Notes under the pieces: generated by a model
What the model was told of the DNA's origin: nothing
Database searches by the model: none
The model's input: the letters and a program-made list of their open reading frames with translations, nothing else
Made by a program: the position numbers and the translations under genes
NCBI GenBank assembly: GCA_022819645.1
Contig: JAJEGU010000063.1
Coordinates: forward strand, 1 to 44,132
DNA length: 44,132 nt
DNA from: Pseudomonadales bacterium
Lineage (GTDB): Bacteria > Pseudomonadota > Gammaproteobacteria > Pseudomonadales > Pseudohongiellaceae
Direction: 5' to 3'
Shown here: piece by piece, positions 1 through 44,132 of the stretch
How positions within the stretch are numbered: position 1 is the stretch's first letter
Layout: every line of letters starts with the position of its first letter

Positions 1-20
1 GGCTGCAAATCCGCTCTCAT

Positions 21-92
21 CCGCGCCCCTGGCCGCTCGATTTCGTTGAATATCCACCAATATTCGCCTCAATCGACCGGCCAGGGGCGCGG
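21..92. repeat. Long inverted repeat with nested hairpin
   Basis: A 22-bp arm at 21-42 is the reverse complement of 71-92 with a single mismatch; the outer part is CGCGCCCCTGGCCG. The intervening loop carries a second small hairpin, GAATAT (48-53) against ATATTC (60-65). The whole can fold as one long cruciform or RNA stem. There is no T-run, so it is not a standard terminator. It lies just past the 3' end of higA. It may be a mobile palindromic repeat or a small element; no gene is visible in bases 1-136. Confidence 0.7.
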
Positions 93-118
93 CGATAGCG
101 AATTTTCGCTTTCGCGAA

Positions 119-141
119 TTCCTACGGCGCAGGCTCCTAGG
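119..141. repeat. Intergenic palindromic repeat, copy 1 (partial)
   Basis: The core CGGCGCAGGCTCC is shared with copies at 21544-21570 and 30839-30865. This copy has lost part of its left arm. It overlaps the last bases of higA and supplies its TAG stop (137-139). Confidence 0.6.
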
Positions 142-442
142 CCGCGGACCGTCGGGGTGTGACCTGTCTTGCAATAGTACGGCCGATCTGAATCTCCGCT
201 TGGCGAAGCTCCCAAGACTTCTGCAGATTCAGCCAGAGTTGTGGAGTCGTTCCGAAGTATCGCGCCAGGCGTAAGGCTGTATCCACACTCACTCCCCGCC
301 GACCGTTCAAGATCATCGTTACCCGATTTACCGACACCCCCAGAGCCTTCGACAGTGCGTTGGCCGACAGTCCAAGCTCTTCGAGCTCGTCGCGCAAGAC
401 CTCGCCCGGATGTACCGGTCTCATTCCATTCTTCGTGCCCAT
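137..442 (-). CDS. higA: HigA-family antitoxin (orphan)
   Basis: A 101-aa helix-turn-helix protein of the HigA/VapI addiction-module family. These antitoxins bind and neutralise the HigB ribosome-dependent mRNase and repress their own operon. Near the N-terminus is the family signature 'RPVHPGEVLRDELEELGL', followed by an XRE-type HTH (about residues 24-62, 'SANALSKALGVSVNRVTMI') and a C-terminal 'TTPQLWLNLQKSWELR' helix. The ATG has a GAGGG-type ribosome site about 8 bases upstream. The cognate toxin should lie directly upstream, but only its last codons survive (454-522), so this antitoxin has no partner here. It may persist as a transcription regulator or as an anti-addiction protein. The stop codon lies inside a dispersed palindromic repeat. 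Confidence 0.9.
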   Translation of the reverse strand: MGTKNGMRPVHPGEVLRDELEELGLSANALSKALGVSVNRVTMILNGRRGVSVDTALRLARYFGTTPQLWLNLQKSWELRQAEIQIGRTIARQVTPRRSAA

Positions 443-453
443 GTCAGATACCC

Positions 454-522
454 TCAGTGATAATCGAGAATCTCAACTTCGTGCGGCCCGTCGTCTGGAC
501 CATTGTTCTGTAAAGTCCTCAC
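454..522 (-). pseudogene. Remnant of higB toxin (C-terminal codons only)
   Basis: Reading toward higA, the codons just upstream of its ATG translate as NGPDDGPHEVEILDYH and stop. HigB toxins end in this kind of sequence (acidic residues, then DYH) and sit directly upstream of higA. A TAG (523-525) and the pepN stop (535-537) close the frame only about 22 codons in, so the catalytic part of the toxin is gone. Identification rests on the ending and on position; the remnant is too short for more. Confidence 0.6.
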
Positions 523-534
523 CTATTGACAAGT

Positions 535-3228
535 TTATCCAAGGGACTTGGATACTATCTCGTTCACGTCCCGGGAGACGCCTTCGCGGTCGCCGATGCG
601 GCGTAGTTGTTCGCGCATCAATTGCTGGCGCTCGGCGTCGAATTTGCGCCAGCGGGTGAGCGGCGTGATCAGCCGGGCGGCGATCTGCGGATTGATCGCA
701 TCGAGTTGCATGGCCTGTTCGCCGAGGAATTCGTAGCCCGCGCCGGAGGCGTCATGGAAATTGACGTGGTTCTGGCCGCAGAAGGCGCCGATCACGGCGC
801 GCACCTTGTTCGGATTGCGGAGCTCGAAATCGGAATGCCGCAACAGCTCCCGCACTCGCGTCAGGGCGCCCGGATGGGGACGGGTCGCCTGCAGGCTGAA
901 CCATTGGTCGACCACCAGCGGCTCCTCGCGCCATTGCTCGTGGAACTCGGCCAGCGCCTCCCCATAAATGCCCTCACCCGCGCGGCTGTGGGTCAGGATC
1001 TGCAAGGCGGCGAACTGGTCGGTCATGTTATTGGCTTGCTCGAATTGCTGCCGGCAGCGTTCCAGCCATCTCTTCTCGCCGGATCTAACGAGGGCTGAAA
1101 GAGCAAGATTGCGCAATGACCGGGCGGCGATCGATTCAGCATCGGCCCGATAGTCGCCGGTGGCGGGAATGCTTTCGAACAATTCGGCCAGCAACTTTTG
1201 GTGAGATTCGGCCAGCCTGTCGAGCAGGAACTCCCGCACCGTGTGAATCGCCTCGACGTCCGCGGTTTCGGCCTGTTCGATCAGATAGCTTTCGGCCGGC
1301 AGGCGTAGCAGTTCGGCGAACATGGCGCGATCCGCTCCGGCGCCTGCATCGACCGCCTCGGCGAGAATGTTCCGATGCGCCTCGCGCAGGATTTTCGGCA
1401 GGCGCAATTCCCTGCCGCCGCGGAAATCGTCCTGTAACCCCCCCATGAGCATCAGCGCCAACTCCTGGCCGGCGTTCCAGCGATTGAAGCCGTCGCTGTC
1501 ATGACTCATCAGGAACAGGAGGTCTTCGGGCCTGTAATCGTATTTCAGCCGCACCGGTGCGCTGAAACCGCGCAACAGCGAAGGCACGGGAGGTTCGGAA
1601 ACGTTTTCGAATACGAAAGTCTGAATCGGTTGCGTAACCGCAAGCACGCGGTCGCCGGAGATTGCGGCCGGCTCGTCCTGCAAGCGTAGCGGAATCTCCT
1701 TGCCCGCCGCATCAAGTAATCCCAGACGCAAGGGAACATGAAAAGGCACCTTTCTTTCCTGACCCGGCGTGGAAGGACAGGACTGGCGTACGCGCAATTC
1801 GAATCGCTGCGATTCGGCGTCATGAAAGCCCTCGACTTCCAGCAGCGGCGTGCCGGCCTGGCGGTACCAGTTGCGGAACTGCTTCAGATCGACCCCGCTT
1901 GCGTCTTCCATGGCGGTAACGAATTCCTCGATCGTCACCGCCTGCCCGTCGTGGCGCTCGAAATACAGGTCGGTGCCGGCGCGAAAACGCTCGGGGCCGA
2001 GCAGATTGCTGATCATGCGCACGACTTCGGCGCCCTTTTCGTAAATCGTGACAGTATAGAAATTCGAGATTTCCATGTAGGAGTCGGGCTGTACCGAATG
2101 CGCCATGGGGCCGCTGTCCTCGGCGAATTGCACCGAGCGCAGAAAGGCCACGTCCTGCACGCGCTTGACCGTGCGCGAATTCATGTCGGCGCTGAATTCG
2201 CTGTCGCGAAACACCGTAAACCCCTCCTTCAGACTCAACTGGAACCAGTCGCGGCAGGTAACGCGGTTGCCCGACCAGTTATGAAAGTATTCGTGGGCGA
2301 CCACGGCCTCCACGCGCTGGAAGGCCCAGTCGGTCTGGGTGGCGGAATTGGCCAGGATGCAGGAGGTGTTGAAGATGTTCAGGCCCTTGTTTTCCATCGC
2401 GCCCATGTTGAAATCGTCGACGGCAACGATCATGAAGATGTCGAGATCGTACTCGCGCCCGTATTTTTCCTCGTCCCAGCGCATCGCCCTTTTCAGCGAG
2501 ACCATGGCGTGATCGCATTTGTCGAGATCCTTGGGCTCGACAAAAATGCGCAATTGCACCTCGCGGCCCGAGGCCGTCGTGAAACGGTCGTCGAGACTGA
2601 CGAGATCTCCCGCCACGAGCGCGAACAGGTAACTCGGCTTGGGAAAGGGATCCTCCCAGGTGCGCCAATGCCGTGTTGTGTCATCGCAATCGCCTTCGGC
2701 AACGCAATTGCCGTTGGACAGCAACACGGGATACCTGTCGCGTTCGGCCCGGATCGTGGTGGTGAATTTCGACATCACGTCGGGTCGGTCGAGGTAGTAC
2801 GTGATGCGGCGAAATCCCTCGGCCTCGCATTGCGTGCAGAACATCTTGCGCGACTTGTACAAGCCTTCCAGGGCGGTATTGTTCTGCGGCTCGATCCGGG
2901 TGCGGCAATAGAGCGTGAAGCGGTCGGCGCCGCCGGACGCCAGCGATCGCAAATTCGGAATCCGCAGGCTGTCCTCTTCGAGAGTGAAATCGGAAGCTTC
3001 CAGCACGCGCTCGTCGAGCCGCAACTCTTCCAGCAGGAGTTCGCGGCCATGCAGCACCAGCATGTCCTCGTCCACGCCGCTGAAATCCGGATTGCGCCGG
3101 AATTGCAGCCTCGCCTCCACCACCGCATGGGTCTCATACAGGTCGAAATCGAGTTCGGTGCTGTCGATGGTGAACGGCGGCGGCCGATAGTCGTGCAAGT
3201 ACGTAGTGCGTGCCTGTGCGTCTTTCAT
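535..3228 (-). CDS. pepN: Aminopeptidase N (M1 zinc metallopeptidase)
   Basis: An 897-aa cytosolic M1-family aminopeptidase that removes N-terminal residues from peptides; its length is normal for proteobacterial PepN. The exopeptidase motif GAMEN is at residues 276-280. The zinc site HEYFH is at 312-316, with the third ligand Glu335 18 residues on (KEGFT). The N-terminal beta-saddle domain begins near residue 10 ('YLHDYRPPPFTIDS'), and DUF3458-type domains follow the catalytic core. It is transcribed alone, divergently from the vapBC-type pair. Its end abuts the higB remnant, so a deletion removed the toxin but left pepN intact. Confidence 0.97.
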   Translation of the reverse strand: MKDAQARTTYLHDYRPPPFTIDSTELDFDLYETHAVVEARLQFRRNPDFSGVDEDMLVLHGRELLLEELRLDERVLEASDFTLEEDSLRIPNLRSLASGGADRFTLYCRTRIEPQNNTALEGLYKSRKMFCTQCEAEGFRRITYYLDRPDVMSKFTTTIRAERDRYPVLLSNGNCVAEGDCDDTTRHWRTWEDPFPKPSYLFALVAGDLVSLDDRFTTASGREVQLRIFVEPKDLDKCDHAMVSLKRAMRWDEEKYGREYDLDIFMIVAVDDFNMGAMENKGLNIFNTSCILANSATQTDWAFQRVEAVVAHEYFHNWSGNRVTCRDWFQLSLKEGFTVFRDSEFSADMNSRTVKRVQDVAFLRSVQFAEDSGPMAHSVQPDSYMEISNFYTVTIYEKGAEVVRMISNLLGPERFRAGTDLYFERHDGQAVTIEEFVTAMEDASGVDLKQFRNWYRQAGTPLLEVEGFHDAESQRFELRVRQSCPSTPGQERKVPFHVPLRLGLLDAAGKEIPLRLQDEPAAISGDRVLAVTQPIQTFVFENVSEPPVPSLLRGFSAPVRLKYDYRPEDLLFLMSHDSDGFNRWNAGQELALMLMGGLQDDFRGGRELRLPKILREAHRNILAEAVDAGAGADRAMFAELLRLPAESYLIEQAETADVEAIHTVREFLLDRLAESHQKLLAELFESIPATGDYRADAESIAARSLRNLALSALVRSGEKRWLERCRQQFEQANNMTDQFAALQILTHSRAGEGIYGEALAEFHEQWREEPLVVDQWFSLQATRPHPGALTRVRELLRHSDFELRNPNKVRAVIGAFCGQNHVNFHDASGAGYEFLGEQAMQLDAINPQIAARLITPLTRWRKFDAERQQLMREQLRRIGDREGVSRDVNEIVSKSLG

Positions 3229-3321
3229 TCGAAGCTGGTTCCTGTCCGATCTTGCGAATGCGGGCGATTGTAGCAGCCCGTGAAATCAGATTGTGACCAG
3301 GATTCACACTCCAGGTTGGGC

Positions 3322-3357
3322 TTGACCGGGAATCCAGTTAGCCATATTCTTAGCTAA
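3322..3357 (+). promoter_or_regulatory. Promoter and possible operator of the VapBC-type pair
   Basis: TTGACC (3322-3327) and TATTCT (3345-3350) are spaced by 17 bp. An inverted repeat, TTAGC (3338-3342) and GCTAA (3353-3357), brackets the -10 box, as expected for autoregulation by the antitoxin. Read from sequence only. Confidence 0.45.
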
Positions 3358-3379
3358 TCCACCAAAGGCAGAGACGACA

Positions 3380-3613
3380 ATGGTTACAGTGAATGTCCAT
3401 GAGGCCAAGACAAAGCTATCGCGCCTGCTCGCGCAAGTGGAAGCGGGAGAAGACGTGATCATCGCCCGTAGCGGCACCCCGGTGGCTCGGCTGGAACGCT
3501 TGCAAAAGCCGGGCAAGCGCGAGTTCGGTTCGATGAAAGGTCAGATCAAACTCGGAGACGAATTCTTCGATCCCTTGCCGGAAGAAGAGCTGGCTTACTG
3601 GGAGGGCCGTTAA
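3380..3613 (+). CDS. Phd/YefM-family antitoxin
   Basis: A 77-aa protein with the Phd/YefM N-terminal DNA-binding fold: 'VNVHEAKTKLSRLLAQVEAGEDVIIA' and then 'GTPVARLERL'. The acidic C-terminal tail (DEFFDPLPEEELAYWEGR) is the usual toxin-wrapping segment. It precedes a PIN-domain toxin by 3 bases, the classic antitoxin-first order. It should mask the toxin's active site and repress the operon. The ATG is preceded by a purine-rich AGAGACGAC. Functional pairing is inferred from the arrangement. Confidence 0.9.
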   Translation: MVTVNVHEAKTKLSRLLAQVEAGEDVIIARSGTPVARLERLQKPGKREFGSMKGQIKLGDEFFDPLPEEELAYWEGR

Positions 3614-3616
3614 ACC

Positions 3617-4003
3617 TTGCGGTTGCTGCTCGACACCCATGCCTTATTCTGGTGGCTATCCGGCAGCCGCCGGCTTACGCCGCCGGCGAAACGAGCCATC
3701 GCGGATACCGGCAACGAAGTATTGGTAAGCGCCGCGACCGCGTGGGAAATCGCCACCAAGCATCGGCTGGGAAAACTCCCGGAGGCAGATATTCTGGCGC
3801 AAGACATACCCGGCGCAATCGCCAACCAGGGCTTCGAGGAACTGCCAATTTCAGTTGCCGACGCCGACCGGGCCGGTTCACTGCCCGGGCCTCTACGTGA
3901 TCCGTTCGACCGAATGCTCATCGCCCAGGCATTGTCCCGAGACCTGGCGCTGGTTTCCATCGAGACCGTTTTCGAAAATTACGGCGTCCGTCGGGTTTGG
4001 TGA
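3617..4003 (+). CDS. vapC: PIN-domain toxin, VapC family
   Basis: A 128-aa PIN-domain ribonuclease. Mg2+-binding acidic residues are visible at D6 (LLLDTHALFWW), E44 (TAWEIATKHRLGKL) and D95/D98 (RDPFDRMLIAQA). The 'LDTHALFWWLSG' start is typical of VapC toxins paired with Phd-type antitoxins. VapC toxins cleave specific RNAs, often initiator tRNA or rRNA; the target here is unknown. The start is TTG, 3 bases after the antitoxin stop, so translation is probably coupled. The module looks intact. Confidence 0.9.
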   Translation: MRLLLDTHALFWWLSGSRRLTPPAKRAIADTGNEVLVSAATAWEIATKHRLGKLPEADILAQDIPGAIANQGFEELPISVADADRAGSLPGPLRDPFDRMLIAQALSRDLALVSIETVFENYGVRRVW

Positions 4004-4017
4004 AATTCGTCGCTTTC

Positions 4018-6210
4018 TCAATCGAGTTCACCATACCAGTAAGGCGTCTGCTCCGCCCACTCGCTATCCGGAAAATGCTCGTGCAGCAAGGCGAACGCCG
4101 CCTGGGAGAGATTGCCGTTCCCGCGGTAGCAGGCAATGCGGGTGGTGAATACCAGACGATGCAGGGTGCGTGGAATGCGCGGGTCATCGAGATTTTCGCT
4201 CGCGTAGCGAATCACGTGCGGGCCGAACGAAGTGACTGCCGCTGTCTGCCGGTACTCGTCAACATCCCTGATCTCCGATAGTTCCGCATCGGAATAGCGG
4301 GAAAAAAGAGGAGTTTGAAGCATCTCGTCGCGGGTCCGATCACGGTACGACGAGGCGCACCACCACCCGCGTGTTATTCCAAGAGTTACATGGTCGGGTG
4401 TTTGTCGTTCGTGGCGAACTGTTCTGTCAAAGTGGATCCGCCCGACGCCTCGATCCAGCCATGGCGAGAACGCCGGATAATCGAAGATGATCCTGGCCGC
4501 TTCGAAGTGCCTGTCTTGACCCTGCTCGAATTGTTCCATATCGCGAGCCAGCCACGGGACGTGTTGGCGAATCTGGGCCGAGAGCCGCAATGCCGACTCA
4601 AGGTCGTCGGCGAGCATCGCTTTTGTCCATCCCGCGATGGCTAGCCGCCCGCGTTGATAGTCGCTCAAGCCGGGTGTGTCGATGGTCTCCTCGATCATCG
4701 AGGAAGTGAAGTACGAGTTCAGCAGATCGATGGCGCCGGGGCTGAACAGCGTGGTATCCATCGTGATCCGGTGGAAGTTGGAAGGCAGTTGGCGAGCGAA
4801 GCTGTCCGTCCACGGAAGCGAGAGGGGCTGTAGCGACGCCCAACGGAAATAGTCCGGCCAGGTTGGGGAAATTCCGGCCGCCGCGAGGCGAACGCGATTG
4901 ACCGACGACCTGCCGAGACCCTTGCCGATCACTTCCTCGGCGAGCCGCACACCGGTATCGACTCGGCCCAGAAGTCCCGATATTCGGATTCGTTGCAGCA
5001 GAATATTCAAGTGACCCGGTGTGTCGTCGGGGAGCGCCTCCGCCGCCTGCAGGAGTTCAGTCAACGTCGACTCGTCCAGGCTGGAGGACGCCCGAATCAG
5101 CGCGATGTACAACCACGCCGGAGACTGCTCGGCACGCCACTGTTCGACTATCTCCCCGGGAGTGATCTGGTCATTCGTGGCGTACCAGACCCAGCGCGTG
5201 TAATCCGTCGCCTCGTCCATGGGGCTGAGTCTGCGCCTCATGTAGCGGTAGTTGAACAGGTCTTGCGCGGACAGGCTCGCCGGGTCGTCGAATATCCGCT
5301 GTTCGATTTCATTCTGGACGGCTGCGGAATCGATCCTTGTCCGAATGTGGAGGATTTGTCCCGGCACGGAAGGAAAGGCCGCAAGATACTCCGGTTCATC
5401 GGCCAGTTCCCGGAAGGCGCTCAGCGACAAATCGAGGTGTAAGCGCGTATCGTTCTCGTTGACGGTCGCCTCGCGCGCCAGCGAGCGTCCGACAAGGTAG
5501 CGGCCAAGGTCTTGCCAGGGTGAATCGTCGTCCTGGCCTATGTCTTCGAAGCGGGACGCGGCTTCGAGAAACTGACCGTCATAAAAGTAGGCGGCGGCGA
5601 TCTGATAGCGCCGGTCGTGCTGTTCCAACGGCAGCCAATCCGAAGCCGGTTCCTCAAGCGGGACAAAGGCGGTTTCACCGCTGCATTGGGCGAACACCCG
5701 AACCTGGGCTGCGAGCCACCGCGACAACTCGACGGAACCGGCGCCGTATCGCGACCTCCTGTCCGAGAGCGTTTCCCCGGCAGTCTTGAAGGCATCGTAC
5801 TGGCAGTTGTGGACGTAGTTCGAGATTGTGCGGGAGTTACCCGGGTTGGCTGGGTCTGTAATTTCGCGGGAAAACCGTTTCCAGGTCCCGAACCCCGCTG
5901 GTGGCGCAAAGCCTTCTTCACGCGCCATACGCCAGAACTGCTCCTCGTAGTCTTCGGCTGGGTCGGGCGGGGTGTACTCCGACTGGAAGAGGGTGGCGTG
6001 ATCATCCGTGAACAGACCGTTCAGATGCAGATAGACAATCAGTGGGTACACGACATCGTAGCGGGAAAGCCGATAGGGGAAATCGCCGGCGATCACATCG
6101 TCCCGGTCAATCTGGTCAACAAATTCCGTTACGTAGTAGAACGGTCCGGATGCCGACGCTGGCCATACGAAAGCCAGGATCAAAAGCGCTGTTCCCAGTA
6201 ATCGTTTCAT
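4018..6210 (-). CDS. Secreted protein of unknown function, partner of DUF3142 gene
   Basis: A 730-aa protein with an N-terminal signal peptide (MKRLLGTALLILAFVWPASA, cut near ASA-SG). I chose this ATG because GGAGG sits 7 bases upstream and because it overlaps the upstream stop as ATGA. The open frame extends 17 codons further but would hide the signal peptide. The middle (about residues 200-270, 'IAAAYFYDGQFLEAASRFEDI') and later helices read like TPR/Sel1-type helical repeats. I do not recognise a catalytic motif. It is probably periplasmic. The 4-base overlap with the DUF3142 gene means the two are co-translated and probably work together. Confidence 0.75.
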   Translation of the reverse strand: MKRLLGTALLILAFVWPASASGPFYYVTEFVDQIDRDDVIAGDFPYRLSRYDVVYPLIVYLHLNGLFTDDHATLFQSEYTPPDPAEDYEEQFWRMAREEGFAPPAGFGTWKRFSREITDPANPGNSRTISNYVHNCQYDAFKTAGETLSDRRSRYGAGSVELSRWLAAQVRVFAQCSGETAFVPLEEPASDWLPLEQHDRRYQIAAAYFYDGQFLEAASRFEDIGQDDDSPWQDLGRYLVGRSLAREATVNENDTRLHLDLSLSAFRELADEPEYLAAFPSVPGQILHIRTRIDSAAVQNEIEQRIFDDPASLSAQDLFNYRYMRRRLSPMDEATDYTRWVWYATNDQITPGEIVEQWRAEQSPAWLYIALIRASSSLDESTLTELLQAAEALPDDTPGHLNILLQRIRISGLLGRVDTGVRLAEEVIGKGLGRSSVNRVRLAAAGISPTWPDYFRWASLQPLSLPWTDSFARQLPSNFHRITMDTTLFSPGAIDLLNSYFTSSMIEETIDTPGLSDYQRGRLAIAGWTKAMLADDLESALRLSAQIRQHVPWLARDMEQFEQGQDRHFEAARIIFDYPAFSPWLDRGVGRIHFDRTVRHERQTPDHVTLGITRGWWCASSYRDRTRDEMLQTPLFSRYSDAELSEIRDVDEYRQTAAVTSFGPHVIRYASENLDDPRIPRTLHRLVFTTRIACYRGNGNLSQAAFALLHEHFPDSEWAEQTPYWYGELD

Positions 6211-7001
6211 AACAGTGCCTCCACTTGCTGGACGAGTTTTGTGAATTGGGGTTCCGTCCATGGTTCAGGAACGAACAGAAACACCCTGCTCAGGTTGTCG
6301 ACCGGCGCCAGGGGTTCATCGGAGGAATAGCCGACATTGCCGGTGCAGATGGGATTGGGAAATTCCCGCTCAGCGTACAGCGTGTGGCGAATGATCCCGC
6401 CTTCCGGCCCCATACGGTAGATCATCGGCACGACGGCATCGACCGGAAGTCCTTCGGTCCAGTCGTCGTGGAAGCACCAGGAAGCCAAGGCGGTAATCGA
6501 CAGCCTTGCGCCTCCGGTGCGTACTCGCAGTTCCTCGAGCAAGCGCCGGTAGAAGATTCGTTGCGACAGCCTCGCATCGAAATCGACCTGATGTTCCACC
6601 GGCCCGAATGGACGCCCGACGGCGATGATCGCGTCGGCCAGGCGCGCTGTTGTCGCGGCGCCGGGGACTCCGACAGCTTCGAGACGAACAACGCTCGTGA
6701 TTTCCGCTGCGCTCGGATAAGTGACCTTGTTGGTCCGGTACTGGATAGCAAAATCGTCGTGATCGAGATTGATCGTGGCGGTCCACAGGGCCACCTTGTC
6801 CCGCTTCGGATCGATGAACGAGAGATCCTCCTCGCGCCGCCAGGCCCAGAGGTAGTAGTCGGGCTCAGCAGCCTGATCGAACGCCCCGGCAACCTGACTC
6901 CAGGGAGTGAACAACCCGGTCGCCGCGATGGCGGTAACGATGCACGCCAACCCGCAAACGAGCCAAGGCGTCCCTGATCTGCCTTTTGCAACTTTCATCA
7001 T
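6207..7001 (-). CDS. DUF3142-family protein
   Basis: A 264-aa protein (from the MMKVAKG start) with an N-terminal hydrophobic segment (LVCGLACIVTAIAATGLF), so it is exported or membrane-anchored. The rest fits DUF3142, a glycosidase-like TIM-barrel family: 'YYLWAWRREEDLSFID', 'HQVDFDARLSQRIFYRRLLEEL', 'LSITALASWCFHDDW', and 'VDAVVPMIYRMG'. The conserved DFD and SWC-W segments are present. No activity has been assigned to the family, to my knowledge. The frame is open to 7127 (TTG), but that extension has no good ribosome site. It is the first gene of a two-gene unit. Confidence 0.75.
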   Translation of the reverse strand: MMKVAKGRSGTPWLVCGLACIVTAIAATGLFTPWSQVAGAFDQAAEPDYYLWAWRREEDLSFIDPKRDKVALWTATINLDHDDFAIQYRTNKVTYPSAAEITSVVRLEAVGVPGAATTARLADAIIAVGRPFGPVEHQVDFDARLSQRIFYRRLLEELRVRTGGARLSITALASWCFHDDWTEGLPVDAVVPMIYRMGPEGGIIRHTLYAEREFPNPICTGNVGYSSDEPLAPVDNLSRVFLFVPEPWTEPQFTKLVQQVEALL

Positions 7002-7195
7002 CCGAGGCAGCTTCACCTGCGCACACATGGTCCTGGTCCGGAAAAACCACTCAACTGCGGATACTCCAAGCCCGGAGAATACTCCTTCCGTACTTCGGGG
7101 TCTATGAACAGGAAGAAAGTCCAGCAACTCTCATTACGGCGCTGGGCGCACTCAACTGGGTCATCCTGCGCGCAGTATGACATGAGGGATGAGGC

Positions 7196-8326
7196 GCAAA
7201 AATGAGAATCCATGCGGGGAACACGGCCCAAGCCAAGTCCAGATGAGCTCCGACTGGCATCGGTTCATCCCCGCGCATGCGGGGAACACGGTCCAGCCCC
7301 GAGATGATGTACGGCCTACCCCGGTTCATCCCCGCGCATGCGGGGAACACAACCAGCAAGCCTTGCAAAGATGCTCGTATTTCGGTTCATCCCCGCGCAT
7401 GCGGGGAACACCAACAACCTGCGTCGTCGAGGCTTTATCTAAGCGGTTCATCCCCGCGCATGCGGGGAACACACCAAACAAGTTGGACATCTCGTTCAAG
7501 ATGCCGGTTCATCCCCGCGCATGCGGGGAACACGGGACTCCCCGCAAAACGACCATCCAGGTTTTCGGTTCATCCCCGCGCATGCGGGGAACACGTCACT
7601 TCGACCGGGGATTTCCGCCTGTCGATCGGTTCATCCCCGCGCATGCGGGGAACACACCAGCCGCATCCGTTCAAATTCACCCCGACGCGGTTCATCCCCG
7701 CGCATGCGGGGAACACTTGACAACAGCGTGCTTGTCGCTGAAGACCCACGGTTCATCCCCGCGCATGCGGGGAACACCCAGTCAGCCGTACGCCATATAT
7801 CGGCGTGTCCGGTTCATCCCCGCGCATGCGGGGAACACAATTTGGTGAAATTGTTTTCCCGCCCGTCTTTCGGTTCATCCCCGCGCATGCGGGGAACACA
7901 TCCCTTTGAATTCCCGGCGGTGGATCACGTGCGGTTCATCCCCGCGCATGCGGGGAACACTGGTCGCGGAAGAATTTGTTCCGCGCCTTTACCGGTTCAT
8001 CCCCGCGCATGCGGGGAACACGTCTCCTGTGTGCCGGCATTCAGACGGTAGGCCGGTTCATCCCCGCGCATGCGGGGAACACAGGCTCATGCCCGCCCTT
8101 GCCAAATCGACCGCCGGTTCATCCCCGCGCATGCGGGGAACACCTGCCGGCTGATACCCGATACCCTGCCGACACCGGTTCATCCCCGCGCATGCGGGGA
8201 ACACTTCCTTGGGGTCTTTGCGCCCGCCTTTTGCGTCGGTTCATCCCCGCGCATGCGGGGAACACATATTCCCGGAGTTTTTCAATCACGTTTTTAACGG
8301 TTCATCCCCGCGCATGCGGGGAACAC
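7196..8326 (-). CRISPR. Type I-E CRISPR array, 18 identical repeats plus a terminal half-repeat
   Basis: Eighteen 29-bp repeats start at 7261 and recur exactly every 61 bp to 8298, with 17 spacers of 32 bp. In crRNA orientation (minus strand) the repeat has flank GTGTT, stem CCCCGC/GCGGGG with a 4-nt loop, and handle ATGAACCG, the type I-E form. Repeats look identical, which suggests recent activity. At the low-coordinate end a decayed repeat (7196-7224) keeps only CATGCGGGGAACAC and is separated by 36 rather than 32 bp. This marks it as the old, leader-distal end. The newest spacer is therefore at 8266-8297, next to cas2. Spacer targets cannot be judged from this window. Confidence 0.99.
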
Positions 8327-8473
8327 ACTTCCTACAAGCTACTGAAAAGACTAATCTTTTTCAGGTTGCGGAAAACTACCAATAAAATCCATAACTTAAA
8401 TTGTTAGAGAACGGGATCATATCTCAAGAGGCAATAGTTCCCGAAAGACTCACAAACACCTCCGCACTGTCAA
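8327..8473 (-). promoter_or_regulatory. CRISPR leader
   Basis: An AT-rich 147-bp stretch between the cas2 stop and the first repeat. A TATGAT -10-like box lies at 8416-8421 on the minus strand; I cannot assign a convincing -35. A hairpin, CTGAAAAGA (8342-8350) with TCTTTTTCAG (8355-8364), sits 16 bp from the first repeat. I did not find a clean IHF consensus. Confidence 0.7.
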
Positions 8474-9683
<1,210 letters not shown>

Positions 9684-9685
9684 GG

Positions 9686-10873
9686 TTATGCGGCTCCGAC
9701 ACCAAGCTGGAAAGAAACACGGACGAAAGAACTCTCCGTATCCTGTGCAAGGGTCGGTTCGGTATTGTTAAATTCGCTCATCTCCCTTTTCATTATGAGC
9801 CATCCCCTGCCCCGTCTTTCCATGAAGCCCATGCCGGCCATGTAGTGGCCCATGGAATCATTTCTGGCTCGCGGATTCGCTCCCGCCATGACTTGTTCGA
9901 CGGTTAGATGATTCGGAAGCGAACCTGGACTGGTTACGTCCACCCGATCGGAAAACACTTCAAACAAGATTGTCGATCCGATGATCGCGTAGTCACGATG
10001 AATGACGGCATTGACCAGCGCCTCGCGCACCGCATCGCGGGGCAATAAATAGCGATCCTCCCGCACAAGATTCTCATAGGACTCGAAGCGGCCCAGCCCG
10101 AGAAACCAGCCGACCGAGCGATCAACCTGTTCGCCTAGCCGACCTTTGGCCGTGGCGGCTTGCAGCACTTCCGAAGCACGGTCTGTCCCCGCGTATGCCA
10201 CGCACTCAATGCAGAAACTGCGCGTTTGAGCGTAGCGCTGGGGATGCTTGCCAAACGCCAAAACACCATACAGCGTTGCTCTCAATTCACCGCCGAGTTC
10301 GGCTAAAACTCCTCGATTTCGGAGGTCTTGCTCGCTGCTTGGCTGCGGTTCGGTCAAGGTGTCGAAATCGAGTTTGTCGAGGTAGGCAAGGAAAGCATCG
10401 TAGTCGATATGGGACGGCGGCGCGCCTTGTATCGCCCGTTCTTCCGTTAGCACGAATCCAAACGTATTGAAAAGTTCCTGGAGTTCCATCGAGGACGGCT
10501 CAACGCTGCTGCTCCCCCTTCTGATCCAGGTCCGACCGCGACAACGCAATGGCTCGAAACCGCGCTGGGAAGGAACTTCCACCCAGAACACGTGCCCCAC
10601 ATCATCGGAGTGGTGACCGATCCAAGCGGTTACGGGCTGGCTGCAACCCGTATGCAGGAAGGACGTCAGTCGTTCTTGAACCTTCTTGGGGTGCTCCCGA
10701 ACTCCGCATATGCGCCGTTGGTCGTCGACACCGAGGACGAGAACCCCGCCGCTGGAATTCGCAAACGCGCAGATGGTCTTCCCCAGCGCGGAAAGGCCAC
10801 CGAGGCCAAGTTTGAACTCCGTGCTCTGATCTTCGCCCGCGCCGATACGCCGTTCAATCGCTTTCCAGTCCAA
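9686..10873 (-). CDS. Schlafen/AlbA_2-domain protein inside the cas operon
   Basis: A 395-aa protein of the COG2865 type: an N-terminal AlbA_2 (Schlafen AlbA_2, formerly AAA_4) domain, then an HATPase_c_4 region. The N-terminus has GE-x4-EFK with E14 and E19, then GVDD (D50). In Schlafen RNases the catalytic acids fall in an E-x4-E plus later D arrangement, so this copy could be a nuclease (inference). 'WIRRGSSS' (116-123) closes the first domain and 'DAVREALVNAVIHRDY' (280-295) opens the second. It starts at TTG with AGGAG about 9 bases upstream and ends 2 bases before cas1. It could be a regulator, an RNase acting as a second defence layer, or an unrelated passenger. It is not a core type I-E gene. 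Confidence 0.88.
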   Translation of the reverse strand: MDWKAIERRIGAGEDQSTEFKLGLGGLSALGKTICAFANSSGGVLVLGVDDQRRICGVREHPKKVQERLTSFLHTGCSQPVTAWIGHHSDDVGHVFWVEVPSQRGFEPLRCRGRTWIRRGSSSVEPSSMELQELFNTFGFVLTEERAIQGAPPSHIDYDAFLAYLDKLDFDTLTEPQPSSEQDLRNRGVLAELGGELRATLYGVLAFGKHPQRYAQTRSFCIECVAYAGTDRASEVLQAATAKGRLGEQVDRSVGWFLGLGRFESYENLVREDRYLLPRDAVREALVNAVIHRDYAIIGSTILFEVFSDRVDVTSPGSLPNHLTVEQVMAGANPRARNDSMGHYMAGMGFMERRGRGWLIMKREMSEFNNTEPTLAQDTESSFVRVSFQLGVGAA

Positions 10874-10943
10874 ACCCAGAATCTCCTATAAAAGGTTGTC
10901 CTTATCTTACTTCAGCGATCGTACTGTCCTAGCCGATCATGTT

Positions 10944-11630
10944 CTACGCTCGCCGGATCAACATCAACCCACAACCATACGCCTTGGATGCCCCGAAACC
11001 TTTTGGCAAAACCGCAAGCAGCCGCTTCGGATCGGTAACGGTCAGCGCACCTTCGAAGTCTAGCGTGGAAAACGCCATCGCTGGGCCGTTCTTGCGCGCA
11101 ATGCGATGAGTGGAGTATCCGTCAACAGAAACGTCATCGATTTGAAAATCAAAGCCCGCCTTGTCGCCCTGCCGTCTAAGCCAATCGATCCCGCTGGTTC
11201 TCACTAGATCCAGTCTATGCCGCGCCCGTTTGCCTTGCGCGTAAGCGCGAAGTTGGTCCATGACAACGTCATGCTTGACGGAGCGTCCGCGCGCGTTGTC
11301 CCGGCGGCGAACGACGGGGTTGGCTCGCAAGGAAAATATCAGGGGATCCCCCGTTTCAAGTTCTGGGGCGAAGGGCTTCGGTTCCGCAATGTCAAACAAT
11401 CCGTGCGGGTCTCTCGGCGGCCGGAATGACAACAGCAGAAAAACACCAGGGTCTGTTTCCCGCCAGAGAAAGTCTCTTTGCCGCTCCGGGCCGTCGGCGA
11501 AAAGATACCATACCAAGTGATGCGCGGGCTGGCGGGACTCGGATTCGACTCCAGCACCGCCCAACAACAATGGAGCAAGCGCGGATAGCGATGCTTCTTT
11601 CTTCAGGCTGACTCGGGAGAAGTAAAGCAA
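10944..11630 (-). CDS. cas6e: Cascade crRNA-processing endonuclease Cas6e
   Basis: A 228-aa Cas6e (CasE/Cse3). It cuts the repeat at the 3' base of the hairpin, leaving the 8-nt ATGAACCG handle on the crRNA, and stays bound to the 3' hairpin in Cascade. Family marks are the N-terminal 'YFSRVSL', a 'HHLVWYLFADG' segment with the candidate catalytic His, and the glycine-rich C-terminal loop 'GFGASKAYGCGLMLIRR'. The TTG start has GGAGAT about 8 bases upstream and lies 3 bases after cas5e. It could also process the crRNA-like element at 15923-16005. Confidence 0.96.
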   Translation of the reverse strand: MLYFSRVSLKKEASLSALAPLLLGGAGVESESRQPAHHLVWYLFADGPERQRDFLWRETDPGVFLLLSFRPPRDPHGLFDIAEPKPFAPELETGDPLIFSLRANPVVRRRDNARGRSVKHDVVMDQLRAYAQGKRARHRLDLVRTSGIDWLRRQGDKAGFDFQIDDVSVDGYSTHRIARKNGPAMAFSTLDFEGALTVTDPKRLLAVLPKGFGASKAYGCGLMLIRRA

Positions 11631-11633
11631 GAC

Positions 11634-12365
11634 CTAATCTCCAGATTCGTTTACAAGCATAACCCGCTCCCAGCGGTCCATGAATTGCCAACGCGACCGG
11701 TTGGCGATCACATCGCGGCGCCGCTGGATTTGCGAATCCGGCACTTCAATTGGCACATCGGCATCAAAGGCGATCTCTGTCCCGAATGCGGCTCTCCGTC
11801 CCAAAGCATCCAAAACAATCTTTTCGTCCTCATTCGGCCCACGTTCGTTGAGCGCGTCCAAAAATGATTCGGCAATAACGATTTCCGGACGCAAGGGCAA
11901 TCCCAATGGCGCGGACTTGCGGCCCAAGTAAAGAACATATGCCGGATGATTCAAGCTCTCGGCCATGCCCTCCAAACGCCCATTCGCTCCGGCGCGCGAC
12001 CAAAGCACTACGGTATGAAAGGCATCAAACCGCCACTCACGAACAGAAAGCACGGTGTTGAGCCGGTCGTCTTGTAATTCTTCGCGCCGGGTCGCGTGGC
12101 GGCGCCCCTTTCGCGCCTGCGGCGCTTGCGCCGTCTGATAATCGATAAATGATCGCCCGGGCGCGTCTGTTCTGACAGCGAAGTGAAGCGACGACTCCAA
12201 TTCCATTTGCGCCTGCTCGTCTTCGCGGTCGATTCCCAGTGCCGCGGCTACCAAACCGAGTATGGCGGAACGCCCCGGCCTAGCCCAACTCATCCTCCGT
12301 TCGCCAACCGCGATTTCTCCGAAGGCGCCCATGGGAGCGTAAAGCGTAAATAACAGAAAACGCAT
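11634..12365 (-). CDS. cas5e: Cascade subunit Cas5e
   Basis: A 243-aa Cas5e (CasD), the Cascade subunit that grips the 5' handle of the crRNA and contacts Cse1. The N-terminal strand 'FLLFTLYAPMGAFGEIAVGERR' and 'PGRSAILGLVAAALGI' are the conserved Cas5 features, and 'SFIDYQTAQAP' matches the thumb region. An in-frame TTG lies one codon upstream; the ATG at 12365 is preferred. It follows cas7e with only a few bases between, in the canonical order. Confidence 0.96.
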   Translation of the reverse strand: MRFLLFTLYAPMGAFGEIAVGERRMSWARPGRSAILGLVAAALGIDREDEQAQMELESSLHFAVRTDAPGRSFIDYQTAQAPQARKGRRHATRREELQDDRLNTVLSVREWRFDAFHTVVLWSRAGANGRLEGMAESLNHPAYVLYLGRKSAPLGLPLRPEIVIAESFLDALNERGPNEDEKIVLDALGRRAAFGTEIAFDADVPIEVPDSQIQRRRDVIANRSRWQFMDRWERVMLVNESGD

Positions 12366-12369
12366 CAAT

Positions 12370-13422
12370 TCAGCTCTGCGCGAATTCGAGGAGTTCTTTC
12401 ATCGAACCCTGGCCCTTGCAGACATTCATTGTGTACGAAGCGTCCGTGGCAGGACCGTAGGAGGCATCAAGCTGATCTCGAAATTTTTCGAGTGACGTGA
12501 TCGAACTCGCGGCCTGATCTTCTCCTACAACCGGTTTCAGGAATGCCGCCGCCAGACTTCTAGGCTGGGCCGAACCTTTTTCCGCCAAGGCAAAAACAGC
12601 ACGTGCGCGGCTGGCGAAACTCGCCTGCTTGCCGCGTGGCGCGACGGTGGCCGCGGCTTCGGCAAGAGCGCACAAACTGGCGTCGCGAACCGCCCTGTTC
12701 TCATTCAAATTGCGCGACAGCAAATTCAAATCCACACAGACGTACAGATAGAAAACGCCTGCCCCGAATTCCTGCACTCCAACGAAACCCGCACCCGAGT
12801 CCTCCGGTTCGGATTGCGCCTTGAGGTCATCAACAGCCGTGTAATAGTCGTCCTCCGCGATGGCGCGATGTGTGGTTATGGCGTGGGCGACCTGCACGGC
12901 GGCTTCGCGGTTGAATTTCGGATTGTCGGCGAGCATGCGGCCGAACATGGCTATATCCGCCGCGGTATCCACACGATTCAGGATATCATCCGCCGTTGGC
13001 GCTTCGTAAGTGTCGTTCGCCAGCGCCGTATCGGCGAGCGCGAACGCTCGTTCCTGTTCTTCCGGAGAAACAAACGCCAATTGCTCGATAAACGTGGAAT
13101 TCGTGTCTTTTTCGCCTTTTATCTTGCCGAGAACTCCCGCGATTTTCCGGGCAATCTCTAACGCCCGATCTTCGGTCATGCCGCCCGCGGTCAAACGGTC
13201 GAACACACGCTCGCCGATTCTCTGCGTGCGCGCCGCCAAGTGTCCGTCGAGTCGTTCCGAGAATACGGTGGAAGTCCGCCAGGCACGCTTCAAACTCTGA
13301 GAAGAAATTCTGAGTCGCGGCACACCTCCGAATAAGACGCTCTTCGGCCGGCCCGTGTCATCCCGGTTCAAATTGGATGGGCCATATGCCGTAAGAAGAT
13401 GCAATTGCAAAAAATCAGTCAT
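12370..13422 (-). CDS. cas7e: Cascade backbone subunit Cas7e
   Basis: A 350-aa Cas7e (CasC/Cse4). Six copies form the helical Cascade backbone and kink the crRNA-DNA duplex at every sixth base. The start 'MTDFLQLHLLTAYGPSNLNRD' with 'RLRISSQSLKRAWRTS' is diagnostic. The frame is open for 24 more codons, but those residues are not conserved, and an AGGA lies upstream of this ATG. 'FGRMLADNPKFNREAAVQVAHAITTH' is a second conserved block. Confidence 0.97.
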   Translation of the reverse strand: MTDFLQLHLLTAYGPSNLNRDDTGRPKSVLFGGVPRLRISSQSLKRAWRTSTVFSERLDGHLAARTQRIGERVFDRLTAGGMTEDRALEIARKIAGVLGKIKGEKDTNSTFIEQLAFVSPEEQERAFALADTALANDTYEAPTADDILNRVDTAADIAMFGRMLADNPKFNREAAVQVAHAITTHRAIAEDDYYTAVDDLKAQSEPEDSGAGFVGVQEFGAGVFYLYVCVDLNLLSRNLNENRAVRDASLCALAEAAATVAPRGKQASFASRARAVFALAEKGSAQPRSLAAAFLKPVVGEDQAASSITSLEKFRDQLDASYGPATDASYTMNVCKGQGSMKELLEFAQS

Positions 13423-13450
13423 AAGAAAAATCCTGTCGCAAGGTTCGTGA

Positions 13451-13972
13451 TTATTCAGCGGCGGTTTCAGCGGGTGGAGTGGCGGAAGCGACACAGTAAT
13501 AGTCGAATATCCACTTCTCCTTCACAGAATCACCCCAACAGAGAATGGCGTCGGCCAGATCCGCCACGTTGGCCCGGCCCTTCATCTGGTGAACCAGCCG
13601 ACGCATCGAGTTCAAGAGCTCGTCGGGTTGAGATTGCAATAGCCGGCGAAATCGCGATTCGGATACCAGCGCGGACTGATCGTCGTCCAACGCGGACCGC
13701 CCCATGGCGCGGGCAACGTGCGTATCATCAGATTCCCGAACCCATGCCAATACACCCGCCAATATCGCTACACGATCTTTCCGGCTGCGGGGAAGTCTCG
13801 TCATCAGCCGCAACGCCTCCGGTTCCAGCATCACATCCACGGGCGTCGCGGCTCTGCGCAGCCTGGCCATGGCGGCTCTGGACGATCCTGATTGCCGGCC
13901 ATCCGAGGGATGCAATGCGCGCCACCACTCATATGCGATTTGACCACCGCGTGATGTCTGTTCTGAGGTCAT
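13451..13972 (-). CDS. cse2: Cascade small subunit Cse2
   Basis: A 173-aa Cse2 (CasB, Cas11e), an all-helical small subunit present twice in Cascade and stabilising the R-loop. The 'AYEWWRAL' opening and the arginine-rich 'AAMARLRRAATPVDVM' segment are typical. Its ATG overlaps the cse1 stop as ATGA, so the two are translationally coupled. Sequence conservation in this family is low; position and length support the call. Confidence 0.93.
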   Translation of the reverse strand: MTSEQTSRGGQIAYEWWRALHPSDGRQSGSSRAAMARLRRAATPVDVMLEPEALRLMTRLPRSRKDRVAILAGVLAWVRESDDTHVARAMGRSALDDDQSALVSESRFRRLLQSQPDELLNSMRRLVHQMKGRANVADLADAILCWGDSVKEKWIFDYYCVASATPPAETAAE

Positions 13973-15648
13973 GCCGCCTCCGATTTGCCGATTCTCCGCC
14001 GAATTGTATCCGGGGAGGGAATTTCAAGATCGCTATCAAAAAGGGATTTGCCAGATTTACCGCCGCCCCGCAAAGTTATCGCCAATTGAAAACGCGCCTT
14101 TACGTGGCGATGCATGTCCCGGTCCTCCAAACCAACGCCGGGAGCGTGTTCATCGAATAGACGCAATGCCGCGGTTCTCATAACTTGCGCCCAATCTCCT
14201 CTTGCCTCCGCAGTTCGATCCTCAACGTCGCTATTGGAATTGATCTGATCGATTGCCACGCGAAGCGCGGAATAAAACTCACCTTCGGTTTCGCGAAAGA
14301 ATTTCTCTCCGATGAAACCGTAGTCGCCCGCAGCGTCCCTCGGTCTGTCGAACAGCGCGGATTTTATCGCACCAATCAACAGACGACTAACCGTATTGGC
14401 TCCGGTCACGGTCCTCTGGATAAAGCCATCCAGATATTCACGAGATTCCCCGGCGACCACCCAAAGCGGCATTTCTCCTTCAATCCACGCGCGAGCCTTC
14501 ATGTTGTCCATGTCGTAACCGAAAACAAGGAACCGGGACTCGCTGGGACCCGCGACCTCCGCTCGCTCCCCATTCCTCCAGTGGCTCAATACTTTCGCGG
14601 TCCGTCGCATCTTGTCCCGGGGATCAACAACAAGGCCCAGGCACAATCGATAGTTCAACCCGCCCGGTTTTGGATGCACCGGCAGCCAAACCGTTTCCTT
14701 CGGATTTTGCCGATAATAGGGACTCAACGGATGCTCGAATCCATCCGAATAATTGGTCCCGTAGTTCCTGGTCCGGTAGTTTCCCGCGACTACAGGGTCG
14801 CTGGCGCCGGTCAGGCCACAATTCCGTCCCGCCGCCTCTTCAAAATCAACTCTAATTCGCCGAGGCATGCCCCAATAGACTTGCAGCGGGTTAACGTCAC
14901 GCGGGGTTGTCTCGCGCCCACCGGCTTTCGGATCGGAAACTCGAGTGTGCGTTAGCCAAGGAAAGATACTTCGATAATCTTCGAACGAATAGTCGCCGTC
15001 AGCCCGTGCATTAATCTGGTCAACGGTCTCCACGTTCGGCCAAAGTCGACCCCAAAGCGTGGGGTCGTTGCCGGGACGCTCCGCGCTAACCAGAGTCGTC
15101 ATCGGGCCGCCGCCCCGTATCGAGGTTCTATGCCCCGCACCACCAGAGGGAGCGAACGCGTTCAATGTGAACAGCGCCATGGCCGTTGCCGCGCGCGAAA
15201 GAACGGGAATACCCCCGCGTTTAACGAATAGGTCCGAATTCTTGCGAAGAGTCTGCGCACCGGGCGTTTCGATCAGAAGTGCCGAGATTGACTCCGTTTT
15301 CGCATTTTCGAGCGGATCGAAGTCCTGCATGAACCTTGGTCTGTCGCCATCCAGATCAAATGCATGAGCTACCGCGCCAAACCGCCGCCGAAGCACTACG
15401 GACGCCGGCGGCGAATTCCACCACTCGCCCCACTCGTCTTCAGCCTGGGGAGTTGCCGCCGTGGACAACAGGCCGATCAGAAATTCATGCGCGGCGCCGT
15501 TGAAGTCCGGCCGAGGCCAAGCAAACGCAACGAACGGGTCGGAATCGAATCCTTCCGCAATCCGCCATGGCTCGATGAATTCGACTACTCCGCTTCGCCG
15601 CCGAACCGGAAGCCAAGGATCGCTAATCAGATTGAATGATTTACGCAT
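13969..15648 (-). CDS. cse1: Cascade large subunit Cse1 (Cas8e)
   Basis: A 559-aa Cse1 (CasA). It recognises the PAM, loads target DNA and recruits Cas3. The opening 'FNLISDPWLPVRRRSG' is diagnostic; 'AGHRTSIRGGGPMTTLV' and 'PLQVYWGMPRRIRVDF' are further conserved blocks. An AAGGA lies very close to the ATG, and a short ORF ends 10 bases upstream, so translation may be coupled to that ORF. It is the first core Cascade gene after the control region at 15851-16018. Confidence 0.97.
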   Translation of the reverse strand: MRKSFNLISDPWLPVRRRSGVVEFIEPWRIAEGFDSDPFVAFAWPRPDFNGAAHEFLIGLLSTAATPQAEDEWGEWWNSPPASVVLRRRFGAVAHAFDLDGDRPRFMQDFDPLENAKTESISALLIETPGAQTLRKNSDLFVKRGGIPVLSRAATAMALFTLNAFAPSGGAGHRTSIRGGGPMTTLVSAERPGNDPTLWGRLWPNVETVDQINARADGDYSFEDYRSIFPWLTHTRVSDPKAGGRETTPRDVNPLQVYWGMPRRIRVDFEEAAGRNCGLTGASDPVVAGNYRTRNYGTNYSDGFEHPLSPYYRQNPKETVWLPVHPKPGGLNYRLCLGLVVDPRDKMRRTAKVLSHWRNGERAEVAGPSESRFLVFGYDMDNMKARAWIEGEMPLWVVAGESREYLDGFIQRTVTGANTVSRLLIGAIKSALFDRPRDAAGDYGFIGEKFFRETEGEFYSALRVAIDQINSNSDVEDRTAEARGDWAQVMRTAALRLFDEHAPGVGLEDRDMHRHVKARFQLAITLRGGGKSGKSLFDSDLEIPSPDTIRRRIGKSEAA

Positions 15649-15658
15649 ATTCCTTGGC

Positions 15659-15850
15659 TTACACGCCCCACTTGGCCTCGATCACTTCCTCGATGCATTC
15701 TGTTTGGCGCACAATTCTCGTAACGATACGCAGGCTGTTTCGTTGAGTTCGCTCATCTTTCCTCCCGCTACCATCTATCGAGCTTGTCGCACCCATACGT
15801 TTTTCGATCATTTCGAGCTTGCTTGGCAAGCGAGTATTTTTTTCTGACAT
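15659..15850 (-). CDS. Small ORF of unknown function leading the Cascade operon
   Basis: A 63-codon ORF whose ATG has a GGAG ribosome site 9 bases upstream (CGGAGAC). It ends 10 bases before cse1. The product is charged: 'MSEKNTRLPSKLEMIEKR', a small polar stretch, then 'TQRNSLRIVTRIVRQTECIE' and an EAKWGV tail. I recognise no family. Because it is the first ORF behind the promoter matched by the crRNA-like element, it could be a leader peptide, a new accessory protein, or a CreT-like toxin. Nothing in the sequence decides this. Codon use includes AGG, AGA and CGA arginines and is less GC-rich than cse1. Confidence 0.5.
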   Translation of the reverse strand: MSEKNTRLPSKLEMIEKRMGATSSIDGSGRKDERTQRNSLRIVTRIVRQTECIEEVIEAKWGV

Positions 15851-15879
15851 AATTTATGTCTCCGTTGATCGGGCTGGGA

Positions 15880-15908
15880 AATACTGTACATTGACTCAAA
15901 TGAGTCAA
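15880..15908 (-). promoter_or_regulatory. Putative Cascade-operon promoter with palindromic operator
   Basis: On the minus strand TTGACT (15908-15903) is a near-consensus -35. The best -10 at 16-17 bp is poor (CAGTAT or AGTATT, near 15881-15885), as in a tightly controlled promoter. The -35 is part of a palindrome, TTGACTC and GAGTCAA around 4 bp (15891-15908), which looks like an operator. A third GAGTCAAC lies at 15952-15959. The short ORF and Cascade genes lie downstream. Confidence 0.5.
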
Positions 15909-15922
15909 CATCAAACATTACT
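15902..15922 (-). other. Candidate protospacer of the crRNA-like element, with AAG PAM
   Basis: Read on the minus strand from 15922 to 15902, this 21-mer matches the pseudo-spacer (15972-15952) at 16 positions. Mismatches are at guide positions 3, 6, 8, 12 and 13, and the last eight bases, GTTGACTC, are identical. The three bases 5' of it (15925-15923) read AAG, the best-known type I-E PAM. It covers the -35 hexamer of the putative Cascade promoter. Confidence 0.6.
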
Positions 15923-16005
15923 CTTATCATCCTCGCATTGGCAAGGAACACGAGTCAACTGCAATCCTTGCTCGGTCCATCCCCGATCTCCCAATCGGGG
16001 AACCC
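15923..16005 (-). ncRNA. crRNA-like RNA gene: two degenerate CRISPR repeats around a 21-nt pseudo-spacer
   Basis: On the minus strand the order is repeat-like B (16005-15973), a 21-nt insert (15972-15952), then repeat-like A (15951-15923). B has flank GGGTT, stem CCCCGAT/ATCGGGG with a 6-nt loop, and handle ATGGACCG (7 of 8 as in the array). A has flank GTGTT, stem CCTTGC/GCGAGG with a 4-nt loop, and tail ATGATAAG. A matches the array repeat at 19 of 29 positions, and its stem still pairs fully, with one G-U. Both keep the 5-nt-flank, hairpin and 8-nt-tail geometry needed by Cas6e. The real array is 7.6 kb away. A dedicated promoter would start at B's first base. This is the architecture of CreR or CreA RNAs; the function is inferred. 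Confidence 0.75.
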
Positions 16006-16010
16006 TTCAA

Positions 16011-16038
16011 ATAATAGGTCATGCGGGCGAAATTTCAA
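16011..16038 (-). promoter_or_regulatory. Sigma-70 promoter of the crRNA-like RNA
   Basis: On the minus strand TTGAAA (16038-16033, 5 of 6 consensus) and TATTAT (16016-16011, 5 of 6) are spaced by 16 bp. Expected initiation, 6-7 bases past the -10, is at about 16005-16004, exactly the first bases of repeat-like B. The -35 lies within the last codons of cas3. Confidence 0.65.
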
Positions 16039-18742
16039 GCCCGCGGGTGGCATTGTAGCTGACCTGTATTTCGCCATTTGGTGAATTCGGCGATTTTGCC
16101 AATCCCCGCCAGTTTCCCCCGGAGTCGGTTGCTCGCAGCAAAACGAGGAACTTTTCCGCGTCGAATCTGGTCCATCCGGATTTGGCCTGCTCGGCTTTTT
16201 CCAAGTATTCGGAAGGCACCGCCTCGCCACCCACTCGATTGGCGGAGACATTCACTTCGCTGAGACGCCAAGCCTTCCTGTCTTCCACCTGATTTTCGGA
16301 TGCCTGATGACAGGCATAGGGTTTGATGTCGCCATCTTCGATTACCGCAAGGCGAAGCGTTACCTGCGGCAGGTCGTTAAGCCGGGTGGAAGTTCGGTGA
16401 TCGCTGTCCCACGGGGCACCGTCCCTGATGTATCCGTTTTGCAGGGCGAGCAAGTTCATGCCCGCGACCCCTTGCTCCGCACCGGCCCTGCCATGCGCTT
16501 CCCAGAAACACGATTGCAATCCTTCAGGCACATCCGAATCGGCATCGCCTCCATAAACCGCCTCGATGATATCCCTGAGTTCCGCCGGACTGTCAATAAC
16601 GCCGCGCTCCTCAAGAACCCGTGCGGTCAGCCAAATTCGGGCATGGTTTTTATATACATAAGCCGCTTTTGGAAAAGCGTCGCTAAACCACGTCTCGCCC
16701 GCGTCCGCAGTCGGCTCCGGACCAACGACTAATAGTTCCGGCCGCCCCGAGCGTCGGCGAAAGCCGTGCCGCCAGAGTCGTCCGGCCCGCTGGACCACAA
16801 GATCAATCGGCGCGAGGTCGGTAATCATCGCGTCGAAATCCAGATCCAATGATTGCTCGACCACCTGCGTGGCTACCAGTACTTGTTGGCGCCGATCTGA
16901 GTCTTTGCTTGCTTTGCCGAACATCTTGATGAACCGCCGTTCAAGCCGCAATCGGTCACATAACGCATACTGCGCATGAAACAGGTGCGCTTCGACATCG
17001 CGGCCGACCAACTCCCGATGCGCTTCCATCGCGTCATCCACTGTGTTGCGTATGTACAGCACGGCCCTTCCCGCCTGAGCCTCCCGCGCCGCCTCGATGC
17101 ATGCTTCCGTCGCGGTTCGGAGAAAACGGATCGGGAGACGCCTCGCCCGGCCCGGCATGCCCGCGATTGGCGTGGCCATCGTTGAGGCTTTAGACCAGAC
17201 CGTTGCCATTGGATACCCCATGCCATGACCGCGATAATCCGTTTCCATTCCCGCGCCTTTGGCGAATGCCGCCGTCAGTTTTTCGCGAATGCTCAATGGC
17301 AGAGTCGCGGACAGTAAAACGGTCGAACCACCCAGCCCGGCTTGAAACTCGATCAGCCGCTCCATTTCCCGCCGCATATAGGCATCGCAAGCATGAACCT
17401 CGTCAAGTATCAGCACCCGCCGCATAAGGCCAAGCAGCCGCAAGGACTGGTGCTTGCTTGGAAGAACCGCCAGCAACGCCTGATCGATGCTGCCCGCACC
17501 CACGTCAGCCAGAAACGCGCGCCTGCGGTCGTCAGCGATCCATTCAGCGCAGGCGGCTGAAGCCGTGGTAGCTGATTCGTCTTCTCCATCGCGCAAATTC
17601 GCATACGAGCTTTCGCGCCGGCCGGCGCGCATGACAGCATCCCGAAAACCTTGGTGCAGGTCTTTTGCCCTGTGGGCCAACGCCAACGATGGCTTCGCAT
17701 CACTGGCGAAAAAACCGCGATAGCTTTCCGCGAGCCGGTCGAACATGGCGTTCGCCGTTGCCATGGTCGGCAGCGCGACATAGACTCCGCGGGCGTGGCT
17801 GGCCCGCATAAGGCGGTGGGCCAACATCAATGCCGCCTCGGTCTTGCCGCTGCCGGTTTCGTCTTCAATCAGAAACATTGCCGGAGCTGGCGGAATATCC
17901 ACTGTTTCAGCCCAATGCTGCATGGGGCTTGGGTGAGTTTTCGCGCCGAGCAGGTCTTTGTATGCGAATTGATTTGAAATCGTTGCGCTCAAGACACCAG
18001 ATTGCTCAACCGCCGCATCGGCTTTTGGTTGAATGTCTTCCCAATACTCGCGCAGTCCCATTTTCGGTTCCTGGTACGGGAACCAGTCCTGATTGGATCC
18101 TATCCAGTCCGCCAGCACCGCCAATCCCGCCACCGCATGGGACGCGCGTTTCGACTGATCGACACGCAATCCGCCCAATTCAGAAGGGAGGTTGAGCAGT
18201 TCGCGAATTTGTCTCGCAAATTCCCCGGCAGCCGCAATTCCGATACTTCCGTAGTCGATTTTCAAGCTGACCAGCGAATTTTCCGCATTTGTGGCCGGTG
18301 GGGCACCGTGATGTCCAGTGACCGCCGAGACTAACGGCGTCCAAGCGCGAGGGCTGGAAATCCGCGGCAATTGAAAAACTTCCGGGCAAACCTTGAACAT
18401 CCGCATGCCGCCCGCTCCATGGTCGTAACCATCGGGAAGTTTCGCGAGGTCACCATCGAAACTGTTGCGAAACAGTTCCGGAACCTTGGCCTGGAATCTT
18501 TGCGCGAACTTGCCGATATCGTGCGTACCAAGCAGATAGCACAAGACCGGCATGACATCCTCGCATCGCAACCCCGTCAACTCGGAAAATCGCTCTTGGA
18601 GCCCCTCGTCGCGGCGAAACAAGGCCCTTGCGGTCGCAGCCACATCCAGGGAATGGTAAGCCAATGGATGCCAAGAAGGGCCACGTGCAGGATCTCGGGG
18701 CTGCGCTTTGCCCCAAAATCGCATCAATTCCCGATTTTCCAT
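16019..18742 (-). CDS. cas3: CRISPR-associated helicase-nuclease Cas3
   Basis: A 907-aa type I-E Cas3, the nuclease-helicase recruited by Cascade to shred target DNA. The N-terminal HD nuclease has H25/H30 and H74-D75 (LGTHDIGKFA), the same numbering as E. coli. The SF2 helicase follows: Walker A DETGSGKT (294-301), DEVH (447-450), SATLP, and the late 'VVEQSLDLDFD' plus 'QRAGRLWRHG'. It is full length with all motifs. It begins 33 bases after the DUF2797 gene in the same direction and may be read from that operon. Its end carries the -35 box of the crRNA-like RNA. A 168-bp control region separates it from the rest of the locus. Confidence 0.97.
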   Translation of the reverse strand: MENRELMRFWGKAQPRDPARGPSWHPLAYHSLDVAATARALFRRDEGLQERFSELTGLRCEDVMPVLCYLLGTHDIGKFAQRFQAKVPELFRNSFDGDLAKLPDGYDHGAGGMRMFKVCPEVFQLPRISSPRAWTPLVSAVTGHHGAPPATNAENSLVSLKIDYGSIGIAAAGEFARQIRELLNLPSELGGLRVDQSKRASHAVAGLAVLADWIGSNQDWFPYQEPKMGLREYWEDIQPKADAAVEQSGVLSATISNQFAYKDLLGAKTHPSPMQHWAETVDIPPAPAMFLIEDETGSGKTEAALMLAHRLMRASHARGVYVALPTMATANAMFDRLAESYRGFFASDAKPSLALAHRAKDLHQGFRDAVMRAGRRESSYANLRDGEDESATTASAACAEWIADDRRRAFLADVGAGSIDQALLAVLPSKHQSLRLLGLMRRVLILDEVHACDAYMRREMERLIEFQAGLGGSTVLLSATLPLSIREKLTAAFAKGAGMETDYRGHGMGYPMATVWSKASTMATPIAGMPGRARRLPIRFLRTATEACIEAAREAQAGRAVLYIRNTVDDAMEAHRELVGRDVEAHLFHAQYALCDRLRLERRFIKMFGKASKDSDRRQQVLVATQVVEQSLDLDFDAMITDLAPIDLVVQRAGRLWRHGFRRRSGRPELLVVGPEPTADAGETWFSDAFPKAAYVYKNHARIWLTARVLEERGVIDSPAELRDIIEAVYGGDADSDVPEGLQSCFWEAHGRAGAEQGVAGMNLLALQNGYIRDGAPWDSDHRTSTRLNDLPQVTLRLAVIEDGDIKPYACHQASENQVEDRKAWRLSEVNVSANRVGGEAVPSEYLEKAEQAKSGWTRFDAEKFLVLLRATDSGGNWRGLAKSPNSPNGEIQVSYNATRGLEISPA

Positions 18743-18775
18743 TTGCGCTACAGGGTTCTCGAATTTCGGGACAAA

Positions 18776-19633
18776 TCAGGTTGATACGCACAATTCGACT
18801 TCATAGCCGGCGAAGCGGCGGAGATTGATGACGCCGTGGTCGAAAATGAGGTACTGGCCCTTGATGCCCTTGAGGATGCCGCCGACGGTGGGATCCTTGT
18901 CGAAATTGAGGGCGTTCGGTTTGGTGGGATACTCAAGTACCGGGTAGCGGATCCGCACCGGCTCCAGGCCGTTCAGCACGGTGATGGCGAAGAAGCCGAA
19001 ACGCCGGGCGAGTTCGTCAATGCCTTCCCTGGCCAGTTCCACGAGGCGGTTCCTTTCCGCCGGCAGATCGATTGGCTCCGCGGTGCCCTTGAGCATGTCG
19101 CGCCAGTTGGTCTTGTCCGCCACGTGCTCCTTGAACAGCACTTCCAGATGACCCGACTGCATGCGGCTGCGAACCCGGATGATGGCCAGGGCCTGGGTCG
19201 CGCCCTGGTCGATCCAGCGGGTCGGCACCTGCACCGAACGGGTGATACCCACCTTGAGACCCGAAGAGTTGGCGAGATAGACGATATGATCGCGCATGCA
19301 GACGCGCTCGCCCCAGTCGGGTTCGCGGCAGGTGCCCTGGTCAAAATGGCAGCGCTCCGGATGGATGATGCAGGAATCGCATTGCGCGAGCTTGCGGAAA
19401 CAGGGGTAGCAAAAACCCTGGTTGAAACTTTTGCCGGTCTTGCGGCCACAATGCACGCAAAAAATGCGACCGGTATGGTGGAGCTGCACCGGCTGGCCCA
19501 GCCATTCATTGAGCGGCGTCTGTTCGCCGGAAAGCGACATGCTGTAGCGCACCGGGTCATCGAGCCGGGTGGGCATTTTCCGCATGACGCCGCTGGCCCG
19601 GGTTTGCAGCGCGTTTTCTTCCAGGTCGAGCAT
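18776..19633 (-). CDS. DUF2797-family zinc-ribbon protein
   Basis: A 285-aa protein matching DUF2797. It has cysteine pairs CVHC and CYPC (a zinc ribbon, 'FCVHCGRKTGKSFNQGFCYPC') and further cysteines in 'CDSCIIHPERCHFDQGTC'. These are followed by 'HIVYLANSSGLKVGITR' and 'RWIDQGATQALAI', a GIY-YIG-like segment. The function is unknown to me. The ATG at 19633 gives the family-typical start; the open frame runs much further upstream but overlaps the rhomboid gene out of frame. It is the last housekeeping gene before cas3. Confidence 0.85.
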   Translation of the reverse strand: MLDLEENALQTRASGVMRKMPTRLDDPVRYSMSLSGEQTPLNEWLGQPVQLHHTGRIFCVHCGRKTGKSFNQGFCYPCFRKLAQCDSCIIHPERCHFDQGTCREPDWGERVCMRDHIVYLANSSGLKVGITRSVQVPTRWIDQGATQALAIIRVRSRMQSGHLEVLFKEHVADKTNWRDMLKGTAEPIDLPAERNRLVELAREGIDELARRFGFFAITVLNGLEPVRIRYPVLEYPTKPNALNFDKDPTVGGILKGIKGQYLIFDHGVINLRRFAGYEVELCVST

Positions 19634-19668
19634 GTCAAATATCTCTGTGCCGGTGCGACGCCATGGGT

Positions 19669-20529
19669 TCAAGCCCGCCGGTTGCCGGCGCCCAATGCGA
19701 TTGCCGCCACCATACCGAGGAAAAGCCCGGCGAGCAATCCGCCCAGATGCGCCGCGCTGGCGATCCAGGATGAGGCGAGCACTTCCATCGCCACCAGCAT
19801 GATAACGAAGATCAGAAACATCTGGTCGCTGAGTATGGGCCTTCCGCCCGGCAGCATTTTCTGCATGATCCAGGCGAATCCAAGCAAGCCATAGACGACC
19901 CCGGACATGCCGCCGAAGTTGTTGCCTCCGCCCAACAGGTATTGGGCGGTATTGGCGGTGAACGAAGTCAGCACGATTACCGCGGGATACAGCCAGCGCG
20001 GCCGCCGCGGCTCGAGCTGACGACCGAAGTACCACAGCCAGAGCATGTTGAACACCAGATGCAGTTCGCCAAAATGCAGCAGCATCGGCGCCAGTGCGCG
20101 CAGCAGCAGCACGGGATTGGCGATTTCCCCGAGCAGGGCGGGCAGGCTGCCGGAGGCAAGCGGGGGATAGAAAAGGAAGGGCAGCCGCCAGGCTTCCATG
20201 CCGAGCCGGGTCAGCGCCGCCACCAGCACACAGGCGAGCATCAAGGCGATGGTAATGGGACAAAGCCACACTTCCCGTTGCACGGCCCCGAGCCAGCGGG
20301 AGGGACGCACCAGGGGCTGCGGGGCGGGCGGCGGTGGATTTCCCGCCGCCATCTCGCGCCATTGCGCCAGGGCTTCGCGCACCAGGCGCGAGTCCCGTTC
20401 GCTTTCGACCCGGATCACCTGGAAACCGGATTCCTCGATAATGCGATGCCGCACGCCGATTCGCGACAGAATCCGGCTGAAGGACAACAGATCCTCGCCG
20501 ATTGGCAGGCTGGCGGCCTTAATCCGCAT
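19669..20529 (-). CDS. glpG: GlpG-like rhomboid intramembrane serine protease
   Basis: A 286-aa rhomboid protease that cleaves membrane proteins within the bilayer. A cytosolic N-terminal domain (about 1-60, with VRHRIIEE and 'GFQVIRVESE') precedes six predicted membrane segments. Catalytic S209 sits in GGMSGVVYG and H261 in 'SAAHLGGLLAGLFLG'. H152, H157 and N161 (HFGELHLVFNM) match the oxyanion-site residues of E. coli GlpG with a constant offset. It lies between nadK and DUF2797 on the same strand, probably one operon. Confidence 0.93.
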   Translation of the reverse strand: MRIKAASLPIGEDLLSFSRILSRIGVRHRIIEESGFQVIRVESERDSRLVREALAQWREMAAGNPPPPAPQPLVRPSRWLGAVQREVWLCPITIALMLACVLVAALTRLGMEAWRLPFLFYPPLASGSLPALLGEIANPVLLLRALAPMLLHFGELHLVFNMLWLWYFGRQLEPRRPRWLYPAVIVLTSFTANTAQYLLGGGNNFGGMSGVVYGLLGFAWIMQKMLPGGRPILSDQMFLIFVIMLVAMEVLASSWIASAAHLGGLLAGLFLGMVAAIALGAGNRRA

Positions 20530-20582
20530 CCGCCGGCAACGGGTATGGGTTCGCGTCTGGCCAGAAGACGCAAGATGGCGTT

Positions 20583-21467
20583 TCAGTCATCGGTTCGCAC
20601 GAGGCGGCTGCCCCAGCCGAGTTTGCTGCGGCAGGCCTGGTAACTGGTGTAATCCAGCGGGTGGATCAGGGTCAGAAAGCGGGAATTCTTGCGTACCAGA
20701 ATTTCATCGCCGGCCCGGGCCGAATAGCGCACCTGGCCATCACAACTCAATTGCGGTTCGAGTTCATCCTTGGCGCTCACCACAAGGCGCACCTCGCTGT
20801 TGCCATCCACCACCAGCGGCCGGCTCGTGAGGGAATGGGGATTCAATGGCGCGAGCACCAGGGCGTCAAGCCGGGGATGCATGATGGGGCCGCCGGCGGA
20901 CAGGGCATAGGCCGTGGAGCCTGTGGGTGTCGCCACGATCAGGCCATCGGATTCCTGACTGTAGACGAACTGCCCATCGATAAACAACTCGAATGCAATC
21001 ATCTGGGCGAACCTGCCGGGATGCAGCACCACGTCATTGAGGGCACGGCCCGCGGCTTCATTGCGGCCGCCCCTTCGCACTTCCGCGTCGAGCAGGAAGC
21101 GCTGCTCGCTGAGGTATTTCCCCGCCAGCACCGCGCCGATACGGTCTTCGAGTTCATCGGGCAGGACGTCGGTCAGAAAACCCAGGCGGCCGCGATTGAC
21201 GCCGATCACCGGCGTCCCGGCGACATGCTTGGCCATGTGCAGCAGGCTGCCATCGCCGCCGACGACGATCACCAGATCACAACGGGAGGCGAGTTCTTCG
21301 CTGGCGCAGGCGCGATGGTCGCCCAGGCCCAGCATGGCGGCGGTGGCGTGGTCGAAAATGACACTGCGGCCCTCGCTTTCGAGAAAGGCGAGCAGCCGCT
21401 CCAGGGTCTCGGCAACACCGCTGTGACCCGGGCGCCCGATCACGCCGATGCTGCTGAATTCCGCCAT
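20583..21467 (-). CDS. nadK: NAD kinase
   Basis: A 294-aa ATP- or polyphosphate-dependent NAD kinase, making NADP+ in the cytosol. GGDGS is at 70-74 with catalytic D72. The family blocks NRGRLGFLTD, LNDVVLHP and 'SDGLIVATPTGSTAYALSAGG' follow. The chosen ATG ('MAEFSSIGVIGRPGHSG') is the conserved start; an upstream extension of 43 codons is unlike the family. It heads the minus-strand run nadK, rhomboid, DUF2797, cas3 and is divergent from the M20 gene across a 169-bp gap. Confidence 0.97.
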   Translation of the reverse strand: MAEFSSIGVIGRPGHSGVAETLERLLAFLESEGRSVIFDHATAAMLGLGDHRACASEELASRCDLVIVVGGDGSLLHMAKHVAGTPVIGVNRGRLGFLTDVLPDELEDRIGAVLAGKYLSEQRFLLDAEVRRGGRNEAAGRALNDVVLHPGRFAQMIAFELFIDGQFVYSQESDGLIVATPTGSTAYALSAGGPIMHPRLDALVLAPLNPHSLTSRPLVVDGNSEVRLVVSAKDELEPQLSCDGQVRYSARAGDEILVRKNSRFLTLIHPLDYTSYQACRSKLGWGSRLVRTDD

Positions 21468-21543
21468 CTCGCCTGGTAGCCTGCGCCACAGGAACTTACG
21501 ACTGCAAAGCCGGTAAGAGGAATGGCAGTATAACACGCGAACC

Positions 21544-21570
21544 CCAGGAACCTGCGGCGCAGGCTCCCGG
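21544..21570. repeat. Intergenic palindromic repeat, copy 2
   Basis: A 27-bp imperfect palindrome (CCAGGAACCTG, central GCGGC, GCAGGCTCCCGG) between the divergent nadK and M20 genes. It matches the reverse complement of 30839-30865 at 25 of 27 positions. Confidence 0.7.
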
Positions 21571-21636
21571 GGTAATGGCTTGTGGGGGCCAAACAACGTA
21601 GTCTTGGGTTTTTCTGGAATTGATAGGGGAATTGCG

Positions 21637-23229
21637 ATGAATGTTCTGCGAACACTGTTGGCGGCAGGCTTGCTGTTGCCGCTTTCCCTGCCGCTGTCTG
21701 CCCAGGATGGCGGGGGCTTCAGTGGCCTGAAGGCCGAGGCTGTGGCAAGCGTCGAATCGATGTCAAAGTTGAACCAGGAAATCGTCGACAGCCTGTTCTC
21801 CTATGCCGAGCTCGGCTTCCAGGAATTCGAGTCCCAGCGCTATCTGACCGAACTCCTGGTGGAAAACGATTTCGAGGTGGAACTCGGCGTGGCAGGCATT
21901 CCTTCGGCCTGGTGGGCGACCTGGGGCGAAGGCCGGCCGGTGATCGCGCTCGGTTCGGATGTCGATGGCATTCCGCGGGCTTCGCAGGTGCCGGGCGTAG
22001 CCTATCGGCAGCCCATGATCGAAAACGGTCCGGGCCACGGCGAAGGTCATAATTCCGGTCAGGCGGTCATCATTGTCGCGGCGCTGGCGGTCAAGGAAAT
22101 CATGGAGCGCGAGAACATGCCCGGTACCATCGTGATCTGGCCGGGCATCGCCGAGGAACTGCTCGGCGCCAAGGCCTGGTACGCCCGGGACGGCCTGTTC
22201 GAAGACGTCGACGCGGTGCTGTACACCCACGTTTCCAGCACCATGAGCGTGAGCTGGGGCAAGGCCCGGGGCACGGGGCTGATTTCCGTTGAATACATGT
22301 TCGACGGCATCGCCGCCCATGGCGCCGGCGATCCCTGGCAGGGGCGCAGCGCGCTCGATGCGGTGGAGCTTACGAACATCGCCTGGAACTACCGGCGCGA
22401 GCACCTGCATCCGCTGCAACGCTCGCATTACGTGATCAACGCCGGTGGCGAACAGCCCAATGTCGTGCCCTCCTACGCCAGCGTCTGGTATTTCGTTCGC
22501 GAGATAGAACCGGAAGGCATTCGCGAGAATTACGAAACGCTGAACCGCATCGCCCAGGGCGCGGCGATGATGACCGACACCGGCATGAGCAGCCGCATAG
22601 TCGGCGCCGCCTATCCGCGGCATTTCAACCGGCCGATCGCGCTGGCGATGGACGAGAACATCCGCCAGGTCGGCCTGCCGCAATGGTCCGAGGAAGACCA
22701 GATCTTCGCTCGCGCCTTGCAGGAACTGATGGGCAACGAAGAACCCCGGGGCCTGATCAGGGAGCTTCCCGGCATCGGCGAACCGGCGGAAAGCCCGGTA
22801 TCCGGCGGTTCGGACGACATCGGCGACATCTCCTGGACCTTGCCTACCGTGACCTTGCGATTTCCATCGAATGTCAGCGGCCTGCAGATGCACCACTGGT
22901 CGAGTTCCATGGCCATGGCCACCCCGATCGCCCACAAGGGCACCGAAGCCGGGGCCAAGGTAATCGCCGCGACCATGCTCGACATGCTGCAGGACGAATC
23001 TCTCGTCGAGGAAGCCTGGAATTACTTCGAGGACGTGCAGACCGCCGAAGAACAGTACGATTCCTTCCTCGGGCCCGACGACCCGCCCGCCATCGACAAG
23101 AATGCCGCCATCATGAACGAGTTCCGGCCGCTGCTGGAAGAGTTCTATTACGACCCGAATCGCTTTGACACCTACCTCGAGCAACTCGGCGTCGAATATC
23201 CGCAGTTGCAACCGCCCGCAGTCCAGTAA
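21637..23229 (+). CDS. Secreted M20-family amidohydrolase (AbgB-like)
   Basis: A 530-aa M20 metallopeptidase-type amidohydrolase with a signal peptide (LLAAGLLLPLSLPLSAQ), so it acts in the periplasm. Zinc-site elements are DVDGIPRASQ, GPGHGEGHNSGQ, IAEELLGAKAW and the late MHHWSSSMAM. 'PNVVPSYASVWYFVRE' belongs to the dimerisation domain. The family includes aminobenzoyl-glutamate and indole-acetyl-amino-acid hydrolases; the substrate here is unknown. The ATG has AGGGGA 7 bases upstream. It is the first of three closely spaced plus-strand genes. Confidence 0.88.
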   Translation: MNVLRTLLAAGLLLPLSLPLSAQDGGGFSGLKAEAVASVESMSKLNQEIVDSLFSYAELGFQEFESQRYLTELLVENDFEVELGVAGIPSAWWATWGEGRPVIALGSDVDGIPRASQVPGVAYRQPMIENGPGHGEGHNSGQAVIIVAALAVKEIMERENMPGTIVIWPGIAEELLGAKAWYARDGLFEDVDAVLYTHVSSTMSVSWGKARGTGLISVEYMFDGIAAHGAGDPWQGRSALDAVELTNIAWNYRREHLHPLQRSHYVINAGGEQPNVVPSYASVWYFVREIEPEGIRENYETLNRIAQGAAMMTDTGMSSRIVGAAYPRHFNRPIALAMDENIRQVGLPQWSEEDQIFARALQELMGNEEPRGLIRELPGIGEPAESPVSGGSDDIGDISWTLPTVTLRFPSNVSGLQMHHWSSSMAMATPIAHKGTEAGAKVIAATMLDMLQDESLVEEAWNYFEDVQTAEEQYDSFLGPDDPPAIDKNAAIMNEFRPLLEEFYYDPNRFDTYLEQLGVEYPQLQPPAVQ

Positions 23230-23250
23230 TTCAGGACAGGAGAAGCGAGA

Positions 23251-24285
23251 ATGAATCGAATCCAATGGGCGGCGCTGGCGTTGGCCGCATTCCTTGCGGC
23301 GGGCGCGAGCGCCCAGGAAGTCAGCGTTACCCGCCTGCTCGACGAACCGATTATCGGGCCCGAACTGCATCCGAGCCTTGGCGTCAACATCCAGGGGCCT
23401 TCGCTGATCCGCACGCCGGAATGGCTGCCGAATCGTCTCGGCGAGTATTACCTGTATTTCGCCGATCACAAGGGCATGTACATCCGCCTCGCCTATGCCG
23501 ACGAATTGACCGGGCCCTGGCAAGTCCATGCCCCGGGCAGCTTGCAGATCGAGGAATCGTATTTCACGCCGGTGCGGCCGGAAATCCCTCAGGCCGAACT
23601 CGACGCGCTCGTCGAACAGCGCCGGGCGGCCGGTGCGCGCGTTTCCCACGATCTCGCGCTGGAACTGACCGAGCCGCATATCGCCTCGCCGGACGTGCAT
23701 GTGGATGAGGAAAACCGGCGCATCGTCATGTATTTCCATGGCCTGGAAGGGCCGGGATTCCAGCATTCCCGCGTGGCGCTGTCCGATGACGGCGTCAACT
23801 TTACCACCATGCCCGAAAACATCGGCCGCAGTTATATGCGTATCTTCGAACACGACGGCATGACCTACGCCATGTCCATGCCCGGACAGTTCTACCGTTC
23901 AGCGGACGGCCTGACGAATTTCGAGGAAGGCCCGCGCCTGTTCGTGCCGAACATGCGCCATTCCGCGCTGATCGCGCGGGACGACACGCTTTACGTGTTC
24001 TGGACCCGGGTCGGCGACGCGCCGGAGAGCATCCTGCTCAGCACCATCGACATCAGCGGCGACTGGAACACCTGGCGCGAATCGCCGGAAGTCGAAGTGT
24101 TGCGGCCCGAATTCGATTGGGAAGGCGCCGACGCGCCGATTGAACCGTCCGTGCGCAGTACGGCGTATGGACAGGTAAACCAGTTGCGCGATCCGGCGAT
24201 TTACGTCGAAGGCGACGAGGTTTACCTGTTATACGCGGTTGCCGGCGAAAGCGGCATCGCACTTGCACGGGTGGAGTTTCATTGA
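23251..24285 (+). CDS. Secreted beta-propeller glycosidase-like protein
   Basis: A 344-aa exported protein (signal peptide ending in AGASA-QE) with repeated blade-like motifs: 'YYLYFADHKGMYIRLAYAD', 'GPWQVHAPGSLQ', 'FHGLEGPGFQHSRVALSDDG' and 'LRDPAIYVEGDEVYLLYA'. This pattern is that of five-bladed GH43/GH32/GH130-like proteins. I cannot assign catalytic acids with confidence, so the activity is open. It starts 21 bases after the M20 gene with an AGGAGAAGCGAG ribosome site, and its stop overlaps the next start. Confidence 0.75.
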   Translation: MNRIQWAALALAAFLAAGASAQEVSVTRLLDEPIIGPELHPSLGVNIQGPSLIRTPEWLPNRLGEYYLYFADHKGMYIRLAYADELTGPWQVHAPGSLQIEESYFTPVRPEIPQAELDALVEQRRAAGARVSHDLALELTEPHIASPDVHVDEENRRIVMYFHGLEGPGFQHSRVALSDDGVNFTTMPENIGRSYMRIFEHDGMTYAMSMPGQFYRSADGLTNFEEGPRLFVPNMRHSALIARDDTLYVFWTRVGDAPESILLSTIDISGDWNTWRESPEVEVLRPEFDWEGADAPIEPSVRSTAYGQVNQLRDPAIYVEGDEVYLLYAVAGESGIALARVEFH

Positions 24286-25157
24286 ATAGTTCGAAAGCAA
24301 TTGGTTTCACGCTTGTCGCCCTGCTGCTCGGCGCCGGCATCGGCTGGGCCGGCAGCCAGGGCAGCGCCGCCTGGGGCGGACTTCCGCTGTTCGCGATCGC
24401 CGGCATCATAATCTACCTGATCCACTGGCTGGTATTCATCCCGTCGTACATCTTTCAGACCGAACATTACTTCGATCTGACCGGCAGCATCACTTATCTG
24501 ACCGCGATGGGGATTGTCGTGATTCTGCATCCCTCTCTCGATGACCGCGGCATCATGATTTACACGCTGATTTCAGCCTGGGCGATTCGGTTGGGTATTT
24601 TTCTCTTTGATCGCGTGAGACGCGCCGGCGGCGACAGTCGCTTTGACGCGATCAAGGTAAACTTCTTTCGCTTCCTGCTCACCTGGACGCTAAGCGGCAC
24701 CTGGGTCTACGTGACCATGGCCGCCGGATTGGCGGCAGTGAGTTCGGCCGAATCCATCGGCCTGGATGCCTTCTTCGCAGTGGGGCTTGCATTGTTTCTG
24801 GCAGGAGCTGTCTTCGAAGGAACCGCCGATGCGCAGAAACTCCGCTTCCGCTGGAACCCGGACAACAAGAATCGGTTCATCACCAGCGGTCTATGGTCGA
24901 TTTCCCGCCACCCGAACTATTTCGGCGAGATCGTGCTCTGGATCGGCATCGCCGTGATCGCCTTCCCGGCGCTCTCCGGCTGGCAATACGTCACCCTGAT
25001 CTCCCCGGTGTTCGTGATTTTCCTGCTCACCAGGGTCAGCGGCATCAACTTGCTGGAACGCGCCGGCAAGCAGCGCTGGGGCGACGATCCCGCCTACCAG
25101 GCCTACCTCGATTCCACCCCCGCGCTCGTGCCTTTTATTGGAAAGAAAGGCGGCTGA
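24282..25157 (+). CDS. DUF1295 / steroid 5-alpha-reductase-like membrane protein
   Basis: A 291-aa multi-pass membrane protein of the DUF1295 family (3-oxo-5-alpha-steroid 4-dehydrogenase and isoprenylcysteine methyltransferase-like fold). The C-terminal signature 'FITSGLWSISRHPNYFGEI' and 'GINLLERAGKQRWGDDPAY' is conserved; about eight hydrophobic segments are visible. The TTG start overlaps the previous TGA (24283-24285), with GGAG upstream, so it is coupled to the glycosidase-like gene. The substrate is unknown. Confidence 0.88.
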   Translation: MNSSKAIGFTLVALLLGAGIGWAGSQGSAAWGGLPLFAIAGIIIYLIHWLVFIPSYIFQTEHYFDLTGSITYLTAMGIVVILHPSLDDRGIMIYTLISAWAIRLGIFLFDRVRRAGGDSRFDAIKVNFFRFLLTWTLSGTWVYVTMAAGLAAVSSAESIGLDAFFAVGLALFLAGAVFEGTADAQKLRFRWNPDNKNRFITSGLWSISRHPNYFGEIVLWIGIAVIAFPALSGWQYVTLISPVFVIFLLTRVSGINLLERAGKQRWGDDPAYQAYLDSTPALVPFIGKKGG

Positions 25158-25219
25158 ATTCGGCAAATTTACGCCATTTTCTTGCGTCGGCGCGTGGAGC
25201 ATGGTTACCCTCGATTTCA

Positions 25220-25927
25220 ATGAGCAAATCATCCAAATCGCCGCCACCCGCAAAGCCGTCAGCCGGATTGCGGTCGCCAAAAAATCCGCCCGCGAAAACC
25301 CGGTCCTCCGAGTCACCGCGCCGGGCAACCTATCAGGATGTGCTGGATGCGCCGGAGCATGTGGTCGCCGAAATCGTCGATGGCGTGCTTTACACCCATC
25401 CGCGGCCGGCGCCCTTGCACGCTTACGCCTATTCGAAGCTGGGCGCCAAACTGGAGAACCTCTGCGGCCGCGGCGGTGGCAACGGCGGCGCCGGGGGTTG
25501 GTTGATACTCGACGAACCCGAGTTGCATCTGAAAGAAGACATCCTCGTGCCCGATATTGCCGGCTGGCGGCTGGAGCGCATGCCGGGGCCGCCAACCACC
25601 GCATATTTCACCGTCGCGCCCGATTGGGTTTGCGAATTCCTTTCACCGTCGACCCGCGCCCTCGACCAAAGCCGGAAACGCGATATATACGCCCGCGAAG
25701 GCATCGCTCATCTTTGGTTTGTCGACCCGGACGAGCGCAGCATAGAAGTCTTCGAACTGCGCGACGGCCACTGGATCTTGCTCGAAACCGCCACCGGCGC
25801 CACCGAAGTGGCGCTACCGCCCTTCGCCGAGGCGCCGTTCAACCTGGGCGACCTGTGGTGGTCCCCATCCCCGCCGAAATTTCCCATCGAAGGCAGCATC
25901 CAGGAAAGCCCCGCCGCCATTGGCTGA
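25220..25927 (+). CDS. Uma2-family (DUF820) PD-(D/E)XK-fold protein
   Basis: A 235-aa Uma2-type putative endonuclease. After a basic, proline-rich tail (1-35), the family blocks appear: 'ATYQDVLDAPEHVVAEIVDG', 'ILVPDIAGWRLERM', 'PDWVCEFLSPSTRALDQSRK' and 'GIAHLWFVDPDERSIEVFEL'. The PD, E and K residues of the nuclease core are present. Uma2 proteins are common in cyanobacteria and patchy elsewhere; their role is unsettled. The ATG chosen gives the family start; its ribosome site is weak. It converges on the PIN toxin gene. Confidence 0.82.
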   Translation: MSKSSKSPPPAKPSAGLRSPKNPPAKTRSSESPRRATYQDVLDAPEHVVAEIVDGVLYTHPRPAPLHAYAYSKLGAKLENLCGRGGGNGGAGGWLILDEPELHLKEDILVPDIAGWRLERMPGPPTTAYFTVAPDWVCEFLSPSTRALDQSRKRDIYAREGIAHLWFVDPDERSIEVFELRDGHWILLETATGATEVALPPFAEAPFNLGDLWWSPSPPKFPIEGSIQESPAAIG

Positions 25928-25957
25928 AGCGGATTTGCGGCGGCACGGCCAGACTGT

Positions 25958-26383
25958 TTAACCCCGAAATGGATTGACGATCGTTAACTGCTCAATCCTT
26001 TGTCCATCTTGCAGATCTTCGCTATACAAGTTCTTGCAGCCGGCTTCCAGCGCCGCAGCGATGATCAAGGAATCGTAGAAACTGTACAGATAGCGGGACT
26101 GAATGCGCAGGCCCCTTTCGTAGAGCCGGGCTGCCGGGACGATGCGAAGGAGCGGTAACAGCGTCTTGTCGAGCAATCGTTCCGTGTCTTCCGGGGTGAA
26201 ATTCAGCTTTTGCGTCGCGACGTTCAGCGTTTCCTGAATGACCTGCTGACTGATGCAGCAACTGCGCTCACGCAATCCCGATTGAACCAGTTTCTCTGCC
26301 CGCCGGGATTTCTTCGAGTTGCTGCCGTCGAGCAGATAGATGATGACATTGGTATCCAGCAAGCTTAGCTTATCGACGCTCAT
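25958..26383 (-). CDS. PIN-domain toxin
   Basis: A 141-aa PIN ribonuclease. Acidic ligands are D10 (LLDTNVIIYLLDG), E51 (QQVIQETLNV), D104 (SFYDSLIIAAA) and D123 (SEDLQDGQ). It overlaps the preceding antitoxin by 14 bases, so it is translated with it. PIN toxins cleave RNA; the target is unknown. All key residues are kept. It belongs to a different PIN subgroup from the toxin at 3617. Confidence 0.9.
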   Translation of the reverse strand: MSVDKLSLLDTNVIIYLLDGSNSKKSRRAEKLVQSGLRERSCCISQQVIQETLNVATQKLNFTPEDTERLLDKTLLPLLRIVPAARLYERGLRIQSRYLYSFYDSLIIAAALEAGCKNLYSEDLQDGQRIEQLTIVNPFRG

Positions 26384-26597
26384 TCATCTCTTCCCTGGAA
26401 AACTTGCGGCCATCCGTTGAATACTTGCCGCGCAACTCTCTGACGGTCGACATGGCGTCTTCTACTTGCCGCCGGCGCTGCACGTAGTCTTCGAGCCACT
26501 CGCGGAATCTGGCATTGAGCGTCGTATGTTCACTCGCGGCCCGCTTGCGCGCCTCCTCTATCAGATGCTTATCGGCGCTCAAGGTGATGTTTTTCAT
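26370..26597 (-). CDS. Ribbon-helix-helix-like antitoxin
   Basis: A 75-aa antitoxin partner of the PIN toxin. Its N-terminus 'MKNITLSADKHLIEEARKRA' is a short strand and two helices, as in RHH/CopG repressors. The rest is the charged tail that would bind the toxin (RREVEDAM-like, KFSREEMNERR). The ATG at 26597 is chosen because the 21-bp operator and promoter lie just upstream; 11 extra codons are open but would be translated from within the operator. Confidence 0.85.
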   Translation of the reverse strand: MKNITLSADKHLIEEARKRAASEHTTLNARFREWLEDYVQRRRQVEDAMSTVRELRGKYSTDGRKFSREEMNERR

Positions 26598-26608
26598 GAC
26601 ACTGCCCC

Positions 26609-26637
26609 TGTACACGAATTTCGTGTACACGATTATA
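26609..26637 (-). promoter_or_regulatory. Promoter and operator of the PIN toxin-antitoxin pair
   Basis: A perfect -10, TATAAT, reads on the minus strand at 26637-26632. Immediately downstream is a perfect palindrome (26609-26629) with arms TGTACACGAA and TTCGTGTACA around one T. The palindrome covers the expected transcription start, the classic layout for antitoxin autorepression. The -35 is poor. Confidence 0.75.
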
Positions 26638-26692
26638 GTGCAGAATCATTTGCCGCGCATCATAGCGATACGAGAATTCCAGGCATTTACCT

Positions 26693-27415
26693 TCACTGCA
26701 CGAAAAGCTGCACTTCTCTCATCAATTCGTCTTCGAAGGGTTCGTAAAAGCCTTCGAGTCGTGCGGCGCCCACCGCGTCGCGATAACGGACGAGCGATAT
26801 GCCGAGCGCGGCGGCGGAGACTACGATTTGGTCTCGCAGATCGTCGATGCGGTCGCTCATCGAGGCGATGTCGTCTCGCTTGGCCGCCGCTTCCTCGTCG
26901 GTAAGTTCATCTTCGGCGAGCGATCTTTCCTCCGCGGTTCTGCGGGTGCGAAGGTCATCGAGTTCTGCTCTCTGATTGCGAATGGAATCTGCGCTCAGCC
27001 GCAGATTGGAAAGTGAATTGTAGACGTCTCGCCCCAACTGGAATCCCTGCTGGAAGTCAGCCGCAAGCCCGGAAGGGCAATCGGCTTCGACACGAGCGCC
27101 TTCCCGGCCTTCGCGATAACCGTTGTCCCGGGTGCAATACAGCATCAGGCCGCTCTCACGGCCGGCGATATAAGCCTGAACATCCGGCACGACGCCATAG
27201 TCCGCGCAGTCGCGCCGATAATCGTCAAGCACATCAAGCCCCCTCCCCTGCTGGCCGTCGATTTCGCCAACAACGGTCCAGTTGGCATTCAGGCATTCTT
27301 CTTCCGACATCGAAGCGCAGCCGTGCAGCAAGACCGCAACCAGCAACCACAGCACCGACTTCCTGGCGAAATCGATACGTGAAGCCCGGCCACCAAATGT
27401 TGCATACTTGCGCAT
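26693..27415 (-). CDS. DUF2799-family lipoprotein
   Basis: A 240-aa predicted lipoprotein. After a basic N-terminus and the hydrophobic run 'SVLWLLVAVLLHGC', the Cys is the lipid site. The DUF2799 signature follows: 'SEEECLNANWTVVGEIDGQQG', 'YGVVPDVQAYIAGRESGL' and 'YCTRDNGYREGREG'. From about residue 145 a charged coiled coil extends ('RAELDDLRTRRTAEERSL'). The function is unknown. The start could also be 10 codons earlier (MNIQQ, 27445). It is divergent from the tannase-family gene with only a short gap, so the promoters overlap. Confidence 0.8.
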   Translation of the reverse strand: MRKYATFGGRASRIDFARKSVLWLLVAVLLHGCASMSEEECLNANWTVVGEIDGQQGRGLDVLDDYRRDCADYGVVPDVQAYIAGRESGLMLYCTRDNGYREGREGARVEADCPSGLAADFQQGFQLGRDVYNSLSNLRLSADSIRNQRAELDDLRTRRTAEERSLAEDELTDEEAAAKRDDIASMSDRIDDLRDQIVVSAAALGISLVRYRDAVGAARLEGFYEPFEDELMREVQLFVQ

Positions 27416-27458
27416 GCAAGCCGTCACCGACTGTTGAATATTCATAAGTTGAGCCCCA

Positions 27459-29027
27459 ATGAAACCGCCGCGAATCTTTCTTGCCCTGTTTTTATTGTCG
27501 GCCAGTCCCCTCTTGCTGGCCGCGAGCGAAGCCGATTGCCGGCGTTTGCTCAATGCTAACCTGCCCGATACCAGCTTAACCAGCGCTGAAATCCAGGCCG
27601 CGAACAGCTTTGCGCCGCCGGGAGCGGACAGCGCCATGCAGCATCCGGCTTTCTGCCGCGTGGCGGGGGTTACCGAGCCAGCCGTCCGGTTCGAAGTCTG
27701 GCTGCCGATGGCTGACTGGAACGGCAAATACCAGGGGGTCGGCAACGGCGGCATGGCGGGCACGATCAGCTATGCCGCGATGGCCGGCGCCTTGCGCCGC
27801 GGCTATGCGACCGCGAGCACCGACACCGGACATGAGGCCGGGCCGATTCCCTTCGATGCGTCCTGGGCATCCGGCCGGCCCGACCTGATTGCCGATTTCG
27901 GCCATCGCTCATTGCATCTCACCACCCGCAACGGCAAGGCGCTCACCGAAGCCTTCTATACCGAACCGCCGGCCTACTCCTATTACGTCGGCTGCTCCAA
28001 GGGCGGCCAGCAGGGATTGATGGAAGCGCAACGCTATCCCGACGATTTCGATGGCCTGATCGCGGGCAATCCGGCGAACGACTGGACGCGGTTCTACGCC
28101 GGCGCCCACTTGTGGTATTCGCAGGCCATGCTGGCCGACGAGGAAGCCTGGATTCCGCCGAGCAAATTGCCCGCTTTCGGCGCAGCGGTGAACCGGCATT
28201 GCGATGCGCGGGACGGCATTGAAGACGACATTCTCATGAATCCCCTGGCCTGCGATTTCGAGCCGCGGCAACTGCTATGCCCGGCCGGCGTGGACAACGA
28301 TTCCTGTCTTACTCCCAAGCAGGTCGGCGCGGTGGAGAAAATCTGGTCCGGCGTGCGCGATTCTTCGGGCGAACTCGTCTACCCGGGCCTGGTGCCCGGC
28401 GGCGAAGCGGCGCCCGGCGGCTGGGAGACCTGGGTGACCGGCTCCGCGCCGTTCCGCTCCCTGCACTGGCTTGGCGGCGAAGGATTTTTCCGCTGGTTCG
28501 TGTTCGACGATCCGGACTGGGACTTCACCAGCTTCGATTACGACGCCGACTTGCAATACGCGCTGGAAAAAGTCGGCGGCGACGTGGATTCCGACGACCC
28601 CGACCTGCGCCCGCTGCGCGACAACGACGCGAAGCTCATCGTCTACCACGGCTGGAGCGACCCGGACATCTCGCCGGTGGCCAGCCTGAACTACTACGAT
28701 AGCGTGGTTGATGTGATCGCTGCCGACATGCCCGGCGCTGGCCGCGAGGCTGCACTCGAATCCACGAGGGATTTCTTCCGTCTGTTCATGGTCCCCGGCA
28801 TGGCTCATTGCCGCGGCGGACCCGGCCCCGACCGGTTCGACGCGCTCGGCGCACTCGAAAATTGGGTGGAACGGGGCATCGCGCCGGAAAGCATCGTCGC
28901 GAGCAAGATCGAAGACGGCGAAGTGGTGCGTTCGCGCCCACTTTGTCCGCATCCCGAGGTCGCTGTCTACGACGGCAGCGGCAGCACCGACGAGGCCGCG
29001 AATTTCTCCTGCCGCGTACCGGATTGA
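27459..29027 (+). CDS. Tannase / feruloyl esterase family protein
   Basis: A 522-aa secreted alpha/beta-hydrolase with a signal peptide (FLALFLLSASPLLLAAS). The nucleophile motif is GCSKGGQQG, the acid region 'LIVYHGWSDPDISP' and the catalytic His 'VPGMAHCRGGPG'. Paired cysteines flank the active site as in tannases. The family hydrolyses ester bonds of gallate or hydroxycinnamate and related aromatic esters; some members act on terephthalate monoesters. The substrate is not predictable here. The carboxyltransferase gene starts 5 bases after its stop. Confidence 0.9.
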   Translation: MKPPRIFLALFLLSASPLLLAASEADCRRLLNANLPDTSLTSAEIQAANSFAPPGADSAMQHPAFCRVAGVTEPAVRFEVWLPMADWNGKYQGVGNGGMAGTISYAAMAGALRRGYATASTDTGHEAGPIPFDASWASGRPDLIADFGHRSLHLTTRNGKALTEAFYTEPPAYSYYVGCSKGGQQGLMEAQRYPDDFDGLIAGNPANDWTRFYAGAHLWYSQAMLADEEAWIPPSKLPAFGAAVNRHCDARDGIEDDILMNPLACDFEPRQLLCPAGVDNDSCLTPKQVGAVEKIWSGVRDSSGELVYPGLVPGGEAAPGGWETWVTGSAPFRSLHWLGGEGFFRWFVFDDPDWDFTSFDYDADLQYALEKVGGDVDSDDPDLRPLRDNDAKLIVYHGWSDPDISPVASLNYYDSVVDVIAADMPGAGREAALESTRDFFRLFMVPGMAHCRGGPGPDRFDALGALENWVERGIAPESIVASKIEDGEVVRSRPLCPHPEVAVYDGSGSTDEAANFSCRVPD

Positions 29028-29032
29028 CGGCA

Positions 29033-30592
29033 ATGTCCTGGCAAAAGGAAATTGACGAACTGCGCAAGCGGGAAGCCATCGCCAGGGAGATGGGTGGCGC
29101 CGAGCGCGTCAAGCGCCAGCACGACAATAATCGCCTGACCGTGCGCGAACGCATCGACGGGCTGGTGGACGACGGCAGTTTTCACGAGATCGGCGCCATC
29201 GCCGGCCGCGCGGAGTACGACGATGCGGGCGAACGCACCTCCTTCGTGCCGACCAATTTCGTGCTCGGCACGGCGGACATCGATGGCCGGCGTGTTGTCG
29301 TAGGCGGCGACGACTTCACCGTGCGCGGCGGCGCGGCCGACGCCAAGGTCGGCGACAAGTCCGGTTACGGCGAGAAATACGCACTTGAAATGCGCCTGCC
29401 GCTGATTCGCCTGATCGACGGCAGCGGTGGCGGCGGCAGCGTGAAAACGCTGGAAATGGTCGGTCATTCCTATATTCCGGCGCTGCACGGATTCGAGACG
29501 ACGATGGAACTGATGGGCCATGTGCCGGTGGTTTGCGCCTGCATGGGCTCGGTCGCCGGTCTCGGCGCGGTGCGCGCGACGATTTCCCATTTCTCGCTGA
29601 TGGTGAAGGACAGCAGCCAGTTGTTCGTGGCCGGCCCGCCGGTGGTCGAACGCGGTTTCGGCAAGCCCGTGGGCAAGAACGAACTTGGCGGTTCCGGGAT
29701 TCACGCCCATGGCAGCGGGGCCGTGGACAACGAAGTCGAAACCGAACACGAAGCATTCGAACTCATCGCGCGATTTCTTTCCTACATGCCGCAGAACGTC
29801 TGGGAAACGCCGCCGCGCGGCGCGACGGACGATCCGGCGGACCGTCGCGAGGAATCGCTGATCGGCGTCATTCCGCGGGACCGGCGCGAGATGTACGCGG
29901 TGCACGACGTCATCGAAGCCATCGTCGACCGGGGCTCCTGGTTCGAAATCAGTCCGGGATACGGCCGCGCGCTGGCGGTGGGACTCGCACGAATGCATGG
30001 CCGGCCCGTTGGCGTCATGGCCAACGATTGCCGGCATCACGGCGGTGCGGTCGATGCTGACGCTTCGGAAAAGATGATGCGCTTCATCGATCTTTGCGAC
30101 ACCTTTCATCTGCCGGTAATCAATCTGGTCGACAATCCGGGATTTCTGATCGGCGTCGAAGCCGAACGCGCGGGGACGGTGCGGCTCGGCAGCCGCGCGT
30201 TGCTGGCGATGTATCAGTCAACGGTGCCTTGGGTTTCGGTGATTATCCGCCGCTGTTACGGGGTGGCCGGGGCGGGTCACGGCAAGTCGGGCGGACTCAA
30301 TCTGCGTTACGCCTGGCCTTCGGCGGACTGGGGTTCGCTGCCGATCGAAGGCGGGGTGCAGGCTGCTTACAAGCGCGATATCGAATCGGCGCCGGATCCG
30401 GAGGCGCGGCGGCGCGAACTCGAAGACATGATGGAAGTCTATCGCTCGCCGCTGCGCACGGCGGAAGCGTTCGGCATCGAGGAAATCATCGATCCGCGGG
30501 ATACGCGGCCGCTGCTGTGCGACTGGATCGAACTGGCATACAAGATTACCGCGACCCAGACCGGCCCCAAAAAGCGCACGATCCGGAATTGA
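29033..30592 (+). CDS. Acyl-CoA carboxylase carboxyltransferase (beta) subunit
   Basis: A 519-aa carboxyltransferase of the propionyl/methylcrotonyl-CoA carboxylase beta family. The N-terminal half has 'GGDDFTVRGGAADAKVGDK' and the oxyanion loop 'LIDGSGGGGSVKTLE'; the C-terminal half has 'VINLVDNPGFLIGVEAERAG' and 'YGVAGAGHGKSGGLNLRYAW'. It needs a biotin carboxylase/BCCP partner, and none is adjacent. It probably forms one transcript with the esterase gene. The ATG is 5 bases past that gene's stop; the frame is open further upstream only as an overlap. The acyl-CoA substrate is unknown. Confidence 0.9.
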   Translation: MSWQKEIDELRKREAIAREMGGAERVKRQHDNNRLTVRERIDGLVDDGSFHEIGAIAGRAEYDDAGERTSFVPTNFVLGTADIDGRRVVVGGDDFTVRGGAADAKVGDKSGYGEKYALEMRLPLIRLIDGSGGGGSVKTLEMVGHSYIPALHGFETTMELMGHVPVVCACMGSVAGLGAVRATISHFSLMVKDSSQLFVAGPPVVERGFGKPVGKNELGGSGIHAHGSGAVDNEVETEHEAFELIARFLSYMPQNVWETPPRGATDDPADRREESLIGVIPRDRREMYAVHDVIEAIVDRGSWFEISPGYGRALAVGLARMHGRPVGVMANDCRHHGGAVDADASEKMMRFIDLCDTFHLPVINLVDNPGFLIGVEAERAGTVRLGSRALLAMYQSTVPWVSVIIRRCYGVAGAGHGKSGGLNLRYAWPSADWGSLPIEGGVQAAYKRDIESAPDPEARRRELEDMMEVYRSPLRTAEAFGIEEIIDPRDTRPLLCDWIELAYKITATQTGPKKRTIRN

Positions 30593-30615
30593 CGGGAAGA
30601 AGAATGAACCGGGCG

Positions 30616-30822
30616 TCAGGCGATGGCCGTTGCCAGCGAAGGGTTGAAGCTGGCGGACTGGCGGTATTCCCGGAGCACGCTGCGGGCGTGATTGCCGCAC
30701 TTGCCGCAGTCGAGGCCAAGGCCAAGTTGCCGCCGCACGTCGGACAGGCTTGCGTCGCCGCTCTCGCGGCATACATCGCGAATCTGTTCTTCGGTAATCT
30801 GGCGACAAATACAGACGTACAT
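30616..30822 (-). CDS. bfd: Bacterioferritin-associated ferredoxin
   Basis: A 68-aa BFD-type [2Fe-2S] protein. The four ligands are C4 and C6 (YVCICRQIT) and C39 and C42 (GLDCGKCG). Bfd releases iron from bacterioferritin under iron starvation. The ATG before YVCIC gives the family length. It is divergent from feoAB, with a Fur-type box in the shared region and a 27-bp palindromic repeat just upstream of its start. Confidence 0.93.
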   Translation of the reverse strand: MYVCICRQITEEQIRDVCRESGDASLSDVRRQLGLGLDCGKCGNHARSVLREYRQSASFNPSLATAIA

Positions 30823-30838
30823 GATCTCTCTCCGGCAA

Positions 30839-30865
30839 CCAGGAGCCTGCGCCACAGGTTCCTGG
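30839..30865. repeat. Intergenic palindromic repeat, copy 3
   Basis: A 27-bp imperfect palindrome, in inverted orientation relative to copy 2. It lies 17 bases upstream of the bfd ATG, inside the likely 5' leader of that mRNA. Confidence 0.7.
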
Positions 30866-30880
30866 AGGCCATTGGAATAC

Positions 30881-30921
30881 AAATGAGAATGATTGTCAAC
30901 AATATTCGCATGTGATACTTT
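30881..30921 (+). promoter_or_regulatory. Fur-type box and divergent bfd/feo promoters
   Basis: AAATGAGAATGATTGTCAA (30881-30899) is a good Fur-box match. On the plus strand TTGTCA (30893-30898) with TACTTT 17 bp on, or the TGTGATACT extended -10, can serve feoAB. On the minus strand TTGACA (30899-30894) can serve bfd. Fur-Fe bound here would block both. Confidence 0.65.
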
Positions 30922-30947
30922 GCGTCCGTTAACCAGGACAAGAGCCG

Positions 30948-31184
30948 GTGAGCCAATCTCTCTTATCTACCGCCCGGCGCGGCGACCGTTGCGTCGTGCT
31001 GCACATCCATCCGGAGCCGCCCGAGTTGCGCAGCCGGCTCTATGCCCTGGGCGTCATTCCCGGTTCGGAGCTGGAAATCCTGCGCCAGGCGCCTCTCGGC
31101 GACCCGGTGCAGGTTCGAGTGGGCGGCAGCTATATCAGCATCCGCAAGTCGGAAGCCGAAGTCATCACGGTCAATATCCGGTAA
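30948..31184 (+). CDS. feoA: Ferrous iron transport protein A
   Basis: A 78-aa FeoA, a small SH3-like cytosolic protein that supports FeoB-mediated Fe2+ uptake. Motifs: 'LRSRLYALGVIPGSELEIL', 'APLGDPVQVRVGGSYISIRKSEA' and the terminal VITV. The GTG start has AGGA about 10 bases upstream. It is followed 21 bases later by feoB, under the Fur-type box. Confidence 0.95.
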   Translation: MSQSLLSTARRGDRCVVLHIHPEPPELRSRLYALGVIPGSELEILRQAPLGDPVQVRVGGSYISIRKSEAEVITVNIR

Positions 31185-31205
31185 TTTCCCGAGGTTAGTC
31201 GCGCC

Positions 31206-33374
31206 ATGCACAAGATCGCCCTGATCGGCAATCCCAATTGCGGCAAGACCACGCTGTTCAACGTACTCACCGGCGCAAGGCAGAAAGTCGGCAACTGGCC
31301 CGGCGTCACCGTGGAAAAGAAATTCGGCTATTTCGAAGTGGGCGATGAAGCGACCGGGCCCTTCGAACTCGTCGACCTGCCCGGAGTGTACTCACTCGAC
31401 CAGGACTATCAGGGCATCGACGAAAAGATCGCCCGGGAATTCCTTGACAGCGGCGAAAGCGACCTGCTCATCAATGTGATCGACGGTACCACCCTGGAAC
31501 GCGGCCTCGTGCTGACCCAGCAACTGCTGGAACGCGACATTCCGGTAATCGTCGCAGTCAACATGATCGATGTCGCCGCCCAAGAAGGCATCGAGATCGA
31601 TGTCGAGGCGCTCGCCGCACGCATGGGGCTGCCCGCGGTGGCCATGATCGCTTCCCGGGGCGAAGGCGTCGACGCCCTGCGGCGGGAAGTCGGCAAGGCG
31701 GCTCGCTCGCTCGGCGAACCCGGTGAAACCCGGACGGAGCCACCCCCGCCGGCAAGGGATACCGGCGACGAAGATCACACCCTGCAGCGCTACCACCGAT
31801 CCCGGGAAATGGTGGACGGCGTGGTGCGGGTCACGCCCGGGCGGCACAGCGCCTCGGAGCGGATCGACGCCATCGTTCTCAACCGCTGGCTCGGCATACC
31901 CATTTTCCTGCTGATGATCTACCTGATGTTCACGATTGCGGTGAATGTCGGCGCGGTGTTCATCGATTTTTTCGACATTCTGTTCAATGCCCTGCTGGTG
32001 GATGGCATGGCCTGGCTGCTGCGGCAGATTGCGGCGCCGGAGGTGGTGATTACCCTGCTCGCCAATGGCGTGGGCGGCGGCATCACGCTGGTGGCGACCT
32101 TCATTCCTGTCATCGCCTTCCTCTATCTTTGCCTGTCTGCGCTGGAGGACTCGGGCTACATGTCCCGGGCCGCCTTCGTCATCGACCGGCTGATGAGCGG
32201 AATCGGCCTGCCGGGCAACGCCTTCGTGCCCCTGATCGTGGGTTTCGGTTGCAATGTGCCCGCGGTAATGGCGACCCGGGCCATGCACCGCGACAGCGAC
32301 CGGCTGATGACCATCGCCATGGCGCCCTTCATGAGCTGCGGCGCGCGGCTCACGGTCTATGCCCTGTTCGCCGCGGCATTTTTCCAAAGCAATGGGCAGA
32401 ACATCGTTTTCGGCCTGTATCTGCTGGGCATCGCGCTGGCGGTTTTCACCGGCTGGATTTTCCGCCGCCAGTTGTTTTCCGGCGAAATCACGCCTTCCTT
32501 CGAGGAAATGCCGGCCTACCATGTGCCGGTCCCGCGCAATATCCTGTTGACCACCTGGTTTCGCCTGCGCAGCTTCATCTTTCGCGCCGGCAAGGTAATC
32601 GTCGGCGTGGTGGTGGCATTGAGTTTCCTCAATTCGATCGGTTCCGATTTCAGCTTTGGCAATGAGGATTCGGAAAGCTCCATGCTCAGCGTGGTCGGCC
32701 GCGGCATTACGCCGGCCTTCGCGCCCATGGGGCTGGAAGAGAACAACTGGCCCGCCACCGTGGGCCTGTTCACCGGCATGTTCGCCAAGGAAGCGATCGT
32801 GGGCACCCTGGATGCGCTGTACAGCGGCGACGACGCCGGTAACCCGGAAGGCGAAACGCCGGACCTGATTGCCGCCGCGGGAGAGGCTTTCGCCACGGTG
32901 GGCGCAGAACTTGCAGCCCTCGGCGGCGCCCTGACCGACCCCCTCGGCGTGTCCATCGGCGATGTGAGCGACACTGCCGCCGTGGCCGCGGAACAGGAAG
33001 TCTCCACCCGCACCCTGACCAATATGGCGACCCTGTTCAGCGGCCCGTTCGCCGCATTCTGCTATCTCGTGTTCGTCCTGCTCTACGCCCCCTGCGTGGC
33101 GGTGCTTGGCGCCGTGAACAAGGAAGCCGGGCTGCCCTGGACCCTGCTGGTGTTCGGCTGGAGCACCGGGCTGGCGTATATCGCCGCCACGGTAACGTAT
33201 CAGCTGGGCACGTTTGCCCGGCACCCGCTTTCCTCGACCGCATGGATTGCCGGCCTGCTCGCCCTGCTGGCGCTGTTCATTCTCAATCTGCCCCGGCTTT
33301 CCGCTAGAATGACGCCCCAGGGCGCCAGCGTGAAAGTCGGAAACATCATTGCGCGATCAGGCAGAGCGAACTGA
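31206..33374 (+). CDS. feoB: Ferrous iron transporter B (GTPase permease)
   Basis: A 722-aa inner-membrane Fe2+ transporter. The N-terminal G domain has G1 GNPNCGKTT (8-16), the switch I segment 'VGNWPGVTVEKK', G3 DLPGVYSL and G4 NMID. The Gate motifs 'GFGCNVPAVMATRAM' and the later 'MFAKEAIVGTLDALY' follow in the membrane half. The loop between residues 490 and 610 contains an acidic stretch. The next gene overlaps its 3' end by 26 bases. It is complete. Confidence 0.97.
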   Translation: MHKIALIGNPNCGKTTLFNVLTGARQKVGNWPGVTVEKKFGYFEVGDEATGPFELVDLPGVYSLDQDYQGIDEKIAREFLDSGESDLLINVIDGTTLERGLVLTQQLLERDIPVIVAVNMIDVAAQEGIEIDVEALAARMGLPAVAMIASRGEGVDALRREVGKAARSLGEPGETRTEPPPPARDTGDEDHTLQRYHRSREMVDGVVRVTPGRHSASERIDAIVLNRWLGIPIFLLMIYLMFTIAVNVGAVFIDFFDILFNALLVDGMAWLLRQIAAPEVVITLLANGVGGGITLVATFIPVIAFLYLCLSALEDSGYMSRAAFVIDRLMSGIGLPGNAFVPLIVGFGCNVPAVMATRAMHRDSDRLMTIAMAPFMSCGARLTVYALFAAAFFQSNGQNIVFGLYLLGIALAVFTGWIFRRQLFSGEITPSFEEMPAYHVPVPRNILLTTWFRLRSFIFRAGKVIVGVVVALSFLNSIGSDFSFGNEDSESSMLSVVGRGITPAFAPMGLEENNWPATVGLFTGMFAKEAIVGTLDALYSGDDAGNPEGETPDLIAAAGEAFATVGAELAALGGALTDPLGVSIGDVSDTAAVAAEQEVSTRTLTNMATLFSGPFAAFCYLVFVLLYAPCVAVLGAVNKEAGLPWTLLVFGWSTGLAYIAATVTYQLGTFARHPLSSTAWIAGLLALLALFILNLPRLSARMTPQGASVKVGNIIARSGRAN

Positions 33375-35388
33375 CTCCCCGTTTTCGCCAAAGCCGCCAG
33401 CTTCCCCGGATATTTTGGAAGCAGGCCGGCTTGGCGATTTCCGCTGGCTTGCCGCAGCCTGCGGGCTGTTGTTGCTCGGCAAGACCTGGTTCGCCTGGCG
33501 ACTGGATCTGTACAGCGACGAAGTCTTCTACTGGCTGGCCTCGACCCGTCCCGCGCCGGCCTACAGCGACCTGCCCTTCCTCACCGCCCTGCTGGCCGGC
33601 CTTGGCTCGGCGACAGACCCCGGCAATCCACTGGCGACCCGCTCGCTGTTTCTGATCGCGGGCAGTTGCCTGCCGCTGGTTGTGTACTGGATGGCTTTGG
33701 CCTGGGTCGGGCGCCGGGACGCCTTGCAGGCGGCCTTTCTCAGCATCTGCATTCCGCTTGGCGGTTTTTTCGGACTGTTGGCAACGCCGGACGTGCCCAT
33801 GCTGCTGTTCGGCCTGCTCAGCCTCGGCTTTCTGGCGCGGGCATTGCAGACGGATTCCCCTGGCTGTTGGCTGGGGGCGGGAATCTTCATGGCCCTGGGG
33901 CTATGCACCCATTACCGCTTTGCGCTGTATCCGCTGGCCGCGCTGTTGTATGTGCTGCTGGCCGATGGCGGACACTGGCGCAGAAAACGATTCTGGCTGG
34001 CCGCCGGCATTGCGGCGCCGGGATTATTGCCGTTGCTCTGGGCGAACCTCCCGGGAAATCTGGGCAGCGCGGGTTTTTATTTTATCGATCGCCACCCCTG
34101 GCGTTTCGACGCTGCGGGCCTTTGGCACATTCCCCTGCAGAGCCTGCTGGTGACCCCGCCACTGTACGCCCTGCTGCTCTACAGCGCCTGGCTGACCTTC
34201 AATTCACAGGACAATTCACAGGACACCCATCCCAACCACCTGAAGGACACCCATCCCACAAAGCGTTGTCATAAGCGCCACCCCCGGTTATTGCTATGGT
34301 TCTCCCTGCCCCATCTGCTTGCCTACGCATTGCTGGCGCCCTGGGCCGACACCAACAGCACAACAGCCCACTGGCCTCTCCCCGGCTACTTTCCCCTGCT
34401 GGTTTTCGCCCCGGAAGCCCTGCGCCGAGTCAAAGTCCGGCTGAGCCGACACTGGCCCCGGAAGAACGTCGGCGCCCTGGCGGGCGCAATTCCCGCTATC
34501 GGCTATGCCGGCGCCCTGCTCGCCATTGCGGGAATCGGCAGCCAGTCCTTGCAGGCGCCATTGCAACCCGTGCTTGGCGCTGGCGTACTGTCGGAGAAAA
34601 TGGCGGGCTGGCGGGAATTCAGCATCCACACGGGGCGATTGCTGGCCGACGAATTTCGCGCCCCCCCGGTGATTGTCACCGACAACTATTACACTGCCGC
34701 GCAGTTGCAGTACGCCGGCGTGGCGCCGGACGCTTACACCCTGGACACCGACAAGGCGGTTCGCGACGGGCGCTTGCGGCAATTCGAGCTTTGGCGCCGG
34801 AGTGGCGGGTTCGTGCCGGAACGCGGGGGAGAGCCGATGCTGTTCATCACCGAAGATTCGGCTTTGAATGTGGAACAGAAACACGCCCTGCTCGCCCGGG
34901 CCTGCGCCATGGCAGACTCGCTGGAGCAGTTGGGGCAGTTATCGCAATTCGGCGGCGACAAGCGCTTCAGCTATTACCATGGCGCTTCCATTGTTGCCCC
35001 GGGTTTGCAATCGGCGGCGCCCTGCCCGTTTCCGCCCCGGGCGTGGATCGATCAACCCTTGCCGGGGGCGGAACTGTCCGGAACCGCACTGGTCAGCGGC
35101 TGGGCCTATAACGAAGACCTGGGCGTTGCGGGCGTGCGGATTTACCTGGACGGGGCACTCGTTGCGGAAGCGGAGTACGGACTGGCGCGGCCCGATGTGG
35201 TGGCCGCCACCGCGCTTTCCGGCGACCCCAACCAGCCAAACCTGGGATTCGAGGCCCGGCTGGATACCGGTGAATTCTCCCGGGGACGGCATGAACTGGC
35301 CATAGGCGTCATTGACAGCCGCGGCAATGAAACCCTCTACGGACACCGGGAAGTGCGCATAGAGCGGAAGACGCCCGCCAGGCCCTAA
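33349..35388 (+). CDS. GT39/ArnT-type membrane glycosyltransferase
   Basis: A 679-aa multi-pass protein. The first loop carries the acidic pair 'LDLYSDEVFYWL', the D-E motif of family-39 (ArnT/PMT-like) transferases that use polyprenyl-phosphate sugars. About ten hydrophobic segments occupy residues 30-400. A soluble C-terminal part holds a beta-rich domain ('PLPGAELSGTALVSGWAYNE'). The TTG start lies within feoB. Near residues 285-308 is a polar insertion (NSQDNSQDTHPN and HLKDTHPT) encoded by short tandem DNA repeats. Donor and acceptor are unknown. Its stop overlaps the convergent gene by 4 bases. Confidence 0.82.
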   Translation: MRDQAERTDSPFSPKPPASPDILEAGRLGDFRWLAAACGLLLLGKTWFAWRLDLYSDEVFYWLASTRPAPAYSDLPFLTALLAGLGSATDPGNPLATRSLFLIAGSCLPLVVYWMALAWVGRRDALQAAFLSICIPLGGFFGLLATPDVPMLLFGLLSLGFLARALQTDSPGCWLGAGIFMALGLCTHYRFALYPLAALLYVLLADGGHWRRKRFWLAAGIAAPGLLPLLWANLPGNLGSAGFYFIDRHPWRFDAAGLWHIPLQSLLVTPPLYALLLYSAWLTFNSQDNSQDTHPNHLKDTHPTKRCHKRHPRLLLWFSLPHLLAYALLAPWADTNSTTAHWPLPGYFPLLVFAPEALRRVKVRLSRHWPRKNVGALAGAIPAIGYAGALLAIAGIGSQSLQAPLQPVLGAGVLSEKMAGWREFSIHTGRLLADEFRAPPVIVTDNYYTAAQLQYAGVAPDAYTLDTDKAVRDGRLRQFELWRRSGGFVPERGGEPMLFITEDSALNVEQKHALLARACAMADSLEQLGQLSQFGGDKRFSYYHGASIVAPGLQSAAPCPFPPRAWIDQPLPGAELSGTALVSGWAYNEDLGVAGVRIYLDGALVAEAEYGLARPDVVAATALSGDPNQPNLGFEARLDTGEFSRGRHELAIGVIDSRGNETLYGHREVRIERKTPARP

Positions 35389-36320
35389 TACGGCGACAGC
35401 ACTTCCACCGCGATACGCCACTCATCGGCGTCAATGAGCCGCCACAGGCGCAGGTAATTGGCGCGGAAACCGGATTCCTCATCGGCGCCGGCTTCACGCA
35501 TGGTGCCGTAGGTATAACCGAGTTCCTGGGAAGCGGCCAGGTATCCGCCCACATGGTCCAGGGTGATGGGCACGGTGGCCTCAAGCTGGGTGTCGAGAAA
35601 GGCGCCATACACCTCGCTGGCTTCCTCGGCGCCCACCGCCGGCGCCATGCCCGGCAGATAGACCCGGGAGTTTTCCATGCCCCAGCGCAGCAGGGCGCGG
35701 CGACCGCCGCGAAAGTTGATGGAGCGGCCGAAAGTCAGATCGGTTTCCACCAGGGTTTCCATGGGGTTCGGGTCTGCCAGAGCCACCTGGGGCGGCGCGG
35801 TTTCCGCAAGCACCGGCAGGGAGTCGTTGAAATCCGGCTGCACGTCCATGCTGAGAAAGCCGGGAATCAGCACCCCCAGGTCGGCCATGAGCTCCCAGCG
35901 GACGCCCTGCTTGCGCCAGATCGAGATGAGATGGCCGAAATAATCCTGATCCTGATCTTCGCCTGGATTGATGATTACCAGCGGCCCCGCGGACAGGCCG
36001 AGATCACCGGCCCGGGAGACGTCGATGTAATGCGCCTCCCAACTGATCTCGGCGCCCCGGAAGGATTCGGAGGAATACAACTCCAGCGCATTCACCGGGC
36101 CGTCGCGAAACACCACGGACCCTTCGCCGAGGAATTCCAGAAAAGCCTGATGCCGGCCGATTTCCAGCGCGCGGTCGGCATAGGTCTGATCGGCGGCTTC
36201 GAGTTCCAGCCAGTATTGATACTGCCGGTTTTCCAGCCATTCCGGCTCCGCCGCCAGCAGGCAGGCGGAAAACGCCAGCAGCGGCGGCAGGACAGACCAT
36301 CCCGTTCGATTGCGCTTCAA
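35385..36320 (-). CDS. Secreted protein, possibly two NTF2-like (SnoaL) domains
   Basis: A 311-aa exported protein (signal peptide 'VLPPLLAFSACLLA'). Residues about 45-160 and 210-311 each look like an NTF2-like fold used by SnoaL/DUF4440 proteins: 'DQTYADRALEIGRHQAFLEFLGEGSVVFRDG' and then 'SWEAHYIDVSRAGDLGLSAG'. The second half has 'GYTYGTMREAG' and 'NYLRLWRLIDADEWRIAVEV'. The function is unknown; no catalytic residues can be assigned. It is monocistronic, convergent with the glycosyltransferase gene. Confidence 0.7.
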   Translation of the reverse strand: MKRNRTGWSVLPPLLAFSACLLAAEPEWLENRQYQYWLELEAADQTYADRALEIGRHQAFLEFLGEGSVVFRDGPVNALELYSSESFRGAEISWEAHYIDVSRAGDLGLSAGPLVIINPGEDQDQDYFGHLISIWRKQGVRWELMADLGVLIPGFLSMDVQPDFNDSLPVLAETAPPQVALADPNPMETLVETDLTFGRSINFRGGRRALLRWGMENSRVYLPGMAPAVGAEEASEVYGAFLDTQLEATVPITLDHVGGYLAASQELGYTYGTMREAGADEESGFRANYLRLWRLIDADEWRIAVEVLSPY

Positions 36321-36375
36321 GCCGGGCTCCCCATCACAACCGGTTTCCGCCGATGGTACTACAATTCAATCCACT

Positions 36376-36469
36376 GTCATTCCGCGCGAAGTCGCGGAAT
36401 CTCCCGAATCCGGCCCGGAGGCATTCCGAGAGAGATTCTGCGACTTCGATTCGCTTCGCGCAGAATGAC
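36376..36469. repeat. REPIN-like element (two inverted hairpins)
   Basis: Left hairpin GTCATTCCGCGCGAAGTCGC then GGAATCTC (36376-36403) and right, inverted, GAGATTCTGCG to CAGAATGAC (36432-36469). The same unit occurs at 44026-44109 and partly at 43904-43963. It fills much of the 287-bp gap before cysE. Confidence 0.75.
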
Positions 36470-36607
36470 GAAGAAGGAGGGCTTTTCTCCGCGCGGGATG
36501 ACGAAAAGGCAGGCTTCGCTCCGCGTGGGGCAACGCTGGCGATGGATTGAATCCCGACCGCCAGCACTTATAATTGTGCGCCTTTCGCTAACCGGCAAGG
36601 TCGTCCC

Positions 36608-37387
36608 ATGAGCAGTGAAATCTGGCGCCAGCTCCGCGAGGAAGCCGAAGAGGTCGTCCGCAAGGAGCCGCTGCTTGCAAGCTACGTTTACGCCTGCGTG
36701 CTCAACCACCGGGATCTGGCCTCCTCGCTGTCATTCATACTCGCCAACAAGCTCTCCGATGATGTCATGCCCGTGGTGACCATGCGCGAGCTGTTCGAGG
36801 AGGCCTATGCAGCATCCCCGGACATCATCGGCTGCGCCGCCAGCGATATTCTCGCGGTGTACGAACGCGACCCGGCGGTGTGCACCTTCCTGCCGGTCAT
36901 TCTCAATCTGAAAGGGTTCCAGGCCATCGAAGTGCATCGGCTTGCCCACTACCTCTGGCTGCGGCAGCGCAGGGATCTTGCGTTGTTCATCCAGAGCCGC
37001 AATTCCGAAGTCTTCGGCGTCGACATCCACCCAGCCTGCATCATGGGCAAGGGCATCCTGTTCGATCACGCCACAGGCATCGTGGTGGGCGAAACCTCGG
37101 TAATCGACGACAATGTTTCCATCCTGCAGCAGGTCACACTCGGCGGCACCGGCAATGAGCAGGGCGACCGGCACCCCAAGATCAAATCCGGCGTGCTCAT
37201 CTCCGCCGGGGCCAAGGTGCTCGGCAATATCACCATCGGCGAAGGCGCCAAGATCGGCGCCGGCAGCGTGGTGCTCAAGGACGTGCCACCCCACACCACG
37301 GTAGTCGGCGTCCCCGCCCGGGTGGTCGGCGCAACCCGGGAAAGCATCCCCGCCCAGACCATGGACCAGCGCCTGTTTGAGGATTGA
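36608..37387 (+). CDS. cysE: Serine O-acetyltransferase
   Basis: A 259-aa SAT. It acetylates L-serine with acetyl-CoA, the committed step of cysteine synthesis. The helical N-terminal domain ('EIWRQLREEAEEVVRKEPLL') is followed by the left-handed beta-helix with hexapeptide repeats: 'GVDIHPACIMGKGILFDHAT', 'GIVVGETSVI', and 'GAKIGAGSVVLKDVPPHTT'. Catalytic D and H residues in the DIHP and DHATG segments are present. The length is normal. The downstream frame overlaps its stop, but the next gene probably starts 18 bases later. Confidence 0.97.
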   Translation: MSSEIWRQLREEAEEVVRKEPLLASYVYACVLNHRDLASSLSFILANKLSDDVMPVVTMRELFEEAYAASPDIIGCAASDILAVYERDPAVCTFLPVILNLKGFQAIEVHRLAHYLWLRQRRDLALFIQSRNSEVFGVDIHPACIMGKGILFDHATGIVVGETSVIDDNVSILQQVTLGGTGNEQGDRHPKIKSGVLISAGAKVLGNITIGEGAKIGAGSVVLKDVPPHTTVVGVPARVVGATRESIPAQTMDQRLFED

Positions 37388-37404
37388 GGCTCACCGATAG
37401 GCGC

Positions 37405-38742
37405 ATGAATCAGCATATTGCAATAAAACTGACCGTAGGCGGCGGCCCTGAACCGCAGAATGAGATTTACCAGATTTACAAAGCATCTCAGGAAAACGGG
37501 ACTAGCTGGATAGCAACCCGCATGCCCGGCAAACATTTCAGGTTGTCTCCACACTCTCAGATCTTGGCATTTACGCCACTGCCAAACGCGAGAGTGATAA
37601 TGCTGTCCGCCAAGATTGTGGGCCGATATGAGGAACTGCCTGACGACCCGGTTGCGCAAGACTTGTACGGCGACTACAAGGCTGTATTTAGTGCGTATTG
37701 GAAAATCCGCAATGCTGAGCTATCGAAACTTGAAGCATCACAATTGCCCGGGAGAACACAAAACGACAAGCCTCTGCATCACGCATTTAGTGGTCAATCA
37801 TCCTTTGTATACTGGATACCTGATGCCAAGCCACCGACACGAAAAAAAGTGGAAGCCACATCTGAGCCTCACCAAAGACCGCAAACGACCGATATTTCCC
37901 AGTCGAGCATCCAACTTCAACAACTGCCCACAGTGCCCTTGTACGGCGTCGATTTTAGTGGCGCAAGGGAAGTGAATGGGAGAAATCAGAAGCTTTGGAT
38001 TGCGAATTGGCACCCGGACAATGAATACGTTTCACTTAGATGTGGCACCGATGACGATGGACTTGATCGCCGAGGCATTGCTGAGATAATACTTCAAGAA
38101 GGAGGTTTATGGGTAATGGATTTTCCGTTCGGGCCGCCTCAAGAAGTCGCATTATCGGCTGGATGGAATACTTGGCAAGACTATCTTGCATGGTGTGGTA
38201 GCCATGGGGATCCAGTGGTTTTACGTGATATGCTTCGCGAAATTCTCAAGCGAGATAATGTGAATTGGTCAACAAGACGGAAGATTGACGAAAGGACAAA
38301 AGCGACTTGGTTTCCCTTTTTTAATATGTTGTTCCGACAGACTATAACGGGTGCGCGTGATGTATTAACGCAATTGGAGGCTGCGAACAGAGAGCATGTA
38401 TCCGTTTTGCCATTCCATGAATTTTATAAACCAGCTTTGCAGCGGAGCACCGTGGTTGAAGGGTTTCCGGGGTGGACGCTAAGCCGAATGGGATTATCTG
38501 CGGATGGTTACAAGAATTCATCCGAGAGCGCCCGTATCAAGCGTATTGGAATAGTCAGCGCGATACGCCAGAGTGGTATTCCGATTTGCAATGATGATTT
38601 TGAGTGTGCGATTGGGGATATCGAAGGGGACGCAGTGGACTCATTAACTTTGTTGCATGCTGCCAGACTCACCTTGAATCGTCGATCTTCAGAGTGGACT
38701 CAGGGTGATTGGTCAAACATTGAAGGCTGGTATTTCGATTGA
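37405..38742 (+). CDS. DUF429-like protein
   Basis: A 445-aa protein whose central part begins 'VPLYGVDFSGAREVNGRNQK' and 'LWIANW', a start resembling the RNase-H-like DUF429 family. The later 'WVMDFPFGPPQEVAL' contains another conserved-looking Asp. The N-terminal 170 residues are unrecognised. Base composition is clearly lower in GC than cysE or oadA and codon use differs, suggesting transfer. The ATG at 37405 is chosen by position. No partner gene is evident. Confidence 0.6.
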   Translation: MNQHIAIKLTVGGGPEPQNEIYQIYKASQENGTSWIATRMPGKHFRLSPHSQILAFTPLPNARVIMLSAKIVGRYEELPDDPVAQDLYGDYKAVFSAYWKIRNAELSKLEASQLPGRTQNDKPLHHAFSGQSSFVYWIPDAKPPTRKKVEATSEPHQRPQTTDISQSSIQLQQLPTVPLYGVDFSGAREVNGRNQKLWIANWHPDNEYVSLRCGTDDDGLDRRGIAEIILQEGGLWVMDFPFGPPQEVALSAGWNTWQDYLAWCGSHGDPVVLRDMLREILKRDNVNWSTRRKIDERTKATWFPFFNMLFRQTITGARDVLTQLEAANREHVSVLPFHEFYKPALQRSTVVEGFPGWTLSRMGLSADGYKNSSESARIKRIGIVSAIRQSGIPICNDDFECAIGDIEGDAVDSLTLLHAARLTLNRRSSEWTQGDWSNIEGWYFD

Positions 38743-38789
38743 AATAAACAATTTTGTCGAGCCAGATATACAATGAAAGAACTCGCCTA

Positions 38790-38807
38790 AAATTTTTGGA
38801 AAAATTT
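38790..38807. terminator. Possible bidirectional terminator
   Basis: A perfect AT-rich palindrome, AAATTTTT-GG-AAAAATTT, lies between two convergent genes. It gives an A/T stem with a T-run on either strand. The stem is weak, so the call is tentative. Confidence 0.35.
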
Positions 38808-38823
38808 CCCAAATCCTGATTAG

Positions 38824-39255
38824 CTATCTATATGCGCTCGCATGTTGTATCCAAGGAGTACATCTGTACTCTCTGAGTTCGTATTTTTCACGCATCCAAT
38901 CGGCCCACTCTTTACACTGTGTCACATCGTCAACATATCCAAAGACCAACGCTACCGGATCCCATGATGGACCTCCAGTGTCAAACGACACATCATGACG
39001 GAGTTCCAACCAGTGAGCCATATAGACAGTACCGTCAATTTCCATGCTTAAGTCGTCTAATGAGAAATTCAAAATCGCCTCATCTGAAGTTGAGTTCGTA
39101 TCGCCAAGCAATCTTTCTAATCTAGATTCCATGGAAACTGCGGGATCAGATTCGGGCCAAACTGTTCCAACCCAATAGCCAATCGAGAAAATTGATATAG
39201 CACCAAATAGTAGCCAACCCACTTTAATAGTTTTCGGTAGTTTCATATTCAGCAT
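38824..39255 (-). CDS. Small membrane-anchored protein of unknown function
   Basis: A 143-aa protein with one N-terminal membrane segment ('VGWLLFGAISIFSIGYWVG'). An extracytoplasmic part follows, containing two cysteines (TQCKEWADW and YRCTPW) that could form a disulfide. I recognise no family. It is AT-rich like its convergent neighbour. An alternative start is the Met at residue 4. Between it and the AlbA_2 gene there are 43 bases. Confidence 0.6.
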   Translation of the reverse strand: MLNMKLPKTIKVGWLLFGAISIFSIGYWVGTVWPESDPAVSMESRLERLLGDTNSTSDEAILNFSLDDLSMEIDGTVYMAHWLELRHDVSFDTGGPSWDPVALVFGYVDDVTQCKEWADWMREKYELREYRCTPWIQHASAYR

Positions 39256-39298
39256 TCCGATACGATCAAATAAGATATTTTATATCACCCATTCCGCC

Positions 39299-40531
39299 TT
39301 AAGCCTCGCCTTTATACATCAATGCTTTCAGAAAGTCTTCGGTGGCTTCGAATTCGGGGTCCGTGCTGTTGTGTTGCTTCAGCAGGGGGATGATCTTGTT
39401 GCGAACTCCCATTCCGCGGGCATCGACGTATCCGTAGTCGCGCAAAACCTCCACGATCAGCGGGTTGCGGGGCGAGCGCTGGCCGGCGATCATTTTTTCC
39501 ACGGTCATTGAATTTTGCAAAGCGCCAGGACTGAACACTTCGAGCCGGTCGGCGTAGAGCGCGATTTCGATTTCTTCGTAGCGTGTCCAGTCGCGATGAG
39601 CGACCGCGTTGACGACCGATTCTCTGACTGCGTCCAATGGATACAGCCAAGCGCGCTGGCGCTGAAAAGAATCGTTCAACTCCTCCAGTTCCTGGCTGAG
39701 GAACGGTCGCATCGCCGCGACAAGGCGCTCGATCAGGCCACTTTCCGCGATTTTTCCGCCGCCTGGATCATATTGTGCGATCAGCGGCCCGTCGATCAGC
39801 CGGTCATCGAGGGCCTTGTAGCTCTTGTCTTTTCCGTCGAACGCCATCCATCGGATGCCGGCCTGGTGTAGCAAGCGCCGCGGCGTATGGCCGAACAGCA
39901 CCAAACCGGCGACGGTACAGACCGGATGCCCGCCTTCTATTTCGGTCATGAAGCCGAGGTCGCAAAGCCGGGCCTCCCATTCCTGTTCGTTTACCGGCAA
40001 CTCGGCATCAGCTGTTACTGTCGACAGATAGTGCTTCAACCTGTCGAGACTCAAGTCCGACGACCCACTCCCGGAAACCGGCAATTTCTCCGAAAACAAC
40101 ATGCCGCCCAGAGAATGCAGACGCGCCTGCTGTTCCCGCGTCGCCAGCCGGGAAGTGCTGCCGATGCGGATGTAAATGTCTTCGCGGTCGCGGTCCCGCA
40201 CTACATAAGGTTTGGCGACTCCCTGGCTTACGGTGATCACGGCGACCCGCTTGTGCTCATCGAGCCGCACTTCTTCGTAGAACGGAATGATCATCGGGTG
40301 GACATAGCGGCCGAATACCGTGTCCATCACCCACTGCTCGAGGTCTTCGCGCTGGATCCCGCTGATCGCACCATCGTCATCCACGCCGAGCAGTATCCGC
40401 CCGCCGCGAAAATTCGCCAGCGCCACAACTTCTTTCGCAAGCTGCTCCGGGCGCAAATCATCGCGCTTGAACTCCACTCCGGAATTCTCTCCGTTCGCGA
40501 CCCATTCCGCCAATAATTCCGCCTTTCTCAT
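39299..40531 (-). CDS. AlbA_2-domain protein (COG2865 type)
   Basis: A 410-aa homologue of the cas-embedded protein at 9686. The AlbA_2 domain has GE-x4-EFK with E15 and E20, then GVDDDG (D51), and 'IRIGSTSRLATREQ' closes it. The HATPase_c_4 part has 'DAVRESVVNAVAHRDWTRYE' and 'RLEVFSPGALQNSMTVE'. The C-terminus includes 'RDYGYVDARGMGVRNKI'. Proteins of this type are variously annotated as regulators, RecG-like ATPases or Schlafen-like nucleases. It stands alone next to a low-GC pocket. Higher GC than that pocket suggests longer residence. Confidence 0.85.
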   Translation of the reverse strand: MRKAELLAEWVANGENSGVEFKRDDLRPEQLAKEVVALANFRGGRILLGVDDDGAISGIQREDLEQWVMDTVFGRYVHPMIIPFYEEVRLDEHKRVAVITVSQGVAKPYVVRDRDREDIYIRIGSTSRLATREQQARLHSLGGMLFSEKLPVSGSGSSDLSLDRLKHYLSTVTADAELPVNEQEWEARLCDLGFMTEIEGGHPVCTVAGLVLFGHTPRRLLHQAGIRWMAFDGKDKSYKALDDRLIDGPLIAQYDPGGGKIAESGLIERLVAAMRPFLSQELEELNDSFQRQRAWLYPLDAVRESVVNAVAHRDWTRYEEIEIALYADRLEVFSPGALQNSMTVEKMIAGQRSPRNPLIVEVLRDYGYVDARGMGVRNKIIPLLKQHNSTDPEFEATEDFLKALMYKGEA

Positions 40532-40654
40532 CGGTTACCGTACCCGCGAATTTTGTCCTGCCGGAAGAAAACTCCTTGCTCTCCACAGCTCTTCACAATA
40601 GTTCCCCAAGTGCATTTTACAACCCCAAACCGAGGCGGGCGAACAACCAAACGG

Positions 40655-41785
40655 CTATCCGGCCAATCGGATGAGGATACCCGCGGCGATTGCCGAGCCG
40701 ATTACGCCGGCTACGTTGGGGCCCATGGCGTGCATGAGGAGGTGGTTTTCCGGGTCGACCTCTTCGCCGAGGCGGTGTACGGTGCGCGCGGCCATGGGCA
40801 CCGCGGAGACGCCGGCGGCGCCGATGAGTGGATTGATCGAATGGGACGACAGGCGGTTCATCAGCTTTGCCATGAGAATTCCCGAAGCGGTGCCGGCGGC
40901 GAAGGCGAACAGTCCAAGCAGCAGGATGCCCAGGGTTGCGGGCGCCAGGAATTGTTCCGCCGCCAGTCTTGAGCCCACGGCGAGCCCAAGCAGGATGGTG
41001 ACGATATTGACCAGGGCGTTCTGGATGGTATCGGTCAGTCGCTTCACGACGCCGGATTCCCGCATCAGATTGCCAAGGCAGAACATGCCGAGCAGGGGCG
41101 CCGCAGCGGGCACGAGCAGGGCGGTGAGCACAAGCAGCAACAGGGGGAAAAGGATTTTTTCCCTGCGCCGCACGCTGCGCTGCACGCCCATGCGGATGCC
41201 GCGCTCCCGCCTGCTGGTGAGCGCCCGGGCGATGGGGGGCTGGATCAGCGGTACCAGCGCCATGTAGGAATAGGCCGCCACGGCGATGGCGCCAAGCAGT
41301 TCCGGGGCGAGTACACTGGCAAGATACAGCGAAGTCGGACCATCGGCGCCGCCAATGATGGCAATCGCGGCCGCCTGCTGCAGACTGAAGTCAAACAGGC
41401 CAAGATCAGACAGCAACAAGGCACCAAGCAGGGTGACGAAAATGCCGACCTGGGCGGCGGCGCCGAGCAACAGCGTGCGGGGATTGGCGAGCAGTGGGCT
41501 GAAATCGGTCAGGGCGCCCACGCCCATGAAGATCAGCAGGGGAAAAATCGAAGTGGCCAGGCCGATCTCGTAAAGCTGCCGCAGAATGCCCTCTCCGGTG
41601 GCAATCTCCACGCCGGGAATATTGGCCATCAGCCCGCCGAAGGCGATCGGCAGCAACAGCAGGGGCTCGAATTTCTTGTGAATGGCGAGATAGAGCAAGC
41701 CTAGACAGACCAGCATCATCGCCAGTTGCGGCAAGTCAAGCTGATACAGGCCGGTGCCTTGCCAAAGTTCACGCCATGATTCCAT
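40655..41785 (-). CDS. oadB: Oxaloacetate decarboxylase, beta subunit (Na+ pump)
   Basis: A 376-aa membrane carboxyltransferase/Na+ channel subunit. It decarboxylates carboxybiotin and pumps Na+ outward. Hallmarks: '[18 protein letters not shown]', '[22 protein letters not shown]', '[22 protein letters not shown]', and '[18 protein letters not shown]' at the end. The conserved Asp of GADGPT (Na+ site) is present. It is the last gene of oadGAB, 9 bases after oadA. Confidence 0.96.
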
Positions 41786-41794
41786 TGCCGGCGC

Positions 41795-43552
41795 CTACTC
41801 CCGCAGCAGCATGAGGACCTGACCAAGCTGCACGCTGTCGCCCCCGCGCACGCGAATAGCCGCCACCGAGCCCGCGGCCGGCGCCCGGACTTCGGCTTCC
41901 ATCTTCATCGCTTCGAGAATTACGAGTACATCGCCGGCTTCGACCCTGTCGCCGACACCCACCATGACGCGCACCACGGTACCCGCCAGGGGCGCGGACA
42001 CGGGCCGGCTCTGTTCGCCCCCGGCGCCAGTCCCGGCAGCGGCCGGCGCGATTTCGCCAAGCTGCCCGCCTTCGGCAACCTTGACCACGAATTGTTGCCC
42101 CGCCACTTCCACGGTGTACACGCCACTGGTGTCCGCAGGCGCGGGCGAATCGTCGCGCATTCGGGGCGGCGGTTCAAAAATCGCCGGATTGTGGCGGTTC
42201 TTGAGAAACCGCAGCCCGGCCTGGGGGAACAGCGTGAAGGTAAGCGTATCGTCGATTTCATCCGCAAGCACAAAGCCATCGCGTTTGGCGATGCCGCGCA
42301 GTTCGGCGCGCTGCCGGTCGAACTCGGGCTGGAGCAGGTCCGCCGGGCGGCAGCGGATGGGTTCATCGCCATCGAGCACCCGGGCCTGGAGATCGAGATT
42401 GACCGGCACCGGCGTCGCGCCATACTCACCCCGCAGCAGGCCCCGGGTTTCCTTGGCGATGTTGCTGTAGCGCTCGCCGCTGAGCACATTGAACACCGAC
42501 TGGGTCACGACAATCTGGGAAATCGGCGTCACCAGGGGCGCAAAACCGAGGTCGGCGCGCACCCGGGGAATCTCCTCAAGCACTTCGTCGAGCCGGTCAA
42601 GGGCGTTTTGCTCGCGCAACTGGTTTTCGAGATTAGACAGCATGCCGCCGGGCACCTGGGACACCAGAATGCGCGAATCCACGCCTTTCAGGGAGCCTTC
42701 GAAGGCTTCATACTTCTTGCGCACCTGGCGGAAATAGGCGGCGATCTCTTCCAGCAGTTTCAGGTCTAGGCCGGGAAATTGCGCCGTGCCTTCGAGCATG
42801 GAGACCATGGTCTCGGTGGGGGAATGGCCATAGGTCAGGCTCATCGACGAGATCGCCGTATCGATATTGTCGATGCCCGCCTCCACCGCCTTGAGATAAG
42901 TGGCGGTGGACAGGCCCGTGGTGGCGTGGCACTGGATATGGATGGGAATCGCCACGCTTTGCTTGAGCCGGGAAATCAATTCAAACGCCGTGTAGGGTTC
43001 GAGCAGGCCCGCCATATCCTTGATGCAGAGGGAATCGGCGCCCATGCTTTCCACATTGCGCGCCATTTCCAGCCAGGTGTCCAGGGTGTGCACCGGGCTG
43101 GTGGTATAGGCCATGGCGCCCTGGGCGTGCCTGCCCTGCTCGCGAACGGCGGCGATGGCGGTTTCCAGATTGCGCATGTCGTTGAGGGCGTCGAACACGC
43201 GAAACACGTCAACGCCGTTGCTCGCCGCCCGCTCGACGAACCTGCGCACCACGTCATCGGCGTAATGGCGATAGCCGAGAATCGTCTGGCTGCGGAAGAG
43301 CATCTGCTGGCGGGTGTTGGGCATGGCGGCCTTGAAGCGGCGGATGCGCTCCCAGGGGTCTTCTCCGAGATAGCGGATACAGGCGTCAAAAGTCGCGCCG
43401 CCCCAGGATTCCACGGCCCAGAATCCCACCTGGTCGAGTTTGTCCGCGATGGGCAGCATGTCCTCGATTCGCATGCGCGTGGCGAGCAGGGATTGGTGGG
43501 CGTCCCTGAGTACGACTTCGGTAATGCCCAGGGCCTGATTCTGTGCACTCAT
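41795..43552 (-). CDS. oadA: Oxaloacetate decarboxylase, alpha subunit
   Basis: A 585-aa biotin-dependent carboxyltransferase. The N-terminal TIM barrel has '[13 protein letters not shown]', '[20 protein letters not shown]' and '[20 protein letters not shown]' with the metal ligands. A linker rich in Ala, Pro and Gly (about 490-510) leads to a biotinyl domain with K550 in EAMKMEAEV. It transfers CO2 from oxaloacetate to biotin, feeding OadB. The order with oadG and oadB is standard. Confidence 0.97.
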
Positions 43553-43573
43553 GTCTGATTCTCCAGGAGAATA

Positions 43574-43822
43574 TCAGGGCGGGTTTCCGGGTGCTTGCCG
43601 GCGCGCCCGGTGCATGGCGATGGCGGCAATAACGGCCGCCATTTGCGCCGGCGGCATGACGGTATTTCCCTGCTGGCCGGAAGTCCGACCCGACGCCTGG
43701 CCAAATTTAGCCGCAAGCCATGACATGGCCGAGGTGGCGGCAATCAACAGGCAGAAAAAGACAAACACGACGCCAACGCCGAACAGCGCGAGCGTCAATC
43801 CCTGACTGACCAGATTCTCCAT
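43574..43822 (-). CDS. oadG: Oxaloacetate decarboxylase, gamma subunit
   Basis: An 82-aa OadG. One membrane helix ('LTLALFGVGVVFVFFCLLIA') is followed by a short cytosolic tail, which links the alpha subunit to the membrane. The ATG at 43822 is chosen because GGAAGG lies about 10 bases upstream; the frame extends 6 codons. Sequence conservation is low, but size, topology and position before oadA fit. The 310 bases beyond it hold only repeats. Confidence 0.85.
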   Translation of the reverse strand: MENLVSQGLTLALFGVGVVFVFFCLLIAATSAMSWLAAKFGQASGRTSGQQGNTVMPPAQMAAVIAAIAMHRARRQAPGNPP

Positions 43823-43903
43823 TGCGACGGCGCCTTCCATTTGCGAATGGGAGCGATTTTACTTGAGCGGGACGGCCAAATCTAACGCTGTTTCCAAATC
43901 CCA

Positions 43904-43963
43904 GTCATTCTGCGCGAAGTCGCAGAATCTCATTGGGGGGGCTTGCGCTCCTCGCCGAATGAC
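43904..43963. repeat. REPIN-like element, partial
   Basis: The left hairpin GTCATTCTGCGCGAAGTCGC followed by AGAATCTC is kept; the right partner is reduced to GCCGAATGAC at 43954-43963. It is the same family as 36376-36469. Confidence 0.65.
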
Positions 43964-44025
43964 GAGGGGGATGCCCAAAAACCGAAGCGAACCAGCTATT
44001 CTCATTTTGGCGCTCCAACCTTCAT

Positions 44026-44109
44026 GTCATTCCGCGCGAAGCGAAGCGCAGTCGCGGAATCTCTTGCAGCGGCCACGCAATGAGATTCTGCGACTGCGCG
44101 CAGAATGAC
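44026..44109. repeat. REPIN-like element (two inverted hairpins)
   Basis: GTCATTCCGCGCGAAGC at 44026 and its inverse, GAGATTCTGCGAC to CAGAATGAC, ending at 44109. Same family as 36376-36469. No gene is seen between oadG and the window end. Confidence 0.75.
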
Positions 44110-44132
44110 TGATGTGAGCGCGGCCATTGCCA

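Follow-up and report, generated by a model that had tools for sequence, protein, structure and literature searches.

CreR-guided autorepression is stated in a 2026 review to occur in types I-B, I-E and V-A (PMC13131331), and CreR is also described in a second source (PMC12737573). As described in these two accounts, CreR resides beside cas genes, is crRNA-like and carries a partial, PAM-flanked match to DNA that precedes cas genes. The element examined here, located between cas3 and cse1 of a type I-E locus, resembles CreR in all of these respects and differs in its seed, which matches at 8/10 positions. The class of the element is already known, as type I-E CreR is in print (PMC13131331).

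CreA RNAs offer a second comparison. Most creA genes are reported to consist of two degenerate repeats around a pseudo-spacer, and CreA pairs at positions 1-5 and 7-11 next to a PAM, with positions 6 and 12 being unimportant (PMC8501985). For the CreA of Halobacterium hubeiense, the same source reports that a change at any single one of the ten seed positions caused a loss of approximately 10^4-fold in an antitoxin assay, and the minimal match reported for this guide does not include the run of eight matches at positions 14-21 that is present in our element. The CreA RNAs of CreTA, as described from Haloarcula hispanica and H. hubeiense (type I-B), share with our element the two degenerate repeats, the PAM and the 1-5/7-11 pairing pattern. 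However, they employ a TTC PAM and a target at the creT promoter, whereas our element has AAG, a target downstream of the guide gene and no identified toxin. In the CrePA systems, which combine a CRISPR-repressed protein toxin with CreA, the target is again followed by a small open reading frame (ORF), although CreP is typically a KilA-N protein (PMC12737573) and the ORF in our locus lacks a Pfam match.

The window, which is the entire 44,132-nt stretch of DNA that was analysed, contains a minus-strand type I-E locus with the gene order cas3, cse1, cse2, cas7, cas5, cas6e, Schlafen AlbA_2/HATPase protein, cas1, cas2 and CRISPR array (Table 1). The gene for the protein with Schlafen AlbA_2 and HATPase_c_4 domains (9686-10873, minus strand) lies within the cas operon, flanked by cas6e and cas1. 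When up to three mismatches are allowed, the array repeat is found in the whole genome (97.7% complete) only as the 18 array copies. An earlier sequence-only reading had proposed that two diverged copies of this repeat lie in the gap between cas3 and cse1 and belong to a crRNA-like RNA gene. The coordinates, strand and counts for the repeats were re-derived and are correct, and a crRNA-like element is present, but the gap also holds a 63-codon ORF (15850-15659) directly before cse1. Similarly, the span of 15923 to 16005 proposed for the element includes both repeats but ends just before the decisive feature, a near-copy of the pseudo-spacer at 15922-15902. The characteristics of CreR are found here as two degenerate repeats of the resident array around a pseudo-spacer, a site between cas3 and cse1, and a 16/21 match with AAG at 15925-15902.

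Table 1. Features of the type I-E locus and of the candidate crRNA-like gene, with their positions in the window.
Feature	Position	Strand	Basis
cas3 (HD + helicase)	16019..18742	-	Pfam Cas3_HD, Cas3-like_C_2
Predicted promoter of crRNA-like gene, TTGAAA-16-TATTAT	16011..16038	-	10/12 consensus
Degenerate repeat copy B; would yield 5' handle AUGGACCG	15973..16005	-	19/21 template positions; 8-pair stem by script's count
21-nt pseudo-spacer AGCAAGGATTGCAGTTGACTC	15952..15972	-	Sequence
Degenerate repeat copy A; would yield 3' hairpin; AAG end (15925-15923) is putative PAM	15923..15951	-	Sequence, fold
Predicted Cascade target	15902..15922	-	16/21 match to pseudo-spacer; 15/18 leaving out positions 6, 12 and 18
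Perfect 18-nt palindrome TTGACTCATTTGAGTCAA containing -35-like TTGACT; weak partner CAGTAT at 15886-15881	15891..15908	-	Sequence; 8/12 promoter score
63-codon ORF between target and cse1	15659..15850	-	No Pfam family
cse1 (cas8e), first Cascade gene	13969..15648	-	Pfam CRISPR_Cse1
cse2, cas7, cas5, cas6e	10944..13972	-	Pfam
cas1, cas2	8474..9683	-	Pfam
CRISPR array: 18 perfect 29-nt repeats, 61-nt spacing; plus partial repeat near 7211	7261..8326	-	Sequence

Both copies read in the same direction as the 18 perfect array repeats. Copy B begins 13 nt past the cas3 stop codon and is separated by the pseudo-spacer from copy A. Its handle, ATGGACCG, retains 7/8 bases of the array's ATGAACCG, and its stem is CCCCGAT/ATCGGGG. 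Copy A agrees with the array repeat at 19/29 positions, a recount having given the same figure, and its stem (CCTTGC/GCGAGG) pairs throughout, with one G-U pair. When folded as a 96-nt strand both hairpins form, with an energy (-33.9 kcal/mol, z -3.2) that was equalled by one of 200 shuffles, and shuffling the 370-nt gap by mononucleotide 20,000 times never produced a repeat of the grade of copy B. The repeat pair exceeds chance. An ordinary CRISPR array was rejected as an identity for the element on account of the 19/29 agreement of copy A and a spacer of 21 nt versus 32 nt. An intrinsic terminator was rejected as well, since no T run follows either hairpin and the terminator-like sites in the scan occur only on the plus strand, at 15817-15835. 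A search of the gap against Rfam returned one match, to a mammalian lncRNA family at an E value of 0.41, which is far below the family cut-off and represents chance.

The 21 bases that follow copy A, AGTAATGTTTGATGTTGACTC, match the pseudo-spacer at 16/21 positions, with mismatches at 3, 6, 8, 12 and 13. They are preceded by AAG, the usual type I-E PAM, which forms the last three bases of copy A at the place where the array repeat ends in CCG. Among the 1131 AAG-flanked sites in the window, this target is the best both by total (15/18) and by seed (8/10). The gap has 13 AAG sites, at which none of 20,000 dinucleotide-shuffled spacers reached a 16/21 match; 23 of 20,000 reached it anywhere in the gap. 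Two other possible locations for a target were considered and rejected. A site at 27051 also matches at 16/21 positions, but has TCC at the PAM position. Genome-wide, AAGAGCAANGATTG occurs at 36 places when as many as two mismatches are tolerated, versus 16 for a reversed control, none of the 36 being perfect; the 36 include the pseudo-spacer itself and the site adjacent to copy A, as well as one single-mismatch place on contig C9. At the distal end of the target, TTGACTC forms the left arm of the 18-nt palindrome and is a candidate -35 box with a poor -10 partner (8/12). The palindrome, which overlaps the target, is also a possible binding site for a regulator.

It is the target, absent from the sequence-only reading, that distinguishes a regulator from a relic. 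The window element nevertheless fails the strict seed rule of CreA type, in which all of positions 1-5 and 7-11 are paired, because positions 3 and 8 are mismatched (8/10). That rule was derived from haloarchaeal CreA. Given the 8/10 seed, it is safer to say that the element works like a CreR than that it is a working CreR. The uninterrupted run of eight matches at positions 14-21 could, if anything can, offset the weak seed.

We consider it probable that positions 16005-15902 constitute a creR-type gene, and we predict that Cas6e cuts its RNA and that Cascade, loaded with it, binds the adjacent DNA and so lowers transcription of the small ORF and of the genes from cse1 to cas2. The repeats, the match and the AAG are all present in the DNA, and the same logic recurs in many other type I-E loci, as detailed below. 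From such features we infer transcription of the element, processing of its RNA, binding and repression, by the following predicted steps. Transcription would begin at the promoter within the end of cas3, with a predicted start near 16004 at the edge of copy B, or would arrive by read-through from cas3. Shuffled sequences contain on average 0.6 promoters of this quality per region, and the promoter is therefore weak evidence; its second hexamer is absent from the congeners discussed below. A similarly placed site (9/12) occurs in one more distant relative (L046), and none is found at 8/12 upstream of copy B in two others (L050 and L051). Cas6e would then cut both hairpins, and the loaded Cascade would bind 15925-15902, where it might cover the TTGACT box or act as a roadblock before the small ORF and cse1. 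The outcome would be negative feedback, in that free Cascade loads the guide and shuts off its own operon, with relief expected when array crRNAs or anti-CRISPR proteins use up Cascade.

To determine how widely such elements occur, we collected up to 1.5 kb of DNA upstream of cse1 for 106 regions, comprising 80 contig loci (the best 80 of 339 relatives), 25 order-level loci and the window. Five of these upstream regions were shorter, at 588-1043 nt (L105, L083, L117, L099 and L055). Three loci were dropped before counting, two for weak, partial cse1 genes (L036 and L037) and one for a CRISPR array directly upstream of cse1 (L062). The last two repeats of that array start 231 and 169 nt before cse1 and are degenerate, which offers a possible picture of how such elements originate. 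The 105 regions that remain without L062 contain 28 candidate handle-bearing repeats, with differing downstream spacers, at 27 loci. A candidate passed if the first 17 bases after its handle had an AAG-flanked partner no more than 700 nt upstream of cse1 with at least 12/15 matches, positions 6 and 12 being unscored. Such a target was found for 22/28 candidates, or 21/27 when the window is set aside because it had suggested the idea, compared with 0.16% of random 17-mers from the same regions. The six that failed are in L034, L046, L056, L075 (one of its two), L097 and L112, and in L046, L097 and L112 the target is flanked by AAA. An additional element, in L054, lies about 900 nt upstream and thus beyond the 700-nt limit of the test.

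A looser first pass, with an optional PAM and a lower score, was of no use as a test, given that 190/490 shuffled spacers passed it. Since the AAG-only 12/15 rule was fixed after this pass on the same loci, the out-of-sample check is a later sample of 20 regions, made up of 19 of 25 new loci (L141-L145 and L147 were dropped as weak or partial) and one from a search of 137 genomes of the family. It yielded ten candidates, of which eight passed (the failures being L130 and L138); for spacers not seen before, 6/7 passed, two of these being related and from one genome. The sequence-only reading had placed the element among the two-repeat, crRNA-like units of the CreR/CreA kind beside cas genes, and this assignment is now backed by the self-adjacent target and by the same logic in other type I-E gaps.

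A set of 30 elements, including the window, was assembled by allowing AAG or AAA and removing near-copies, with the related spacers of L097/L117 and L146/L148 remaining. The preponderance of AAG among census targets is partly built in, as the main test demanded it. Matches at positions 1 to 17 in this set number 30, 30, 28, 30, 30, 4, 30, 29, 25, 28, 26, 4, 29, 28, 21, 19 and 14. Choosing targets by total score raises the counts at scored positions and leaves those at positions 6 and 12 unaffected. The dips at these two positions match the pattern of Cascade-bound guides and follow the same 1-5/7-11 rule that was measured for CreA (PMC8501985). With 4/30 matches each, positions 6 and 12 fall under the 25% that free drift would give, and mismatch may be favoured there, for instance as a curb on recombination of the guide with its target. 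Copy B has a stem that varies in sequence yet pairs, as at pair 4 (CG 16, AT 5, TG 4, TA 3 and GT 2; n=30), whereas pairs 5 and 6 are often non-standard at the columns counted (n=30). Among the 22 passing elements, the seed matches at 10/10 positions in 12, at 9/10 in eight and at 8/10 in two, L030 and the window.

The elements occur in two arrangements. In the first, seen in the window, in L013/L050 (whose cse1 and spacer are identical), in L046 and in L051, the element has the same reading direction as cse1, and its target directly adjoins copy A, 5-13 nt past the hairpin. The spacers of L013/L050, L046 and L051 are unrelated, and each matches the DNA beside its own copy A, so that spacer and target co-vary. 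Copy B starts 5 nt after the cas3 stop codon in L013/L050 and 17 nt after it in L046, and in L051 a gene (7934-9310) that appears by eye to be transposase-like intervenes between cas3 and the element. Across the rest of the 30-element set, L075 excepted, the element reads away from cse1, and its target resides on the cse1 side of copy B, 54-184 nt beyond it, or on the opposite strand. The passing element of L075 has its target 252 nt off and is left out of the count of the first arrangement. A tree of 52 selected cse1 proteins confines the first arrangement to the 18-row group that holds the window (5/18 rows) and the second to the remaining 34 rows (26/34), a split that is supported 100/100.

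Automatic detection of copy A gave spacer lengths for 31 elements, their kinship unaccounted for, of 19 (1), 20 (7), 21 (7), 26 (1), 32 (11), 33 (2) and 34 (2) nt. Pseudo-spacers thus come in two lengths, of about 20-21 and 32-34 nt, which is possibly a new regularity. The short class, to which the 21 nt of the window belongs, is about 12 nt below the array spacer length, which corresponds to two Cas7 steps of 6 nt each. For type I-F1, spacer length is reported to follow L = 6N - 4, whereby a 20-nt spacer would fit four Cas7 subunits (PMC7296934); the shortened crRNAs of type I Cascades in that account are engineered, whereas the short lengths seen here are natural. Truncating the type I-E crRNA by 6 or 12 nt is reported to slow the action of Cas3 without abolishing it (PMC7296934), and partial pairing must therefore matter too. 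In type I-B, spacers of 21-24 bp are reported to repress strongly and those of 20 bp weakly, with no interference or priming (PMC10989794). A short guide combined with partial pairing would be expected to favour binding over cutting by Cas3.

Close relatives reveal a patchy distribution. Among 84 genomes of the genus, four match this stretch, including that of the window. The other three, G018 (cse1 99%), G030 (91%) and G033 (89%), lack about 172 nt containing the -10 box, both repeats, the target and the start site of the ORF, and still have the end of cas3, cse1 and arrays. The sequence-only reading had named related loci without the hairpins as evidence against itself, and these three are such loci; the more distant relatives L050/L013, L046 and L051, however, keep the element at the same place and in the same orientation, which indicates patchy distribution and not refutation. 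Moreover, the window and G018 are sisters on the cse1 tree, and G018 and G033 have an identical short junction, so that exchange between lineages, or gain in the window, is likelier than repeated identical loss.

The same observations bear on whether the element is instead a decaying relic, formerly a CreR, that is now too mismatched to hold Cascade and is heading for the loss seen in the congeners. Its seed mismatches at positions 3 and 8 are among the poorest of the 22, the module is missing from three congeners, two of them with the identical junction, and the downstream ORF shows no purifying selection. Nevertheless, the two hairpins are intact, as are the handle, the AAG and the 8-base PAM-distal match, and there are only three mismatches outside the free positions 6 and 12, a state that free drift is not expected to preserve for long. 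We consider decay unlikely, though it is the strongest competitor of a creR-type gene.

The small ORF raises the question of what is repressed. Compared with G033, it has a dN of 0.088 and a dS of 0.096, with no detectable purifying selection, and the possibility that it is a conserved cas gene was rejected, as dN approximates dS and only three protein clusters were found, its own included. An 82% relative on a contig of 3,510,664 bases (P0003) starts with MPEKNTR, like the MSEKNTR of the window and not the MTQRNTR of G018 and G033, and judging from this sequence the P0003 genome may carry the cassette. Short ORFs precede cse1 elsewhere as well. In L006 and L007 these encode similar, membrane-like peptides (MQIEKLVAELNKLSPSSSALVAL... 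and MDLITKLTDAVNRLSPSSSALVAL...) that look like candidate Cascade-repressed toxins, and in L006 the spacer of a repeat-like element matches DNA before the peptide (AAG, 12/15). Similar-looking short ORFs were noted by eye in L021 and L112.

These ORFs would be compatible with an arrangement of CreA type, in which Cascade and the RNA would repress a toxin, encoded by the 63-codon ORF or itself an RNA, and thereby make Cascade addictive or punish phages that carry anti-CRISPRs. The target lies just upstream of the small ORF, the membrane-peptide-like ORFs of L006, L007, L021 and L112, as judged by eye, occupy the same spot, and CreTA and CrePA are published precedents (PMC8501985, PMC12737573). 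However, congeners that lack the module keep the ORF, opened by an ATG that overlaps the cas3 stop codon (ATGA), with G030 having lost more of it, and the ORF itself combines near-equal dN and dS with no Pfam match and no membrane segment by eye. Because cse1 directly follows the ORF, Cascade itself is the main downstream gene, which also argues against an antitoxin, and we regard this role as improbable. Least credible of all is the reading that a repeat-spacer unit was duplicated in tandem where an array once ended and plays no part in regulation, the target being only the second copy of the spacer. The order B-S-A-S' with S and S' 16/21 alike is what such a duplication would leave. However, unrelated loci match mostly in PAM-proximal bases with gaps at 6 and 12, divergently oriented loci have their target beyond the far side of copy B or on the opposite strand, and the canonical repeat end CCG is replaced by AAG in the window.

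A creR-type gene remains our preferred reading, and a wider proposal can be built upon it, which we advance tentatively as possible but open to doubt. The window element might represent a cis-closed CreR, a single cassette of approximately 170 nt by the end of cas3 that unites guide, PAM and target, the PAM being provided or adjoined by the second repeat. Type I-E guides would then come in two quantised lengths, and the short one, 12 nt or two Cas7 steps below array spacers, could define a natural class of short Cascades that bind without destroying their own locus. Such a cassette might be gained and lost among cas loci that are otherwise nearly identical, and thereby switch the operon from coupled to self-limited expression and back.

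If the creR-type reading is true, these type I-E systems carry their own thermostat, in effect a self-directed CRISPR with a single spacer. The census provides rules by which further examples can be sought, namely the handle, a spacer of 20-21 or 32-34 nt, a nearby AAG target and free positions 6 and 12, and its elements form a natural set for asking why two discrete guide lengths evolved. The window and G018, whose cas loci are near-identical with and without the cassette, offer a ready-made comparison.
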